Part shown: piece after piece, positions 1-64,000 of the stretch
Numbering within the stretch: position 1 is the first letter of the stretch
Layout of the letters: every line of letters starts with the position of its first letter
Assembly: GCF_026004055.1 (NCBI RefSeq)
Contig: NZ_BPIJ01000003.1
Coordinates: forward strand, 344,406 to 408,405
DNA length: 64,000 bases
Direction of reading: 5' to 3'
DNA from: Meiothermus sp.
GTDB taxonomy: Bacteria; Deinococcota; Deinococci; Deinococcales; Thermaceae
Position numbers and translations under genes: made by a program
Notes under the pieces: model-generated
The model's database searches: none
What the model was told of the DNA's origin: nothing
The model's input: the letters and a program-made list of their open reading frames with translations, nothing else

Positions 1-1273
1 GCTGGCGGCTAATCAGCCAGTCGCGCAGGCGGTAGTTGACCTTGCCCTGGCCGATGCCCTTTTCCTCCATCCAGGCGATGATTTTCTTCTTGGCCTCTTC
101 CATATAGAGGCCGTTCAAGAAACCGGAGTTGATGGCGGGGCCGTCCTCGGTGTAGGCCTTACCCTGCCAGCCCGCGGGGGGCTCGACGGTACGGATAATC
201 TCGAGTCCGAACTTCTCGGCAAACTCCCAGTCGCGCTCGTCCTGCCCCGGCACCGCCATAATAGCCCCGGTGCCGTAGCCCGCCAGCACGTAATCGGCAA
301 TCCAGATGGGAATCTCTTTGCCGTTGGCCGGGTTGATGGCGTAAGCCCCGGTGAAGACCCCGGTTTTCTCGCGGTCTTCCATCTGCCGCTCAACCTCGCT
401 TTTCATCTTGGCTGCGGCCACGTAGGCTTCCACGGCGGCTTTTTGTTCGGGGGTGGTGAGCTTTTCCACCAGCTCGTGCTCGGGGGCCAGCACCATGAAA
501 GTAGCCCCAAAGATGGTGTCGGGACGGGTGGAGAAAACCCGGATTTTGGCCGGGTGCCCCTTCACCTGAAATTCGAACTCGGCCCCTACGCTCTTGCCGA
601 TCCAGGCCCGCTGCATGGCCTTGACCTTTTCGGGCCAGCGGGGGAGCTTGTCCAGGTCATCCAAAAGGCGCTCGGCGTAGTCGGTGATCTTGAGGTACCA
701 CTGCTCGAGTTCGCGCTTCTCTACCAAAGCCCCGCTGCGCCAGCCCCGCCCCTCGATTACTTGTTCGTTGGCCAAAACGCTCTGTTCTACCGGATCCCAG
801 TTAACCAGGCTTTTCTTGCGGTAGGCCAGGCCCTTTTCGTACATTTTGAGGAAAATCCACTGGTTCCACTTGTAGTACTCCGGGGTACAGGTGGTCACCT
901 CGCGGCTCCAGTCGTAGCGGATGCCCATCAGGCCCAGCGACTCTTTGGACTGTTGGATGTTGCCGAATGTCCATTCGGCGGGCGAGACCCCAAACTTCAA
1001 CGCAGCGTTCTCGGCAGGCAGCCCAAAGGCGTCCCAGCCAAAAGGGTGCAGCACGCTGTAGCCCTGCTGTACCCGGAAGCGGGCCAGAGCATCTCCCATG
1101 GTGTAGTTTTTCAGGTGACCCATGTGCAGGTCGCCCGAGGGGTAGGGAAACATCACCAGGATGTAGGCTTTTTTGCCCTTGCTCTCGGTGGCTTTCAAAA
1201 GCCCGATTTGATCCCAGTATTTCTGCCATTTGGGTTCGATTTCGTGGGGGTTGTATTTTTCGGTTGTGACCAT
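1..1273 (-). CDS. leuS: Leucyl-tRNA synthetase, N-terminal part (runs off window)
   Basis: Charges tRNA-Leu with leucine in the cytoplasm. The reading frame begins at ATG 1273 ([20 protein letters not shown]), typical of LeuRS. The class I signature HMGH follows at about residue 46-49, inside [10 protein letters not shown] (near 1120-1155). The rest of the visible frame is open to base 1, so only about 424 of the roughly 870 residues of a LeuRS are seen; the KMSKS part lies outside. A GGAGA lies about 8 bases before the ATG. The gene is downstream of the hut operon on the same strand but is separated from hutI by a leader peptide and a terminator, so it is probably expressed independently. 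Identification is secure; the 3' end is missing. Confidence 0.96.
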
Positions 1274-1348
1274 GGCTCGCTTCTCCACTTCTCAAAGGGC
1301 CATTGTATTGCTTGGCCAAGCTAAAAAGGAACGGCTGTCCAATCGAAC

Positions 1349-1403
1349 AAAAAAATCCCCCTTCGGCACGGAAGGGGGAGTCTCCCTTGGGCGGGCCTCC
1401 CCT
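1349..1403 (-). promoter_or_regulatory. leuS transcription attenuator (antiterminator/terminator)
   Basis: Read on the minus strand. A 9-bp stem (1379-1371 with 1364-1356), a 6-base loop and seven U residues (1355-1349) form an intrinsic terminator 76 bases before leuS. The upstream GGGGAG at 1402-1397 can instead pair with CTCCCC at 1380-1375, which would break the terminator's 5' arm. GGGGAG begins in the stop codon of the short Leu-rich reading frame just upstream. A ribosome reaching the stop would mask it and allow termination; a ribosome stalled at the Leu codons would leave it free. Pairing is by inspection; the mechanism is inferred from classical ribosome-mediated attenuation. Confidence 0.8.
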
Positions 1404-1434
1404 AAGGTAGTTCTAGGCGGATAAACAGCCGCAT
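1402..1434 (-). CDS. Putative leuS leader peptide, 10 residues
   Basis: The frame ATG 1434 to TAG 1404-1402 reads MRLFIRLELP. Three of ten residues are leucine, two of them CTA, which is uncommon in the neighbouring genes where CTG and CTC dominate. It begins 7 bases after the hutI stop and ends exactly where the antiterminator arm of the attenuator begins. A TATGAT hexamer lies 6 bases before the ATG, so the message may be leaderless. No conventional ribosome-binding site is evident. Translation is inferred from position and Leu content; a peptide this short cannot be proved from one sequence. Confidence 0.7.
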   Translation of the reverse strand: MRLFIRLELP

Positions 1435-1440
1435 AGCACC

Positions 1441-1446
1441 ATCATA
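1441..1446 (-). promoter_or_regulatory. Putative -10 element for the leuS leader
   Basis: TATGAT on the minus strand, overlapping the hutI stop codon and ending 6 bases before the leader ATG. This spacing matches leaderless promoters known in Thermus and Deinococcus. No convincing -35 box is visible. Confidence 0.5.
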
Positions 1447-2641
1447 GCACGCTCTGAGAACCCCATACCCACCGACCCGCTATGTACACCGAGTGAATGG
1501 GGCTATGACACCAGCGGTAGAGGGCCTCGAGGGCCTGCACCGAGTCCACCACCACAAAGTCGGCCCAGGCTCCGGGTTCAACTATCCCCAAGTCCGACCT
1601 ACCCAGGGCCAGGGCTGCGTGCTCGGTATGGGCAACTAAGGCTTCCTCGAGGGAAAGGTGTCCGAGGGACACGGTTAGCTGCATACCCAACCAGGGGCTA
1701 AACAGCGGGCTGCTGCCGGGGTTGTGGTCGGTAGCAATGGCCACTTTTACACCCGCCTCCCACATGGCCCTGGCTTTGGGAAAGGGCTTGCGCAGAATCA
1801 CCGCCGCACCGGGGAGCAGCGTGCCCACCGTGCTGCTTTTTGCCAGGGCCTGCCAGTCATCGGGGGTGGTTTGCTCGAGGTGATCCGCCGAGAGCGCCCC
1901 CAGCTCCGCCGCGAGCTTGGTGGCCCCGGTGTGGGCGATCTGCTCGGCGTGGAGTTTTATCCGGAGGTTATGCGAAAGGGCCGCCTCCAGGATTTGCCGA
2001 GTTTCGTCCAGGGTGAAGGCGCCTTCGTCACAGAAGACATCCACCGCCTCGGCCAGCCCGGTTTGGGCCGCCTCGGGGATGAGCTCCTGGCAGAACATCT
2101 GCACGTACTGGCTGCGCGCCCAGCCTTTGGGAATCACGTGTGCCAGAAGGGTGGGAAAAACATGCTGCGCCAGGTCTTTCTTTAGCCGCCGAATCACCCG
2201 CAGCAGCTTGAGTTCGGCTTCGGGAAGGAGACCGTAGCCGCTCTTGATTTCTATGGCGGTTACCCCCTGGGCCAGGAAGATTTGGGCTCGAGCCCTGGCC
2301 TCCTCGTACAGCGCCTCTTCCGAGGCGGCCAGGGTGGCTCGAACCGTTGCATAAATCCCGCCGCCCGCCGCCAGGATAGCCTCGTAGCGCTCACCCCTAG
2401 CGCGTTGCATATACTCGTCCAGCCGGTTGCCGGCATAGACCAGATGCGTATGGGCGTCCACCAGGCCCGGCAGCACCCCGCGCCCGCCCAGATCGGTGCG
2501 GGGCCAGGCCCGGTATGCCTCCGGCAGGCTATCCTGGGCCCCTACCCAGACAAAACGCCCCTCCTGAACGGCAAAAGCAGCGTGCTCGAGCCTACTGCGC
2601 GGCGTGTACAGCTCGCGGATGCCGGTAAAAACCTGCTTCAT
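1442..2641 (-). CDS. hutI: Imidazolonepropionase
   Basis: Third step of histidine degradation: hydrolyses imidazolone-5-propionate to N-formimino-L-glutamate. At 399 residues it has the usual family length. It shows the amidohydrolase metal motif HTH in DAHTHLVYAG near residue 62, later metal-ligand histidines in KLHAEQ, and ATDHNPGS near the C-terminal third. Its ATG overlaps the stop of the upstream HEAT-repeat gene (ATGA, 2638-2641), pointing to translational coupling. It is the last gene of the hutC-hutU-HEAT-hutI operon. No hutF or hutG for the final step is present in this window. Confidence 0.95.
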   Translation of the reverse strand: MKQVFTGIRELYTPRSRLEHAAFAVQEGRFVWVGAQDSLPEAYRAWPRTDLGGRGVLPGLVDAHTHLVYAGNRLDEYMQRARGERYEAILAAGGGIYATVRATLAASEEALYEEARARAQIFLAQGVTAIEIKSGYGLLPEAELKLLRVIRRLKKDLAQHVFPTLLAHVIPKGWARSQYVQMFCQELIPEAAQTGLAEAVDVFCDEGAFTLDETRQILEAALSHNLRIKLHAEQIAHTGATKLAAELGALSADHLEQTTPDDWQALAKSSTVGTLLPGAAVILRKPFPKARAMWEAGVKVAIATDHNPGSSPLFSPWLGMQLTVSLGHLSLEEALVAHTEHAALALGRSDLGIVEPGAWADFVVVDSVQALEALYRWCHSPIHSVYIAGRWVWGSQSVL

Positions 2642-3609
2642 AGATGGGACTCCAATAGGGCTCGCAGGCTTGAGTCTGGGTTTTGGGTGATGGCTGCCAG
2701 GGTACGCTCGTAAAATTCACGTTGTTGAAGGCGTGGATGTAAGACCTCCAGGGCCGCAAGCGCCTTCGAACGGCTACCGCTTGAAAGCAGTCCCAGCAGG
2801 AAATCCAGCGCCGAAGGTGAGGACGAGCTGGCCAGCGCTGCCATGACCGCTTTACGCGCGCGGGGGTTAGTTAGGGTTTCCAATTCGGCTATAGCCAACC
2901 CCACCGCTTCGGGCAGGCTAGAGGTGGCGAGAACGCAGTGGGCCTCGAGGCGAATGGCCATATCTGGGTGGTTGAAGAACTCCTGAATAAAAGGCACCGC
3001 CTCTATTTGAGACAAATGCAGTAGCCCCTCCAAGCATGCCCCTATCACCCTTGGTTCCGCATCCCCCAGCAAGGCTCGTAGTCTAAGTAACGGCGCGCCT
3101 TGCGGGTAACCGAGGTTCGCTATGGCTTGCGTGGCCGCGACCCGCACATTCCAGGCAGGGTCGACCAGCAGTCTTACGAGCTCGTTGATGGCTTGGTCAT
3201 AAGTGATACCTGGGCAGCCAGACAAGGCCAGCGCCGACTGAGCCCGCAGTGCCGGTGCGCTATCTTCCTGGCCGCCCCACACAGGCTCCATCTGCACACA
3301 ACGACATCCCAACCGGAATATCTCGGGGTCATGCCAGCCTAGGGCCTGCAAAGCCCTGACCAGGGCTACCTTGCCCCAACACTGCGGGTCAATGTTTCTG
3401 CCGCCATACACCAGCCGCTCAAATGCTTTTGCCAGCGCGGGTTGCAGTTCGAATAGGCCCCATTCCACCACTAAATCGGCAACCCGAGCAACTGCAGCAC
3501 CTTCGCTTTTGGCCAAAATAGATTCCAGCATCTTGATGGCTGCGGCGTTTGGCTCGCCTTTTCGCAGGGTGCTGATCTGCGCGAGTTTTTGCTCGAGTCT
3601 TTTGGCCAC
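2638..3609 (-). CDS. HEAT-repeat protein embedded in the hut operon
   Basis: A soluble 323-residue protein made largely of alpha-helical HEAT/PBS-lyase-like repeats (recurring patterns such as VRVAATQAIANLG and AIRLEAHCVLATS), with no catalytic motif that I recognise. The long open frame extends back into hutU, but the natural start is GTG 3609, one base after the hutU TAG, giving VAKRLEQKL. The 3' end overlaps hutI by ATGA. Tight coupling on both sides suggests co-production with urocanase and imidazolonepropionase. A scaffold or assembly role is possible, but this is inference only; the function is unknown. Confidence 0.8.
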   Translation of the reverse strand: MAKRLEQKLAQISTLRKGEPNAAAIKMLESILAKSEGAAVARVADLVVEWGLFELQPALAKAFERLVYGGRNIDPQCWGKVALVRALQALGWHDPEIFRLGCRCVQMEPVWGGQEDSAPALRAQSALALSGCPGITYDQAINELVRLLVDPAWNVRVAATQAIANLGYPQGAPLLRLRALLGDAEPRVIGACLEGLLHLSQIEAVPFIQEFFNHPDMAIRLEAHCVLATSSLPEAVGLAIAELETLTNPRARKAVMAALASSSSPSALDFLLGLLSSGSRSKALAALEVLHPRLQQREFYERTLAAITQNPDSSLRALLESHL

Positions 3610-3610
3610 G

Positions 3611-5250
<1,640 letters not shown>

Positions 5251-5254
<4 letters not shown>

Positions 5255-5946
5255 GGTCGTTCTCCTTGGGGAATGAAGGTGTCTTCCAGGTAATAGCGGT
5301 CGGCCCGCATCAAGTACTCCACCCAGGTGATGGGGGTTTCGAAGGTGTAGGTGAGGCGCTCGAGGCGCAAGGCCGGGGCTTTGGGAGGCTGGGCCAGCAG
5401 GGCGGCCAGGGCCTCGGGCAGGGCCACCGCCTCCAACCGCTGCCAAACCCGGGTGAGGGGCAGGCCCAGGGTGTGAACGAGCAGGTCGTGGATGGACTCG
5501 GTGGTGAGGTCGTGCTCGAGGAGGGCCGCGCAGCGCAGCGGGTGCAGGTAGCGCACCTCGCGCTGCACCGGCTCATCGTCCAAAAAGCGCAGCCGCTCCA
5601 CGTAGAGGGCCTCTTTCACCCCCAGCTTCTGGCCCACCTCGGGCGGGGTAGGGCGCAGCCCGGCAGCCAGCACCTGGGTTTTGGGAAGGGCCCCCTGGGC
5701 CTGAGCGAACTCGTAGAAGGGGCGCACCCGCAGGAAGCCCTGGCTAAAGCGCCGCTCGGTGGGAAAGCTCCCCTTGCCCTGCCGACGCGAGAGAAAGCCC
5801 TCCTGTTGCAGTTCCTGCAAGGCCCTGCGGGCGGTCATGCGGCTCACCCCAAAGCGCCGGGCCAGGCTGTTTTCCGAGAGGGGAAACCCGGGAGAGGCCT
5901 TGCCCAGCTCCCGCAAGACCGCTTCCTTGACGCGCCGGTATTTCAC
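5251..5946 (-). CDS. hutC: GntR-family (HutC-type) repressor of histidine utilisation
   Basis: A 231-residue regulator. The N-terminal winged helix (about residues 5-70; [17 protein letters not shown] is the recognition helix region) is followed by a UTRA-type ligand-binding domain with conserved [13 protein letters not shown] and the C-terminal [16 protein letters not shown]. HutC-type proteins bind urocanate and release the operator. It is the first gene of the minus-strand hut operon and diverges from hutH. The palindrome TTGTATATACAA in the 86-bp intergenic region is the likely operator. Assignment to HutC rests on domain type and context. Confidence 0.9.
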
Positions 5947-5961
5947 GGTTTATCCTCTCGC

Positions 5962-5973
5962 TTGTATATACAA
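5962..5973. promoter_or_regulatory. Likely HutC operator palindrome
   Basis: Perfect 12-bp palindrome TTGTATATACAA between the divergent hutC and hutH genes. It closely resembles HutC/GntR sites known from proteobacteria (TTGTATRTACAA type). One site could repress both directions. Confidence 0.75.
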
Positions 5974-5990
5974 CCTAAGCCGGGCTTAGG
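5974..5990. promoter_or_regulatory. Second inverted repeat in the hut intergenic region
   Basis: CCTAAGC, three bases, then GCTTAGG: a perfect 7-bp inverted repeat directly abutting the HutC-like palindrome. It has no U-tract. It may be an operator for a second regulator or a 5' hairpin of the hutH message. Confidence 0.5.
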
Positions 5991-6032
5991 TCAAGAGAAG
6001 GCCGGCCATGCCGGTACTCAAGCGAGGCGCAC

Positions 6033-7553
6033 ATGCTAGAACTCGATCGGGAACTAACCCTGGCAGACTTTCGCCGGGTGGTGCGGGCCAACGAGCCGGC
6101 ACACCTGAGCCTGGCCGCACAGGAGCGCCTGGAGCGTTGCCGGGCCTTTGTGGAGGAGCTAGTAGAACAGGGGGAGCCGGTGTACGGCCTCAACACCGGC
6201 TTCGGCAAGCTGGCCTCGGTACGCATCGAGGCCAAAGACCTGCGCCTCTTGCAGCGCAATCTGTTGCTCTCCCACGCCATTGGGGTAGGCGAGCCTTTCC
6301 CCGCTGAGGTGGTGCGGGGCATGCTCTTGCTTAGGGCCCAGAGCCTGGCCCTGGGCTACTCTGGGGTGCGGCGGGAGGTGGTGGAGCGGCTTTTGTGGTT
6401 CCTCAACCAGAACATCCTGCCGGTAGTACCCTCGCAAGGCTCGGTGGGGGCCTCGGGCGACCTGGCCCCCCTGGCCCATATGTGCCTGCCGCTGATGGGC
6501 GAGGGCGAGGTGATGTACCAGGGGCGGGTGCGGCCTGCGGGGGAGGTGCTGCGGGAGTATGGGGTAGAGGCCCTCGAGCTCCAGGCCAAAGAGGGGCTGG
6601 CCCTGATCAACGGCACCCAGGCCATGACGTCCCTGCTGGCCCTCTTGCTGCTGGATGCCGAGGTATTGCTCAAGACCGCCGATATCGCGGTGGCCATGAG
6701 CGTGGAGGCCCTCAGGGGGAGCCACCGTCCTTTCGACGAGGCCGTGGCCCGGCTGCGCCCCCACCCGGGTTTGAGCGCCACCAGCACCAACATCCGCAAG
6801 CTATTGCAGGATTCCGAGATCATGCACTCGCACGTAGACTGCGACAAGATTCAGGACGCCTACAGCCTGCGGGCCGCCCCCCAGGTGCACGGGGCCAGCC
6901 GCGATGCCCTGGCGCACGTGCTCGAGGTGGTGCTGCGGGAGATGCAGAGCGTGACCGACAACCCCCTGGTGCTGCCCGAAGAAAGGCGCACCCTCTCGGC
7001 GGGCAACTTCCACGGCCAGCCCCTGGCCCTGGCCGCCGACTACGCCGGCATCGCCCTGGCCGAGCTGGCCAACATCGCCGAACGGCGCATCGAGCAGATG
7101 CTGAACCCGGCGCTCTCGGGCCTGCCGGCCTTTTTGGCCGAGGGCAGCGGCCTGAACTCGGGGCTCATGATCAGCCAGTACACCGCCGCCGCGCTGGTCA
7201 GCGAGAACAAGGTGCTCGCACACCCGGCCTCGGTAGACTCGATTCCCACCAGCGCCAACCAAGAAGACCACGTTTCGATGGGGACGATTGGCTGCCGCAA
7301 GGCGCGGGCTATTTTCGAGAACACCCTCTGGGTGCTGGCCATCGAGCTGGCCTCGGCAGCCCAGGCCCTCGACTTCCACGCCCCCTTGCGGCCCGGCAGG
7401 GGGGTGGAGGCGGTCTGGCGCCGCATCCGGCAGGAAATTCCCCACCTGGATCGCGACCGCTACCTGAAGCCCGAGCTGCTCAGGCTGTGCGAGCTGATTC
7501 GTACGGGTGAGCTGGTGGCGGTGGCCGAGCGGGCGGTGGGCCCGCTGGTATAG
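6033..7553 (+). CDS. hutH: Histidine ammonia-lyase
   Basis: First step of histidine degradation: removes ammonia from L-histidine to give urocanate. The 506 residues match the family length. The MIO cofactor-forming triad Ala140-Ser141-Gly142 sits in [12 protein letters not shown], with the flanking Tyr in [10 protein letters not shown] and conserved [14 protein letters not shown] and SGNFHGQP blocks. The ATG has GAGG 6 bases upstream; an ATG at 6008 lies in another frame. It diverges from hutC and shares the palindromic operator region. Confidence 0.96.
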
Positions 7554-7555
7554 GA

Positions 7556-8575
7556 ATGCCGTACACTGGGCAGGTTGTGGTAGCCACACCTGCGCCCCAA
7601 ACCGGCTTTTACCGGGCCATGCTCCGAAGCCCCCGGGCCGTGCTGGCCCCCATGGCCGGCTATACCGATGCGCCCTTTCGACGGCTGGCCCTGGAGCACG
7701 GAGCCGCCTGGACGGTGAGCGAGATGGTACTGGCCCGGGGCTTGCTGGCCGGAGAGCGCAAATCCACCGAGCTGGGGGCGCCTTATCCGGGGGAGCCCAA
7801 CCTGGTAGTACAGCTTTTTGGCGACGACCCCGAGGTCTTGCGCGAGGCCGCCGCCAAAGCCGAGGCGCTTTTTTCCCCGGTAGCGATTGACCTGAACATG
7901 GGCTGCCCTGCCCCCAAAATGGCCGGGCGGGGCGGGGCCTGCTTGCTCCAAACCCCCGAACGGGCCTTCGAGTTGGTGCGGGCCATGCGGCAGGGAACCA
8001 GCCTCGAGGTCAGCGCCAAGATCCGCCTGGGTTGGGATCAAGACCGCAGCCTGGAAGTGGCCCAGGGTCTGGAGGCCGCCGGGGTAGCCCTCCTCACCGT
8101 ACACGGACGTACCAGCCGCCAGCGCTACGAGGGCGAGGCCAACTGGGAGGCCATAGGCCGGGTGGCCGAGGCCGTGCGGGTGCCGGTGCTGGGCTCGGGC
8201 GATGTGACCACCCCCGAAGGCTTCTTCTCGCGCCTCCAGACCGGGGTGGCCGGGGTGATGATTGGCCGGGGAGCGGTAGGCAACCCCTGGATTTTTCACC
8301 AAATTGCGACAGGGGCACCGGCTCCATCCCTCCAAGAACGCATCCAGACCGCACTGCGCCACGCCGAACTCAATGTGCAGTGGTACGGCGAGTTCAATGG
8401 CCTCCGCCAGCTTCGCAAGGTGCTCTACCGGTATTTCCCGGCCAACCCGGAGCTGCACCCGCTGCTTAAGCAGGTCTCTACCCTGAAAGAACTGAAGCAC
8501 GCCCTGCTCAGCGCAGGATGCCCTGTAGCACCTGTGCTACCGAGCGATCCAGGATACCTGGAATGCGGGCGCTAA
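7556..8575 (+). CDS. dus: tRNA-dihydrouridine synthase (DusB-like)
   Basis: FMN enzyme that reduces uridines in tRNA to dihydrouridine. [12 protein letters not shown] (FMN site), NMGCPAPK, the catalytic cysteine in GGACLL (residue 129 from the first ATG) and the C-terminal [11 protein letters not shown] block are all present. The open frame has ATG 7556, two bases after the hutH stop. ATG 7619 ([14 protein letters not shown]) would remove an atypical 21-residue extension and may be the true start. The 3' end overlaps the convergent LEA-like gene by 68 bp. It is likely transcribed with hutH by read-through but has no evident link to histidine. Confidence 0.9.
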
Positions 8576-9293
8576 GCCCCAAATCCACGCTCACGCCGCC
8601 CACACCCGGCAGGCCCGAGAGCGAAAGCCGCAGCTCGCCGCGGTTGCGCCCGTTGGGGCCTAAGCCCAGGTTGAAGGCGCTTTCGGCCACGCTGCGTCCG
8701 CCGATCAGGATACGCAGGGGGCCTTCCAGGGTGAAACCGATGGGGTTGGGGTTCTCCACCTCCAGCACCAGCCGGATGGCCAGCCCATCCAGCCGAATCT
8801 CGGCCAGCCGAATACTAGGAAGCTGGAAGGTAAACTGAATGCGCACATCGCGGTCTACCAGGGTTACGGGCCCAATCGGCACCACCGCCGGGCCCAGTTG
8901 AACCCGCAACTCCCCCAACAAGCGGAAGCGGGTGGTCTGCCCACCCACCAGGCTGGCCAGGGCTCGAGTACCCTCCACCAGGGGCACCACCAGCCGGGTG
9001 CTGGTGTCGCGGCTGGCGCCCGAGGGGATTTCCAGGGCGGGCAGGGTCAGGCGAAACTGCGAGCCCCCCAGCTCTGCCGTTAGGGTGCTATCCAGCAGGG
9101 GCAGGGTGAAGCCGTTGGGGTTGGTCAGGCGCAGGCGCACGTCGAACTCGCCCCGTCCGCTGAAAGGGTCAATCGAAACCAGGTTAAACTGCAACAGCTC
9201 GACCTGCGGGGCCTGGGGCCGCACGGCCTGTGGTACACAAGCGCCCAGTGCCAAAGCCAGACCCAAGAATACCCATCGCGAGATGCCCTTCAT
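8508..9293 (-). CDS. LEA14-like (water-stress domain) lipoprotein
   Basis: Exported 261-residue protein. The start is ATG 9293 with GGAGG 5 bases before it. A lipoprotein signal peptide ends in LGAC (Cys19), followed by two copies of an immunoglobulin-like LEA14/WHy-type module, each with the pattern '[13 protein letters not shown]' or '[15 protein letters not shown]' (about residues 35-140 and 145-255). Such proteins are linked to desiccation or stress in other organisms; a function here is not shown. It overlaps the 3' end of dus on the opposite strand. Confidence 0.8.
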
Positions 9294-9359
9294 GGTTTCC
9301 TCCAAACCGAGCTTACCGGATGCTTGCCTGCGGGTATGGGTCATTTCTTTCAAAAAACC

Positions 9360-10220
9360 TTAACCCACCGTCCAGCCCCTGGCCCGGAACTCTTCCAGGA
9401 GGGGCTTGAAGGCCGGCCAGACCGGGCTTTCGCTGGGGTAAGGGGGGCGGGGATAGCCCCCAGGTAGACCCAGATGGCGCAGGGCTTGCTTAAGCAGCAC
9501 AAAACCGCCCTGGGCCAATATCCGGCCAAAGGGTTCTACTTCGGCCTGCAGGGCCTGGGCCTCGGCAACCTTGCCGGCCTGCCAGAGCTTTAGCATCTCT
9601 TTGTAGGGTTTGGGGGCCAGGTTGGAAACCGCCAGAATGCCCCCTTGAGCGCCCAGTCCCAGGGCCCCCAGGAAGGTGGGAGCATGGCCGGTGTAGAGCT
9701 TTAGGGCCAGTTTTTGCGAAGTGTAGAAGGCCATGCGGGCCAGCTCCCCGCTCGAGTCCTTGAGGCCCCCGATGTTGGGGTGCTGGGAAAGCTCGGCCAC
9801 TACTGGCAGGGGCAGGGGGGCTTTGGTATTGGCCGGCACATGGTAGAGCCAGACCTCGGCCTTGCCCATATCGGCAATGCCCCCGAAGTAGCGCAACAAC
9901 CCATCGTGGCCCAGGTTGGCCTCGTAGTAGCGGGGGGGTGTAACCAGCACCTTAGCACCCAGGCTTTCAGCTTCGCTCAGGGCAATGGCCGCCTGGGCCA
10001 GGGTTTCTTCCATCAAGCCCACCATGGCAGGCTTCTGGGGGGTCTGGATGGCCAGGCCCGCGGCCCGCTCCTCGCGGGTCAGGTGGACGCCTTCGCCGTT
10101 GGAACCGTAAAACAGCAGCCCATCCACATGGGGTTCGATGGCCTGGGCGAGGTCGCGGAAGGCTTCTGCATCGAGGTGGCCGTTCTGGTCGAAGGGAGTG
10201 GGGAGGGGGGGGATGATCAT
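9360..10220 (-). CDS. DapA-family (class I aldolase/lyase) protein
   Basis: TIM-barrel Schiff-base aldolase or dehydratase of 286 residues. YGSNGEGVHLT corresponds to the GTTGE substrate loop, YHVPAN carries the catalytic tyrosine and GLKDSSG the Schiff-base lysine. ATG 10220 is preferred because AAGGA lies just upstream; a TTG at 10241 is also in frame. The SNGEGVH loop departs from the GTTGE of true dihydrodipicolinate synthases, so a lysine-biosynthesis role should not be assumed; 2-keto-3-deoxy-acid or N-acetylneuraminate-type chemistry is equally possible. Confidence 0.82.
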   Translation of the reverse strand: MIIPPLPTPFDQNGHLDAEAFRDLAQAIEPHVDGLLFYGSNGEGVHLTREERAAGLAIQTPQKPAMVGLMEETLAQAAIALSEAESLGAKVLVTPPRYYEANLGHDGLLRYFGGIADMGKAEVWLYHVPANTKAPLPLPVVAELSQHPNIGGLKDSSGELARMAFYTSQKLALKLYTGHAPTFLGALGLGAQGGILAVSNLAPKPYKEMLKLWQAGKVAEAQALQAEVEPFGRILAQGGFVLLKQALRHLGLPGGYPRPPYPSESPVWPAFKPLLEEFRARGWTVG

Positions 10221-10433
10221 AGTACGTTTTCCTTGTGGCAAAACCAGGTGATTCTATCGCATCACGGGTCTCGGGGCGTCAAGGGTCGAAGGCCCTGCAC
10301 GCAAGGTTGGGGTCAGTTGACTTAGCGTCTTCACCTCTCTCTTGCAGGGAGTGGACTGGAATCCATCCGCTCGGGAATAACCGCCTAGCCAGGTATTAGT
10401 GCTTTCGGATCGGTAGAGCCGCTCCAGATTGCC

Positions 10434-12491
10434 TCATTTGTTTCCTCGGTAAACCAGCAAAAACCACAGCAACAGATGAAACCCCAGGGCCACACCCGCC
10501 AGCACAACTCCCCAGGGGTTGCCCAGACCCCACAGCCACAGGCCGCCTGCAACGGCCAGCAAGACCATCAGGCCCCAGCCCTGGCTGTAGGTGGGACTAC
10601 CCGGAAAAAACAGTTGTACCCCCCGTCGCCAGGCCAGGTGGCCGTCTACACCCTGGGGCCGGGGAAGGAAGAAGCATAGCAAGTGGTAAAGCGTGAACAG
10701 CAGAATTGCGATGGCAATGACCCAGGCCCACAGTGGACTGGGCCAGATGGGGAGGTCGCGCCAGGCCGCCAAAAAGTCGGTACTGAGCCCTTGCAACCCG
10801 CTCAAGCCCACCGTGGCCGCGATGATGCGGGGGGTCGGCACAGCCTCGCGCACCACCCCGGCCTCGCGGTAAACCGCAGTCCATAAATCGCCGCCGAGGC
10901 CCAACGCCTCCCGCACGACTGCCGAGGATGGAGCCCTTCGGAAGGCCTGAGCCAGGGCCTCGGGTGTGCCGCGCCCTATCAAGACATACGTCCAGGGTGG
11001 GGCCACCTCGTAGAGTCGCTGGGCCTCGAGAGGGTTTTCTTTGGCCAGGGCATAGGCCAGGAGGCCCCGCAGAGGCGCGGTGTTGGCGAAGCTGCGCAGG
11101 GTTTCCTGGGCCGCGCTCGAGCGCAGGGTACCCCGGGTTAGGCTATCCTGGGCGATGAGCGCCTCGGAGCGGGCCATAAAACCCCAGCCGAGCAGAGCCA
11201 GCGCAACCAGCAAAAATAAAAAGAGCAACACGGTGCGTTCCCCCACCGTTGTATAGGCCAGCACGCTGTGGCGCAGGCGCAGCAACGGATGCCGGAACCA
11301 GCCCGCCAGCCAGCCGCCACTGGGCCGCACCCCGCGCAACTGGGCAGGCAGATACATCAGGGTCAGGTACAGCAACATCAGGCCATAAAGCCCCAGCAGC
11401 CCCCAGGTAGCCGCGGCCATATTGGCCGAGGTAAGGGGGTTCTGCCAGCTTGCGACCTGGCGCAAGGCCTCGCGGTAGCACTGCCCTAAGTCGGGACGCC
11501 CCTGGGCCTCGAGCCAGCCCACCTGCTCCCAAAGCATGGCCTTGGCGCCGGGCACCTGGGGCAGGTACTTGAGAAAAAACTCCGACCAGACCCGGCTTTG
11601 CTCGAGCCCCTGGTTGCGCGCAGCCCGTATCTGCAGGAGCCAGGGCTCCAGCCACTGCATTACCCCCGGGCCCCAGGCCAGTTCGGGGCGGTGGCCGCGT
11701 TGCAGCAGGTCTCGCCCCACGGCCTCGAGGTCGGCGGGGCCGATGCTCCCAACCGGGCGGCTAAAGTAGTACCAGTAGGGGCGGTTGGCTTCGGGGCTCT
11801 GGTCTAGCTCGGAGCTTCCTGCTGCGCTTAGCGTTTCAAAGTATTCCCGAATTACGGCCAGGCTTTCCCACTTGCCCTCGAAGGGCTTGCCCGCAAAGGC
11901 CCCCAGACCCAGCCGCCGTCCATCCTCGAGCACCACCGTTAGCTCGGTATCGGCGTCCAAGGCCCGCACATCCCCCGGCGGGTAGTGTTGGGCCACCACC
12001 CTGGGGTTTTGCAGGTCTATTTCCAGCACCAGCGGCCCCCGGGCCACAAAAGCCCGCTGCCCCAGCAACTTGGGCCCGATCCACTCCCCTTTGAGCGGTA
12101 GCTTCCAGGTGCCCAGCGTCAGCCCCTCGGGCCCCAGGGTTGGGGGTGCCGTTTCGGGCCGGGCAGGGGTTGGTAGGGCGGGACGGGGCTGCGGTGAGGG
12201 TGTGGAGGCTTGCACCCTAGTTTGTGCCTCCACCGTGCGCTCCCCTACCTGAATGCTGAACTTGTACACCCCTGCGGCTGTGGGCGTCCAAGCGGTGGCT
12301 AGGTTGCCATTGAAGGTCTCGAGGTCCACTTCAGTTGTGGCAGCCGCCGAGGCAATCTTGAGGGTATAGCGGCCGGGAGGAAAGTCCGCTCCGCGAATCT
12401 CCAAAGGCTGTCCTACCGGGGCTTCGGGCGGCACCGTCAGGCTTTGAGCCAGCGCCAGCCCCCCCCACAAAACTCCCACTATCCATCGCAT
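10434..12491 (-). CDS. Large multi-domain membrane protein of unknown function
   Basis: 685 residues. An N-terminal signal sequence (MRWIVGVLWGGLALAQ) precedes a short beta-rich Ig/filamin-like domain (residues about 18-95), a Pro-rich linker (about 95-120) and a soluble region to about 345. Hydrophobic segments follow near residues 355-385, 425-450, 570-595, 625-645 and 650-680. An Ala/Leu-rich helical stretch between the membrane segments looks repeat-like. I recognise no catalytic motif. It stands alone between the DapA-like gene and the divergent T-box leader. Likely anchored in the inner membrane with a periplasmic N-terminal domain. Confidence 0.65.
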   Translation of the reverse strand: MRWIVGVLWGGLALAQSLTVPPEAPVGQPLEIRGADFPPGRYTLKIASAAATTEVDLETFNGNLATAWTPTAAGVYKFSIQVGERTVEAQTRVQASTPSPQPRPALPTPARPETAPPTLGPEGLTLGTWKLPLKGEWIGPKLLGQRAFVARGPLVLEIDLQNPRVVAQHYPPGDVRALDADTELTVVLEDGRRLGLGAFAGKPFEGKWESLAVIREYFETLSAAGSSELDQSPEANRPYWYYFSRPVGSIGPADLEAVGRDLLQRGHRPELAWGPGVMQWLEPWLLQIRAARNQGLEQSRVWSEFFLKYLPQVPGAKAMLWEQVGWLEAQGRPDLGQCYREALRQVASWQNPLTSANMAAATWGLLGLYGLMLLYLTLMYLPAQLRGVRPSGGWLAGWFRHPLLRLRHSVLAYTTVGERTVLLFLFLLVALALLGWGFMARSEALIAQDSLTRGTLRSSAAQETLRSFANTAPLRGLLAYALAKENPLEAQRLYEVAPPWTYVLIGRGTPEALAQAFRRAPSSAVVREALGLGGDLWTAVYREAGVVREAVPTPRIIAATVGLSGLQGLSTDFLAAWRDLPIWPSPLWAWVIAIAILLFTLYHLLCFFLPRPQGVDGHLAWRRGVQLFFPGSPTYSQGWGLMVLLAVAGGLWLWGLGNPWGVVLAGVALGFHLLLWFLLVYRGNK

Positions 12492-12681
12492 ACCGCCATT
12501 TTATTCCACACTCAGATAGCGCACTAAAAGCCATTCCAGTGGTGGCCACTACAAACAGCCCAATCGCAACCGCAATCCCGCTGGGCAGATGGTCTAGAAC
12601 CGGTTTGGAGTCAATCTTTCGCTTGTGGGAAAGGGATATAGGCACCTCCAACGCAACGCGGCTTTGTTGTATTCTGTATAG
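12492..12681. other. Intergenic region upstream of the T-box leader
   Basis: About 190 bp between the membrane-protein start and the T-box. It must hold the promoter of the T-box transcript. A -10-like TATTCT lies at 12670-12675, but no good -35 was found. Nothing else is recognised. Confidence 0.4.
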
Positions 12682-12951
12682 GCGCCGACCGGGAGGAGTA
12701 GGTTTGTTGCGCCCCCAGAGAGGATGCCCCTTTGGCTGAGAGGGCATCTGGATACCGCAGAAACCGAACGTCGCCCGCGAGCTTGCAGGAAGAAACCCCC
12801 TGGGCGTAGAGCCTGCCGGGAGTGCCCGTTACAGCACCTTTGAGCGCCGATGGTGGCCGCGGGTTCTGATTGCTAGACCCCATCGGAAGCGCGGTGGTAC
12901 CACGGGGAAGCCCCTCGTCCGTGCAGCAAAGTCTGCACGGACGTTTTTATC
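12682..12951 (+). ncRNA. T-box riboswitch leader, predicted tRNA-Val specific
   Basis: Long structured leader ahead of the Nudix and valS genes. Visible landmarks are AGAGAG and GGCTGAGAGG (stem I distal motifs, about 12718-12744), GAACGTCGCC with a candidate specifier GTC (Val) at 12770-12772, a stem III-like GCCGGGAGTGCCCGTTA (about 12814-12830), the T-box core GCGGTGGTACCACGG (12891-12905) whose TGGT bulge matches an ACCA tRNA end, and a terminal hairpin with a U-tract. Uncharged tRNA-Val should stabilise the antiterminator. The class is clear; specifier placement is by inspection and agrees with valS downstream. Confidence 0.88.
12917..12948 (+). terminator. T-box intrinsic terminator
   Basis: GTCCGTGCAG, a six-base loop and CTGCACGGAC form a 10-bp stem followed by G and five T residues. 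It is the regulated terminator of the T-box leader, 15 bases before the Nudix start. Confidence 0.9.
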
Positions 12952-12963
12952 GGGAGGTGAGGG

Positions 12964-13401
12964 ATGGAGCAAAAAGCAGTGGTCTATATCACCAAGGGCG
13001 ACCACCTCTATGTGTTTCGCCATACAGACCCAGAGCCGGGCTTCCAAGTACCCAAAGGAAGCATCCAACCAGGGGAAACACCGCTACAAGCTGCCATACG
13101 CGAAGCCTACGAGGAATCGGGATTACGCTTGGAACACCTGCATTTTCTGGGTGAGGTCAAGATGACCGAGGCTCCCTGGCAAGACGAACACTGGCACGTA
13201 TTCTGGGCCGAGGTTCCCAAAGATACACCCGAGACCTTCGAGCACCAGGTCACCGGCGGGGGCAAGGATCACCAGATGACCTTTTTCTACTCGCTCACCC
13301 CCCTGGCGGCTCCCATGCTGGACTGGAATATGGGCGTGCTTTTGCACCTCATTCCGGGTAAAACTACGCCAGCGTGCGTAGCACCCGAGGAGGCGCCCTG
13401 A
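12964..13401 (+). CDS. Nudix hydrolase (MutT / Ap4A hydrolase type)
   Basis: 145-residue nucleoside-diphosphate-linked hydrolase. The complete Nudix box is present (G, five residues, E, seven residues, REAYEESGL; about residues 37-59, SIQPGETPLQAAIREAYEES). GGGAGGTGAGGG before ATG 12964 is a strong ribosome-binding site. It is the first gene after the T-box and 171 bp before valS, so it is probably co-regulated with valS. Since aminoacyl-tRNA synthetases produce Ap4A as a by-product, an Ap4A-type substrate is an attractive inference. The substrate is not visible from sequence. Confidence 0.88.
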   Translation: MEQKAVVYITKGDHLYVFRHTDPEPGFQVPKGSIQPGETPLQAAIREAYEESGLRLEHLHFLGEVKMTEAPWQDEHWHVFWAEVPKDTPETFEHQVTGGGKDHQMTFFYSLTPLAAPMLDWNMGVLLHLIPGKTTPACVAPEEAP

Positions 13402-13405
13402 GTGA

Positions 13406-13529
13406 TACCAGATTCGGTTAGTTCGTCACCGAATGGTGACGAACTAACCCGACCGAAGGGAGTGCTCTAGGATTCAAAAAGATAGCCTCTGGGTTTTTGG
13501 TTTTGAAGAGTATCTTTTTGAATCCGGTA
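13406..13529. repeat. R1 palindromic repeat, copy a
   Basis: 124-bp element with imperfect terminal inverted repeats (TACCAGATTCGG / GAATCCGGTA), flanked on both sides by TGA. It contains two strong hairpins: TTAGTTCGTCACC pairing with GGTGACGAACTAA, and GATTCAAAAAGATA pairing with TATCTTTTTGAATC. It begins 4 bp after the Nudix stop. Relatives are at 27259, 43382 and 59749. Confidence 0.85.
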
Positions 13530-13572
13530 TGAGATTCCTCATGAGCTACTACCCCACCACCGAGGTGAAAGA

Positions 13573-16200
13573 ATGACCGAACCCAGAGAACTCCCCAAAA
13601 CCTACGATCCCCAAACTGTAGAGCCCCGCTGGGCCCAGGAATGGGCCAGCAACCCGCTCAAGCCCGAGCTGAACGCAGGAAAGGGCAAAGGCCCCTTCAC
13701 CATCGTGATTCCGCCCCCCAACGTGACCGGGAACCTGCACCTGGGCCACGCCCTGGACAACACCATCATCGACACCCTCATCCGCTTCAAGCGCATGCAG
13801 GGCTACGAGGCCCTGTACCTGCCCGGCACCGACCACGCCGGCATTACCACTCAGGTTCTGGTAGAACGGGAGCTGGCCCAGGAGGGGCTCTCCCGCCACG
13901 ACCTGGGGCGCGAGAAGTTTTTGGAACGGGTCTGGGCCTTCAAGGAAAAGAACGGCGGAACCATCCTGCACCAGCTCCGGCGCATTGGGGCCTCGTGCGA
14001 CTGGAGCCGGGAGCGCTTTACCCTGGACGAGGGGCTTTCCCGGGCGGTGCGCCGCAGCTTTGTGGAGTACTACCACCAGGGCCTGGCCTACCGGGGTAAG
14101 CGCATCGTGAACTGGGATCCGGTTGCGCAGACGGTGCTTTCCGACCTCGAGGTCAACGTGGAGCCCACCCCCGGCAAGCTCTACACCCTGGCCTATCCGC
14201 TGGAGAAGGGCGGGGAGATTCAGATTGCCACCGTGCGCCCCGAGACCATCTTCGCCGACGTGGCCATTGCGGTGAACCCCGCCGATGAGCGCTACCGGCA
14301 CCTCTTGGGCCAGAAGGCCCGCATTCCCCTCACCGAGCGCTATATTCCCATCATCGCCGACGAGGCGGTGCTGATGGACTTTGGCACCGGGGCCCTCAAG
14401 ATTACACCGGCCCACGACCCCACCGACTTTGAGATTGGCACCCGGCACAACCTGGAGATGCCCAGCGTGATTGACCTGGAGGGCCGCCTTACCGGGGAGC
14501 TGGTTCCTGAGCGCTTTAGGGGATTGGAGCGCTTCCAGGCCCGTCGGGCGGTGGTGCAGGCCCTGGAAGAGGCCGGCCACATCCGCGAAATCCGGGACTA
14601 CACCATCGCCCTGGGCTACTCCGACCGCACTAAGGCCCCGGTGGAGCCCATGCTCCTAGAGCAGTGGTTTGTGCGCATGAAGCCGGTGGCCGAGAAGGTG
14701 CTCGAGGGCTTGGACAGGGGCGAGATGCGCTACGTGCCGGAGCGCTGGGAAAAGGTAAGCCGCGACTGGCTCCAGAACATCCGGGACTGGGCTGTCGCCC
14801 GGCAGCTTTGGTGGGGCCACCAGATACCGGCCTGGTACGACGAAGAGGGCAACGTCTACGTGCCCGACCCGGCAAACCCCGACCTCGACTGTGACCAAGA
14901 CCCCCGCTACGCCCACTTGAAGCTCCGGCGCGACCCGGATGTGTTCGATACCTGGTTCAGCTCGGCCCTGTGGCCCTTCTCCACCCTGGGCTGGCCGGAC
15001 GAGACGGAAGACTACAAGAAGTTCTACCCCACCGATGTGTTGGTGACGGGCTACGACATCCTCTTTTTCTGGGTGGCCCGGATGCAGATGTCGGGCTACC
15101 AGTTCACCGGGCGGGCCCCCTTCCACACCATCGTGCTGCACGGGCTGTACCTAGACGCCAAGGGCCAGAAGATGTCCAAGAGCAAGGGCAACGGCATTGA
15201 CCCGCTCGAGCTCATTGACAAGTACGGGGCCGACGCCTGCCGCTTCGCCTGGGACTACCTGGCCACCGGCGGGCAGGATATCCGCCACGACGAACGCCGC
15301 TATGAGCAGGGGCGCAACTTCGCCAACAAGCTCTACAACGCGGCCCGCTTCGTGCTGATGCAACGCAGCCCGGAGGGCTCTTCGGCCGGCCACGAGCTAC
15401 AGGCCACAAGCCACTCCCCCACCCTGGCCGACCGCTGGATGGCTTCCAGGTTGAACCGCGGCATCGCCGAGATTACCGAGGCCTACGAAGCATTCGACCT
15501 GGGCCGGGCCGCCCGGCTGGTCTACGAGCTGGTCTGGAGCGAGTTTTGCGACTGGTACCTGGAGGCCGCCAAACCCGCGCTGCGGGAGGGCAACCAGGCC
15601 ACCCGCCAAACCCTGGAATCTACCCTGGCCACGCTGCTCAAACTGCTGCACCCCATCATGCCCTTCATTACCTCCGAGCTTTACCAGGCCCTCACCGGTG
15701 AGGCCAAACAACTGGCCCTGCAGGACTGGCCCGCCCCAGGGGCGCGCGACCTCGAGGCCGAAAAAGCCTTCGAGGCCCTGCAAGAAACCATCACCGCCAC
15801 CCGCAACCTGCGGGCCGAACTGGGCATCCCCCCCCAGCAAGCCATTGCCGTGCAGTTGGAAGGGCCCGGGGCCCGGCTGGTAATGGAAAACCTAGCCCTG
15901 TTTCGCTTTTTGGGCAAGGCCGATGCATCGCTCGGAACCCCCGACAAAGCCATTGCCCAGGTGACCCCCAGCACCACCGTCTACCTTCAGCCCGAGGGCG
16001 ACCTGAGCAGTTTTCTGGAACGGCAAAAGAAGCGGCTGGCCGAGTTGGAAAAACAGGTCGAACAGGGGCAGAAAAAACTGGCCAACCCTGGCTTTGTGGA
16101 GCGGGCCGACCCCGCGGTGGTGCAGGCCGAGCGGGAGCGGCTGGCCGAGAATCTGGCCCAACTCGAGCGCATCCGGCAGAACCTGGCGCGGCTGGGGTAA
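13573..16200 (+). CDS. valS: Valyl-tRNA synthetase
   Basis: Charges tRNA-Val; class I synthetase of 875 residues, normal for bacterial ValRS. HLGH (residues 56-59, in PPPNVTGNLHLGHALDN), the KMSKS loop (about residue 533) and a C-terminal coiled-coil arm (last 70 residues, rich in Leu, Glu, Arg and Gln) are all present. GAGGTGAAAG precedes the ATG. It lies behind a T-box leader and a Nudix gene, with repeat R1a in the 171-bp gap; read-through from the T-box is the expected mode of expression. Confidence 0.97.
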   Translation: MTEPRELPKTYDPQTVEPRWAQEWASNPLKPELNAGKGKGPFTIVIPPPNVTGNLHLGHALDNTIIDTLIRFKRMQGYEALYLPGTDHAGITTQVLVERELAQEGLSRHDLGREKFLERVWAFKEKNGGTILHQLRRIGASCDWSRERFTLDEGLSRAVRRSFVEYYHQGLAYRGKRIVNWDPVAQTVLSDLEVNVEPTPGKLYTLAYPLEKGGEIQIATVRPETIFADVAIAVNPADERYRHLLGQKARIPLTERYIPIIADEAVLMDFGTGALKITPAHDPTDFEIGTRHNLEMPSVIDLEGRLTGELVPERFRGLERFQARRAVVQALEEAGHIREIRDYTIALGYSDRTKAPVEPMLLEQWFVRMKPVAEKVLEGLDRGEMRYVPERWEKVSRDWLQNIRDWAVARQLWWGHQIPAWYDEEGNVYVPDPANPDLDCDQDPRYAHLKLRRDPDVFDTWFSSALWPFSTLGWPDETEDYKKFYPTDVLVTGYDILFFWVARMQMSGYQFTGRAPFHTIVLHGLYLDAKGQKMSKSKGNGIDPLELIDKYGADACRFAWDYLATGGQDIRHDERRYEQGRNFANKLYNAARFVLMQRSPEGSSAGHELQATSHSPTLADRWMASRLNRGIAEITEAYEAFDLGRAARLVYELVWSEFCDWYLEAAKPALREGNQATRQTLESTLATLLKLLHPIMPFITSELYQALTGEAKQLALQDWPAPGARDLEAEKAFEALQETITATRNLRAELGIPPQQAIAVQLEGPGARLVMENLALFRFLGKADASLGTPDKAIAQVTPSTTVYLQPEGDLSSFLERQKKRLAELEKQVEQGQKKLANPGFVERADPAVVQAERERLAENLAQLERIRQNLARLG

Positions 16201-16240
16201 CACGGCATCCTGCCCACAACCTTGCGGTAAGATGCCCTGA

Positions 16241-16888
16241 ATGAAGCCGGTCTTCCAACTGTCGCACGGAGGCCGTAAGCGGCTCATTGGTCGCTGGAAT
16301 GCGTTGCTTCGCTCTTTGAACCTCGAGCCGGATGCGCATTTTCCCCTGCTTGACGACCTGCTCACCCGCTACGCCGAACCGCAGCGCTTCTATCACAACC
16401 TGGCTCACCTGGAGGCGCTGCTACAGCTCCTACCGGCTAAGCCCCACCTGGAGTTTGCGGTCTGGTTCCACGATGCCGTCTACGACCCCACCCGCAGCGA
16501 CAACGAGACCCAAAGCGCGCTGCTGGCCGAGCAAAACCTGAAGCATCTGGGTGTAGCACCCCTGCTCATTCAGGCTGTGGTACACATCATCCTGGCCACG
16601 CAGAACCACCAGACCGAAGACCCCGAGACGGCCCTCTTTCTGGACGCCGACCTGGCCATTCTGGGGGCCGATGCGAAAATCTACCGGGCCTATGCCCAGG
16701 CCATCCGGCAGGAGTATGCCTGGGTTCCCGAGGCGCTGTTTAGGGAGCGCCGCGCTCTGGTGCTACAAAAGTTCTTGTCCCGTAAACGCATCTACCAGAC
16801 CGAAGCCTTTGCGCACCTGGAAGCCCCCGCCCGCCAGAACCTGCGGCATGAACTCGAGGCCCTCGCTCAACACACTTCCGAGGGGTAG
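16241..16888 (+). CDS. Predicted metal-dependent HD-superfamily phosphohydrolase
   Basis: 215-residue protein of the family of predicted HD phosphohydrolases related to COG4339. Likely metal ligands are YHNLAHL (about residue 50), the FHDAVYD doublet (about 75) and DADLAILG (about 138). The cellular substrate is unknown; HD proteins often act on nucleotides. The 3' end overlaps the convergent recJ by 22 bp. It follows valS by 41 bp and could be the last gene of that transcript. Confidence 0.82.
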   Translation: MKPVFQLSHGGRKRLIGRWNALLRSLNLEPDAHFPLLDDLLTRYAEPQRFYHNLAHLEALLQLLPAKPHLEFAVWFHDAVYDPTRSDNETQSALLAEQNLKHLGVAPLLIQAVVHIILATQNHQTEDPETALFLDADLAILGADAKIYRAYAQAIRQEYAWVPEALFRERRALVLQKFLSRKRIYQTEAFAHLEAPARQNLRHELEALAQHTSEG

Positions 16889-18834
16889 GCGGCCAGGGCT
16901 TCCCAGTAATGCCCCAAGCTCTCCCCTAGCTCGATAGCCAGGCCCTGCTTGTAGGCCGTCGCCACCCGCCGGCCCAGGGCTCGAGCCAGCGGATCGGGGC
17001 TGCTTTCTAAACCAGCGAGCGCCTTCTCCGAGAGGGCAATCTGAACCTTTCGGGGGTAAGCCGGTACAACCGGCAAACTGAACCAGTAATCGGCCTCCGC
17101 GGGGCTCACCACCGTAGCCCCCCGGCTGATAAACCAGTCGGCCCCCTCTGCGTGCACATATACCCTGGCGCCCTGGGCCACGGCCTGATGAACGGCCTCC
17201 CGGAAGGGCAGCGGGATGGCCCATGCCGCCTTCAGATCGAACCCCGGCCCGGGGGTCGGGCGGTAGGCCGCTGCCCGGAGCTCGAGGGTGCGTTCGCCGT
17301 TCCACTCGTTCAGCACCAGGCTGGCCGCCAGGTCGAGTTCGTCCGGTAGGTTCTCGCCGTTATCCCGCCACTTGACCACCCGCAAGCCGTTCAGGCGAAA
17401 CGACAGATGCCTGCCCTCGCCCATCATCCGCACCTGCTCCGGCTTGCCCCGCAAGAAAAACAAGGGTTCGGGGTTGCCCTCGCCCAGCGGCTCGAGCTGT
17501 TGCAACGCCTGATGCAGCGCGGCCAAGTCTTCGCCATCCAGCCAGCCGTCCAGCCAGATTTCCGGTACCGGCGGGGGGAACTGGGCAGCGTAGCGGTGAA
17601 TGGCCTGGGTAAAGGCGGGGATCGCTTCTTCGTCGATGGCAAAACCCGCCGCCTGGGCATGGCCGCCAAAACGCTTGAGGTAGGGAGCTGCATAGCGCAA
17701 AGCCCCCACCGCGCTAATGCCCGGCGTCGAGCGCACCGAGCCCTTGCCGTCGGCAATGATGAAAACCGGTTTGTAGTAGCGCTCGAGCACCCGGCTGGCC
17801 ACAATGCCCATCACCCCGGGATGCCCTTGGGCATCGTGAATGACCAGCGCCGGCTGACTGGGGTCAAGGGTAGGCCAGATGCGCTGTAGCATCGCCTCCT
17901 CGATGCGCTGACGCTGCAGATTAAGCCGGGTGAGGTGCTCGGCCAGCGGGCGGGCCTGGAGCAGATCCTGGGTGGTGAGAAGTTGCAGCGCCACCTCGGC
18001 CTCGCCCAGCCTCGAGGCGGCGTTGATGCGCGGCGCGATGCGAAAGGCGATCTCGCTGGCGCTGAACTCGCGGCAGTGCTCGGCGGCCAGCACCTTCAGG
18101 CCCAGGTGGGCCGAATCGCGCAGACGGCGCAACCCTTCCTGCACCAGGGCTCGGTTGAAGCCCTGCAAGGGGGCCACATCGCCCACCGTGCCGATGGCGG
18201 CTAGGTCGGCGTATTCCAGCGGCGGCTCCCGCCCCAGCAGCTTGTAGACCTGCCACAAAAGCAAGAAAGCCACCCCCGAACCGGTGGGATGGGCCTGGCC
18301 TTGAAGCCGGGGCGAAAGCGCCGGATGCACAATCAGGCCCGGCGGGGGGGTAGCGCCCGGTGAGTGGTGGTCGGTTACCAGCACCGAAACCCCGTTCTCT
18401 ACCAGTTCCTTGAGCTCGGCGTGGTTGGTAATGCCGCAGTCCACGGTGATGAAGAGGTCGCAGGCTTCCAGGTGCTCCGGCACCCGATCCATCAAGACCC
18501 CGTAGCCCTCGCCCAGGCGGTGGGGAATAAAGGCATGAATGTCGGCCCCCAGCCGGCCCAGGCCGTTCAGCAAAACCGCCGTGCCGGTGAGGCCGTCGGC
18601 GTCGTAGTCGCCGTGAACCCGGATACGCTGGCGTTTTTCCAGGGCCTCAATAATCCGTCGGGCGGCCTGCTCGAGCCCCTCGAGGGGCAGCAGCTCCAGT
18701 GGGGGCTCGAGGTCTTCCTTACGATGAAACCCCCGGTTCCAAAGCACCGCTGCGGCCAGGGGCGAGATGCCCAGTTCCTCCACCAGAGGCCGAAGCTTTG
18801 AAACAGGGGGCCATTCGCGGAATTTCCAGATCAT
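16867..18834 (-). CDS. recJ: Single-stranded-DNA-specific exonuclease RecJ
   Basis: 5'-3' exonuclease for recombination and mismatch or base-excision repair. 655 residues with the DHH-family motifs HGDYDADG (residues 74-81) and DHH (155-157), followed by a DHHA1 domain with GGHAQAAGF (about residue 390) and C-terminal OB-fold and extra domains, as in Thermus RecJ. AAGGAGA lies just before ATG 18834. It may be the first gene of a short minus-strand unit converging on the HD gene. Confidence 0.95.
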   Translation of the reverse strand: MIWKFREWPPVSKLRPLVEELGISPLAAAVLWNRGFHRKEDLEPPLELLPLEGLEQAARRIIEALEKRQRIRVHGDYDADGLTGTAVLLNGLGRLGADIHAFIPHRLGEGYGVLMDRVPEHLEACDLFITVDCGITNHAELKELVENGVSVLVTDHHSPGATPPPGLIVHPALSPRLQGQAHPTGSGVAFLLLWQVYKLLGREPPLEYADLAAIGTVGDVAPLQGFNRALVQEGLRRLRDSAHLGLKVLAAEHCREFSASEIAFRIAPRINAASRLGEAEVALQLLTTQDLLQARPLAEHLTRLNLQRQRIEEAMLQRIWPTLDPSQPALVIHDAQGHPGVMGIVASRVLERYYKPVFIIADGKGSVRSTPGISAVGALRYAAPYLKRFGGHAQAAGFAIDEEAIPAFTQAIHRYAAQFPPPVPEIWLDGWLDGEDLAALHQALQQLEPLGEGNPEPLFFLRGKPEQVRMMGEGRHLSFRLNGLRVVKWRDNGENLPDELDLAASLVLNEWNGERTLELRAAAYRPTPGPGFDLKAAWAIPLPFREAVHQAVAQGARVYVHAEGADWFISRGATVVSPAEADYWFSLPVVPAYPRKVQIALSEKALAGLESSPDPLARALGRRVATAYKQGLAIELGESLGHYWEALAAYPSEVC

Positions 18835-18905
18835 CCATGGTCTCCTTAGCAGCGTCGCAAGCTAAAAACCACAAAACAAGGCCCCACTGGCAACAAAGCG
18901 CCTCT

Positions 18906-19217
18906 TCAGGGGATACGGTCGGGGATGACCGGGGTTTCCTCGGGGTGTTGCTTTTTGAGGGCCTCGAGTTCGCTCCGCACCTGGCGCAGCTCCCGGTTGC
19001 GCTTGCTCAGGGCGGTCTGGGCATTCACCCAGCCGGTGAGGACGTACAGGCCCGTTACGCCCAGACCCAGCACAAAAGCCCCCAGCAAAGCAAAAGCCAC
19101 ATGCAGCGGGCCCCAGGGCGTCCCGATTAGCAGCCCGGGTTCCAACAGGTACAAAGCCCAGGTAAGGGCAGCTACCAGGAGCGTGATCAGGAAAGCCAGG
19201 CCATTCAGGACTTTCAT
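18906..19217 (-). CDS. LapA-like small membrane protein
   Basis: 103 residues. Two hydrophobic segments (about 4-24 and 38-60) and a charged C-terminal helix of about 40 residues with coiled-coil character match the LapA/DUF1049 architecture. ATG 19217 gives MKVLNGLAFLITLL; the frame is open further upstream to 19298, but that sequence lacks family character. In other bacteria LapA-type proteins act in envelope assembly; here only the topology is seen. It lies just upstream of recJ on the same strand (gap 71 bp). Confidence 0.7.
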   Translation of the reverse strand: MKVLNGLAFLITLLVAALTWALYLLEPGLLIGTPWGPLHVAFALLGAFVLGLGVTGLYVLTGWVNAQTALSKRNRELRQVRSELEALKKQHPEETPVIPDRIP

Positions 19218-19323
19218 GTTTTGCAGTTTACTCCAGGAGGCCAGGGGCCGCCCAAACGAAGAAAGCTGTGTCGCCTTTCCCACCCATACGCTGGGCATGT
19301 GCTAACGAACTCCGAATCTAGCA

Positions 19324-19351
19324 TTACAGACCCGCTGCGAAGGGGTATAGT
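19324..19351 (+). promoter_or_regulatory. Putative promoter of the 86-residue protein gene
   Basis: -10 TATAGT at 19346-19351 with a -35-like ATTACA/TTACAG about 17 bp upstream. It stands 68 bp before ATG 19419. Confidence 0.45.
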
Positions 19352-19418
19352 TTTTTTCGAGACAAAGCCATCTACCCGAGAGGGGCTGCCCCGCACACCT
19401 GGGCTTGGAGGTACAAAG

Positions 19419-19679
19419 ATGAGCGAGTGGCTGCGCTGGTCGGATCTCGAGGCCCAGATACCCTTCCACGAACTACCCGCCTTCCACCGGGCTTTTCTCA
19501 AACTGCACCGGCCCGAGCTGTCGGCCGATACCCTACCCTTGCGACGGGTGCAGCAATACGTGAACCAAACGCTGCAATCGCTGGCGCTCGAGGGAAAAGC
19601 CCGGCGCGTGGACGAGGATTATGAGGTAAAGCCCGAACTGATCCCTTATTCCTACCGGGCCCTGTGGCACCAAAGCTGA
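19419..19679 (+). CDS. Hypothetical protein, 86 residues
   Basis: Small soluble, probably helical protein (MSEWLRWSDLEAQIPFHELP...). The start ATG 19419 is supported by GGAGG 7 bases upstream and a promoter-like sequence at 19324-19351. The open frame continues upstream to 19221, but that part looks non-coding. No motif recognised; aromatic and Leu/Arg-rich, with predicted amphipathic helices. It is a single gene followed by hemC after 163 bp. Confidence 0.65.
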   Translation: MSEWLRWSDLEAQIPFHELPAFHRAFLKLHRPELSADTLPLRRVQQYVNQTLQSLALEGKARRVDEDYEVKPELIPYSYRALWHQS

Positions 19680-19842
19680 GCACCAAACACAACCCCCGCG
19701 CTCTGCAAAAACCGCTCCTGCACTCCTTCCGAAAACCATTCTCGGATGCTGCGATAGCAGGCGGGCCGGGCAGAATACACCCACCTTTGATACGTCAACT
19801 GCGTTTCAAATCCGACCGTTTCCCGCTAATATATGAGGCGTT

Positions 19843-20736
19843 ATGCGCGTTATCGTAATTGGGGCCAGGGCAAGCTTGCTGGCACAAGCCCAGACCCGCT
19901 GGGTGGTAGAACGCTTGAAGGAAAACTGGCCCGAAACCGAGTTCAAAATACGCACCATACAATCCAAAACCGCCTCCGAAGCAGGTGCCATCGAAGCCCT
20001 GCGGCAAGCACTTAGCAAGCGAGAGGTAGATATTGCGGTGTATTCGCTCAAACACCTGCCCACCCAGGAGGTGGCCGGGATCAACCTGGTGGCTGTGCCC
20101 AAGCGGGTTGAGCCCCGCGAGGCCCTGGTAGGCCGGAGCGCCAAGCGACTGGAGGAGCTGCCCAAAGGGGCCGTGGTGGGGGTCAACAGCCTGCGGCGCA
20201 GGGCCCAGCTGCTGGCGTACCGTTCCGACCTCAACATCCGCGACCTCGAGGGCGACGTGGACGACCGCCTGGCCGCACTCGGAACCGGCGAGTACGACGC
20301 CATGATCATCGGTGCGGCCAGCCTGCTGCGGCTAGACCTGAGAAACCGCATCGACCAGTTAATCGACCCCGAAATCGTGCTGCCCGCGCCCGGCCAAGGC
20401 GCTTTGGGCCTCGAGGTACGCCAGGGGGACGACTGGGCCGAGGAGCTGGCTTACAGCCTCAATCACCGGGCCTCTTTTGTCCGCACCACCGCCGAGCGGG
20501 CCTTCCTGCGGGCCCTGGGAGCGGGGGATGGCTGTGCAGCCGCCGCGTTGGCCACCTTAGCAGACGACGATAGCTTGCTGCTGCAAGGCGTGGTAGCCTC
20601 GCCCGATGGGCGCGAGCTCATCCGGGCCGAGATCGAGGGCGATGCGGAGGAAGCCGCCGAGCTTGGACACGACCTGGCCCAGGACTTGCTGGCCGAAGGC
20701 GGGCGTGAGATTTTGGGCTTGGTACAGGCTCGGTAG
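19843..20736 (+). CDS. hemC: Divergent hydroxymethylbilane synthase (porphobilinogen deaminase)-like protein
   Basis: Clearly of the HemC fold: [20 protein letters not shown] (residues 116-124), [13 protein letters not shown] (181-193) and Cys231 in the position that carries the dipyrromethane cofactor. However, the active-site block normally VHS(L/M)KD reads VYSLKH (67-71), so the catalytic aspartate (Asp84 in E. coli) is His71. The flexible segment before it (usually containing GKGLFTKE) is missing, and RGNV is EGDV. It could be a working variant or a non-catalytic paralogue. GAGG sits 5 bases before the ATG and TAATAT lies upstream. It is followed by a Fur-family gene. Confidence 0.8.
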
Positions 20737-20841
20737 CCCTGGAAAGGTTTTCGCGTTCACCCCAGGGAATCGCGGTTTCGTGCTAAACTCTAGTGGATAA
20801 GTCGGGATTGCCGACCGGTCATCGCCTGGAGTACAGCCGTT

Positions 20842-21234
20842 ATGGGAATGAAACGTTTGACCAAGCAGCGCAAAGCCGTCCTCGAGGTGGTTCGCAGTGC
20901 CAAGGGCCACCACCCGGATGCTGCTTGGGTGTACACCGAAGTCCGCAAGCAGGTACCCAGCATCAGCCTGGGCACGGTCTACCGCACCCTGGACGCCCTA
21001 ACCGAGGAAGGCTACCTGGTTCCGCTCTCCCGCCCCGGCGAGGCCCTGCGCTACGAGGCCAACCTGGACGGGCACCTGCACATGGTCTGCCGCAAGTGCA
21101 ACCGCTTTTTCGACATCGTGCAGCCCCTGCCCGACCTTTTGAGCGAGGTCAAGGCCAGGTACCCCGCCTACCACATTGAAGACGTGCAGGTCGAGTACCA
21201 CGGCATCTGCCCCCAGTGCCGCGCTCAGATGTAG
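20842..21234 (+). CDS. Fur-family metal-responsive regulator (PerR-like)
   Basis: 130-residue Fur/PerR/Zur family protein. The N-terminal winged helix spans about residues 4-70 (recognition region ISLGTVYRTLDAL), then the dimerisation domain with HLHMVCRKC (77-86) and CPQC (123-126). The two CxxC pairs form the structural zinc site, and the histidines could bind the regulatory metal. It is short, as in PerR-type members. It follows hemC by 105 bp, which would suit peroxide or iron control of haem synthesis, but no operator was identified. The last 10 bp overlap the convergent hydrolase gene. Confidence 0.88.
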   Translation: MGMKRLTKQRKAVLEVVRSAKGHHPDAAWVYTEVRKQVPSISLGTVYRTLDALTEEGYLVPLSRPGEALRYEANLDGHLHMVCRKCNRFFDIVQPLPDLLSEVKARYPAYHIEDVQVEYHGICPQCRAQM

Positions 21235-22115
21235 CCCCCTACTGCAAAATTAAAAATTAGGCGTACAAGTTCCAACGGTTTTTCCTGTTGCGGCAAGTGC
21301 CCACAACCCGGAATGATGTGCAGTTTAGCACCGGGAATCCAGCCTGCCAGGGTTCGGCCTGCCTCGGCAGGGACTACCCAATCCTGCTCGCCCCACACAA
21401 TCAGGGTAGGGGCCCTTAGCTGGCCCAACCGGGCCGGGCTGGGATGACCCAGCAACCCTTCCAGGGCCAGCCAACGGAAGGTGGAGAAAAAAGCCCGCCG
21501 CTGCTCATCGCTCCAGACCCGATCCCAGACCCGTTCCCGTAAAAACTGGCGATCCTCGGGGGGCAGGACGTCCAGGTTGGCATAGTAGGGCCGCAGGCTT
21601 TCGTAGGCAGCGTCCTGTGAGCCCCGGAAACTATTGTAAATTTTTTCGCCCTGGCCCGGAATCAAAAACATAAGCTGCACCCGATTGAGCCTGCTTCGCA
21701 GGGGCGGGCCATCCACCAGCACCAGCCGGCCCGCCAGGTCGGGGCGGTGCAGCGCCACCCGCAGGGCCACGGCAGCTCCCATGGAGTTTCCCACCAGCAC
21801 CGCCTGGGGAATCTTCAGATGCTCCAGTAGCGCGACCACCGTATCGGCAAAAAAGCGAAGGGTGTAGGCCCGTTTGGGGTGGTCGGAACGGCCAAACCCC
21901 GGCAGGTCGAGGGCCACCACCCGGCCCTGCCCCGCCAGAAGCGGAAACACCTTGCGCCAACTATCGGCCTCGTCGCCTAGGCCATGAACGAGTAAAAACG
22001 TGGGGCCTTGGGACGGAGCAGGCCCCGAGTCGTAGAGGTGTAGCCCAAGCCCATTGACCATAAGCCTGCGCTGGTAGGGTTTGAGATTCTCGGGAACGGT
22101 AAATTTGGGTTTCAT
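21225..22115 (-). CDS. Alpha/beta-hydrolase
   Basis: 296 residues with a canonical alpha/beta-hydrolase fold: HGLGDEADSW (oxyanion loop, 44-53), nucleophile elbow GNSMG with Ser111, acid in GEQDWVV (about 255) and catalytic His in GCGHLPQQE (about 276). A cap region lies between about 140 and 215. Members include esterases, C-C hydrolases and haloperoxidases; the substrate cannot be told. It converges with the Fur-family gene (10-bp overlap), and its 5' end faces the repeat-filled gap at 22.1-22.8 kb. Confidence 0.85.
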   Translation of the reverse strand: MKPKFTVPENLKPYQRRLMVNGLGLHLYDSGPAPSQGPTFLLVHGLGDEADSWRKVFPLLAGQGRVVALDLPGFGRSDHPKRAYTLRFFADTVVALLEHLKIPQAVLVGNSMGAAVALRVALHRPDLAGRLVLVDGPPLRSRLNRVQLMFLIPGQGEKIYNSFRGSQDAAYESLRPYYANLDVLPPEDRQFLRERVWDRVWSDEQRRAFFSTFRWLALEGLLGHPSPARLGQLRAPTLIVWGEQDWVVPAEAGRTLAGWIPGAKLHIIPGCGHLPQQEKPLELVRLIFNFAVGGYI

Positions 22116-22141
22116 AGGTTGTTCGCCGATAGTCTATAGCT

Positions 22142-22750
22142 TACAGCGCTCTTCACAGACGTGGCCACCCACGAAAACGAGAAGGGACAAGCGTGCCTCA
22201 CCGAGGTGAGGCACGCTTGTCTGCGTTACGTCTGGGCCAGGTTAGCCACGTTGTGGCTATGGCATAAGCCATTCCCTGGCAGCCGCATGTTACGCACTGG
22301 GGCGTGGGCCACGGGTGCTTGGGTTTCGAGTTTCCCGGCGGCCACTGTTCTGTCCAGGACAAAAGATTCTTAGTGGTCTGGTAACAAAATACGCAGTATG
22401 GGGTTTAGCCTTCAGAACGCGCCGTGTCTCGTAAACCTGGGCCTTCGGTGCCTTGCCTGTACGGTCATGCGAAAAGCACCCCACCCCGCTTCGCCCCTTC
22501 CCTCCCCTACTGCGTAGGGGAGGCCAGGTGGGGTGGCTGACCTGGCCCTTCACGCAGCGGATTGAGGGCCTTGCCTGATACCCTCCCCCACCCTCCCTAC
22601 GCGGTAGGGAGGGCGTTTTTAGGCCATCGCGGGGGCCGAAGTGGGATGGAATCTCTACATCGATGTATTCGGTGTGCGGTACAAAACTTCGGAAATTTAG
22701 TTACCAGACCATTAGTCCCCGATGGCTCGATATTTGTGAAGAGTGCTCTA
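22142..22750. repeat. E2 inverted-repeat element, copy a (interrupted by M1)
   Basis: Termini TACAGCGCTCTTCACA (22142-22157) and TGTGAAGAGTGCTCTA (22735-22750) are inverted copies. The inner sequence, including GTGCCTCACCGAGGTGAGGCAC, matches the copy at 53261-53514 in opposite orientation. A 338-bp M1 element is inserted at 22374-22711. Without it, E2a is about 267 bp. No transposase is encoded. Confidence 0.8.
22374..22711. mobile_element. M1 MITE-like element, copy a (338 bp)
   Basis: Terminal inverted repeats TGGTCTGGTAAC / GTTACCAGACCA, flanked by TTAG on both sides (22370-22373 and 22712-22715). It is nearly identical to the copies at 39685 and 52921. The interior has GC-rich palindromes but no transposase; two open frames inside are chance frames. 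It is nested in E2a. Confidence 0.85.
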
Positions 22751-22799
22751 TGGTCTATAGACCCCCAACTTCTCCCCCACGCTTGTACTCTCCTCATAT

Positions 22800-23450
22800 T
22801 CAGATGGCGTCTGCCAGGCGCTTGTAGACTTCGGGCATGACAGGCTTGGCGCCGCCGTCGGCCCAGCTAAAGCGCAGGTCTATCAGATTACCAGAGCCCA
22901 CGCCCATCCCATTGGGGAATAGGGGGGTATAGTCCAGGGTACCCGGGACTTCCTCGCCCCCAAAGGTCTCTCTAAAGCGCTTGACCTCGAGGGGATGCCC
23001 AAAGTGAAAGGCGTAGGTATAGATCCCCTCCTGCCACATAAAGCGCGGCATAAGGGGGGGTTCGGCCAGTTCGCCCCTTCGACGCAAAAAAATCGAGGCC
23101 CGGCCCGGGCGCAGCCTTAGGGTGGCTTCCAACACATCGCCCAGGGCCCCAAAGCTACCCACAAAGGGCCGCACCAGGTCGTAGCCCTGGACGTTTTTGA
23201 CGGTAAGGCCCCCGGCCTGAACAGTATGGCCTCTGGGCGACCTGAACTTGAGCCCCAGCACCTCGCTCCCCATAAAAAAAGTCTGGGCGAACCCGCCCCG
23301 TTTGAGCAGGCCGTCCAGCCCCCCCGGTAGCTCCACCGGTGGGAACGGCAGAAACAACCCTTCAGGCAGCGCCTCCCAGACTTCCAGGAGCCTCGTATCG
23401 CCGGTGGCGATGAGGTACTGGTCGGCAGCGGAGACCTTCAGAACCGGCAT
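22800..23450 (-). CDS. GlcE-like FAD-binding oxidase subunit, short form
   Basis: 216 residues resembling the FAD-binding subunit of glycolate oxidase. Conserved GGLTVKNVQGYDLVRPFVGS (about 81-100) and FGALGDVLEATLRLRP match the GlcE/FAD_binding_4 signature. GlcE proteins are usually about 350 residues; the N-terminal PP-loop of the flavin domain is reduced to a few residues. It may need GlcD- and GlcF-like partners, none of which lie in the window. ATG 23450 has TAGCAT 6 bases upstream, a leaderless pattern. The 3' end lies 50 bp from element E2a, but a normal-looking C-terminus argues against truncation by it. Confidence 0.65.
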   Translation of the reverse strand: MPVLKVSAADQYLIATGDTRLLEVWEALPEGLFLPFPPVELPGGLDGLLKRGGFAQTFFMGSEVLGLKFRSPRGHTVQAGGLTVKNVQGYDLVRPFVGSFGALGDVLEATLRLRPGRASIFLRRRGELAEPPLMPRFMWQEGIYTYAFHFGHPLEVKRFRETFGGEEVPGTLDYTPLFPNGMGVGSGNLIDLRFSWADGGAKPVMPEVYKRLADAI

Positions 23451-23473
23451 GTCTTTATGCTATTCGCCCCGGC

Positions 23474-25000
23474 CTAGCGGAACAACCCACAGCGCAGGGG
23501 GTAGGGGTCAGGGATCAGGCCGGGCCGGGTATCAAAGCCCATCGCATAACCGCTCTTTGTCTCGGGCCAGCCCTGCAAATAAGGCTCGCCGGTGCGGGCA
23601 AAGTGGAGCCACTGAGACTGGATTGCTTGGGCCAGGGGCCGGGAACTGTCCAGCGCCTCTGCGGTCAGGAACAAGGCCCACGAGGGCCAGGTAGTCTCGG
23701 TACCAAAGAGCAAGGGCAGTTCAATACCGTGGAAGCTGCCCAAGAAATCCAGTACCGGCGACACCCAGGTCACCAGGTAGCTGTAGGTGGGGGCGTGGCG
23801 GGCCTGGGCGGCCCCGGCAGCCAGCGTGGGGCAGAGCAGGATTCGGTCGGTCTGGAAGTAGGCCCAGGCTTCGGCGGGGGCGGCGTAGCGGGACTGGTAG
23901 AGCTGCCGTGCCCGCTCCCCCTGACCGGGGAGCTTGGCCTCGACCCACTCGGCAAACCCAGCCCAGTCGGAGGGGCCTGCAAGACGCTCACCCCAGGTCT
24001 CCTGTGCGGTGGCTCCCACAATCAGGGGAATCCCCTGGGCTACCCCTTCGCGCAGGGCTTGCAAAGGTACCTTATTCAGCCAGACCCCATCCAGATGGGG
24101 CTTCCAGGGCACCTCGGCAAATTCTCCGGCCTCGACCCTTTGCAAGAGCGCCCCGATGCTGCGGTCTTCGGGGGGAAAAAGGCGCTCCAGAGGAATCCGC
24201 CGCAGGCAGGCCAGGTCGCTTGCAGTACAGCCCATCTGGGCGGCCCACCGACTGCCCCAAGCGAAACCTTGCTCGAGGGTTCGCACATACGCACACCCGC
24301 CCGACTGGAGGATGGCCTTGTGAAAAAGCCCTTTTGCGCTGGGGGTCGCCATCAGCGTGCAGACCGCCATCCCCCCCGCCGACTGCCCAAAGAGCGTTAC
24401 GTTGTCCGGATTGCCACCAAAGGCGCCTATATTCCGCTGCACCCAGCGCAGGGCCTCGAGCATGTCCAGAAGCCCGTAATTGCCGGTGGAGCCGCGGAGG
24501 TCTTCGGCCTGCAATGCAGGCAAAGCCAGCCAGCCCAGCGAGCCCAGCCGGTAGTTGAAGCCCACCACCACCACTCCCTGTGCAGCCAGTGCGGTACCGC
24601 CGTAGAGGGGCTCGGCCCAGCTTCCGCCGGTGTAGCTTCCCCCATGCACCCAGACCATCACCGGATAGCCCTCCGATGGAGGTGGCGCCAGGGGCATCCA
24701 GACCCCCAGGTTCAGGCAGTCTTCGCTCTGGGGAGGAATATAGCCACCCAGCCGGGTGGTAAAAACCCCCCGCTGCGGACAGGCCGGGCCCGGCTCGGTG
24801 GCTTTGAAGACCCCCTCGAGCCGCAGCACCGGCACCGGGGCTTTCCAGCGCTCGGCCTGGGCGTAGGGGATGCCCAAAAAGTAGGCCACCTGGGCTTTTT
24901 CGTTGAGGCCCCCCTGCAAGCGCCCTTGGGGTGTAAGCACCCACACCGAATGCCCATAGGCCATGCCCAGCAAGACCGCCAGTGCCCAGATCCCGCGCAT
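23474..25000 (-). CDS. Type-B carboxylesterase, exported
   Basis: 508-residue secreted esterase/lipase of the carboxylesterase B family. Signal peptide [16 protein letters not shown], then [18 protein letters not shown] (conserved disulfide cysteine), the oxyanion HGGSYTGG, and GQSAGG with the nucleophile Ser207. C-terminal [11 protein letters not shown] carries the catalytic His region. ATG 25000 is chosen over an in-frame TTG at 25015. It hydrolyses carboxylic esters of unknown origin, probably in the periplasm or outside the cell. It ends 24 bp before the GlcE-like gene on the same strand. Confidence 0.9.
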
Positions 25001-25149
25001 GGTATTGTGTCGCAACTATCAGTTTTGAGTTGTGTCTAGCGCTCAAAAATATGGGCCTCAGGCTGAAAGCTCATGGCCCGCCAGGGTGAACCTTCCTGCG
25101 AGGAACTGAAACCCCAAGCGCCCATCGCTTTTGGCATTCAGCTATTTTC

Positions 25150-25665
25150 TTACCAAAGATACAGCACCGCAATTTTGAAGGGATAGCGGTCGGAGAGGCC
25201 TACCTCGAGGGCCACCGGATCCAAGTAGAGCCGCCCGCCCAGGCCATAGGCCAGGTTGAAGCCCCCCTCGAAGCCCAGCCCCACATAGCCCGAAATGGCC
25301 CCGCCGGGAATCTCGAGGCTGGTCACCGGCCCCAGGTGGAAGCCAAAAAGGCTGCCCGCCGTGTTGAAGCTCAAGTCGACTCCCAGACCCGCCGAGAGCG
25401 AGAGATCGGCTACCGTGAGGGCCGGCAGCAGGTTGGCCTTGAACAGGGCCCAGACTTCCACATTGTCGAAGCTGGTAGGTACGATGACCTCGAGATCCAG
25501 CCCGGTATCGATGCCCAGCGGGCTAAAGGGCAGGCCCATACTCCCCTGCACCATCAACCCACGCCCAACCCCAAACCCCAACCCCACGGTGTTTTCGGGG
25601 TAGGCCGGGGCCTGGGCCAAGGCGAAACCAACCACTAAAGTCAGCAAGGCAACGAGTCGCTTCAT
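25150..25665 (-). CDS. Exported hypothetical protein, possible small outer-membrane barrel
   Basis: 171 residues after start ATG 25665, which has GGAGGAACC just upstream. A signal peptide (MKRLVALLTLVVGFALAQ) precedes a Gly-rich mature part with alternating hydrophobic residues (VGLGFGVGRG, VGLGFEGGFNLAYGLGGRLYLD) and a C-terminus ending in aromatic/hydrophobic residues (KIAVLYLW), typical of outer-membrane beta-strands. No enzymatic motif. Function unknown; a small barrel or periplasmic beta protein is inferred. Confidence 0.65.
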   Translation of the reverse strand: MKRLVALLTLVVGFALAQAPAYPENTVGLGFGVGRGLMVQGSMGLPFSPLGIDTGLDLEVIVPTSFDNVEVWALFKANLLPALTVADLSLSAGLGVDLSFNTAGSLFGFHLGPVTSLEIPGGAISGYVGLGFEGGFNLAYGLGGRLYLDPVALEVGLSDRYPFKIAVLYLW

Positions 25666-25832
25666 GGTTCCTCCAAAATCTGCCCCATCATAACAGGGCC
25701 TCATCAGAGAAGCAGTACCCCGCCCTACGGGGCTACCGAATCCAGGGTTTGGCTCGAGCGGCCAGACCAGAAGAGCCGTAAGAGCCTACGGGGTTCTTGG
25801 CGCCTCGCTGCGCATACTTGAAACCGGCTATC

Positions 25833-25880
25833 TACACAGTTGTGTAATATTTTTTGTGTGTAGCGATATAAAAAGTACAC
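25833..25880 (+). promoter_or_regulatory. Inverted repeats and AT-rich promoter region upstream of aceA
   Basis: TACACA-GT-TGTGTA (25833-25846) is a near-perfect palindrome. A second repeat GTGTA (25858-25862) / TACAC (25876-25880) brackets TATAAA (25867-25872), a plausible -10. The arrangement suggests an activator or repressor site for the glyoxylate-shunt gene. No -35 consensus is seen. The rest of the 25666-25962 gap is unremarkable. Confidence 0.5.
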
Positions 25881-25962
25881 GTTTTCGCAAGTGTTGCTTA
25901 CCAGGATATACACGCATCGGAAGTCTGCTGTTCAGGCCATACTCAAAACAGGAGGATTTACT

Positions 25963-27258
25963 ATGTCTAAACTGACCCCCGAGATGAAGCTGGAAGCCGA
26001 TAAGCTGCGCCGTGAATGGGAAACCAACCCTCGCTGGAAAGGCATCCAACGCGACTATACGCCCGAAGATGTGGTGCGCTTGCGACCTAGCATTCTGCCC
26101 GAGCAGACCCTGGCCAAGGTGGGGGCCGAGCGGCTGTGGGAGCTCTTGCACACCCGCCCCTACGTGAACACCTTTGGGGCCTACACCGGGGCTCAGGCCG
26201 TGCAGATGGTGAAGGCGGGCCTGGAGGCCATCTACCTTTCGGGCTGGCAGGTAGCTGCCGACGCCAACCTGGGCGCCCAGACCTATCCGGATCAGTCACT
26301 CTACCCCGCCAACTCGGTTCCGGCAGTGGTCAAACGCATCAACAACGCCCTCATGCGGGCCGACCAGATTGAGCGCAGCGAGGGCAAAACCGACCGCTAC
26401 TGGTACGCCCCCATCGTGGCCGACGCCGAGGCCGGGTTTGGCGGCCCCCTGAACGCCTTCGAGCTGATGAAGGGCATGATCGAGGCCGGGGCCGCGGGGG
26501 TGCACTGGGAAGACCAGCTCAGCAGCGAAAAGAAGTGCGGCCACCTGGGGGGCAAGGTGCTGATCCCCACCTCCCAGCACATCCGCACCCTGAACGCCGC
26601 CCGGCTGGCCGCCGACGTGATGGGCGTGCCCAGCGTCATCATCTGCCGCACCGACGCCGAGGCCGCCACCCTGCTCACGAGCGACATTGACGAGCGCGAT
26701 AAGCCCTTTGTGAAGGAGGGCGAGCGCACCCCCGAGGGCTTTTACCGCATTCGCAACGGCCTCGAGGCCTGCATTACCCGTTCGCTGGCCTACGCCCCCT
26801 ACGCCGACCTTTTGTGGATGGAGACCAGCACCCCTGACCTGGAAGTGGCCCGCAAGTTCGCCGAGGCCATTCACCGCGAGTTCCCCGGCAAGATGCTGGC
26901 CTACAACTGCTCTCCCAGCTTCAACTGGAAGAAGAACCTCGACGACGAAACCATCGCCAAGTTCCAGCGGGAGCTGGGGGCTATGGGCTACAAGTTCCAG
27001 TTCATCACCCTGGCCGGCTGGCACAACCTCAACTACCGCACCTTCGAGCTGGCCAAAGGCTACAAGGAGCGCGGCATGAGCGCCTTTGTGGAGTTGCAGC
27101 AGCTCGAGTTCGCCGCCGAAAAGGAGGGCTTCACCGCCGTCAAGCACCAGCGCGAGGTGGGCGCGGGCTACTTCGACGAGGTGCTGATGGCCATCACCGC
27201 CGGACAGGCCTCCACCGCGGCCCTGATAGGCTCCACCGAGGAAGCGCAGTTCCATTGA
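25963..27258 (+). CDS. aceA: Isocitrate lyase
   Basis: Glyoxylate-shunt enzyme cleaving isocitrate to succinate and glyoxylate. 431 residues from ATG 25963, which has a perfect AGGAGG 7 bases upstream; the longer frame from 25891 lacks such support. The catalytic signature KKCGHLGGK (190-198, Cys192) and [14 protein letters not shown] are intact, as are the WEDQ metal-site residues. Malate synthase is not in the window. Expression is probably controlled by carbon source through the palindromic upstream region. Element R1b starts at the base after its stop codon. Confidence 0.96.
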
Positions 27259-27452
27259 TACCGGATTCAAAAAGATACCCTTCAAAACCAAAAACCCAGA
27301 GGCTATCTTTTTGAATCCTAGAGCACACCCCCCCCTGACGGTCGGCGAAAAAAACGTCTCCCTTCCAAGGGGCGGTATCGCCCTCAGCTACGCGGATAAC
27401 TTCGGTCGGGTTAGTTCGTCACCGAATGGTGACGAACTAACCGAATCTGGTA
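27259..27452. repeat. R1 palindromic repeat, copy b (long form)
   Basis: 194 bp, inverted relative to copy a, starting at the base after the aceA TGA. Ends TACCGGATTC / GAATCTGGTA, flanked by TGA (27256-27258) and TGA (27453-27455). It holds an extra segment (about 27325-27410) absent from copy a but shared with copy d. It separates aceA from its likely terminator. Confidence 0.85.
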
Positions 27453-27471
27453 TGATAGTTCGCAGTTGAAC

Positions 27472-27501
27472 AAACACCCGCCTTTCCCGGCGGGTGTTTT
27501 G
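27472..27501 (+). terminator. Intrinsic terminator (aceA, possibly bidirectional)
   Basis: ACACCCGCC, a TTTCCC loop and GGCGGGTGT form a 9-bp stem followed by a T run. A-residues on the other side allow function for the convergent gene as well. Located 216 bp after aceA, beyond R1b. Confidence 0.8.
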
Positions 27502-27555
27502 CTTTGGTGGCCACCCTTATCTCTACGGTGAATTTGACCATCACCATGGGATCGT

Positions 27556-29355
27556 TTATAGGGTTTGCAGCCGAAACCGCCCCGCCAGCGCCTGCTGGGC
27601 CTGGCGGATGCGCAGAAAAACCTGCCGCAGCACCTGCTCTTCCCGCGGGCTGAGGGAGGACTGGGCCACCCGGTTGGAGGGGGGCTCTCCCCGCTCCAAG
27701 GCCCCAAGCTGGTGCTTGAGGCGCAGGTGGGATAGGAACAGGAAAGCCTCGCTAAGGTCTTCGGCCTCGTCTTTGGGGATGAGCCGGGCTTCTGCGGCGG
27801 CCCGCAGGCGCTCCAGGGTGGAGCGGGCCAGGGAGCCGGCCTCGAGGCCGTACACCCGCGCCAGCGCCACAATGGCGGCAATACCCCCCTTTTTCAGGTT
27901 GACCTGCCCCTCCTCCCAGTGAATGCGCCCCAAAAACCCCAGCGGCGGGGTAAAGACCAGGGCCGAGCGGGCCAGGGCGGTAAGGAAGGGCCGGCTCTGG
28001 GCGGCCTGGCGCAAGAAGCCGTGCAGGGGTTCTAAAGCAAGCCCACCGGCCACCGCGCGGAAGTCCAGGAAAATCTGGGCCTCCAGCAGGGCGTCCCCCT
28101 CGGGGGCCTCGAGCCAGGCCCGGAAGTGGGCCGTCCATTCCGAGAGCGAGTGGGCCCAGCGGTCGGCCGTGTAGCCCCCTGGGCAGGGGGGAAACCCGGC
28201 CTGGGAAAGCTCCTCCAGCACCAGCCGGGCCAGCTCCTGAAAATAGGGGCGGGCCTGGAGATCTTGGTAGGCCAGGGCGTTGTCCTGGTCGGTGAGCAGG
28301 GCCTGCTCGGTGCGGCCCTCGGAGCCCAGGGCCAGCCAGGCGTAGGGGCCGGGGGGCGGGCCTAAGCGGGCCTCGGCCCGGCGCAAGAGGCTACGGGTCA
28401 GGGCATCGTTCAGCAGGCTTACCTGGCGGGTGATGGCCGGCACGCTGAAGCCGGCGGCCACCATCTGCCGCACGATGGCGTAAAGCTGCTCGCGGTACTC
28501 GGCCAGCAGGCCGGCCTCGCCCCGCTCCAGGCGGCGCAGCAGGGCCAGCGGAGTCTGCAACCAGCGGCGCAAAAAGAGCCGGTCGGTGAGGAGGCCCACC
28601 ACCCTATCCCCCTCCAGCAGGGGCAGGTGGTGGATGCCCTCGGCCTCCATGTAGGCCAGGGCCTCGTAGAGGGGGGTGTGGGCGGGCAGGGTGCGGGCCG
28701 GGGCGCTGGCCACCGCGAGGGCCGGGGTATCCGGGGGGCGTTCCTCGGCCAGCACCCGGTTGCGCAGGTCGCGGTCGGTGAGGATGGCCAGGCCGGTTGG
28801 GGCCTGCAGGAGGAGGGCGCTCACCCCCGCGTCGCGCATGCGCCGGGCGGCCTGGGCCACGCTGGAATCGGCCTCGAGCCAGACCGCCGCTTCGGCCACC
28901 TCCCCCGCTTGCTGCCCCAGATCGGGCAGGCTCAGGGCCGCAGGCTGCAGCATCCGGAGCCGCTCGGCCAGCCGGGCGCTAAAGAAGAGGGCCAAGGCGG
29001 GCTTTCCCAAGAGGCGGCGGAAGGCTTCCTTGGCAAGCAGCAAGCACTCGGCCTCGCCCTCGGCCCGCACCGTGAGGCTGGGGGGCTGCTGTCCCAACAG
29101 CGAGGGGTAGCCAAAAGCCTCGCCGGGCTCGAGCCAGGCCACCCCCTGCCCGTCCTGCTCGAGGCGCACCGCCCCTCGGTAGACCACGAAAAGCCCCTCG
29201 GCCTCGGGCTGAGCGGGGGAAAGGATGACCTCGCCCGGCGTAAAGCGCACCCGGCGCAAAGCCCCCTCGAGGCCCGCCCAGTCGGCCTCGGTGAGCGCGT
29301 CAAAGGGCGGGTACTGGCTCAGGAAGGCCCGGTAGCGAGGAAATTCCGAATCCAG
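27556..29355 (-). CDS. cNMP-binding / CBS-pair / DUF294 nucleotidyltransferase protein
   Basis: Signalling protein of about 599 residues. Order: cyclic-nucleotide-binding-like domain (about 1-125, with GEVILSPAQPEAEGLFVVYRG), CBS pair (about 150-270) and a GlnD-like DUF294 nucleotidyltransferase with GSEGRTEQALLTDQDNA (about residues 315-335; two Asp for metal), then a helical C-terminal domain. No ATG fits. TTG 29259 would cut the first helix of the cNMP domain (PPFDALTEADW), so a start near CTG 29355, 8 bases after GGAGG, is proposed; the start is uncertain. It overlaps the amidotransferase gene and is the last gene of the gamma-glutamyl cluster, where it may sense nucleotides or nitrogen state. 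Confidence 0.85.
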   Translation of the reverse strand: MDSEFPRYRAFLSQYPPFDALTEADWAGLEGALRRVRFTPGEVILSPAQPEAEGLFVVYRGAVRLEQDGQGVAWLEPGEAFGYPSLLGQQPPSLTVRAEGEAECLLLAKEAFRRLLGKPALALFFSARLAERLRMLQPAALSLPDLGQQAGEVAEAAVWLEADSSVAQAARRMRDAGVSALLLQAPTGLAILTDRDLRNRVLAEERPPDTPALAVASAPARTLPAHTPLYEALAYMEAEGIHHLPLLEGDRVVGLLTDRLFLRRWLQTPLALLRRLERGEAGLLAEYREQLYAIVRQMVAAGFSVPAITRQVSLLNDALTRSLLRRAEARLGPPPGPYAWLALGSEGRTEQALLTDQDNALAYQDLQARPYFQELARLVLEELSQAGFPPCPGGYTADRWAHSLSEWTAHFRAWLEAPEGDALLEAQIFLDFRAVAGGLALEPLHGFLRQAAQSRPFLTALARSALVFTPPLGFLGRIHWEEGQVNLKKGGIAAIVALARVYGLEAGSLARSTLERLRAAAEARLIPKDEAEDLSEAFLFLSHLRLKHQLGALERGEPPSNRVAQSSLSPREEQVLRQVFLRIRQAQQALAGRFRLQTL

Positions 29356-30014
29356 CCCGCCACCTCCTTCGCGCTGGGCTCCAGGGCAAAGCTGGCCTTG
29401 GCCTCGGCGTAGCGGGCCTCGCCCACCCGCTCGCGCCGCTGCTCCAGCAGGGCCTCGGCAAAGGCTTTGGGGAACTCCGGGTGGGGCTGCATCCCGAGCA
29501 CATTGGCCCCTACCTGGATAAAAGCGTAGGGGCTGAACGCGCTGCCCCCCAGCACCGCCGCCCCCGGGGGGAGCTGGGTAATCTGATCCTGGCAGGAGAG
29601 GATGAGCCGGACTTCCTCTAGGGGCGGCGCCATCCAGGGGGCCTTTTGGGAAACCGAAAACCGGTGCACCCCCACCCCCCAGCCCCCTGCCCAGCGCTCC
29701 ACCTTGCCCCCCAGGGCCTGCCCGATCATCTGGTGTCCGAAGCAGACCCCCACCAATCGGCTCTGGGAGGCCGCCACGGCCTGCACGAACGCCTCCAGCG
29801 GGGGAATCCAGGGCAAAGGGTCGTAAACCGAGGCGCGGGAGCCCGTAATCAGGTAGCCCGTGAAGTCTTCCACCCGCGCAGGGTAGGCTCCCTTTCGCAC
29901 GTCGAAGGGGGTGAGGGGGAGGCCCAAAAGCCGCTCGAACATGGCGGGGTAGTCACCCGCAATGCCCTCCAGGCCCGCTGGGGGCTCATCGCAGACCAAA
30001 ACGGCAACCCTCAT
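29319..30014 (-). CDS. Class-I glutamine amidotransferase, putative gamma-glutamyl hydrolase
   Basis: 231-residue stand-alone GATase1 domain. Nucleophile Cys91 in VGVCFGHQM, and His178/Glu180 in MQPHPEF complete the triad. Stand-alone members next to glutamine-synthetase-like ligases hydrolyse gamma-glutamyl amides (as PuuD does), and that is the proposed role: releasing glutamate from the oxidised gamma-glutamyl product. Its ATG overlaps the aldehyde dehydrogenase stop by 4 bp, and its 3' end overlaps the following signalling gene. The GMP-synthase-like annotation that such proteins often receive is less likely given context. Confidence 0.85.
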   Translation of the reverse strand: MRVAVLVCDEPPAGLEGIAGDYPAMFERLLGLPLTPFDVRKGAYPARVEDFTGYLITGSRASVYDPLPWIPPLEAFVQAVAASQSRLVGVCFGHQMIGQALGGKVERWAGGWGVGVHRFSVSQKAPWMAPPLEEVRLILSCQDQITQLPPGAAVLGGSAFSPYAFIQVGANVLGMQPHPEFPKAFAEALLEQRRERVGEARYAEAKASFALEPSAKEVAGWIRNFLATGPS

Positions 30015-31396
30015 AGCCTACGCAGATGATACGACTTGGGCCGGGTGAGCTGCTCGTAGCCCAAAAGGGAAAGCGAGCAGCCCCGCCCGGACTCCTTGAC
30101 CCCCGTCCAGGCCAGGGCGGGATCGAGGTAGTCGCAGCGGTTGAGGAAGACCGTGCCGGTCTCTAGGCCCGCCCCCAGCTCCAAGGCGGCCCCTTCGTCT
30201 TGGCTCCAGATGGAGGCGGTGAGGCCGTAGGGGGAGTCGTTCATCAGGGCCAGGGCCTCCTCGTCGCTTCGCACTTTCATAATCCCCACCACCGGGCCAA
30301 AGCTCTCCTCCACCATCACCCGCATCCCGTGGTGCACGTTCACCAGCACCTGGGGGGCCAAATAGGGGGTGCCGGGGGCGTCGGCGGGGAAGTGGCGGGG
30401 GTCAATGAGGGCCTGGGCCCCCTGGGAGAGGGCCTCGGCGATCTGGCCCCGCACGAACTCGGCGGCCTCGGCGCGCACCATGGGGCCTAAGGTGGTCTCG
30501 GGGTCTAAGGGGTTGCCCAGCTTGAGTTTGAGCGTCTCGGCCACGAAGGCCTCCACGAAGGGCTCGTAGAGGGCCTCGTGCACGTAGATGCGCTCCACCC
30601 CGCAGCACGACTGGCCCGAGTTGAACATGGCCCCGTCCACCAGGTTCACTACGCTGTGCTCGAGGTCGGCGTCCTCGCGCACGTAGGCCGGGTCTTTGCC
30701 GCCGAGCTCGAGGGCCACCCCCTTGAAGTGTCCCGCCGCGGCCCGCTCCACCGCCCGCCCCCCGGCCACCGAGCCGGTAAAGGCCACGAAGGCCACCCGC
30801 GGGTCGGCGATGGCCTTTGCGGTCAGGTCGTGGTCCATGTGCAGGTACTGGAAGACCCCCTCGGGCAGCCCGGCTTCCTGGAAGGCCCAGGCGTAGCGCT
30901 CGGCCACCAGCGGGGTCTGGGCGGAGTGCTTCAAGAGCACCGCGTTTCCCGCCAAGAGGGCCGGCACAATGGTGTTCACCGAGGTCAGGTAGGGGTAGTT
31001 CCAGGGGGCCAGCACCAGCACCACGCCCAAAGGCTCCCGCCGGATGAAGCGGGTGAAGCCCGGAAGCGCCTCGGCCGGGATGTCCTGGAGGGCCACCGGG
31101 GCGATGCGGGCCATGTAGCGGGCCCGCTCGGCAAAGCCGCCGGTAATTTCCTTGGGGCTATAGCGGATGGGGCGGCCCATCTGCCAGGTGAGCTCTTCAG
31201 CCACCGCACCAACTGCCCCTAGCATGACCTCCACCATGCGCTCTACGATGGCCAGCCGCTCCTCCAAAGGGGTCTTGGCCCAGGCCCGCTGGGCTCGGGC
31301 AGCGCGGGCAAGGGCTTCCCCCAGCGCCTCTGGCCCGGCCAGCTCGCGCTCCACGTAAATGCGCCCGTCCACGGGGCTGATGGTCTTTTGAACCAT
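30011..31396 (-). CDS. NAD(P)-dependent aldehyde dehydrogenase
   Basis: 461 residues of the aldehyde dehydrogenase superfamily. APWNYPY (cofactor fold), FTGSVAGG, the general-base Glu in LELGGKDPAYV, and the catalytic Cys in NSGQSCCG (about residue 265; two adjacent Cys) are present. It is slightly shorter than the roughly 480-490 typical of the family. In this operon it would oxidise the aldehyde formed by the upstream SDR enzyme to an acid. It starts 3 bp after the SDR stop and overlaps the amidotransferase by ATGA, indicating tight co-translation. The natural substrate is inferred. Confidence 0.9.
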   Translation of the reverse strand: MVQKTISPVDGRIYVERELAGPEALGEALARAARAQRAWAKTPLEERLAIVERMVEVMLGAVGAVAEELTWQMGRPIRYSPKEITGGFAERARYMARIAPVALQDIPAEALPGFTRFIRREPLGVVLVLAPWNYPYLTSVNTIVPALLAGNAVLLKHSAQTPLVAERYAWAFQEAGLPEGVFQYLHMDHDLTAKAIADPRVAFVAFTGSVAGGRAVERAAAGHFKGVALELGGKDPAYVREDADLEHSVVNLVDGAMFNSGQSCCGVERIYVHEALYEPFVEAFVAETLKLKLGNPLDPETTLGPMVRAEAAEFVRGQIAEALSQGAQALIDPRHFPADAPGTPYLAPQVLVNVHHGMRVMVEESFGPVVGIMKVRSDEEALALMNDSPYGLTASIWSQDEGAALELGAGLETGTVFLNRCDYLDPALAWTGVKESGRGCSLSLLGYEQLTRPKSYHLRRL

Positions 31397-31399
31397 GGT

Positions 31400-32170
31400 T
31401 CACTCCGGGGTGACGTAGGCCGCGGTGATGCCCCCGTCCACCAGCATGGCCGCCCCGGTCATGAAGGAGGAGGCCGGGCTGGCCAGGAACAAAGCTGCCT
31501 GGGCAATTTCGCTGGCCTGGCCGAAGCGGCCCATGGGGATGTGCACCAGCCGGCGCTGGCGCTTTTCCGGGGTGTCTAAGTACTTCATCAAGAGTTCGGT
31601 CTGCAAGGGCCCGGGGCAGAGGGCGTTGACCCGGATGTTCTCGCGGGCGTGAATCACCGCCAGCTCGCGGGTCATGGAGAGCACCGCCCCTTTGCTGGCG
31701 GTGTAGGCCAGCTGGGGGGTGGCCGCCCCCAGGAAGGCCACAAAGGAGGCGGTGTTGATGACCACCCCGCCCCCGGCCCGCCTTAGCGCGGGAATGCCGT
31801 ACTTGCAGCCCAGGAAGACCCCCTTCACGTTCACCGCGAAGGTTACGTCCCATACGGCCTCGCTGGTGTGGATGGCGTCGTCGTCCTCGGCGTGGGAGAT
31901 GCCGGCGTTGTTGAAGAGGATGTCGAGCCGTCCGAAAGCCCGCTCGGCCTCCGCTATCATCCGTTCGGCGTCGGCGGCTTTGGAAACGTCGGCCCGCACG
32001 AAGTGGGCCTGACCCCCCGCGGCCCGGATGCGCTCGGCGGTCTCCTGACCTTTTTCCGAGACGTCCACCGCCACCACCTTGGCCCCCTCGCGGGCAAAGA
32101 GCAGGGCCGCCTCGAGGCCAATCCCGCTCGCGGCCCCGGTGATGAGGGCCACCTTATCGGCTAGTTGCAT
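31400..32170 (-). CDS. Short-chain dehydrogenase/reductase
   Basis: 256 residues from ATG 32170 (GGAGGTATAC upstream). Classical SDR: TGAASGIG cofactor motif (11-18), NNAG (87-90), Ser142, and YTASK with Tyr156/Lys160; C-terminal PxxTE-type CPGPLQTELL. NAD(H) preference is suggested by the acidic residue in VVAVDVSEK. In the cluster it would oxidise an alcohol to the aldehyde used by the next enzyme; this alcohol step is what distinguishes the locus from putrescine (Puu) clusters, which use an FAD oxidase. Confidence 0.88.
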   Translation of the reverse strand: MQLADKVALITGAASGIGLEAALLFAREGAKVVAVDVSEKGQETAERIRAAGGQAHFVRADVSKAADAERMIAEAERAFGRLDILFNNAGISHAEDDDAIHTSEAVWDVTFAVNVKGVFLGCKYGIPALRRAGGGVVINTASFVAFLGAATPQLAYTASKGAVLSMTRELAVIHARENIRVNALCPGPLQTELLMKYLDTPEKRQRRLVHIPMGRFGQASEIAQAALFLASPASSFMTGAAMLVDGGITAAYVTPE

Positions 32171-32231
32171 GTATACCTCCAAAAGTTGTCGTAGGTCGGC
32201 CAACGATGGCTCGCCTGGTGCCACCCGTGAC

Positions 32232-33608
32232 TCATATACGCTCGAAGTACCGCCTGCGCTCCCAGTCGGTTACGGCCCGGTTGAAGGCCTGCCACTCGGT
32301 GCGGAAGAAGTGGGTGTAGTGCTCGTGGGCGGCCTCACCCAGCGCCTCTTTGGCAAAGGCGCTTTGCGCGAAGCCCTCCACCGCCTCGCCCAGGGTGTAG
32401 GGTACGCGGGGTAGGTGGCGGGCCTGGTAGATGTCGCCCTGGAAGATGGCGGGTGGGGTGAGGTTGTGCTCGAGGCCATCGAGGCCCGAGGCCAGGGCTG
32501 CGGCCAAGGCCAGGTAGGGGTTTAGGTCGGCCCCGCCGATGCGGCACTCGATGCGCAGCGAGCTGCCATGCCCCACCACGCGGAACCCGGCGGTGCGGTT
32601 GTCGTAGCTCCAAGCCAGCCGGGTGGGGGCCCAGGAGCCGTCCTCGTAGCGCTTGTACGAGTTCACCGTGGGGGCGTACAGGGGCATCAGGTCGGGTACG
32701 TGGGCAATCCAGCCGGCCAGAAACTGTCCGAAGACCTTGGAGCCCTTCACCGGCCCGTAGCTCTCCTCACCGGCAAAGGCGTTCTGCCCATCTTTCCAAA
32801 GCGATAGGTGGATGTGGCAGGAGGAGCCGGCCTGGCCGTGGTGGGGCTTGGCCATGAAGGTCACTGAAAGGCCCATGCTGTCGGCAATCTCCTTGAGGCA
32901 CTGCTTGAACAGCACGTGCCGGTCGGCCATCTCCAGGGCCTCGGCGTAGCGCACATTGACCTCGTGCTGTCCCAGGCCCCACTCGCCCTTGGAGTTCTCC
33001 ACCGGAATTCCCGAGGCCTTGAGGTGCCGCCGCACCGCAGCGGTGAAGGGCTCCTCGCGGGTGCCCTGGAGCAGGTGATAGTCCTCCAGGTAGTAGCCGG
33101 CGGGCTCGAGGCCGGCGTAGCCCTGTTTGTGGGCCTCCGGATAAGAAATCTGGTAGAGGTAGTACTCCAGCTCCGAGGCGGCCATCACCGTGTAGCCCAG
33201 GGCCTTAGCCCGCTCGAGCTGCCGCTTTAGAAGCGTGCGGGGGGCCACCTCCACCAGGGCGTGGGTGCGCTCGTTTTCCAGGTCGCACAGCACGATGGCG
33301 CTCTTCTCGAGCCAGCTCGCAGGCCGCAGGGTGGAGAGGTCGGGCACCAGGTGGAAGTCGCCGTAGCCCAGCTCCCAGTTGGCAAAGCGGTAGCCCTGCA
33401 CCGGCTCCATCTCCATATCGGTGGTAAGCAGGTAGTCGCAGCCGTGGGTGCCGTGCTCTGCCACCTGCTCCACAAAGAACTCGGCCTCGAAGCGCTTACC
33501 CATGAGCCGCCCATAGTGGTCGGGAAAGGCCACCAACACGGTCTCGATTGCCCCTGCGCTTACCTTTTGAGCCAGCCAGCCCAGTTTTTCTTCGGCGCTA
33601 TGCGCCAT
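32232..33608 (-). CDS. Glutamine-synthetase-like gamma-glutamyl-amine ligase
   Basis: 458 residues of the GlnA/PuuA/GlnT superfamily, ATP-dependent ligases joining glutamate to ammonia or amines. Metal and glutamate site motifs are visible: SELEYYLY, KGEWGLGQHEVNV, SCHIHLSLW, and the arginines of NRTAGFRV and RIECRIGGADLNPY. It lacks the adenylylation-site loop and length of a housekeeping GlnA. Context (permease, SDR, ALDH, GATase1) suggests amine glutamylation, comparable to PuuA or the ethanolamine-using GlnA4 of Streptomyces. AAGGAGG precedes the ATG. Substrate is inferred. Confidence 0.85.
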   Translation of the reverse strand: MAHSAEEKLGWLAQKVSAGAIETVLVAFPDHYGRLMGKRFEAEFFVEQVAEHGTHGCDYLLTTDMEMEPVQGYRFANWELGYGDFHLVPDLSTLRPASWLEKSAIVLCDLENERTHALVEVAPRTLLKRQLERAKALGYTVMAASELEYYLYQISYPEAHKQGYAGLEPAGYYLEDYHLLQGTREEPFTAAVRRHLKASGIPVENSKGEWGLGQHEVNVRYAEALEMADRHVLFKQCLKEIADSMGLSVTFMAKPHHGQAGSSCHIHLSLWKDGQNAFAGEESYGPVKGSKVFGQFLAGWIAHVPDLMPLYAPTVNSYKRYEDGSWAPTRLAWSYDNRTAGFRVVGHGSSLRIECRIGGADLNPYLALAAALASGLDGLEHNLTPPAIFQGDIYQARHLPRVPYTLGEAVEGFAQSAFAKEALGEAAHEHYTHFFRTEWQAFNRAVTDWERRRYFERI

Positions 33609-33708
33609 TTATACCTCCTTGCGATTGCAGTCTTACGTCGAAGCCCCGTCGGCAGCAGGTGAGGTTCTTTATCCCTCAGTAAGCGCTGATGGTCTGGTCA
33701 TTTAGTGC

Positions 33709-33818
33709 CATTCCGAACCGAGCAAAGCGAAGTGAGGTATCTGGTGTGCTTCAGTCCACTGTATTCACTGTCCCTTTGCAGAGCCAGATTCCTCGTTGCA
33801 CTGCGTGCGCCTCGGAAT
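33709..33818. repeat. Imperfect inverted repeat of the CATTCCGAGC...GAGGAATCTGG type
   Basis: Left arm CATTCCGA...GAGGTATCTGG (33709-33743) and right arm CCAGATTCCTCG...TCGGAAT (33784-33818) are inverted versions of a short repeat widespread in bacterial intergenic DNA. It lies between the permease and ligase genes of the gamma-glutamyl cluster and could affect read-through. Part of a 233-bp gap with no gene. Confidence 0.6.
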
Positions 33819-33841
33819 CAACGAAAAGTCATGGGGTGAGC

Positions 33842-35299
33842 CTAGCGAATCTCCCGCTGGGCCTCGGCGATGAGGGCGGTCTCCTCCTCGGGGGCCTGGG
33901 CCACCAGGCGGAAGCGGCTGTAGAACCAGTAATAGGCCATCATCAGCACCACGAAGACCGCCGTGCCCACCACCCCAGGCCGATAGCTCTCCACCGCGAA
34001 GGTAGCACCCAGACACACCAGGGCCAGAATGGCCCCCACCCAGGCCCCCGGTACGCCCAGGGGGCTCTTGTAGGGCCGGGGTAGGTCGGGGCGGGTACGG
34101 GCCAGGCGGATGTAGGCAAACATCACCATCGCGTAGGAAATGACCGCACCGAAGACCGCCATGTTAAGGAGGGCGGCCCCCACGCTATCCGAGAAGGTGC
34201 TGATCAGCACGCACATCAAGAAGCCCACCACCGCCCCCAGAATCAGGGCGTAGTGCGGGGTGTGGTAGCGGCTCACGATGGAAAGCCCGGTGGGCAGGTA
34301 GCCGGCCCTCGAGAGCGCAAAAATGAGCCGCCCGTAGGCGTAGATGATGGCGTGGAAGCTGGCTACCAACCCGGTAATGGCAATAAGGGTCAGGAAGGTG
34401 CTGGTAGCCGCATCGCCAAACACCGCCTTGAAGCCGAGTTCTAGCGGCGCGCCCGACTCCCCCACCTCCTTAGCCCCGGCCACGCCGGTGTTAAGGATGA
34501 GCGTCAGCACCGAGAGCACCAGCAAGGTGAGAATGCCCAAAATAAGCGCCCGGGGCATGTCGCGCACCACGTCGTGCGACTCCTCGGCGGCCAGGGGGAG
34601 CTGCTCGATGGCCAGGTAAAACCAGATAGCAAAAGGCAGGGCGGCAAAAACCCCGTACCAGCCAAAGGGGAGGAAACTGCTGCCCCCCTCCGCGGGCGCG
34701 ATGTTAAAGACCTTCTCCCAGCTAAACGCACCGGAGAACCCGGCAGCTACGTAGAAAAAGACCAGTACGGCCAGCGCCAGCAGGGTCACGATGAGCGAGA
34801 CCCTGAGCGTCAGGGCCGTGCCGCGGATGTTGATGCCCACAAAGAGGGCGTAGAAGGCCGCCCACCAGATCCAGGCTGGCACCCCGGGCACCAGGGCGTT
34901 CATGTAGCCCGCGATGCCCACCACGATCACCGCCGGGGTAATCACGTACTCGATGAGGTCGGTAACGCCGTTCAGATAGGCCCAGTTGGGGCCGAATGCG
35001 TTGCGGGTAAAGGAGTAAAAGCCCCCGGCGTGGGGCAAAGCGGTGGAGAGCTCGGCGATGGAGAGCACCATGGTCACATACATCACCGCCACCACGATGG
35101 TGGCCAGCAATAGCCCGCCAAAGCCCCCTGCAGCCAGCCCGAAGTTCCAGCCGAAGAAATCGCCCGAGATGACCGCCCCCACCCCCAGGCCCCACAAAAG
35201 CACCCAGCCCGCGCTCTTGCGCAGACGCCGTTTTTCCAGATAGGTGTTGTCTACATCTACGTAGTGCGCCCCGCGTACTTCTTTGGGTTTGTTGTCCAT
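33842..35299 (-). CDS. APC-family permease, ethanolamine-type
   Basis: 485-residue inner-membrane transporter with about 12 hydrophobic segments. The N-terminal block SGDFFGWNFGLAAGGFGG is strongly reminiscent of ethanolamine permeases (Eat/EutP-like subgroup of the amino acid-polyamine-organocation family), as are IAELSTALPHAGGFYSFTR and LPLAAEESHDVVRDMPRA. GGGAGG precedes the ATG. It begins 25 bp after the MocR-type regulator on the same strand, so it is probably transcribed with it. Proposed role: uptake of ethanolamine or a similar small amine. An amino-acid substrate remains possible. Confidence 0.88.
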   Translation of the reverse strand: MDNKPKEVRGAHYVDVDNTYLEKRRLRKSAGWVLLWGLGVGAVISGDFFGWNFGLAAGGFGGLLLATIVVAVMYVTMVLSIAELSTALPHAGGFYSFTRNAFGPNWAYLNGVTDLIEYVITPAVIVVGIAGYMNALVPGVPAWIWWAAFYALFVGINIRGTALTLRVSLIVTLLALAVLVFFYVAAGFSGAFSWEKVFNIAPAEGGSSFLPFGWYGVFAALPFAIWFYLAIEQLPLAAEESHDVVRDMPRALILGILTLLVLSVLTLILNTGVAGAKEVGESGAPLELGFKAVFGDAATSTFLTLIAITGLVASFHAIIYAYGRLIFALSRAGYLPTGLSIVSRYHTPHYALILGAVVGFLMCVLISTFSDSVGAALLNMAVFGAVISYAMVMFAYIRLARTRPDLPRPYKSPLGVPGAWVGAILALVCLGATFAVESYRPGVVGTAVFVVLMMAYYWFYSRFRLVAQAPEEETALIAEAQREIR

Positions 35300-35324
35300 G
35301 TGAGCTACCTCCCACCAGCTCGCT

Positions 35325-36779
35325 TCAAGCCCGTTCGTGTGAAACCCGCAGACGGATCAGTTTTGCCAGCTCTTTCACCCCCTCTTCCAGACCCTCGGCG
35401 GACTCGGTTCCAAAACACAGCCGAAAGTGCATGGTCTCGTCGGTCTGCACCAAGAAGGCCTCCCCGGGCGTGAGGGCTACCCCCTGGGCCAGGGCCTGGT
35501 GATGCAGCTCGAGGTTCGAAAAAAGCCGGGGCAGGCTCACCCAGCAGGAGAACCCCCCCTCGGGATGGCTCCAGCGTACCCCTTCGGGCATGTGGCGCTT
35601 CAGGGCCTGCAACAGCACGTCCCGGCGCTTCTGGTAGATGGGAATGACCTGCCGCAGGTGCTGTTTGAGCCCGCCCTGGCGGATGAACTGGGCCGCAGCC
35701 CGCTGCAACAGGGGCGGGGGGCCGGTGATGTCGGAGACGTTGTGCAGTGCGGTGAGGCGCTCGAGCAGGGCTACGGGCGCCACCAGGTAGCCAATGCGCA
35801 GCCCCGGCATCAGCACCTTGGATAGGCTGGCCAGGTGCACCACCTGGGTCTCCATTCCGAGTCGCTGGGCCAGGGCGAAAAGCGGGGTGGGCGGGGCCTT
35901 CTCGTAGCTCAGAAGGCCCAGGGTGTCGTCTTCCACCAGGGTGAAGCCGTGGGTCTGGGCCAGCTCCAAGAGCCGCCACAGCCGCTCCTCGCGGAAGCGC
36001 AGCCCGGTGGGGTTGTGGTAACTGGGGATGGTGTAGTAAAAGCGCGGGCGGTGGCGCTTTAGAAGGGCCTCGAGCACCTCCAGCCGGGGGCCCTCCTCGT
36101 CCAGCGGCACCGGCAGGGGCTTGAGGCGAAACTGCTTAAGGATGCCCAAGAGGCCCAGGTAGGTGGGCTCCTCCAGCAGCACCTCCTCACCCGGCTCGGC
36201 CAGGGTTCGGCAGACCAGGGCCAGCCCCTGCAACCCCCCTACCGTGACCAGCACCTCGGCAGGGTCGGCCTGCACGCCGCGCTGCTCCAAAAGCCCGCTG
36301 AGGGCCACACGTAGCTCGGGCTCCCCCATCACCGAGCCGTAGCCGAAGACCTCCCGGGCCTGGGGGCGCAGGCCCTCCAGGCAGGCCCAGAAGGCCTGGT
36401 AGGGGAAGAGCTCGGGGTCGCCGGCGGCCAGGGCCAGGTTGTGCAGCACCCGGGCGTTTTGCAGCCGGTGCAGGTCGGAGAGCACCAGGTCGGGCTCGAG
36501 CCGCTCCCCAAAGCTGGGCTGGGCGGTGGGCCGGGCCTGGGGGCTCACGAAGGTGCCCCGCCCCACCACCGACTCAATCAGCCCGTCGGCCTGTAGCTCG
36601 CGGTAGGCGTTGTGGATGGTGAGCCGGGTGGTGCCCACCTCGCGGGCCAGGGCCCGCACCGTGGGCAGCCGGGTGCCGGGGGGCAGCTCGCCGGTGGCGA
36701 TGCGGGTGCGGAACTCCTCGGCGATATGGCGGTACAAAGCCATATGTTTGCCCTGCTGCAGCCTGACCCGCACGCCCAC
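35325..36779 (-). CDS. MocR/PdxR-type regulator (GntR helix-turn-helix fused to aminotransferase)
   Basis: About 484 residues. An N-terminal GntR winged helix (ALYRHIAEEFRTRI... VGTTRLTIHNAYREL) is joined to a fold-type I aminotransferase domain with SLSKVLMPGLRIGY carrying the PLP lysine. MocR proteins sense PLP-linked amines or amino acids (GabR, PdxR, TauR are known). GTG 36779 is preferred because GGAGG lies exactly 5 bases before it; ATG 36782 is too close to that site, and ATG 36743 has only a weak site. First gene of the gamma-glutamyl cluster and its likely activator. The promoter is at 36804-36809. Confidence 0.9.
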   Translation of the reverse strand: MGVRVRLQQGKHMALYRHIAEEFRTRIATGELPPGTRLPTVRALAREVGTTRLTIHNAYRELQADGLIESVVGRGTFVSPQARPTAQPSFGERLEPDLVLSDLHRLQNARVLHNLALAAGDPELFPYQAFWACLEGLRPQAREVFGYGSVMGEPELRVALSGLLEQRGVQADPAEVLVTVGGLQGLALVCRTLAEPGEEVLLEEPTYLGLLGILKQFRLKPLPVPLDEEGPRLEVLEALLKRHRPRFYYTIPSYHNPTGLRFREERLWRLLELAQTHGFTLVEDDTLGLLSYEKAPPTPLFALAQRLGMETQVVHLASLSKVLMPGLRIGYLVAPVALLERLTALHNVSDITGPPPLLQRAAAQFIRQGGLKQHLRQVIPIYQKRRDVLLQALKRHMPEGVRWSHPEGGFSCWVSLPRLFSNLELHHQALAQGVALTPGEAFLVQTDETMHFRLCFGTESAEGLEEGVKELAKLIRLRVSHERA

Positions 36780-36782
36780 CAT

Positions 36783-36809
36783 GCCCTCCTTTGGATGGAG
36801 GGCATTATA
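36783..36809 (-). promoter_or_regulatory. Promoter of the MocR gene with overlapping inverted repeat
   Basis: Perfect -10 TATAAT at 36809-36804 on the minus strand, followed at once by GCCCTCC, seven bases, GGAGGGC (36803-36783), an inverted repeat that also contains the ribosome-binding site. The -35 (TTCGCC) is weak, consistent with an activated or self-regulated promoter. A second inverted repeat GATTGT/ACAATC lies at 36848-36865. Confidence 0.6.
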
Positions 36810-36847
36810 TGCACGGGGCTAGAGGCGGCGAAAGGTACAAGTTGGGG

Positions 36848-36865
36848 GATTGTGCTAGGACAATC
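36848..36865. promoter_or_regulatory. Inverted repeat upstream of the MocR promoter
   Basis: GATTGT, six bases, ACAATC, about 40 bp upstream of the TATAAT box; a candidate binding site for the MocR-type protein. Confidence 0.35.
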
Positions 36866-36914
36866 TGTCTGTGGTGAGGAAGAACGGGTTTGGCACAGGT
36901 TGTGGGGGCCGTAC

Positions 36915-38804
36915 TTAAGCCAGACCCTCGAGCCCCTCGGTCACCTCGGCCCAGCGGCTAAAGGCCTGCTCGAGCGCCTCCTCCAACTGCTGCTGCTCCC
37001 GTGCAATTTCGGCGTAGGCGCTGTGGTGCAGGCCCGGGGTGTTGGCCTTTGCCAAGACTGCCTGGATTTGGGCCTCGAGCCCAGCGATCTCGACTTCCAG
37101 GCGTTCTTTCTCGCGCTCCAGGTGCCAGCGCCCCTTGGCCCTGGGGGGTTTCGGGTTCTGGGTTTCGACCCTGCTCACCGGGCGCTCGAGCTGCCTGGGC
37201 CCCTCTTGGGCCTTGCGGCGCTCGAGGTACTCACCGGGCGACCCCGGGTAGTCGGCGAACTGCCCCTCGGAGAGGTGCCAGGTGCGGGTGGCCAGCCGGT
37301 CGAGGAAGGCGAGGTCGTGCGAGACCAAGAGCAGGGTGCCGGGGTAGGCCAGTAGGGCTTGCTCGAGGGCTTCCACCGTTTCCAGATCCAGGTGGTTGGT
37401 AGGCTCGTCCAGCACCAGCAGGCTGGCCTGCTGCAACGAGAGCGAGAGCAGGGCCAGCCGGGCCCGCTCGCCCCCCGAGAGTTGCTTGACCTGCTTGAAC
37501 TGCGCCTCGTAGGGGAACCTCCAGGCCCCCAGCGCGGCATGGGCCTTCTCGCCCAGCATCCGGTAGAGCGTCTCGAACAGGGTGAGTTCGGGGTCGAAAC
37601 CCGATAACTTCTGGTCGTAGTAGCCAATCCGCACCCCCGGGCCCACCCTGACCCGCCCCGCCGGGTGGTCGGAGGGCAAGAGCCCCAGGAGCACCCGAAG
37701 CAGGGTGGTCTTGCCGGCCCCGTTGGGGCCGATGATGGCGATACGCTCCCCATTTCGAACCAGCAGATTGGGAATCTCAAACAGCCGCCGCTCGCCCAAA
37801 GTTTTTTGCAGGTTCCAGCCCTCTAATACCCGCTCGGCGGTGGCCGGCTTCTCCAGCGGGAAGCGCATCCGCACCGCGGGGTCGTCTGGCTCGGGGGCCT
37901 CTGCCGCCCCCTGCATGAACTGCTCCATGCGGGCTTCCAGGCTGTGGAGCCGCCTGGCATGTTTGGCGCTGCTATGGGCCCAGCGCTGGGCTTGTTCCAG
38001 AATGCCCTCCAGCCGCTCTTTCTCCTTTAGCCAGCCCGCGTATTCACGGGCTTCCTGTTCTTCCTGTAGTACCCGCTCACGGCGAAAAGCTGAGTAATTC
38101 CCTTCGTAAAGCTTGAGGCTCCCCCTGCGCAACCAGGCCACGCGCTCCGTGACCTGGTCGAGAAACTGCCGGTCGTGCGAGACCGTAACCGTGGCCCCTC
38201 CGAAGGATTGCAAAAAATTCACCAGCCAGTCCACCATCTCCAGGTCGAGGTGGTTGGTGGGCTCGTCCAGGAGCAAAGCATCGGCCCCCGAAAGGAGCAG
38301 CGCCCCCAAGGCCAGCCGCCGGGTCTCGCCCCCCGAGAGTACGCTGGCTTTTTCCTGTTCCCGCCCCTCGAAGCGCAACCCCTTCAGCACGGCCTCGTAG
38401 CGCGAACGCTGTTGATAGCCCCCAATGGCCTCGTAGCGCTCGTGCAGCACCTCCCAGCGCTGGTAGACCTCGGGATCGGCCAGGTGGGTTTCCAGCCGGG
38501 CTAGTTCGGCTTCCATGGCCTGTATCCGGGCAAACCCACGCTTGAGCACGCTCTCTACGGTATCGTTGGGGCCGTACTGGGGGTCTTGGGGCAGTAGCTC
38601 GAGATGCACCCCTTCCGTGCGGTGGATGCGGCCTGCGCTAGGCTGGAGCTCCCCCATTAGCAAACGCATCAGGGTGGTCTTGCCCGAGCCATTGGCCCCC
38701 ACCAGGGCCAGGCGGTCGCCGTGGCGCAATTCCAGGCTCACCCCGTCCAGCAAGTCGCGTGCGCCCAGGGTGTATTCGATATTCTCGGCAAAAACAATCC
38801 GCAC
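36915..38804 (-). CDS. ABC-F family ATPase (duplicated ABC domains)
   Basis: 629-residue cytoplasmic protein with two ABC ATPase domains and no membrane segment. Walker A GANGSGKTT (about 36-44) and GPNGAGKTT (about 357-365), two LSGGE signatures, two LLDEPTNHLDLE Walker B blocks, a linker rich in charged helices between them and a C-terminal coiled coil (about 560-625). ABC-F proteins act on the ribosome in translation or antibiotic protection (Uup/EttA/YdiF types). The linker and C-terminal coil suggest a Uup/YdiF-like role, not antibiotic resistance. Confidence 0.92.
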   Translation of the reverse strand: MRIVFAENIEYTLGARDLLDGVSLELRHGDRLALVGANGSGKTTLMRLLMGELQPSAGRIHRTEGVHLELLPQDPQYGPNDTVESVLKRGFARIQAMEAELARLETHLADPEVYQRWEVLHERYEAIGGYQQRSRYEAVLKGLRFEGREQEKASVLSGGETRRLALGALLLSGADALLLDEPTNHLDLEMVDWLVNFLQSFGGATVTVSHDRQFLDQVTERVAWLRRGSLKLYEGNYSAFRRERVLQEEQEAREYAGWLKEKERLEGILEQAQRWAHSSAKHARRLHSLEARMEQFMQGAAEAPEPDDPAVRMRFPLEKPATAERVLEGWNLQKTLGERRLFEIPNLLVRNGERIAIIGPNGAGKTTLLRVLLGLLPSDHPAGRVRVGPGVRIGYYDQKLSGFDPELTLFETLYRMLGEKAHAALGAWRFPYEAQFKQVKQLSGGERARLALLSLSLQQASLLVLDEPTNHLDLETVEALEQALLAYPGTLLLVSHDLAFLDRLATRTWHLSEGQFADYPGSPGEYLERRKAQEGPRQLERPVSRVETQNPKPPRAKGRWHLEREKERLEVEIAGLEAQIQAVLAKANTPGLHHSAYAEIAREQQQLEEALEQAFSRWAEVTEGLEGLA

Positions 38805-38867
38805 AACCGCCAGTGTAGCAAGTGGAGCCCTTTTGGAAACCCACTGAAATTCAAAACTGGATGCCGT

Positions 38868-39437
38868 TTATCGGCTCTTCAGGGTCATTCGCAGGCCCCG
38901 CAAGGCCACCACCAGGCTTACCAATAGAAAGGCCCAGAACCCCATACCGGTGGGCCAGAATGCCACCAGCGCATAGATATAGCCCACGATAGCCCCCACC
39001 GGGATGGGGTACCAGCTCCCTCGGTGGTTTTTCCAATAGAGCTGCCAGTACAAACCCGCTACGGCCAAACCAATCCCAATAGCCAGCAGTGTGATGGTGG
39101 GGTACAAAAGGCCAAAAAACCCTAGCGTAGGGGCAATACCGCCCCCTCCCCGAAAACCAAAATAGAGCGGCCAGTTATGGCCCGCCACCACCGCCGCCCC
39201 CATCAGGGGTAGGGCCCAGGGCGCCGGGGCCCACTGGCTCAGGTAGGCCACCAGAACCCCCTTGAGCACATCCGCCAGGGCCACAGCAATCCCCCAGCCG
39301 GCCCCCAGTTGACGAAATGTGCCGCTGGCGCCAGGGGTATCCCGTTCGGCCAGGTTGAGCCCCTTGATAACCCCTGCAATGCGCCCAAAGCTAAGCGAGC
39401 CTAGCAGATACGCAACCACCACCCAAACAAGCACCAT
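38868..39437 (-). CDS. Divergent PlsY-like membrane protein
   Basis: 189 residues, about six to seven hydrophobic segments, resembling PlsY, the acyl-phosphate:glycerol-3-phosphate acyltransferase. YLLGSLSFGRI matches PlsY motif 1 and GHNWPLYFGFRGGGG motif 2/3. The diagnostic parts are altered, however: GSGNxGATN is replaced by PGASGTFRQLG, and GGKGxAT by GGGGIAP, so the substrate-binding lysine is lost. It is a PlsY-family member whose acyltransferase activity is doubtful; it may be a paralogue with another role. It lies 63 bp upstream of the ABC-F gene on the same strand. Confidence 0.72.
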   Translation of the reverse strand: MVLVWVVVAYLLGSLSFGRIAGVIKGLNLAERDTPGASGTFRQLGAGWGIAVALADVLKGVLVAYLSQWAPAPWALPLMGAAVVAGHNWPLYFGFRGGGGIAPTLGFFGLLYPTITLLAIGIGLAVAGLYWQLYWKNHRGSWYPIPVGAIVGYIYALVAFWPTGMGFWAFLLVSLVVALRGLRMTLKSR

Positions 39438-39684
39438 AGGCTATGGTCTATGGTAGAGCACTCGAGCTCCTTCACACCACGGGTACGGCCTTCAAAAAAC
39501 AGGTCTACTCACAACGGTGACGCAAAAGGCACAAAAACCCAGTCAAAAGGGTCTTTCCTGCAGCGAGAAATCGGATACCCTACCGTTCTCCACATTTATG
39601 CGCCTTGCGTCGTACCAGATTCCTCCTCGGCCAACGCCTCCTTGGTATAACGGGTGCACCTGCCGATGACCTTTGTACCACTAG
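39438..39684. other. Intergenic DNA left of M1 copy b
   Basis: About 245 bp. TAGAGCACTCGAGCTCCTTCACA (39463 on) resembles an E2 terminus with an insertion, and the preceding CTATGGTCTATGG also occurs beside E2a (22748). CCAGATTCCTCC near 39609 recalls the repeat at 33709. It looks like decayed mobile DNA; no gene seen. Confidence 0.4.
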
Positions 39685-40022
39685 TGGTCTGGTAACAAAA
39701 TACGCAGTATGGGGTTTAGCCTTCAGAACGCGCCGTGTCTCGTAAACCTGGGCCTTCGGTGCCTTGCCTGTGCGGTCATGCAAAAAGCACCCCACCCCGC
39801 TTCGCCCCTTCCCTCCCCTACTGCGTAGGGGAGGCCAGGTGGGGTGGCTGACCTGGCCCTTCACCCAGCGGATTGGGGGCCTTGCCTGATACCCTCCCCC
39901 ACCCTCCCTACGCGGTAGGGAGGGCGTTTTTAGGCCATCTCGGGGGCCGAAGTGGGATGGAATCTCTACATCGATGTATTCGGGGTGCGGTACAAAACTT
40001 CGGAAATTTAGTTACCAGACCA
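39685..40022. mobile_element. M1 MITE-like element, copy b (338 bp)
   Basis: Perfect termini TGGTCTGGTAAC / GTTACCAGACCA and a 4-bp direct repeat CTAG at 39681-39684 and 40023-40026. Same length as the other copies. No transposase. Confidence 0.88.
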
Positions 40023-40259
40023 CTAGCACAGCCGCTCTTATTGCGTAATGTACCCGGTACAGCGAACTTTGCATTACCGGCTATTCGTGGGAACCGCTCT
40101 CTGTATTTCCCTGGCTATTTTGCCCAGGCAAGCCTCCCCCTCGCTCTTCAACCAACAAAAAGTCTCTCCGCCAGACGGGCCGGTCTCCATGTTTTCATAG
40201 CGGAAATTGTGTGTTAGCCTGAAATTAAAAGCGCTTCCACGCTGAGAGAGGAACCCGTC
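40023..40259 (+). other. Intergenic DNA right of M1 copy b, containing the LacI-gene promoter region
   Basis: About 235 bp. CTATTCGTGGGAACCGCTCT (40081-40100) is an inverted copy of a motif seen twice at 50.3-50.5 kb. The last 50 bp before the LacI-family gene are AT-rich and hold the AAGCGCTT palindrome. No gene recognised. Confidence 0.45.
40229..40236. promoter_or_regulatory. LacI-family operator-like palindrome
   Basis: AAGCGCTT, 24 bp before the start of the LacI-family gene; this core is common in operators of LacI-family regulators, suggesting autoregulation. Confidence 0.5.
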
Positions 40260-41288
40260 TTGGCCACCCGCAAACCCACCATCCACGAAGTTGCCCGTCA
40301 AGCCAAAGTGGGCATTGGTACGGTCAGTCGTGTGCTCAACAACCACCCCTCGGTGCGCGCCGAGACCCGCGAGCGGGTGCTGGCGACCATGGCCAGCCTG
40401 GGCTATAGCCCCAACCCACATGCCCGTCGGGTGGCCGGTGGGCGGAGTTATACCATCTCGCTTATCCTGCCGGTGATCTCCACCGAGTTTTACAACCGGC
40501 TGCTCGAGGGCATCGAGCAGGTTCTGAGTGAAGAGCGCTACGAGCTGGCCCTTTTCCCTATCTTTTCTCCCCCTAGGCTTCTGCGCTATCTGGAAAGCCG
40601 ATCGCTGGCCTACCAAACCGACGGACTGCTGGTCGCCTCGCAGGGCCTGGCCCATCTGCTCCCCGACCAAAAATTTCCCACCGAGCGTCCGGTGGTTCTG
40701 GTAGATGCTCATAGCCCGCGTTACGACTCGGCCTATGTAGACAACTACCTTGGAGGACAGATGGCGGCCCAGCACCTCGCCCAGTTTCCGGGCAAGCTGT
40801 TTGCCATCCAGATGCAAGAAGAACTCGACGAGGTCATGCGCAATACCGTAGGGCAGGAGCGGGTCGCCGGGTTTAGGGCAGGGCTCGAGCAGGCCGGGCG
40901 GCGGCTGCCCGAGACCCATGTATTTATCTCCCGCTTTTCGGTCGAAGGGGGACGGCTGGCCTTGCAGCACTTCATGCGGCTGACCAAACCTCCTTACAAC
41001 ATCTTTGCCGGGGCCGACCTGCTGGCATTGGGGGTACTGGAAGAAGCCGAGCGGCAGGGCCTCGAGCTAGGCGAGCAAGTACGCCTGCTGGGCTTCGATG
41101 GCCACCCCTGGACGGCTGCCAAAGGCCTCTCCACCCTGGCCCAGCCCATCGAGGAGATGGGGGCCGAGGCCGCCCGTATGCTCTTGGAGCGCATCCGTGG
41201 CTACCGGGGCAGCCCCCGGGCCCGGCGTTTCGAGCCCACCCTGGTGGTGCGAAAGTCCACCCAACCCCATAGCGTCTACACCGACTGA
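40260..41288 (+). CDS. LacI-family transcriptional regulator
   Basis: 342 residues. The N-terminal helix-turn-helix (PTIHEVARQAKVGIGTVSRVLN, about 6-27; quoted ends only mark the family pattern) and hinge (YSPNPHARRV) precede a periplasmic-binding-protein-like effector domain. The start is TTG 40260 with GAGAGGA about 7 bases upstream; no ATG fits the conserved N-terminus. The effector is probably a sugar or derivative, but no sugar genes are nearby; the downstream neighbours make menaquinone. An AAGCGCTT palindrome upstream suggests self-control. Confidence 0.9.
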   Translation: MATRKPTIHEVARQAKVGIGTVSRVLNNHPSVRAETRERVLATMASLGYSPNPHARRVAGGRSYTISLILPVISTEFYNRLLEGIEQVLSEERYELALFPIFSPPRLLRYLESRSLAYQTDGLLVASQGLAHLLPDQKFPTERPVVLVDAHSPRYDSAYVDNYLGGQMAAQHLAQFPGKLFAIQMQEELDEVMRNTVGQERVAGFRAGLEQAGRRLPETHVFISRFSVEGGRLALQHFMRLTKPPYNIFAGADLLALGVLEEAERQGLELGEQVRLLGFDGHPWTAAKGLSTLAQPIEEMGAEAARMLLERIRGYRGSPRARRFEPTLVVRKSTQPHSVYTD

Positions 41289-41349
41289 TGGCTCCAATCG
41301 TTGGCCAGGTAGCTGGTTTCAGCAGCGGGCGATGCTAGGATTATGTCTG

Positions 41350-42543
41350 ATGAACGAGGCTTCTTCCCCCGCCGGCGCGGGGCCCTACCGCCCCTCGGTG
41401 CGTGACCCAAAGCTGCTGCCCATCCTCGAGAAAATAGAGGCCGGAAAGCGCCTGACCTTCGACGAAGGCATGGTGCTTTACCACACCCCCGACTACAACA
41501 CCCTGATGTGGCTGGCCAACCGCGTCCGCGAGCGCAAGCACGGCGACAAAACCTATTTTGTGCACTCTTTGCGGCTGGAGTTCACCAACATCTGCTACGT
41601 GGGCTGTACCTTCTGTGCGTTTGCGGCCAAAAAAGGCGAGGCGCGGGCCTGGGACTATAGCGTGGAAGAGGTGGTCGCCAAGGTGCGGGAAAAGTGGGAG
41701 CCGGGCCTGACCGAGCTGCACATGTCCAGCGGCCACCACCCCAACCGCCCCTGGAGCTACTACCCCGAGATGGTGCGGGCTTTGAACGAAAACTTCCCCG
41801 GTATCCAGGTGAAGGCGTTTACGGCAGCCGAGATTGAGCACCTCTCCAAAATCAGCAAGAAACCCACCCTCGAGGTCTTGCGCGAGCTCAAAGAGGCCGG
41901 CCTGGTGGCCCTGCCCGGTGGCGGGGCGGAAATCTTCGCCGAGCGAGTGCGCCGCCAGATTGCCAAGAACAAGGTCAAGGCCGAGAAGTGGCTGCAAATT
42001 CACCGCGAGGCCCACAGCCTGGGCCTCCGCACCAATGCCACCATGCTCTACGGCCACATCGAAACCCTGGAAGAGCGCCTCGAGCACATGGATCGGCTGC
42101 GCCGGCTGCAAGACGAGACCGGGGGCTTTTATAGCTTTATCCCCCTGGCCTTCCAGCCCGACGCCAACGCGCTGGCCTTCAACCTGGGCAAGACCGAGTT
42201 CACCACCGGCCTCGACGACCTGCGCAACCTAGCCGTCGCCCGGCTCTACCTGGACAACTTCGACCACATCAAGGGCTACTGGGTCATGATCTCCTCCGAC
42301 CTGGTGCAGGTTGCGCTCGACTGGGGCGTCTCGGACATCGACGGCACCATCATCGAGGAGCACATCGCCCACGCCGCCGGGGCCACCAGCCCGCTGGGCC
42401 TAAGCCGCCAAAAAATGGTGCAACTCATCCAGGCCGCCGGGCGGGTGCCGGTAGAGCGGGATGCGCTGTACAACGAGCTGCGTATCTACGACAACCTGCC
42501 GAAAGCCGAAGGCCCAAGGCCCAAGGCCATCTCTGCCAGCTAG
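41350..42543 (+). CDS. mqnE: Aminofutalosine synthase (radical SAM)
   Basis: Second step of the futalosine menaquinone pathway: couples 3-[(1-carboxyvinyl)oxy]benzoate with SAM. 397 residues from ATG 41350, with the radical-SAM cluster cysteines Cys82, Cys86 and Cys89 (ICYVGCTFC) and MqnE-type PGGGAEIFAERVR and NATMLYGHIET. An in-frame ATG at 41332 is the alternative; TAGGAT 8 bases before 41350 supports a leaderless start there. The last residues (KAEGPRPKAISAS) look like read-in of a simple intergenic repeat. Followed by mqnA. Confidence 0.92.
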   Translation: MNEASSPAGAGPYRPSVRDPKLLPILEKIEAGKRLTFDEGMVLYHTPDYNTLMWLANRVRERKHGDKTYFVHSLRLEFTNICYVGCTFCAFAAKKGEARAWDYSVEEVVAKVREKWEPGLTELHMSSGHHPNRPWSYYPEMVRALNENFPGIQVKAFTAAEIEHLSKISKKPTLEVLRELKEAGLVALPGGGAEIFAERVRRQIAKNKVKAEKWLQIHREAHSLGLRTNATMLYGHIETLEERLEHMDRLRRLQDETGGFYSFIPLAFQPDANALAFNLGKTEFTTGLDDLRNLAVARLYLDNFDHIKGYWVMISSDLVQVALDWGVSDIDGTIIEEHIAHAAGATSPLGLSRQKMVQLIQAAGRVPVERDALYNELRIYDNLPKAEGPRPKAISAS

Positions 42544-42567
42544 CTTTCAGCTTTTGGCCTCTTGCTT

Positions 42568-43380
42568 ATGTACATCCTGGGAGTTCCCCGCTACGCCAAC
42601 ACCGCGCCGCTGTATCACTTTCTGGAGGAGGGAGACGGGTTGGCCTTTCGCTATGGCGTGCCCACCGAGCTCAACCGCTGGCTGCTGGAGGGCTCGGTAG
42701 ACCTGAGCCTGGTTTCTTCCTATTTCTATCTGCAAAACGCCGACCAGCTAAGGCCCCTGCCCGACTTCAGCGTGGCCGACCTGGGGCCGGTGTACTCGGT
42801 TAATCTGTTTCATCGCAAGCCCTGGAGCGAGCTCAAGCGCATTGCCCTAACCACCGAGAGCGCCACCTCGGTGCGGCTCTTGCAGTATCTGTTGGAAGCC
42901 GACGGCCTCGAGGCCCACTACACCCCCGAGCAGGGCGGCCTGGAGCTCTTGGAGCGCTACGACGGGGTGCTGCTCATTGGCGACCGGGCCATCACCACCT
43001 ACTTCGGCCTGCTCTCCATCATTCCCGAGTCGGTGCACCAGGTGCCCACCCAGGTCGAGGGCATCCGCATCACCGACCTCTCGATGCGCTGGTTCGAGCA
43101 AACCCGACTGCCCTTTGTGTTTGCGGTCTGGGCCACCCGCAAGAATGCCCCCCCACCCCCCGAAATTGTCCGGCGGCTGCGGGCGGCCCGTTCGCTGGGG
43201 CTGGGCAACCTGGCCGCCGTAGCCGGCACCGAGGCCCAGCGCCTGAACGTGCCCGAGCGGCTAATGCAGCACTACCTGTGGAACTTCCGCTACCACCTGG
43301 AAGCCCCCGACCGGCTGGGCCTGCAAGCCTTTGCCCAGGCCGTGGAGCTACCCTACCCCGACGACTACTGGGATGTGTAA
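42568..43380 (+). CDS. mqnA: Chorismate dehydratase
   Basis: First step of the futalosine pathway: dehydrates chorismate to 3-[(1-carboxyvinyl)oxy]benzoate. 270 residues from ATG 42568 (a TTG at 42562 is in frame). The periplasmic-binding-protein-like fold shows the MqnA patterns GVPRYANTAPLYHFL, PTELNRWLLEGSVDLSLVSS and LLIGDRA. It stands 24 bp after mqnE and is probably co-transcribed. Together the two genes indicate menaquinone as the respiratory quinone, as expected for Thermaceae. R1c abuts its stop. Confidence 0.92.
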   Translation: MYILGVPRYANTAPLYHFLEEGDGLAFRYGVPTELNRWLLEGSVDLSLVSSYFYLQNADQLRPLPDFSVADLGPVYSVNLFHRKPWSELKRIALTTESATSVRLLQYLLEADGLEAHYTPEQGGLELLERYDGVLLIGDRAITTYFGLLSIIPESVHQVPTQVEGIRITDLSMRWFEQTRLPFVFAVWATRKNAPPPPEIVRRLRAARSLGLGNLAAVAGTEAQRLNVPERLMQHYLWNFRYHLEAPDRLGLQAFAQAVELPYPDDYWDV

Positions 43381-43381
43381 G

Positions 43382-43503
43382 CCAGGTTCGGTGGGTTTGT
43401 CGCCAAACGGTAACACCGCCCCGCCGAGGCGAGGGGTGCTCTGGGATTCAAAAAGACAGCTTCCAGGACTTTGGGTCTTGAAAACCGCCTTTTGAATCCG
43501 GTG
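43382..43503. repeat. R1 palindromic repeat, copy c (degenerate)
   Basis: Fills the gap between the convergent mqnA and gltX stops. GATTCAAAAAGACAGC...CCTTTTGAATCCGGTG at the right and GGTTTGTCGCCAAACGGTAACACC at the left are degenerate versions of the two R1 hairpins. Both neighbouring stop codons lie within 2 bp. Confidence 0.65.
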
Positions 43504-43504
43504 T

Positions 43505-44944
43505 TTATTCCTTTACAAGCTCCATGGCCCGCTCGAGCCGCTTTAGCACGCGCTCCTTGCCCAGCAGGGTCAGGAGGTCGAACATGCCGGGGGTCTCGAG
43601 GCTTCCCGTCAGGGCCGCCCGCAGGGGCTGCATCACCGCTGCCGCTTTCACCCCTTTGGCCTCGGCAAAGCCTTTGAGCAGGGGCTCGGTGTGGTCTGGC
43701 AGCAGGTCGGGTAACTGGGCTAGCTGTTCGCGCAGTTCGGGCAAGAAAGCGGCCCCCTCGCGCAGTTTGACCAGGGCCTTTTCCTGCATGGGGTAGGCTT
43801 CGCTAAAAAAGTAGAGCGACCTGTCTACAAACTCCTGCAGGGTCTCGAAGCGGGCCCGCATGGCTTCCAGCACCTGCTTCAGGTAGGTTTCGGAGGGGTA
43901 GGAGAGCCCGGCGCGTTCCAAAAAAGGCTTGACCCTCTGGGCCAGGTCGTCCAGGCTCAACACCTCGCGGATGTACTTGCCGTTCATCCATTTGAGCTTG
44001 TTCAGATCGAAGACCGGCCCCCCCAGGCTGATGCGCTCCAGGCTAAAGTGCTCAATCATGTCCTGCAGGCTAAAAATTTCCCTTCCGTCGGGCATGCTCC
44101 AGGCCATGGTGCCCAGGTAGTTCAAGAGAGCCTCGGGCAGAATGCCCTGGGCACGGTAGCTGTCCACGCTGGTGTCCATCTTGCGCTTGGAGAGCTTGGA
44201 CTTGTCGGGGTTGCGCAAAAGGGGGGTGTGGCACCAGACCGGCTCCTCCCAGCCAAAAGCCCGCAGAATCAGGATGTGGAAGGGGGTGCTGGTAATCCAC
44301 TCCTCGGCCCGGATGACGTGGGTCACACCCATCAGGTGGTCGTCTACCATGGCGGCCAGGTGGTAGGTGGGGTAGCCGTCGGCCTTGAGGATGACCTTGT
44401 CGTCCAGGGCAGCATTGTCAAACTCGATGGGGCCGCGCAGCAGGTCGTGCACCACGGTTTTGCCTTCCAGGGGCACCTTGAGCCGCACCACGTGGGGCTC
44501 CCCGGCAGCCGCCCGGCGCTCGGCCTCCTGGGCCGGGTAGTCGCGGTAGCGGCGATTGTAGCCCTGCTCCTGCTTTCCTACCTTGCGGGCCGCCTCGCGG
44601 GCTGCCGCCAGCTCCTCGGGGGTGTCGAAGGCCCGGTAGGCGGCACCTTTTTCCAGCAGCATCTGCACGTGCTGCTTGTAAATGTGGAGGCGTTGGGACT
44701 GCACATAGGGGCCGTTGGGGCCTCCCTTGGTAGGAGATTCGTCGGGGGAAAGCCCCAGCCACTCGAGCATCTCCAGAATCCGCCGCTCGGAGGTGGGGTT
44801 GTAGCGGGTACGGTCGGTATCCTCGATGCGAACAATAAACTTCCCCCCGTGCTGCTTGGCAAACACGTAGTTGAACAGGGCTTGGTAGGCCGTACCCACA
44901 TGGGGGTCACCGGTGGGGCTGGGGGCAATGCGCGTCACAACCAT
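43505..44944 (-). CDS. gltX: Glutamyl-tRNA synthetase
   Basis: Charges tRNA-Glu; class I synthetase of 479 residues. The HIGH-type HVGT (residues 15-18 in APSPTGDPHVGTAYQ), the KMSKS-type KLSKRKM (about 243-249) and IEDTDRTRYNP are all in place, with the helical anticodon-binding region at the C-terminus. The start ATG 44944 gives MVVTRIAPSPTG. No leader peptide or T-box was seen upstream. It ends at R1c. Confidence 0.96.
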   Translation of the reverse strand: MVVTRIAPSPTGDPHVGTAYQALFNYVFAKQHGGKFIVRIEDTDRTRYNPTSERRILEMLEWLGLSPDESPTKGGPNGPYVQSQRLHIYKQHVQMLLEKGAAYRAFDTPEELAAAREAARKVGKQEQGYNRRYRDYPAQEAERRAAAGEPHVVRLKVPLEGKTVVHDLLRGPIEFDNAALDDKVILKADGYPTYHLAAMVDDHLMGVTHVIRAEEWITSTPFHILILRAFGWEEPVWCHTPLLRNPDKSKLSKRKMDTSVDSYRAQGILPEALLNYLGTMAWSMPDGREIFSLQDMIEHFSLERISLGGPVFDLNKLKWMNGKYIREVLSLDDLAQRVKPFLERAGLSYPSETYLKQVLEAMRARFETLQEFVDRSLYFFSEAYPMQEKALVKLREGAAFLPELREQLAQLPDLLPDHTEPLLKGFAEAKGVKAAAVMQPLRAALTGSLETPGMFDLLTLLGKERVLKRLERAMELVKE

Positions 44945-45218
44945 ACCCGATAGCTTAAGGCCCCAGGCCCAAAGCGGAAAGCCAGGAGTTCGGGCAGCCT
45001 CGCTGCGTAAGAATGAGTGCAGTTTGAAAATGTCCCATGTCGCAAGTCACGGATGACCTCAGGGGACAAGTCCCAGGTCAGCGCGATGAACCCAGGGCCG
45101 GTCAATAGCCTTTTGCCTTCGGCTATAGGCTTTGGGCTTTCGGCGTTCTGCCATAGGCTCCCTTTGGGTCATACCTCTCACAGCCGACTTAGCGGGGGGT
45201 GTTACCCTATGAGGGTAG
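44945..45218. other. Divergent intergenic region gltX / lptB with a simple repeat
   Basis: 274 bp. Stretches like GCCTTTTGCCTTCGGCTATAGG (45108 on) and GGCTTTGGGCTTTCGGC are a GC-rich simple repeat that also appears at the end of mqnE and upstream of purU. Promoters for both genes must be here, but none is convincing. Confidence 0.4.
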
Positions 45219-45989
45219 ATGGAATCGGCACTGCAACAGAACCTTGGCACGGTTACAGCACCCATCACCCGCCTCGAGGCCACCGGGCTGGTCAAGCGCT
45301 ACGGCAAGCGGGAGGTGGTGCGGGGGGTGAGCCTCGAGCTCACACGCGGCGAGATTGTGGCCCTGTTTGGCCCCAACGGGGCCGGTAAAACCACTACGTT
45401 TTACATGCTGGTGGGCTTTATTGAGCCCAACGCCGGACAGATTCGCCTGGGCGGGCAGGACATCACCCGGCTCCCCATGTACAAGCGGGCCCGGCAGGGG
45501 CTGGGCTACCTGCCCCAGGAGCCCTCGGCCTTCCGGCGCATGACCGCGCTGGAAAACCTCTTGGCGGTGCTGGAGTTTCAGCCCCTCTCCAAGAGCGAGC
45601 GGGCCGAGCGGGCCAGAGCGTTGCTTGAGGAACTGGGCATTGCTCACCTTAAGGACAAATACGCCTACACCCTCTCGGGCGGCGAGCGGCGGCGGCTAGA
45701 GATTGCCCGGGCGCTCTGCACCAACCCCGACTTCATCCTGCTGGACGAGCCCTTTACCGGCGTAGACCCCAAAAACGTCCACGACATCCAGAAACTCATC
45801 TCCGAGCTGCGCGAGCGGCGGGGGGTGGGCATCTTCATCACCGACCACTCGGTGCGCGAGACCCTGGCCATCGCCGACCGCATTTACCTGATGTACGACG
45901 GCCAGATGGCCTTCCAGGGCTCGCCGGAGGAGTTTGCCCGCGACTCGGGGGTACGCATGCACTACCTGGGTGACGAGTATGAGCTATAG
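45219..45989 (+). CDS. lptB: ABC transporter ATP-binding protein, LptB-type
   Basis: 256-residue cytoplasmic ATPase resembling LptB, which powers transport of lipopolysaccharide-like lipids to the outer membrane. Walker [10 protein letters not shown] (51-59), Q-loop [11 protein letters not shown], signature LSGGERRR, Walker [13 protein letters not shown] and the H-loop TDHSVRET are intact; [17 protein letters not shown] is typical of LptB. An N-terminal extension of about 18 residues precedes the usual start ([11 protein letters not shown]). No LptFG or LptA gene adjoins. The organism's glycolipid envelope makes the exact cargo uncertain. Confidence 0.9.
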
Positions 45990-46064
45990 AAGCCCTCGGT
46001 CGAGCGTCCAGGATCGAGCACCGCTCCGACCCTGGATCCTAAGCCCCAGACCCTAGACCTTTTT

Positions 46065-47519
46065 ATGACTTTCTGGGCCATCCTCATCCTTCTGGTGCTT
46101 GTGGCAGGCCTGGTGGCCTATGTGGGCGACCTGGTGGCCAAACGGGTGGGGAAGCGCCACTGGCGGTTCCTGGGCCTGCGCCCCAAAGCCACCGCCACCC
46201 TGGTTGCGGTGGCAACAGGGGTTTTGATTGGCCTGGGGGCGTTTGGTGCTTTTTTCCTATTGGTGCGCGATGCCCGCGAAACCATCTTGCAGGCCGAAGC
46301 GGTGCGCCAGGAGCGCGACCGGCTGCGCACCGAGGTAACGCGGCTGGAAAGCCGGGCAGCCAGCATCTTCAGCCAGTACGAACAGCTCAAGGCCGAGCGA
46401 AACGAGTTCGAGAAAAACAACACCTTGCTGGCCCGGCAGTTGGAGCAGAACGTCGAACTCCAGCGCCAGACCCGCCAGGATCTCGAGAACGCCTTGGTCG
46501 AACGGGAGAAATTGCGCCAGGAAGTGGAAAAACTCCAGACCGCCAGCGCATCCCAGCGCGAAGCCCTAGAACAGCTCAAGCAAATTCGCCTGAGCCTGCT
46601 GCAAGAGAAAGAAAAGCTGCAACAGGAAAAAGTGGCGCTGCTGGAGGGTCGTACTGAGCTCTCGGCCCAGGCCCGCAAAGCCGAGCAGCAACTGCGGCAG
46701 TTTGAAGCTGCCAGTCGCGAGGCCAAGGCCCGCCTGGCCAGCCTCCAGGCCCGCACCCAGGAGCTCGAGGCCCGCCTGCGGCAGCTCGAGGCCGACAAGC
46801 GCAACCTCGAGGGCGATGTGGCGGTGTTGGGGAGCGGACCCACCCAGTCCCCTCCCAGCGACACCCCCAGCCGCGGGCTCGAGGCCCTCCAACGCGAAAA
46901 CGGCGAACTCAAGGGCAAGCTGGCCGAGGCCCAGCGGGAGTTACAACAACTGCGCGAGCGCAACCGGCTGATTGTGGCCAGCCTGGACAAAAGCCTGTCC
47001 AGGAGCCTGTTGGCCGAAGAACTGGTCATGCCGGGCAACGAACAAGCAGCCTTGAACGAGGTCACCCGGCGGGCCGACAACCGGGTACGCCTGATCGGGC
47101 TGCGGGGTATGGAGGTGGTCGAAAACCCCAACCTGAGCAACCTTAAGCCGGGGTTGTTCCTGGCCCGTATCCAGAGCATCAGCGCCGATGGGCGGGTGCG
47201 GGCGGTGATTGAGTACCGGGCCCGCGAACAAGCTTTTGCCGAGGGCGAGGTGCTGGCCGCTACCACCCTGGTACTCCCGGCCAGCATGAGCGAGATGCGG
47301 CGCAAGTTCAACGCCCTCAGCCAGGTGGCCGAAAACCGGCTTAGCGAGGCCGGCTGGATTCCCGAAAAGCTAGCCCAGGGGGGAATTGCCCTCGAGGAGT
47401 TCGTGGGCCTGGCCTCGCAGCTCTCCGGCAGACGCGGCGGCGCCCGGATCGCGGTGGTGGCGCTGGATAACCTCTACCCCACCGACCCGCCCAAACTGGG
47501 GCTGAAGCTACTCCCCTAA
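46065..47519 (+). CDS. DUF3084-family membrane-anchored coiled-coil protein
   Basis: 484 residues. Two N-terminal membrane segments (about 3-22 and 44-68) enclose VGKRHWRFLGLRPK, followed by a long coiled coil (about 75-320, rich in Leu, Gln, Glu, Arg) and a globular C-terminal domain (about 330-484) containing NRVRLIGLRGMEVVENP. The layout matches DUF3084 proteins, of unknown function, common in Deinococcus-Thermus and cyanobacteria. Its position after lptB suggests an envelope role (inference). The 3' end overlaps the convergent surface-protein gene by 4 bp. Confidence 0.8.
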   Translation: MTFWAILILLVLVAGLVAYVGDLVAKRVGKRHWRFLGLRPKATATLVAVATGVLIGLGAFGAFFLLVRDARETILQAEAVRQERDRLRTEVTRLESRAASIFSQYEQLKAERNEFEKNNTLLARQLEQNVELQRQTRQDLENALVEREKLRQEVEKLQTASASQREALEQLKQIRLSLLQEKEKLQQEKVALLEGRTELSAQARKAEQQLRQFEAASREAKARLASLQARTQELEARLRQLEADKRNLEGDVAVLGSGPTQSPPSDTPSRGLEALQRENGELKGKLAEAQRELQQLRERNRLIVASLDKSLSRSLLAEELVMPGNEQAALNEVTRRADNRVRLIGLRGMEVVENPNLSNLKPGLFLARIQSISADGRVRAVIEYRAREQAFAEGEVLAATTLVLPASMSEMRRKFNALSQVAENRLSEAGWIPEKLAQGGIALEEFVGLASQLSGRRGGARIAVVALDNLYPTDPPKLGLKLLP

Positions 47520-50233
47520 AACCCCGGCAAAACCAGGTTCAGGTAAAACCTGGGCCCCAGCTCGCCAATCCCCTGCGCGCCCCCCAGCGCCACGCTCGAG
47601 CCCGGCGCCAAATAAAACAAGGTCAGACCCAGCCGCAGCTCCGCCCCCACCGCAAAACGCGCCTGGCTCCAGTCCAAAGGCGACCCGGCCACCCCCGCAT
47701 CCACGAATACCGACAGACTTAGGTCGTCGAAAAATAGTGGCCAGTTGCCCAGCCCCCGCTCGATGCTCCAGGGTGGGAGGCGGTACTCCAGCGACCCCAC
47801 CAAAGCCTGCTGACCGCGCAGTTGGCCCGGCCCATAGCCCCGCACGGCCAGCACCGGCGCACCCCCCACCACCAGCGGCAGGGAGCCCAAGTCGAAGGCA
47901 TCGAAGGCCAGGGGCGAGGTGGTCAAACCACCCCCCACCCGGAGCCCAATCAGGTGCGTGGTCTCCAGCGGCAGGCGGAACTGGAACCCCAGGGCCCCCC
48001 GCACGCTGTAGCGCCAGTCCGGGCTACCCTCCCGTACAAAGGCCGTCCCCACCGCACTCAGACTGCTGCGCGAACGAAATAGGTCGCTGGCGCTGCTGCT
48101 GGCCCCACTCAAGCGCACCGAAAAAGCGTGTGTGACGGTGTTTTGGTTGGGGTCGAGGGCGGGCTCGAGTACATCCGTTCGCACGTACTGCATCCCCAGG
48201 CTGCCCTGTGGCGACCAGAACGAGGTGCCGATGCCCTGGGCATTATCGCGCCCCGAACCCGCCGCTTGTAGGGTGATGGGAAAACCCAGGCCCGCAAACT
48301 GATAGGCCGCATTGTAGAAGATCCCCCGAAAATTACTGTCGAACCCGGCCCCCACCGAATATGCATGGATGCCGATGGGGTCGGCGGCTCCAAATGAGAC
48401 CCCCAAAACCGCCGACACACCAAACCCATCCACCCCGATACCCGCCACGGGCAGCCAGTACAGGGGGCGCAGGTAGCGCAAGGGGTCGTACCCCTGCCCC
48501 TGGGCGGCCTCGGCAGGCTCGAAGGGGGGCAGGGGCTCCCACTTTAGTTCTATTCGCTTCCAGGCGCTGGGATTATACGGGGTCTGGTAGAGGTTATAGC
48601 CGGTTTCGTCGTAGCCGGTAAAGATAATCTGCTGCTGGCTATAGGACAAGGCAGGCTGATAAGCCCCGGTGAGCAGGTTGGTCACCTGAAAGACCGCCCC
48701 GTCCGCCAGGCGGTAGGCGTACAGGTTGTAGACCCGGTTCACATCGCTACTGTAAATCACGTACTTCCCGTCGGGGCTGAAGACCGGGTCGCTGTCTACG
48801 TTTTTGTCCTGGGTCAAGGCCAGGAGGGCCCCGGTCTGTAGGGTGTAGCGGTACAAATCCTGAAAGCCCCCCCGGCGCAGCAGCGACAGGATGAGCGAGC
48901 TCCCATCGGGTGCCACCGCAAAAGAGTGAATCACGCCGTCCTGGAAAGGAAAACTCCGCAGCGGCTGGATGCGCTCCAGCTCGATAAAATAGCGGGCCAG
49001 CTCGGTGGAGCCGTCCGGGGTGTTCTTGGCCACAAAGATACTCTTGCCATCGGGGGCATAGCGGGCAAAGTAGACCCGCTCTCCGTTGGTGAGCCGCTTT
49101 ACGCGGTCTTCCAGGCGATCGTACTGGTAGAGGTCGCTGCCTACAAAGTAGGGGTTGGTGCTGCGACTGGCCGTAAACAGAAGGTAGCGCCCATCCGGCG
49201 ACCACTGGGGGTACTGGGCCGGCCCGTTCAGCAGCTCCCGCTCGCGTTCGTTCACAATCAGACGCAGGCCACTTCGCAAGGGCGAGGCGTGGGCATACAC
49301 CAGGCCATTGGCTGAATCGGTCGCGCCTTCACTAAAAAATCCCAGGTGGCTGAGCTTTTGCACCGGGGTCAGGCCCAAGGCCCGGATGCGGGCGATTTCG
49401 TCCTGAAACTGGCCGGGCAGCCAGCGCACAAAGTCGGTGTAAATCTGGTCGAGCGAGACCCCGAAGGCCTGCAGGAAGGGTTCGTTGAAGTCCTTGGTGG
49501 CCAGCATGGCCGCGTTGGCGTCGGTGAAACGGCGGTAGGCATCCTCGCCAAAGCGAACCTCCAGGTACTGCACCAGCCAGGCGCTGTAGTTGTAAACCAG
49601 AAAGCCCAGGTAGGGCCAGGTGGACTTGCTGTAGGCCTGGCGAATCTCGTCCAGGGTGGGAAACCGGCCCGAAAGCACCATCTGGCGCAGGGCCATGCGG
49701 GTCGTCGCATCGTTCAGGCGCGACTCGCCCAGCTTTTTGTGCTTGAAGTAGAGCACCGTACCTTCCACAAAGGGAAAGGGCTTTACCGCGTTTTGCGACG
49801 GCAGTTGCCCAAAGATACGGGTACGATCCTTCAAGGGGCCCCGCACCTGCGAGAGGTCGAACATATGCACGATCTCGTGGAAGATCACCGTCTCCCACCA
49901 CGAAGAAAGCCGGGGGTTGAAAAAATCCGAGCTGCGGAACTGCCCGGTAAAAATGCCCACCACATTATTGGTGGGGTTGGCGAAGCCGTTGAGGGTGTCC
50001 CCCACATCCGAAAGCACAATGCTGATACGCCCGGGCGGCGCCTCGAAATCAGTAATGAGCAGCCGGTAGGCGTTTTCGGCATGGATGGCCGCCTCACTGG
50101 CCACGCGCTCCAAACCGGCGTGGTAGTGAATATCAAAATGCTCGGTAGGTAGGGTAAACCACTGCCGGGTAGGGTCAAACTGGGCCAGCGCCCAGGAGCA
50201 AGCCAGCAAAATAACCGCCAAGAGCCGCAACAT
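47516..50233 (-). CDS. Surface protein: HExxH metallopeptidase-like domain, beta-propeller, outer-membrane barrel
   Basis: 905 residues from ATG 50233 (the longer frame to 50437 is spurious). Signal peptide MLRLLAVILLACSWALA. The N-terminal domain holds HEIVH (119-123), the zinc motif of gluzincin-type peptidases, in TVIFHEIVHMFDLS. Then TolB/WD40-like propeller repeats follow (for example YPQWSPDGRYLLFTA, DPVFSPDGKYVIYSS; about 345-640), and the C-terminal 260 residues alternate in a barrel-like pattern ending in YLNLVLPGF, as in surface antigen D15 proteins. TATACT 7 bases before the ATG suggests leaderless transcription. Likely outer-membrane anchored. Peptidase activity is not proven; the third zinc ligand was not located. 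Confidence 0.78.
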   Translation of the reverse strand: MLRLLAVILLACSWALAQFDPTRQWFTLPTEHFDIHYHAGLERVASEAAIHAENAYRLLITDFEAPPGRISIVLSDVGDTLNGFANPTNNVVGIFTGQFRSSDFFNPRLSSWWETVIFHEIVHMFDLSQVRGPLKDRTRIFGQLPSQNAVKPFPFVEGTVLYFKHKKLGESRLNDATTRMALRQMVLSGRFPTLDEIRQAYSKSTWPYLGFLVYNYSAWLVQYLEVRFGEDAYRRFTDANAAMLATKDFNEPFLQAFGVSLDQIYTDFVRWLPGQFQDEIARIRALGLTPVQKLSHLGFFSEGATDSANGLVYAHASPLRSGLRLIVNERERELLNGPAQYPQWSPDGRYLLFTASRSTNPYFVGSDLYQYDRLEDRVKRLTNGERVYFARYAPDGKSIFVAKNTPDGSTELARYFIELERIQPLRSFPFQDGVIHSFAVAPDGSSLILSLLRRGGFQDLYRYTLQTGALLALTQDKNVDSDPVFSPDGKYVIYSSDVNRVYNLYAYRLADGAVFQVTNLLTGAYQPALSYSQQQIIFTGYDETGYNLYQTPYNPSAWKRIELKWEPLPPFEPAEAAQGQGYDPLRYLRPLYWLPVAGIGVDGFGVSAVLGVSFGAADPIGIHAYSVGAGFDSNFRGIFYNAAYQFAGLGFPITLQAAGSGRDNAQGIGTSFWSPQGSLGMQYVRTDVLEPALDPNQNTVTHAFSVRLSGASSSASDLFRSRSSLSAVGTAFVREGSPDWRYSVRGALGFQFRLPLETTHLIGLRVGGGLTTSPLAFDAFDLGSLPLVVGGAPVLAVRGYGPGQLRGQQALVGSLEYRLPPWSIERGLGNWPLFFDDLSLSVFVDAGVAGSPLDWSQARFAVGAELRLGLTLFYLAPGSSVALGGAQGIGELGPRFYLNLVLPGF

Positions 50234-50293
50234 CGGGCCTAGTATAGGCATCAGAAATGAAAGGCAATGTAGTGCACCGTTGTACAGAGACTT

Positions 50294-50590
50294 AGAGCGG
50301 TTCCCACGAATAGTCTCTACAGCGGTTTTTGCTGTAGAGACTACAATACGAGCCACCACGTGGGCCCTTTGGGTGGAAACCACGATAAATCCGGTTGCAG
50401 GTCGCAAGTCGCAGGTCAAGGAGGAATCGCAGTACATCCTTCACAGTACGAAAAAACCCTCCCGCTACGAGAGGGTCTGCCACCGAACTCGAGCCAGGCT
50501 GTGTCTGACGATAAGAGTCACAATCACAAGGTTCTAGAGCAGTTCCCACGAATACCCCCAACAGCGGTGTGTGCTGGTGGGGGTAAAACA
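50294..50590. repeat. Direct repeat pair with hairpins in the gap upstream of the Deg gene 3' end
   Basis: AGAGCGGTTCCCACGAATA (50294-50312) and AGAGCAGTTCCCACGAATA (50536-50554) are each followed by a hairpin around CAGCGGT...TGCTG (GTCTCTACAGC / GCTGTAGAGAC in the first; ACCCCCAACAGC / GCTGGTGGGGGT in the second). Between them lies ACCCTCCCGCTACGAGAGGGT-like structure. An inverted copy of the core is at 40081-40100. This gap (50234-50655) has no gene; a small structured RNA or decayed repeat is possible. Confidence 0.5.
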
Positions 50591-50655
50591 CTGGCCGCCG
50601 CGAGGGCAGTGTTTGTGAGAAACGCGATAGGGCGGTCAAATTGCCACGTCCGCCC

Positions 50656-51903
50656 TTAGCGGATCACCTGTGGCACCACTCGCACATCCCGGGTCTGACC
50701 ATCCCGCCAGACCTTCAGGTTCACGGCTTCACCTGGCTTCTTGGAGAGCAGCACTGCCCGCAGGTCGTTGATGTTATTGATGGGGTTGCCGTCGGCCTCG
50801 AGCAGAATATCGCCATTGACCCCCAGCTCAATTACCTGGCCGGTACGAAGCTGAAGCTGCACCGTGCGGGTAGCCGCCCGCAGCCCGGCCCGTTCGGCGG
50901 GGCTCCCCCGCTCGACCTGCTGAATCATCAGGCCGGTATCGGGCAGGCGGTTCTGGCGGCGGATGTTCTCGGGGTATTCACTCATCGAGAGCAGCGACAG
51001 GGTCACGCCCAGGCGGGGGCGGGAACGCAGGATTTCCTCGGCAGTGATATCCTTGCCGGCCTTGAGGTCGGCCAGGTACTGCTTGGCCAGGTTGATGGGG
51101 ATGGCAAAGCCGATGCCCGCCGACTGGGCGCTGCCAAAAGCCCCGGTGGTGCTGTAGATAAAGGTGTTGATGCCGATCACCTCGCCGCGGGAGTTGAGCA
51201 GCGGCCCCCCGGAGTTGCCGGGGTTGATGGCGGCATCGGTCTGGATTACGGTGGGCACAAAAGCACCCTTACCATCGCCGCTACCGTCGTTGGGGTTGCG
51301 CCGGATGGCCGAGACAATGCCTTCAGTGACGGTAAATTCCAGCCCAAACGGGTTGCCCATGGCAATGGCCTTCTGGCCTACGCGCACCTGGTCGGAGTCG
51401 GCCAGGCGCATGGGCTTGAGTTTCTCCCGCGGGGCCTGTACCCGGATCAGGGCCAGGTCGAGAGGCTCGGCACGGCCTACTACCCGGGCGGGGTAGCTTT
51501 TGGGGTCGTTGTGAAAGCGCACCGTAATCTGGTCGGCTCCCTCGATCACGTGGTAGTTGGTCAGGATCAGGCCATCCTGATCGAGCACAAAGCCTGAACC
51601 TGTACCTTCTTGTGGTTGAGGCTGCAAAAAGGGCGAGAAAAAGCCAAAGTCGCGGCCTGCCTGTGGCGCACTCCGCACCGCCACAAACACCACCCCATCC
51701 CCGCTGCGCTGCACAATATCCACAGTGTTGCGTTCGTTCTCGAGCAAAGCCCGGTTCTGGTCAAACGATTGCGCCTGGGTCTGCACTTGCGGCTCGCTAG
51801 GGGCCGGAAGCGGACTCTGACTCTTGCTCAGGTTGAACCAAAGTACCCCACCCCCCACCGTTAGGAGCAAGCCCAAAGCAATCGAAGCGTTTCTCATAGA
51901 CAT
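50656..51903 (-). CDS. Deg/HtrA-type serine protease with PDZ domain
   Basis: 415-residue envelope protease/chaperone. An N-terminal membrane anchor or signal (about 7-24) precedes a linker, then a trypsin-like domain with His118 (TNYHVIEGA), Asp149 (EPLDLALIR) and Ser231 (NPGNSGGPL), and one PDZ domain (about 295-405; GLMIQQVERGSPAERAGL). A single PDZ with an anchor matches DegS/HhoA-like members. GGAGG precedes ATG 51903. The promoter region has a direct repeat that may bind a response regulator. Degrades misfolded exported proteins. Confidence 0.93.
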   Translation of the reverse strand: MSMRNASIALGLLLTVGGGVLWFNLSKSQSPLPAPSEPQVQTQAQSFDQNRALLENERNTVDIVQRSGDGVVFVAVRSAPQAGRDFGFFSPFLQPQPQEGTGSGFVLDQDGLILTNYHVIEGADQITVRFHNDPKSYPARVVGRAEPLDLALIRVQAPREKLKPMRLADSDQVRVGQKAIAMGNPFGLEFTVTEGIVSAIRRNPNDGSGDGKGAFVPTVIQTDAAINPGNSGGPLLNSRGEVIGINTFIYSTTGAFGSAQSAGIGFAIPINLAKQYLADLKAGKDITAEEILRSRPRLGVTLSLLSMSEYPENIRRQNRLPDTGLMIQQVERGSPAERAGLRAATRTVQLQLRTGQVIELGVNGDILLEADGNPINNINDLRAVLLSKKPGEAVNLKVWRDGQTRDVRVVPQVIR

Positions 51904-51923
51904 CTCAAAAACCTCCTTCTCCT

Positions 51924-51956
51924 AGTGTAGCGAGCTACGGTGAAGACGGTGTGAAG
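51924..51956 (-). promoter_or_regulatory. Putative regulated promoter of the Deg protease gene
   Basis: On the minus strand, TACACT (51929-51924) is a -10 candidate. Just upstream are two direct repeats, CTTCACACCGT (51956-51946) and CTTCACCGT (51945-51937), about one helical turn apart in the -35 zone, as in OmpR/PhoB-type activator sites. Inferred only. Confidence 0.4.
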
Positions 51957-51961
51957 TGCAA

Positions 51962-52822
51962 TTATGAAAACACCACCGTCTTGTTACCGTACACGATAAT
52001 GCGGTCTTCCAGATGCCACAGCACCGCCCGGGCCAGCACGTTGCGCTCCAAATCCCGCCCCAGCCGCACCAGTTCGGCCACATCGTGCCGGTGCGAGACC
52101 CGGGCTACGTCCTGCTCGATAATGGGCCCCTGGTCGAGTTCCTCGGTCACATAGTGGGCCGTGGCCCCGATAATCTTCACCCCGCGGGTATAGGCCTGCT
52201 TGTAGGGGTTGGCGCCCACAAAAGCGGGCAAAAACGAGTGGTGGATGTTGATGATTTTGTTGGGGAAGTGAGCTACAAAACCGGCGGTCAGAATTTGCAT
52301 GTACCGGGCCAGCACTACCAGATCGGAGCCCTCGAGCAGCTCTAACATCTGTGCCTCGGCCTCTTCTTTGCGCTCTTTGTTTACTGGAGCGTAGTGGTAG
52401 GGAATACCAAACCGTTCGACCTCAGGCCGCAGGTCGTCGTGGTTGGAAATCACCTGGGTCAACTCGCAGGGCAGTTCGCGGTTGCTGTGACGCCACAGCA
52501 GCTCGCGCAGGGCGTGGTCGTATTTGGAAACCAGGATGGCGACCTTCTTGAGGTCGGCGGCGTAGGCGATACGCCAGTCCATCTCGAAGCGGGCCGCCAC
52601 CCGCTCGGCAAAGGCTTTTTCCAGGATTTCCCTCGAGACATCGAGGTGGGGGGTCTGAAACTCCAGCCGCATGAAAAAAAGCCCCCCCTCGGGGTCGGTG
52701 GAGTGCTGATCGAGGGCGGTGATGTTGGCCCCGTGGTTGAAGAGGAAATTCGAGACCGCCGCCACAATGCCGGGCCGGTCGGGGCAGGTAATCAGGAGCC
52801 GTGCAGTGGTGTCGATCTGCAT
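51962..52822 (-). CDS. purU: Formyltetrahydrofolate deformylase
   Basis: Hydrolyses 10-formyl-tetrahydrofolate to formate and tetrahydrofolate, balancing the one-carbon pool and supplying formate. 286 residues: an N-terminal ACT domain (about 7-85; [19 protein letters not shown]) and a formyltransferase-like domain with the catalytic Asn-His-Asp set in [11 protein letters not shown], and [15 protein letters not shown]. The start ATG 52822 has GAGG 5 bases upstream and TATAGC further up. It sits 58 bp upstream of the Deg gene on the same strand, without functional relation. Confidence 0.95.
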
Positions 52823-52920
52823 ACCGGCCTCAGGCTATAGGCTGGGGGCTCAAAGCTCAAGGCAGGCGCGGAGGTTCCGGGCAGGCCGGCGGAGGGCTGG
52901 AGTGCGCTGGGACGGTTTAG

Positions 52921-53258
52921 TGCTCTGGTAACAAAATACGCAGTATGGGGTTTAGCCTTCAAAACGCGCCGTGTCTCGTAAACCTGGGCCTTCGGTGCCT
53001 TGCCTGTACGGTCATGCAAAAAGCACCCCACCCCGCTTCGCCCCTTCCCTCCCCTACTGCGTAGGGGAGGCCAGGTGGGGTGGCTGACCTGGCCCTTCAC
53101 GCAGCGGATTGGGGGCCTTGCCTGATACCCTCCCCCACCCTCCCTACGCGGTAGGGAGGGCGTTTTTAGGCCATCTCGGGGGCCGAAGTGGGATGGAATC
53201 TCTACAACGATGTATTCGGTGTGCGGTACAAAGCTTCGGAAATTTAGTTACCAGACCA
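52921..53258. mobile_element. M1 MITE-like element, copy c (338 bp)
   Basis: Ends TGCTCTGGTAAC (one mismatch) and GTTACCAGACCA. Left flank TTAG; right flank CTTAG, one base off a perfect duplication. Interior nearly identical to copies a and b. Lies between purU and E2b. Confidence 0.85.
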
Positions 53259-53260
53259 CT

Positions 53261-53514
53261 TAGAGCGCTCTTCACAAATATCGAGCCATCGGGGAGAAGA
53301 ATCTTTTCTCCTGGAGAACAGTGGCCGCCGGGAAACTCGAAACCCAAGCACCCGTGGCCCACGCCCCAGTGCGTAACATGCGTCTGCCAGGTTAGCCACA
53401 ACGTGGCTAACCTGGCCCAGACGCAACGCAGACAAGCGTGCCTCACCGAGGTGAGGCACGTCTGCTTGTCCCTTCTCGTTTTCGTGGGCGGCCACGTCTG
53501 TGAAGAGCGCTGTA
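53261..53514. repeat. E2 inverted-repeat element, copy b (uninterrupted)
   Basis: 254 bp bounded by TAGAGCGCTCTTCACA (53261-53276) and TGTGAAGAGCGCTGTA (53499-53514), inverted with one mismatch. Inner palindromes include GTTAGCCACAACGTGGCTAAC and GTGCCTCACCGAGGTGAGGCAC. It ends 10 bp from the typA stop and directly follows M1 copy c. Confidence 0.8.
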
Positions 53515-53524
53515 ACCGCTGTGG

Positions 53525-55312
53525 CTAAACCGCCTCGGCCCGCTTGCGCTGGCTGGGGTCAAGCACCCGCTTGCGCAGGCGCAGGCTCTGGGGGGTGATT
53601 TCCAAAAGCTCGTCGGGGGCCAGGAATTCCAGGGCCTCCTCGAGGCTAAACTTGCGCGGGGGAATGAGCCGGATGTTCTCGTCGGAACCCGCCGCCCGCA
53701 CGTTGGTGAGCTTCTTGTTGATGTTGACATTCACGTTCAGGTCGTTTTCGCGCACGTGCTCGCCCACAATCATGCCCACGTACACCTCGGTGCCGGGCTC
53801 AATGAAGAAGTTGATGCGCTCCTGCAAGCGATACAGGCTGTAGGCGTAGGCCACCCCGGCCTCCATGGCCACCGCCGAGCCGGTAGTACGGGTCTCGAGG
53901 CTACCCACGTGCGGCCCATAGGCGTGGAAGTTGTGGCTCATCACGCCCTCGCCCGCCGTGAGGGTTAGGAACAGGGTACGAAAACCAAACAGGGCCCGGG
54001 CCGGTACAGTGAACTCGGCGCGGATGCGCCCGCCTTCTTGCTCCATGTGCACCATCTGGGCCTTGCGGCTGCCCAAGGCCTCCATCACCGGGCCGAACTT
54101 AGCCTCCGGCACGTCCACCACCAGATACTCGTAGGGCTCTTGAATCTGCCCCTCGATCTCCTTGAAGAGCACGCTGGGCTGGCCCACGCTCATCTCGAAG
54201 CCCTCGCGGCGCATAGTCTCTAGCAGCACCGACAGGTGCAATTCCCCACGCCCGTGCAGCTCAAAGGTGTCCGGGGTAACCTCGATCACCCGCAGGGCCA
54301 CGTTGGTCTCGAGCTCCTTCATAAGCCGTTCGCGAATCTGGCGGCTGGTGACAAACTTCCCCTCTCTGCCGGCAAAAGGCGAAGTGTTGGGGGTGACGGT
54401 CAGGCTCACGGTAGGCTCGTCCACGGCCAGGCGGGGCAGGGCCTCGGGGGCTTCCTTGGCCGCGATGGTATCGCCGATCTCTACCCCCTCCATGCCGGCG
54501 ATGGCCACGATGTCGCCGGGGGTGACTTCGTCTACCTCGAGGCGCTCCAAGCCCCGGTGGGTAAAGACCGCCACCACTTTCAGGTCGCGCTGGCCGTGCT
54601 CGCCCAGGATGGTCACAACCTGGTTCTTGCGCACCGTCCCCCGGTGCACCTTGCCCAGGGCTATCTTGCCCAGAAAGTTGGAGTAGTCGAGGTTGGCCAC
54701 CCGAAGCTGGAAGGGGCCCGAGGCCACCTGGGGGGCCGGGATGTGCTTCAGGATGGTCTCGAAAAGGTCGGTCAGGTCGGGCTTGGGGGTCTGGCCCAGC
54801 CAGGCCGTCCCCTCCCGGCCCACCGCGTATAGGTAGGGGAAGTCGAGCTGTTCGTCGGTAGCGCCGAGTTCGGCCATCAGGTCGAAGGTTTCGTTTAGCA
54901 CCTCGTCGGGCCGGGCGTCTTTTTTGTCCACCTTGTTGATCACCACAATGGGTTTGAGACCGGCCTCGAGGGCCTTTTTGAGCACAAAGCGGGTCTGGGG
55001 CATGGGGCCTTCGGCGGCGTCTACCAGCAAAAGCACCCCGTCTACCATGCTCAAAGCCCGCTCCACCTCGCCGCCAAAGTCGGCGTGGCCGGGGGTATCC
55101 ACGATGTTGATCTTCACGCCCCCCCATTCCACCGCGGTGTTTTTGGCCAGGATGGTAATGCCGCGCTCGCGCTCCAAATCGTTGGAGTCCATAATGCGCT
55201 CACCGCCCTCGTCGTGGCGCGAAAGGGCCTTGGCTTGCTTGAGCATCGCGTCTACCAGGGTGGTCTTGCCGTGGTCTACGTGCGCAATAATTGCGATGTT
55301 TCTGAGTTCCAT
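53525..55312 (-). CDS. typA: Ribosome-associated GTPase TypA/BipA
   Basis: 595-residue translational GTPase related to EF-G, involved in ribosome assembly and stress adaptation. G1 AHVDHGKTT (about 10-18), the G2 RGITI, G3 DTPGHADFG and G4 NKVD motifs are intact, followed by domains II, III, V and the TypA-specific C-terminal domain (FFIEPGTEVYVGMIVGEH, KKLTNVRAAGSDE). ATG 55312 (MELRNIAIIAHVDHG) is the start; GGAGA lies upstream. The longer frame to 55390 is spurious. The 3' end lies beside E2b. Confidence 0.96.
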   Translation of the reverse strand: MELRNIAIIAHVDHGKTTLVDAMLKQAKALSRHDEGGERIMDSNDLERERGITILAKNTAVEWGGVKINIVDTPGHADFGGEVERALSMVDGVLLLVDAAEGPMPQTRFVLKKALEAGLKPIVVINKVDKKDARPDEVLNETFDLMAELGATDEQLDFPYLYAVGREGTAWLGQTPKPDLTDLFETILKHIPAPQVASGPFQLRVANLDYSNFLGKIALGKVHRGTVRKNQVVTILGEHGQRDLKVVAVFTHRGLERLEVDEVTPGDIVAIAGMEGVEIGDTIAAKEAPEALPRLAVDEPTVSLTVTPNTSPFAGREGKFVTSRQIRERLMKELETNVALRVIEVTPDTFELHGRGELHLSVLLETMRREGFEMSVGQPSVLFKEIEGQIQEPYEYLVVDVPEAKFGPVMEALGSRKAQMVHMEQEGGRIRAEFTVPARALFGFRTLFLTLTAGEGVMSHNFHAYGPHVGSLETRTTGSAVAMEAGVAYAYSLYRLQERINFFIEPGTEVYVGMIVGEHVRENDLNVNVNINKKLTNVRAAGSDENIRLIPPRKFSLEEALEFLAPDELLEITPQSLRLRKRVLDPSQRKRAEAV

Positions 55313-55387
55313 TGTGTCTCCGGGGAATGCCGCCGTGGGCAACCCTCCCAGTCTAGCGGATGAACGGCAGTTTGTATATGCGGGCTC

Positions 55388-55446
55388 CACCCCACCCCGC
55401 TTCGCTCCCTACGCGGTAGGGAGGGTGTTTTCGGGCCATCTTGGGA
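55388..55446. repeat. M1 fragment between typA and mutL
   Basis: CACCCCACCCCGCTTCGCTCC joined to CTACGCGGTAGGGAGGGTGTTTTCGGGCCATC matches two inner blocks of M1 with the middle deleted and both ends lost. A decayed copy. Confidence 0.55.
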
Positions 55447-55475
55447 GCAACCAAAAAAGAAGCTCTACGACGAAA

Positions 55476-57104
55476 TTAGAGCTTCTCAACTCGGGAGCGC
55501 TCCACTGCCCGGACGCCACGCCGCCCAAAGCGCCGGGCCAGCTCGAGTTCGCTCATCACCAACGCCGTTGGCCGCCCGTGGGGGCAGACCCAGGGCAGCT
55601 CGCACTCGGCCAAGGTATCCAGCAAGGCCTGGGCCGAAGCAGCAGAAAGCGGATGACCGGCCTTGATGGCGGGCAAGCAAGCGAGGCGGGCCAGCACACC
55701 CCGCCAGGCCTCGGCGAAGCTCGAGGCACCCAGGCTACCCCGCACCACCTCGGGGATCAGCGAGGGGTGTCCGGCCAAAAAAGCCGGGATGGTGCGGATG
55801 CGGTACTTGCCGGGGCCAAACGGCTCCAAGAGTAGACCGGCCTGCTCGAGCGCCAGCGCCCGCTCGGCGTAGTTCAGTTCCTCACCCAGCGAAAGCGAGA
55901 TCAGCTCGGGATGGGGAAGCTCCACGGGCGACTCTGCCTGGTAGCGCCGGGTCAGCTCTTCATACAAGATTCGCTCGTGTGCAGCGTGCTGATCCACCAC
56001 GTAGAGCTCGTCTTCGGACTCGGCCAGCAGGTATAGCCCGCGGAAGCTGCCCAGGTAGCGCAAGCGAGGAAAACGGGTTTTTACCGGTGCAGGGCCGCTT
56101 AGCGGCGAAGGTTCGGGCAGGCTACGGGCCAGCGGATGGGCTGCAAGCATGCCCTGCACGGCCTGGGAGACAAAGCCCAGAACGGCCTCGGGCCGGATCA
56201 GCTTGACCCGGGACTTGTCGGGCGAGGTGTTGATCAAAAGGTGCTCGGCGGGAACCTCCAGGTTCAGCACACCCAAGGGAAACTGGCCCGCCGGGAGAAG
56301 CTCTTTGTAGGCAGCCAGAACCGCCTGCAGCAAGGGCTCGGGCCACTCCACCGGGCGCTGGTTGAGGGCCAACAGCAGTCGGTCGCGCCGGGGACGCGAG
56401 AGCTCCGGTCTCGAGAGCAGGCCGGTTAGGCGAAAAGCCCCTTCGGTAGCCTCTAAAGGCAACAGTCGGTTAGCCACCACCGAGCCCCACAGGAGCTTGA
56501 CCACCGCCTCAAAACCGCCGCCACCATGGGCAATTTTTTCCTCACCATCCACTACCAGTCGTAAGGCAACGCTCGGGCGGTGCAGCAAGTAGCGCGAGAC
56601 CAGATGCACCACCTTGCGCCCCTCGGCGGCAGGGGCCTCGAGGGCGTTGCGGCGGGCCGGTAGGTGGACAAACAGATCGCTTACCTCCACCCGGGTGCCC
56701 GCCGGGGCCGGGTGTTCTTGCAGCTCGAGCTGGTCTTGAAACGCGGTTAGGGTTGCGCCACCTAGCTGATGGGGCGGCCTCGAGGTAAGCCGCACACGGG
56801 CGGCCTGCCGGATGGCCCACAAACCCTCGCCTCGAAAGCCCAGGGTGCGGATGTGCTGTAGGTCGGTCAGCTTGCTGGTGGTGTGATGTTCTAGGGCCAG
56901 GGCCAGCTCGGTCTGGGGGATGCCCGTCCCGTTGTCGCTCACCACAATCTTGTCCAGCCCCCCACCCCATAGCTCGATATAGAGCCGGGTGGCGCCGGCG
57001 TCCAGGGCGTTCTCGAGCAGTTCCCGCACCACATCGGCAGGCCCCGAGACCACTTCGCCGGCGGCAATTTCGCGGATGAGCTCGGGGGGCAGTTTACGAA
57101 TCAT
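55476..57104 (-). CDS. mutL: DNA mismatch repair protein MutL
   Basis: GHKL ATPase that links MutS to strand incision. 542 residues from ATG 57104 (MIRKLPPELIREIAAGEVV); the longer frame is read-through of mutS. N-terminal ATPase motifs are ENALDAGA, DNGTGI and TLGFRGEGL. The C-terminal domain carries the metal-binding endonuclease motif DQHAAHERILYE (about 365-376), ACLPAIKAG and CPHGRPTAL, so this MutL is expected to nick DNA itself, as in Thermus, which lacks MutH. The ATG lies 5 bp after the mutS stop: a mutS-mutL operon. Confidence 0.96.
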   Translation of the reverse strand: MIRKLPPELIREIAAGEVVSGPADVVRELLENALDAGATRLYIELWGGGLDKIVVSDNGTGIPQTELALALEHHTTSKLTDLQHIRTLGFRGEGLWAIRQAARVRLTSRPPHQLGGATLTAFQDQLELQEHPAPAGTRVEVSDLFVHLPARRNALEAPAAEGRKVVHLVSRYLLHRPSVALRLVVDGEEKIAHGGGGFEAVVKLLWGSVVANRLLPLEATEGAFRLTGLLSRPELSRPRRDRLLLALNQRPVEWPEPLLQAVLAAYKELLPAGQFPLGVLNLEVPAEHLLINTSPDKSRVKLIRPEAVLGFVSQAVQGMLAAHPLARSLPEPSPLSGPAPVKTRFPRLRYLGSFRGLYLLAESEDELYVVDQHAAHERILYEELTRRYQAESPVELPHPELISLSLGEELNYAERALALEQAGLLLEPFGPGKYRIRTIPAFLAGHPSLIPEVVRGSLGASSFAEAWRGVLARLACLPAIKAGHPLSAASAQALLDTLAECELPWVCPHGRPTALVMSELELARRFGRRGVRAVERSRVEKL

Positions 57105-57109
57105 GGCGG

Positions 57110-59653
57110 CTAGCTGACAGGGGCCTCCACCACCTCCCGCGATACGCCTTTGAGCCTCTCCTGCAAACTCCGCAGAAAAAGCAGCGCATCGAGGGGGCTG
57201 GTACGGGAGAGGTCGAGCTCGAGCAGCTCTTGTAGCACTTCCTTGGGAAGCCCCTGGTGGCTGGCTTCTAGCCCGGCCATCACAGCCTTTGCCCGCTGCA
57301 AGACCGCTTTGGGCAACCCCGCCAGCCGCGCTACCTCGAGCCCGTAGCTTTTGCTGGCCGGCCCCGGTAGAACCTGATGATAAAACACCAGTCCCCCTGC
57401 TTCTTCCTTGGCTGCTACGTGGGCGTTGTGGGCCGCTGCTAGGCGCCCCGGCAAGGCGGTAAGTTCGAAGTAGTGGGTGGCAAAAAGGGTGTAGGCCCCT
57501 ACCCGGTCGTGCAGGTGCTCGCAAGCCGCCCAGGCCAGGGCCAGGCCGTCGTAGGTGCTGGTGCCCCGCCCTATCTCGTCCAGCAAAACCAGGCTCTTGG
57601 AGGTTGCGTGGTGCAGGATGGCCGAGAGCTCCTCCATCTCTACCATGAAGGTGCTGCGCCCCCCGGCAATGTCGTCCGAGGCGCCAATCCGGGTGTAGAT
57701 GCGGTCGAAGAGGGGCAGGGTAGCCGACTCGGCGGGTACAAACGAACCGATCTGGGCCAGCAGGGCAATCAGGGCGGTCTGGCGTAGGTAGGTAGACTTC
57801 CCGGCCATGTTGGGCCCGGTCAGAACTAAGAGCCGGGCCGAGGGGCTCATGGAAAGGTCGTTCGGGATGAAGGAATTGTTACGCTCCACCACGGGATGCC
57901 GCCCGGCCACAATGCGAAGGGTGCCATCGTGCGAGAAGCGGGGGCGGCTGTAGCCGTAGGCCACCGCGGCCTCGGCCAACGCCGCATATACGTCCAGCTC
58001 GGCCAGAACCTGGGCCGCCTGGTGCACCTCGTCGGCGGCCTGGGCCACCTGCTCGCGTAGCCGCAAAAACACCGCATACTCGCGCTTGACGGCCTCGGTC
58101 TCGGCCTGTAGGATTTTGCGCTCTTGTTCTTTGAGCTCCGGGGTACTAAAGCGCATGCGGTCTTTGAGGGTCTGGAGAGCCCGCCAGTCTTTGGGCACCA
58201 GGGCATAGTGCGGGCGGGTGACCTCGAGGTAGTACCCAAACACCGCGTTGTACCCCACCTTTAGGTTGGGAATACCGGTTTTCTCACGCTCTTCTGCTTC
58301 CAGGTGGGCAATCCAGTTACGCCCTTCTTCGGCCCGGTGACGCAGTTCGTCAAGTTCGGGGTCGAAGCCTTCGCGAATCAGGCCGCCCTCGGTGGGTTTG
58401 AGCGGGGGGTCTTCAACCAAAGCCGCCGCGATCTGCTCGGTAATGGCAGCGGGAAACGGCAAGCGTTCAGACAGGCTCGAGAGCGGCCCTATCCCTCTTA
58501 GCAGGTCGGTCAGCTCGGGCAGGAGTGACAAACTACGTTGCAAGGCCGAAAGGTCGCGGGGGCCGGCCCGCCCGGCCAGGAGTCGGGCTGCTAGGCGCTC
58601 GAGGTCGTGCATGCGGTAAAGCACCTTGCGCACCTCGGTTCGTAACACCCCGTCGCACACCAGAGCCTCGACCGCATCCAGCCGGGCTTGCAGCGGTGCT
58701 TCCTCTACCAGCGGATGCCGCAACCAGGCCCGCATCAAGCGCCGCCCGGGCGCGGTACGGGTCAGGCCCAGCACCCCCAGCAAGGTGCGTTCCTCGCTGC
58801 GATCTCCCACAAAACTGGGCTCGTAGATTTCCAGGGTGCGCAAGGTAGCCTCGCTCAGCTGCATATAGGCGCCGGGGTCGTAGCGCACAAAGCCGCGCAC
58901 CTGGGGTAGCCCGTTCGGCTGCACCCGCAGGGCATAGGCCAGCACCGCCCCGGCGGAGCGCAGCAATGCCGGGTGTTCCAGCCCGGCCGGTAGCGGGTCG
59001 AACTGCGCTTGCAAGGCCGCCTGCCCCGCCTCGCCCAAAAAGCCCTCTTCCGAGAGCATCACCGGAAAACGCCGCTGAAACTCGGCCAGGAAGGCTTCGT
59101 TGTGAAAAAGCTCGGGTGCTAACAATACCTCGGCAGGCCGGTAGCGAAAGAGTTCATCGTACAGGGCGCTCTTGCCATAGAGCACACTGCCGCGAAACTC
59201 GCCTGTGGAGAGGTCTAGCAAGGCCAGACCATAGCCGTCGCCGGTGCTGATGGCAGCCAGATAGTTGGCCTCAGGCTTCAAAAGGTTCTCGCGCGTTACC
59301 GTGCCGGGCGTAAGTAGTTGGGTCACCTCACGCCGCACCAGTTTGTCGGCCTCTTCGGCCAGCTCCATCTGGTCGGCTACCGCAACCCGGAAGCCCAGCC
59401 TCAGGAGCTTTTCCAGGTGTACGTCCACCGCACGCACCGGAACACCCGCCATGGGGGTGGTGAAGTCCTTGGCGGTTTTGTGCGTAAGGGTAAGGTTCAA
59501 GGCCCGCGAAAGCTTCTCGGCATCTTCACCAAACGCCTCGTAAAAGTCGCCCACTTGGAAGAGCAACAGGTAGTCGGGGTAGGCGTCTCGCAGTTCGACG
59601 TACTGCTCGAGCAAAGGTGGTAAGGGGCCAGGCCCCTGGCCCTTGAGGGTCAT
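57110..59653 (-). CDS. mutS: DNA mismatch repair protein MutS
   Basis: Recognises mismatches and insertion loops. About 847 residues. The N-terminal mismatch-binding FYE of FQVGDFYEAFG (about 34-44), connector and lever domains, the Walker A TGPNMAGKST (about 600), DEIGRGTSTYDG and a C-terminal helix-turn-helix are all present. ATG 59653 is preferred to TTG 59659: TATCAT stands 7 bases upstream of it, a leaderless promoter pattern. First gene of the mutS-mutL operon. Confidence 0.96.
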   Translation of the reverse strand: MTLKGQGPGPLPPLLEQYVELRDAYPDYLLLFQVGDFYEAFGEDAEKLSRALNLTLTHKTAKDFTTPMAGVPVRAVDVHLEKLLRLGFRVAVADQMELAEEADKLVRREVTQLLTPGTVTRENLLKPEANYLAAISTGDGYGLALLDLSTGEFRGSVLYGKSALYDELFRYRPAEVLLAPELFHNEAFLAEFQRRFPVMLSEEGFLGEAGQAALQAQFDPLPAGLEHPALLRSAGAVLAYALRVQPNGLPQVRGFVRYDPGAYMQLSEATLRTLEIYEPSFVGDRSEERTLLGVLGLTRTAPGRRLMRAWLRHPLVEEAPLQARLDAVEALVCDGVLRTEVRKVLYRMHDLERLAARLLAGRAGPRDLSALQRSLSLLPELTDLLRGIGPLSSLSERLPFPAAITEQIAAALVEDPPLKPTEGGLIREGFDPELDELRHRAEEGRNWIAHLEAEEREKTGIPNLKVGYNAVFGYYLEVTRPHYALVPKDWRALQTLKDRMRFSTPELKEQERKILQAETEAVKREYAVFLRLREQVAQAADEVHQAAQVLAELDVYAALAEAAVAYGYSRPRFSHDGTLRIVAGRHPVVERNNSFIPNDLSMSPSARLLVLTGPNMAGKSTYLRQTALIALLAQIGSFVPAESATLPLFDRIYTRIGASDDIAGGRSTFMVEMEELSAILHHATSKSLVLLDEIGRGTSTYDGLALAWAACEHLHDRVGAYTLFATHYFELTALPGRLAAAHNAHVAAKEEAGGLVFYHQVLPGPASKSYGLEVARLAGLPKAVLQRAKAVMAGLEASHQGLPKEVLQELLELDLSRTSPLDALLFLRSLQERLKGVSREVVEAPVS

Positions 59654-59748
59654 GTGCAATATGATACCCCCGATAGCAGAGCACCAAGAATCCTTGGTCT
59701 AACTATTGAGCCAAGGGCCCTTCGTCCGACGGTTCCACACCTATAACT

Positions 59749-59843
59749 TACCGGACGCAAGAGGCTATCTTTTTGAATCCTAGAGCACTCCCCTCCCTTC
59801 CAAGGAGCGATATAACCCTCCGCTGCACGGATAACTTCGGGTA
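59749..59843. repeat. R1 palindromic repeat, copy d (deleted form)
   Basis: TACCGGA start, then GAGGCTATCTTTTTGAATCC TAGAGCAC and CCTTCCAAGGAGCGATAT...ACGGATAACTTCGGGTA, following copy b with the outer hairpins lost. Its last base touches the moaB stop codon (59844-59846). Confidence 0.65.
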
Positions 59844-60356
59844 TTAGCGGGCCACTTCCCAGGCCAGATGCTCCAGCTCCGGCTTGATCAGCTTGGTCCA
59901 GGCCACCATGACGGCATTGGGCGAGCCCGGCGTGGAAAACACCACTTTTTGACGGTAGGTTCCCGCAGTGGCGCGGGAAAGCATGGCCGCTGCGCCCACT
60001 TCGTTGTAGGAGAGCATCCGGAATAGCTCGCCAAAGCCCGGCATGGGTTTCTCGATCTTGCGGGCCAGCACATCGTAGGTGGTATCGCGCGGGGCGATGC
60101 CGGTGCCGCCGTTGAACAAAATGATCTGGGCGCCGGCTTCCACCATATCGTCCAGGGCCTTGGCAACCTGCTCGGGCTCGTCCTTAACAATGCGGTAGCC
60201 CACGATTTGGTGGCCCAGGGCCTCGATCTCGGGCCTCAGGTAGTGGTAGTTGGTGTCGGTCTCGAGGGTACGGGTATCGGAGGCCGTTACAATAGCGATC
60301 TTCACCGGGCCTCGAGCCTTGGCAATTGCCTTATGCTTCTCGGTGCTCTCGGACAT
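59844..60356 (-). CDS. moaB: Molybdenum cofactor biosynthesis protein MoaB/MogA type
   Basis: 170 residues of the MoaB/MogA fold, which adenylates molybdopterin before molybdenum insertion. The conserved [25 protein letters not shown] and STPGSPNAV motifs match the MPT-binding site; length favours MoaB. ATG 60356 ([16 protein letters not shown]) is preceded by TAGAAT with a 7-base gap, a leaderless promoter pattern. No other Moco genes are in the window. R1d abuts the stop. Confidence 0.92.
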
Positions 60357-60435
60357 GCTTGTTATTCTACGCCCAGAAAGACCCACGCTTTACCTGGGGT
60401 TCTAACCCAGGCTTTTATCTGGACTTAACGCGGTG

Positions 60436-61431
60436 CTGACTTATAGCGCGAGAATAAGCCTCCGATCACGAGGGAAGCCCAATGAACAGCTTACCACGCC
60501 CCGTTTTGCGTGCTCTAGAAGCTTTGGCCAGAAGCCCCATCCATACCTCCGCCCTGGCCATGGCTGAGCATCAGGACTTCGCCCACGACACCCTCTACCG
60601 GGCCCTGAACCAACCCCTGGCCCTGTTCTTTGAACTCTCCCTGGAGCTCTGCAAAGGGCTGGGCGGGCTGAAGCGCGGCTACTTTCTCCTGGATGACGCC
60701 CTCATCCAGCGCTACCGCTCAGGCAAGCTGGGCCTGAAGAAATCCCGGGACACTTCCACGGGGGCTTGGGTGTTTGGGCCATCTCTGGTGGGGCTGGGGT
60801 GGACGGACGGAAAGCGGCGGATCCCTCTGGCCTTCCTGCCTTACTTCGGGCAGGAATGAGGAGCGCAAGCTGGATCTGGCCCTGCTGGATTGGGCGGCGG
60901 AGCAGGATTTTCAGCCGGGAGGCGTACTTGTTTGACGCTTGGTACGCGGCGAGGCAGGTCTTGGAGTGGCTCCATGTCCACGGCTGGTCTTTTGTCACGA
61001 GATTCAGGTCTAACCGTGTGCTGGACGGTGTTCAGCTCAAGAGGCATGGGAGAACCCGTTGGGTCAAGGCGGAGAGGTTGAGCGGCCTGAGCTTTGCCGT
61101 GGGGCGCACAAACATGGGGAGGTTTTACGGAACGAACAAGGAGGGTGGGGCCTATCAGTTGTGACAAGCGAAGGAGGAGATGTTCTGGGGGGGCTTCAGC
61201 AGAAACCGGGGTGGACGGGGCATCGGCACTGGCGTAGGCCAAGCTGCTGGCCCATCTGGCCTTGGGGTTGGTAATCTATGGGCTCATCGAGTGTCAGCGA
61301 GGGCGGCTGTTGAGTTTCTATCAATGCCGACGGAGACTGATTGCAGGTAAGCTGAGCCTGGATTTGAGCCCTCTGTTATCGGTGTGGGTGGAGGTCGTGT
61401 AAGCCAGAATTTGAGTTATTCTATCCGTCAG
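60436..61431 (+). mobile_element. Decayed insertion sequence (IS4-like)
   Basis: About 1.0 kb holding a frame-disrupted DDE transposase. Possible ends are CTGACTTATAG... (60436) and ...CTATCCGTCAG (61431), which are only partly inverted, so the boundaries are tentative. The right end lies 6 bp before the start of the MalT/SARP-like regulator. Confidence 0.6.
60482..61401 (+). pseudogene. Frameshifted IS4-like DDE transposase
   Basis: The first frame (60482-60859) gives MNSLPRPVLRALEALARSP... with YFLLDDALIQRYRSGKLGL carrying the first catalytic Asp, then stops. Coding sense continues in another frame (NEERKLDLALLDWAAEQDF, about 60857-60925), shifts again for AYLFDAWYAARQVLEWL (about 60920-61164, second Asp), and a last piece (IYGLIECQRGRLLSFYQC, to TAA 61401) holds the presumed catalytic Glu. 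At least three breaks make it non-functional. Family placement by motif only. Confidence 0.75.
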
Positions 61432-61436
61432 TAAAG

Positions 61437-64000
61437 ATGGCCTTATCGTGGCAAAGCCCGGTATATCTAAAAAGGGAGCGGCTTTTGGAGCTAATCCCGG
61501 AAGAACCGGGATTCGTACTGTGGCTCGAGGCCCCCGCAGGCTTTGGCAAGAGCGTCCTGGCAGGGCAGTTGGCCGAAAGGCTATCTTGGCGCGTCGTTTG
61601 GGGGAGCGCCCTGCTGGGGGATCTCAAGGGCCTCTTGGCCAAGGCCCTGAACCTACCCCCGGAAGCCCCTTGGGGCGCGCTGGTAGAGACCCTAAAGCTC
61701 GAGCCCACCCTGGTGGTTCTGGAAGACCTGACCGGCGAAGAAGACCTCTCCCCCCTGCTCCGCACCCTGCCCTGCCTCCTCATCCTTGCAAGCCGCAGAC
61801 CCCTCCCCTACCCCGAGCTTCCCAAGCTCCTCGCCGAGGGGCGCCTCGTTCATCTCCAGGCTGGGGATCTCGTCTTCACCCAGGAGGAAGCCCACACCCT
61901 CTTCGGGGGCAGGGCGGGCTGGGAGGAGGCGCACGCGGTCACGGGAGGTTGGCCGCTGCCTCTTTTTCTTTCCGCTTTCACCGGGAAACCCCCAGAAACC
62001 CAGGCCCTTCTCCGGGGGCTAAAGGAAAGCCTTTCCGAGGGAGAGTTCCAAGAGGGGCTCCTGCTGGCTGCCCTGCCCGTCCTGCCCGAGCCCCTGGCTC
62101 GCCCTGAAACCCAAAGCCTCTTCCAGAAGGGCCTTCTCCGCCATCTACAAGAGGGCTTCACCCTCCACCCCCTCCTCAAGGAGATAGCCCTGAAAAGCCT
62201 CCTCCCTGAGGTGCAGCAAGCAGTGCGGGGAGCAGAGGGAAGGCTTGCGGAAGACCTCCTGGCCGAGGCCTACTGGAATGCCCGTCTCCCCAAGGAACTG
62301 CTTGCCCTCTTGGAAAAGCCCATCCAGCTCAGGATCCCGGCAGAGAGGCTCGTCCAGTGGGAAGCCCTCCTCCGCCGAGGGGGGATGCGGGCCCGGCTGC
62401 GGCTAGGGGAAGCGCTGCTGCAGTGTGGGAAGCGGGAGGGGTATGCCCTTCTCGAGCCCCTCGCCGCTTCCCAAGACCCCGGCGTGGCCCTCACCGCCTC
62501 GGGGCACCTCGCCTACTATCTGGCCGAGCCCCTTTTGGGCAAGGACTTGAAGAGGGCCCGGGGCTACCTGGAAAGGGGCCTGGCCCTTCTGGACCAAGTC
62601 AACGGGGAGCTTGCCGGGCGCTTCCTGAACGACGCTGCCCGGGTGCCCTACGAAGAGGAGAGGACAGAGGAAGCCCTGAGGCTTTTAGAAGAGGCCCTGA
62701 GGCGGCTTCCCCCGGAAAGTCCTTACCGCATAGCCCCCCTCACCAATCTGGCCTTCCTCCGCTTTGAGCTCAAAGGCGCTCTCTTGGAGCGCATCGCCGC
62801 CCTGGAGGAGGCGGTGCTTGCCACCGGATACAGCTATGCCAACCTCCCCGGACACCTCCGGGATCTTGGGCGGCTTTACCTCCTGCTTGGGGAAAGGGAA
62901 AAAGCCACAGACCGCTTCCGTAAGGCCTCCGAGGCCCCAGGAAATCCCCTCGCCGCCCTCGAGGCCCGCATATTCCTGGCCTATTTAACCAAAGACCCGG
63001 AAACCCTCGCTCGCCTGCTGGCCCAAGCCGAGCTTTGGGAGAACTCGTACCTGGTGGAAAGGGGGAGGGCTTTCCTGGCCGAGCTTCGGAGCGACCCCGA
63101 CCTTCTGGCCGGGCTCAGTGGCTTCCTGCCAGGCCTCGCTCGAGCCCTCCTCCTCAACGAAGCCAGCCTCCTTCCACCCCGCCCACAGGAGCGGGAGGAA
63201 CAGCTCTACTGGCACGCGGCCCGCTACCGCATCCTGAGAAAAGAAGAGGATCTAAGGGCCCTCCTTGCCCTTACCGACGCCAGGGAAAAAGTTCTCCCGG
63301 GGCTTCTCCCGCTAGCACTCCTCCCCAGAAAAGGCCCTGAGCTCGCCCAGGCCTATCCCCTCTGGGAGGTGTTGCAAAGCGGTTGGAAGGAGGCTGTGGC
63401 CTCACGGCTTCCCGAGATCCCCCCGCTTAGGGTCAGGGTTCTGGGTCAGTTCCAGGTAGAAGGCCCCGTGGGAGCGGTGGAGCTCAAGGGGCGGGCCAAG
63501 GAACTTTTCGCCCTCCTCCTCCTCGGCCTTCCTCGAGAGGAGGTGGCCTATGCCCTTTGGCCGGACCTTCCTGAAGAGGCCGCCCTCAACAACCTGCATG
63601 TATGGCTTACCCGCCTGCGCAAGGTTCTGGAACCTTGGGGAGTGCCCACCTACTGCCTGGAGGAGGGCCTTGTCCGGGTGGAACTAGACCTTTTTTCCGT
63701 GGAAGAGGCACTGGAAAAAGGCGACGCCGAAAGGGTTCTGGCCCTCTACCAGGAGCCCCTTTTCCCCGGCCTAGACCACCCCTTCCTGGATCGAAAGCGG
63801 GAGGAGGTCTTCCACCGCGTCAGGGCCCTCTTTGTGCAAAAGGGCGAGCCTCGCCTTCTGGAGCGCCTCCTGGAGCTTGACCCTCTGGACGAAGAGGCCC
63901 TTGTTTCCCTGGTGGAGCAGTGCTTGCACAAAGGACAGAAAGTGCGGGCAAAAAGGCTCCTCGAGGCCTACCGCAAACGGCTGCGGGAAGAGCTTGGGGA
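61437..64000 (+). CDS. MalT-like ATPase / SARP-type (BTAD) transcriptional regulator, 5' part
   Basis: Open from ATG 61437 to the window end (854 codons, 3' end missing). The N-terminal P-loop ATPase has APAGFGKSVLAGQLA (about 33-48) and a Walker B-like LVVLEDL (about 94), as in MalT/STAND regulators. A long helical TPR-like middle follows (about 230-650), then an OmpR-like winged helix (about 663-745; LRVRVLGQFQVEG... NNLHVWLTRLRKVLEP) and the start of a bacterial transcriptional activation domain (BTAD). Such proteins bind an effector and ATP, oligomerise and activate operons. The target is unknown; the decayed IS ends 6 bp before the ATG. Confidence 0.85.
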   Translation, partial: MALSWQSPVYLKRERLLELIPEEPGFVLWLEAPAGFGKSVLAGQLAERLSWRVVWGSALLGDLKGLLAKALNLPPEAPWGALVETLKLEPTLVVLEDLTGEEDLSPLLRTLPCLLILASRRPLPYPELPKLLAEGRLVHLQAGDLVFTQEEAHTLFGGRAGWEEAHAVTGGWPLPLFLSAFTGKPPETQALLRGLKESLSEGEFQEGLLLAALPVLPEPLARPETQSLFQKGLLRHLQEGFTLHPLLKEIALKSLLPEVQQAVRGAEGRLAEDLLAEAYWNARLPKELLALLEKPIQLRIPAERLVQWEALLRRGGMRARLRLGEALLQCGKREGYALLEPLAASQDPGVALTASGHLAYYLAEPLLGKDLKRARGYLERGLALLDQVNGELAGRFLNDAARVPYEEERTEEALRLLEEALRRLPPESPYRIAPLTNLAFLRFELKGALLERIAALEEAVLATGYSYANLPGHLRDLGRLYLLLGEREKATDRFRKASEAPGNPLAALEARIFLAYLTKDPETLARLLAQAELWENSYLVERGRAFLAELRSDPDLLAGLSGFLPGLARALLLNEASLLPPRPQEREEQLYWHAARYRILRKEEDLRALLALTDAREKVLPGLLPLALLPRKGPELAQAYPLWEVLQSGWKEAVASRLPEIPPLRVRVLGQFQVEGPVGAVELKGRAKELFALLLLGLPREEVAYALWPDLPEEAALNNLHVWLTRLRKVLEPWGVPTYCLEEGLVRVELDLFSVEEALEKGDAERVLALYQEPLFPGLDHPFLDRKREEVFHRVRALFVQKGEPRLLERLLELDPLDEEALVSLVEQCLHKGQKVRAKRLLEAYRKRLREELG

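Follow-up and report, generated by a model that had tools for sequence, protein, structure and literature searches.

Does a HemC homologue without the catalytic aspartate of its family still act as a hydroxymethylbilane synthase (HMBS, porphobilinogen deaminase) and, if it does not, for what is it kept? This question is raised by a hemC-like gene in a 64,000-nucleotide stretch of Meiothermus DNA, hereafter the window. HemC is a textbook enzyme and is used to infer haem competence from genomes. The gene is an open frame of 297 amino acids plus a stop, and its product matches both PF01379 (1.1e-52) and PF03900 (5e-14), scores 248.2 bits against TIGR00212, for which the cut-off is 164, and is thus a HemC homologue over its whole length, with all three matches above their cut-offs. 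The gene and its altered active-site positions are as follows:

19843 to 20736, + strand: hemC-like gene, the putative HemC pseudoenzyme, assigned from domain matches, a common clade with Thermus HemC and purifying selection
19963 to 19995, + strand: shortened active-site lid, residues 41-51 (E. coli columns 57-62 are gaps)
20053 to 20055, + strand: codon of His71 (CAC), at the aligned position of the E. coli catalytic Asp84
20248 to 20256, + strand: Glu136-Gly137-Asp138, aligned with E. coli Arg149-Gly150-Asn151
20527 to 20535, + strand: Asp229-Gly230-Cys231, with Asp229 at the E. coli Cys242 position in an ungapped alignment with Thermus HemC

Compared with E. coli HemC, the window protein carries D84H, R149E, N151D and an exchange of the cofactor cysteine for aspartate, and retains R11, R131, R132, R155, R176 and R232 (E. 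coli numbering) together with the hinge PGQGAL. An earlier note on this DNA had described an open HemC-like frame that reads SLKH at the catalytic motif, lacks the lid and has EGDV in place of RGNV, with the PGQGALG and SLRRRAQ blocks remaining, and the alignment bears out this description, placing His71 at the position of E. coli D84 and gaps at the lid columns. The note had also regarded Cys231 as the remaining cofactor cysteine, and this part does not stand: in the gap-free alignment to Thermus HemC, the cofactor position is occupied by Asp229, and Cys231 corresponds to E. coli position 244, two residues further on. K83, D84, R149, N151 and R155 are invariant in all 65 canonical rows counted and C242 is present in every canonical row of the alignment, whereas the window protein has His71, Glu136 and Asp229 at positions 84, 149 and 242. 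In the part of PMC3945110 that deals with these residues, E. coli HemC D84A and D84N are inactive, R149H is detrimental, and D99 and R167 of human HMBS correspond to D84 and R149; the residue table of PMC7907807 lists D99 variants to G, H and N with porphyria references. The positions changed in the window protein therefore equal those of human D99 and R167 variants linked to acute intermittent porphyria, but the human variants are disease alleles of the only enzyme, whereas the window-type changes have become fixed throughout a clade in which an intact copy is also present. Judged by its residues, the window protein has almost certainly lost HMBS activity.

The intact copy lies in the same genome (G000), which contains two PF01379 matches, the window gene on contig C3 and another on contig C1. 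The C1 hemC is canonical, with VHSYKDLP, RGNV and GGCQL all present, and adjoins a hemA frame and a putative hemD frame, the frame between this operonic hemC and its neighbours being read as hemD from its place and sequence. Single matches to hemB and hemA were found in the genome, both close to the C1 hemC, so that HemC is the only one of these three enzymes for which the old version was kept as a second copy. The operonic copy is presumably the working enzyme. The earlier note had wavered between a paralogue, perhaps a regulatory one, and rearranged chemistry; the second, canonical hemC that it envisaged exists on C1 beside hemA and hemB and favours a paralogue, and the rearranged chemistry is weighed below. 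Some operonic hemC frames of family f5 (e.g. L157:3933-6191) span 700-753 amino acids from stop to stop and are possibly HemC-HemD fusions.

The two copies were compared by identity, phylogeny and gene order. Over full-length matches, identity to the window protein is 60-63% for Thermus HemC, against 35-38% for the operonic HemC of genera g1, which includes the window, and g2. HemC rows were drawn from 141 frame hits, of which 98 were kept after removal of duplicates, two weak rows and short pieces, and 74 of the 98 entered an IQ-TREE analysis under LG+C20+F+G4, with near-duplicates and two frameshifted Thermus rows dropped. The degenerate copies of family f1 form a clade (18 rows, 100/99) that is sister to functional HemC from Thermus and f4 (node 100/98), and the operon-type HemC of g1, g2, f3 and f5 forms a separate clade (27 rows, 100/100); here g4 is presumed to be Thermus, f4 Marinithermaceae and f5 Trueperaceae. 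The order hemC, fur and a Mur-ligase-like gene is common to Thermus, f4 and g2, and in g1 the fur cluster lies downstream of hemC at 14 of 17 loci, among them the window; of the three without it, one is truncated by a contig end. In the window, the neighbour is:

20842 to 21234, + strand: fur-family regulator, an ancestral neighbour downstream of hemC, assigned from PF01475 and shared gene order

Given the grouping with Thermus and the shared hemC-fur order, to which the Thermus-type residues R19, W29, Y204 and R214 can be added, the window gene is taken to be the vertically inherited, original Thermus-type hemC of the lineage, and the operonic hemC to be a newcomer, or an older duplicate that won. 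The history appears to be the reverse of the usual one, in that it is the degenerate gene that falls with Thermus hemC, and the operonic gene that stands apart. Thermus HemC shares with the window protein its high identity, gene order and these four residues, but none of the catalytic residues examined is missing from it, and no other HemC was found in Thermus genomes. The canonical hemC of Calidithermus (L090, L100) is not of the Meiothermus operon type and falls in a loose group with HemC of Hydrogenedentota (92/77, long branches), which suggests that it may be another replacement.

Around the window gene, a promoter scan returned no promoter-like match, and a terminator scan returned a single terminator-like match, where shuffled sequence gave 2.0 on average. 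A small open frame without a Pfam match lies upstream, at 19221-19679 (+). A functional link between the window gene and fur is weakened, since this neighbour is ancestral, standing also by the functional hemC of Thermus, and is separated from the hemC-like gene in G015, where the two lie on different contigs and the hemC-like gene is still open. Distant fur-family matches with one in-frame stop were seen at G000:C1:214530-214907 and G015:C63:9923-10300.

The sample comprised 111 genomes, seemingly without Deinococcus. A degenerate copy is present in 21 of the 22 f1 genomes of g1-g3, the Meiothermus side, and none of the 21 copies contains a stop. The sole exception is G008, in which the matching contig stops short of the gene, so that loss of the gene was not concluded. 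Sequencing error or frameshift is ruled out by these open degenerate copies in 21 genomes, and error at D84 and R149 in particular by the invariance of both residues in 65/65 canonical rows and by the 17 g1 copies, which share His or Tyr at position 84 and Glu or Gly at position 149. Position 84 is His in 12 and Tyr in five of these copies, position 149 is Glu in 16 and Gly in one, and positions 151 and 242 are Asp in all 17, so that neither D84 nor R149 occurs in any of them. A GDxC motif is found in 16 of the 17, the shifted cysteine (Cys231) being missing from one g1 copy (L116) and from the Calidithermus and g2 copies (L117-L120). The losses of catalytic residues differ between genera: the Calidithermus copies have Y84 and a changed R131 (C131), the g2 copies keep D84 and have K83R, R149K and R155Q without the cysteine, and the two f3 copies keep D84 and have lost R149 and the cysteine. 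A single HemC match was found in 25 of the 28 g4 and g5 genomes; in two more the match is split over two frames, and the last, a genome 65% complete, has no match. The two split genes, in Thermus-like G029:C1:1923118-1924010 (L133) and G038:C1:120431-121329 (L134), break at a short run of G with fewer letters than its counterparts in the compared relatives, and are probably sequencing artefacts.

Selection on the copies was estimated by the Nei-Gojobori method from pairs with dS of 0.1-1.5. The median dN/dS is 0.107 for the g1 degenerate copies (134 of 136 pairs), 0.124 for Thermus hemC (298 of 300 pairs) and 0.230 for the operonic copies (164 of 190 pairs, Calidithermus included). As many pairs have a high dS, the paired comparison of dN within the same genomes is the safer one; it covered 17 genomes of g1 and g2, with Calidithermus omitted, and yielded values for 134 of 136 pairs. 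The degenerate copy has a lower dN than the operonic one in 133 of these 134 pairs, which are non-independent, and in 7 of 8 disjoint pairs, and a lower dN/dS in 103 of 113 pairs.

An AlphaFold2 model of the window protein has the HemC fold over its whole length (pLDDT 75.2, pTM 0.73). Its closest structure is E. coli HemC 2ypn (Z 27.6), the top 22 VIA rows are HMBS structures without exception (Z 25.3-27.6) and the first structure other than HMBS follows at Z 11.5, indicating that the predicted fold is the three-domain fold of HMBS. The likeness to HemC as defined by TIGR00212 and the E. coli structures 1pda and 2ypn thus extends to the whole three-domain fold, the PGQGAL hinge and the arginines; the difference from the E. 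coli protein lies in D84H, R149E, N151D, the Cys to Asp exchange and the shortened lid, and in the presence of a canonical HemC elsewhere in the genome. The two-lobed domains 1-2 also resemble type II periplasmic-binding-protein-like domains, such as LysR effector domains and ArgBP (Z about 10-11.5), with 9-16% identity in the rows shown, a likeness of fold only. The window protein has therefore lost its catalytic residues and kept its fold under purifying selection, the combination expected of a pseudoenzyme, and its inactivity is what we infer from these residues.

To determine where the constraint lies, conservation in the cleft was compared with that in the rest of the protein by a permutation test, which ignores the relatedness of the rows. 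In functional Thermus-type and operon-type HemC, 0 of 5000 permutations were as low as the observed value. The cleft is also more conserved than the rest in the g1 degenerate copies (16 of 5000), the effect is weak across all 21 f1 copies (443 of 5000), and in f5, one row set of which (A2) holds 23 of 27 rows, the cleft is no more conserved (2764 of 5000). The g1 cleft keeps R9, R118, R119 and R142 in 17/17 copies and K70 and R163 in 16/17, and has newly fixed N115, D138, G157 and S160 in 17/17 and E136 in 16/17. Two further sites are kept in Thermus-type HemC, functional and degenerate alike:

19897 to 19935, + strand: Arg19 to Glu31, helix 1 with W29-P30-E31 (R19 and W29 in 81/81 Thermus-type rows)
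20452 to 20484, + strand: Tyr204, His208 and Arg214, around the domain 2-3 hinge (Y204 and R214 in 81/81, H208 in 78/81)

W29 occurs in 0 of the 34 other rows. These conserved residues (R19, W29, Y204 and R214) may form a partner surface or an internal contact that holds the domains together.

Degenerate Thermus-type HemC is also present in families f3 and f5 of the same phylum. Profile searches found a full-length Thermus-type protein in 27 of 39 f5 genomes and a fragment in one more, and no Thermus-type match in 11 of 39 f5 and 2 of 4 f3 genomes, 9 of these 13 being more than 90% complete. Of the 27 f5 genomes with a full-length degenerate copy, 16 also have a full operon-type HemC. The match in one f5 genome, G095, was reported with a stop at its end. 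Phylogenetically, the f3 and f5 copies join functional HemC of f2 (97/75) and not the f1 copies. A tree constrained to hold every degenerate copy in a single clade is worse by 20.4 log units, with an AU p of 0.0497, a borderline result for groups that were chosen after the tree was seen; taken with the shared gene order, it favours two separate losses, one of which would have occurred in f1 and the other in f3/f5. In all 27 f5 degenerate loci (L144-L179), metK is found directly upstream in the same orientation, within about 410 bases of the frame, although some of these loci are near-identical (L173 and L174 have the same values), the 27 are not 27 independent cases, and only part of metK was matched in L161 and L176. 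An EF-G-like gene lies downstream on the opposite strand in 21 of the 27 loci.

In eight genomes of this second lineage, the degenerate HemC is the only PF01379 match: six of genus g22 (91-98% complete, with G092 in a single contig), G107 (89%) and G057 (91%). Neither hemB nor hemA gave a match in these eight, the search for hemA having covered 19 genomes. G077 also lacks matches to hemA and hemB and was left out of the eight, being 72% complete. Incompleteness could explain single absences but hardly all the g22 absences together. The degenerate HemC of the f3/f5 lineage therefore seems, from these gene inventories, to outlive tetrapyrrole synthesis and, as the eight genomes keep the protein with neither hemA nor hemB found, the f3/f5 proteins are unlikely to have a role linked to haem synthesis. 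G089-G094, G057 and G107, which are without detectable hemA, hemB or canonical hemC, are possible haem auxotrophs.

That the window protein is a non-working HMBS is strongly supported by its sequence, and with moderate confidence the gene is regarded as a displaced enzyme kept as a pseudoenzyme for a non-catalytic role. The operonic HemC, beside hemA and hemB, would have taken over the supply of hydroxymethylbilane synthase, and the original Thermus-type hemC no longer encodes the lid, D84, R149 or the cofactor cysteine. The Thermus-type protein would already have had, or would have gained, a non-catalytic job that depends on the folded body and outer surfaces rather than on the cleft; the likeliest such job is in protein-protein contact or scaffolding, centred on helix 1 of domain 1 and the domain 2-3 hinge. 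The placement of this job outside the cleft is the weaker part of the argument and is drawn mainly from f5; against it, the g1 cleft is conserved above the rest, and ligand binding or altered catalysis there is possible. A related and more tentative proposal is that Thermus-type HemC always had a second, tetrapyrrole-independent function, which, after synthesis had passed to an operonic HemC, would be the sole reason for its retention at least twice in parallel, even after loss of the pathway, and which in f5 would lie with MetK or SAM metabolism, metK adjoining the gene in 27/27 loci. It is also conceivable, but doubtful, that the protein is a regulatory or sensor subunit of haem synthesis whose cleft binds porphobilinogen, a dipyrrole or hydroxymethylbilane without turnover and which would signal to the active HemC, HemD or HemA, or modulate one of them. 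Such a subunit would account for the above-background conservation of the g1 cleft, with most carboxylate-binding residues kept and others newly fixed, and for the fur-family gene next door, but that gene is an ancestral neighbour common to functional Thermus hemC and lies on another contig in G015, R131 is changed in the Calidithermus copies and R155 in those of g2, and the f3/f5 counterparts are retained in genomes in which neither hemA nor hemB was found.

The rearranged chemistry of the earlier note, in which His71, or Tyr71, together with Cys231 would drive a changed pyrrole reaction or some other reaction in the same cleft, is improbable. It agrees with the conservation of the g1 cleft and with the GDxC motif in 16/17 g1 copies, but position 84 varies between His and Tyr within one genus, Cys231 is not shared by L116, Calidithermus or g2, and the losses also include R149, the lid and the aligned cofactor cysteine. 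A slow, low-level HMBS that serves as a back-up is very improbable: although the protein scores above the TIGR00212 equivalog cut-off and keeps some carboxylate-binding arginines, D84, R149, the lid and the aligned cofactor cysteine have all gone. Equally little probability attaches to a decaying relic heading for loss, or to DNA kept only for a neighbour's promoter. Combinations of lost residues that differ by genus, and f5 and f3 genomes without the gene, would be in keeping with decay, but a dN/dS of 0.107 and slower change than in the operonic copy indicate constraint at the protein level, no stop interrupts the 21 f1 copies, and the G015 gene is open though fur is on another contig.

In literature searches that covered titles and the starts of abstracts, nothing joining Meiothermus with porphobilinogen deaminase or hemC was found, queries on hemC paralogues gave unrelated matches only, and a query on a catalytically inactive HMBS paralogue gave an ochrophyte match only; no degenerate bacterial HemC was recognised among the matches listed. 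A HemC homologue that scores above a curated equivalog cut-off and is almost surely not the enzyme could cause automatic annotation to misread the haem pathway, a risk that extends to the eight genomes in which the degenerate HemC is the only HemC match and hemA and hemB were not found. The retention of a degenerate core enzyme in two lineages offers a testable case of an enzyme that outlives its reaction, and would point to a second role of HemC.
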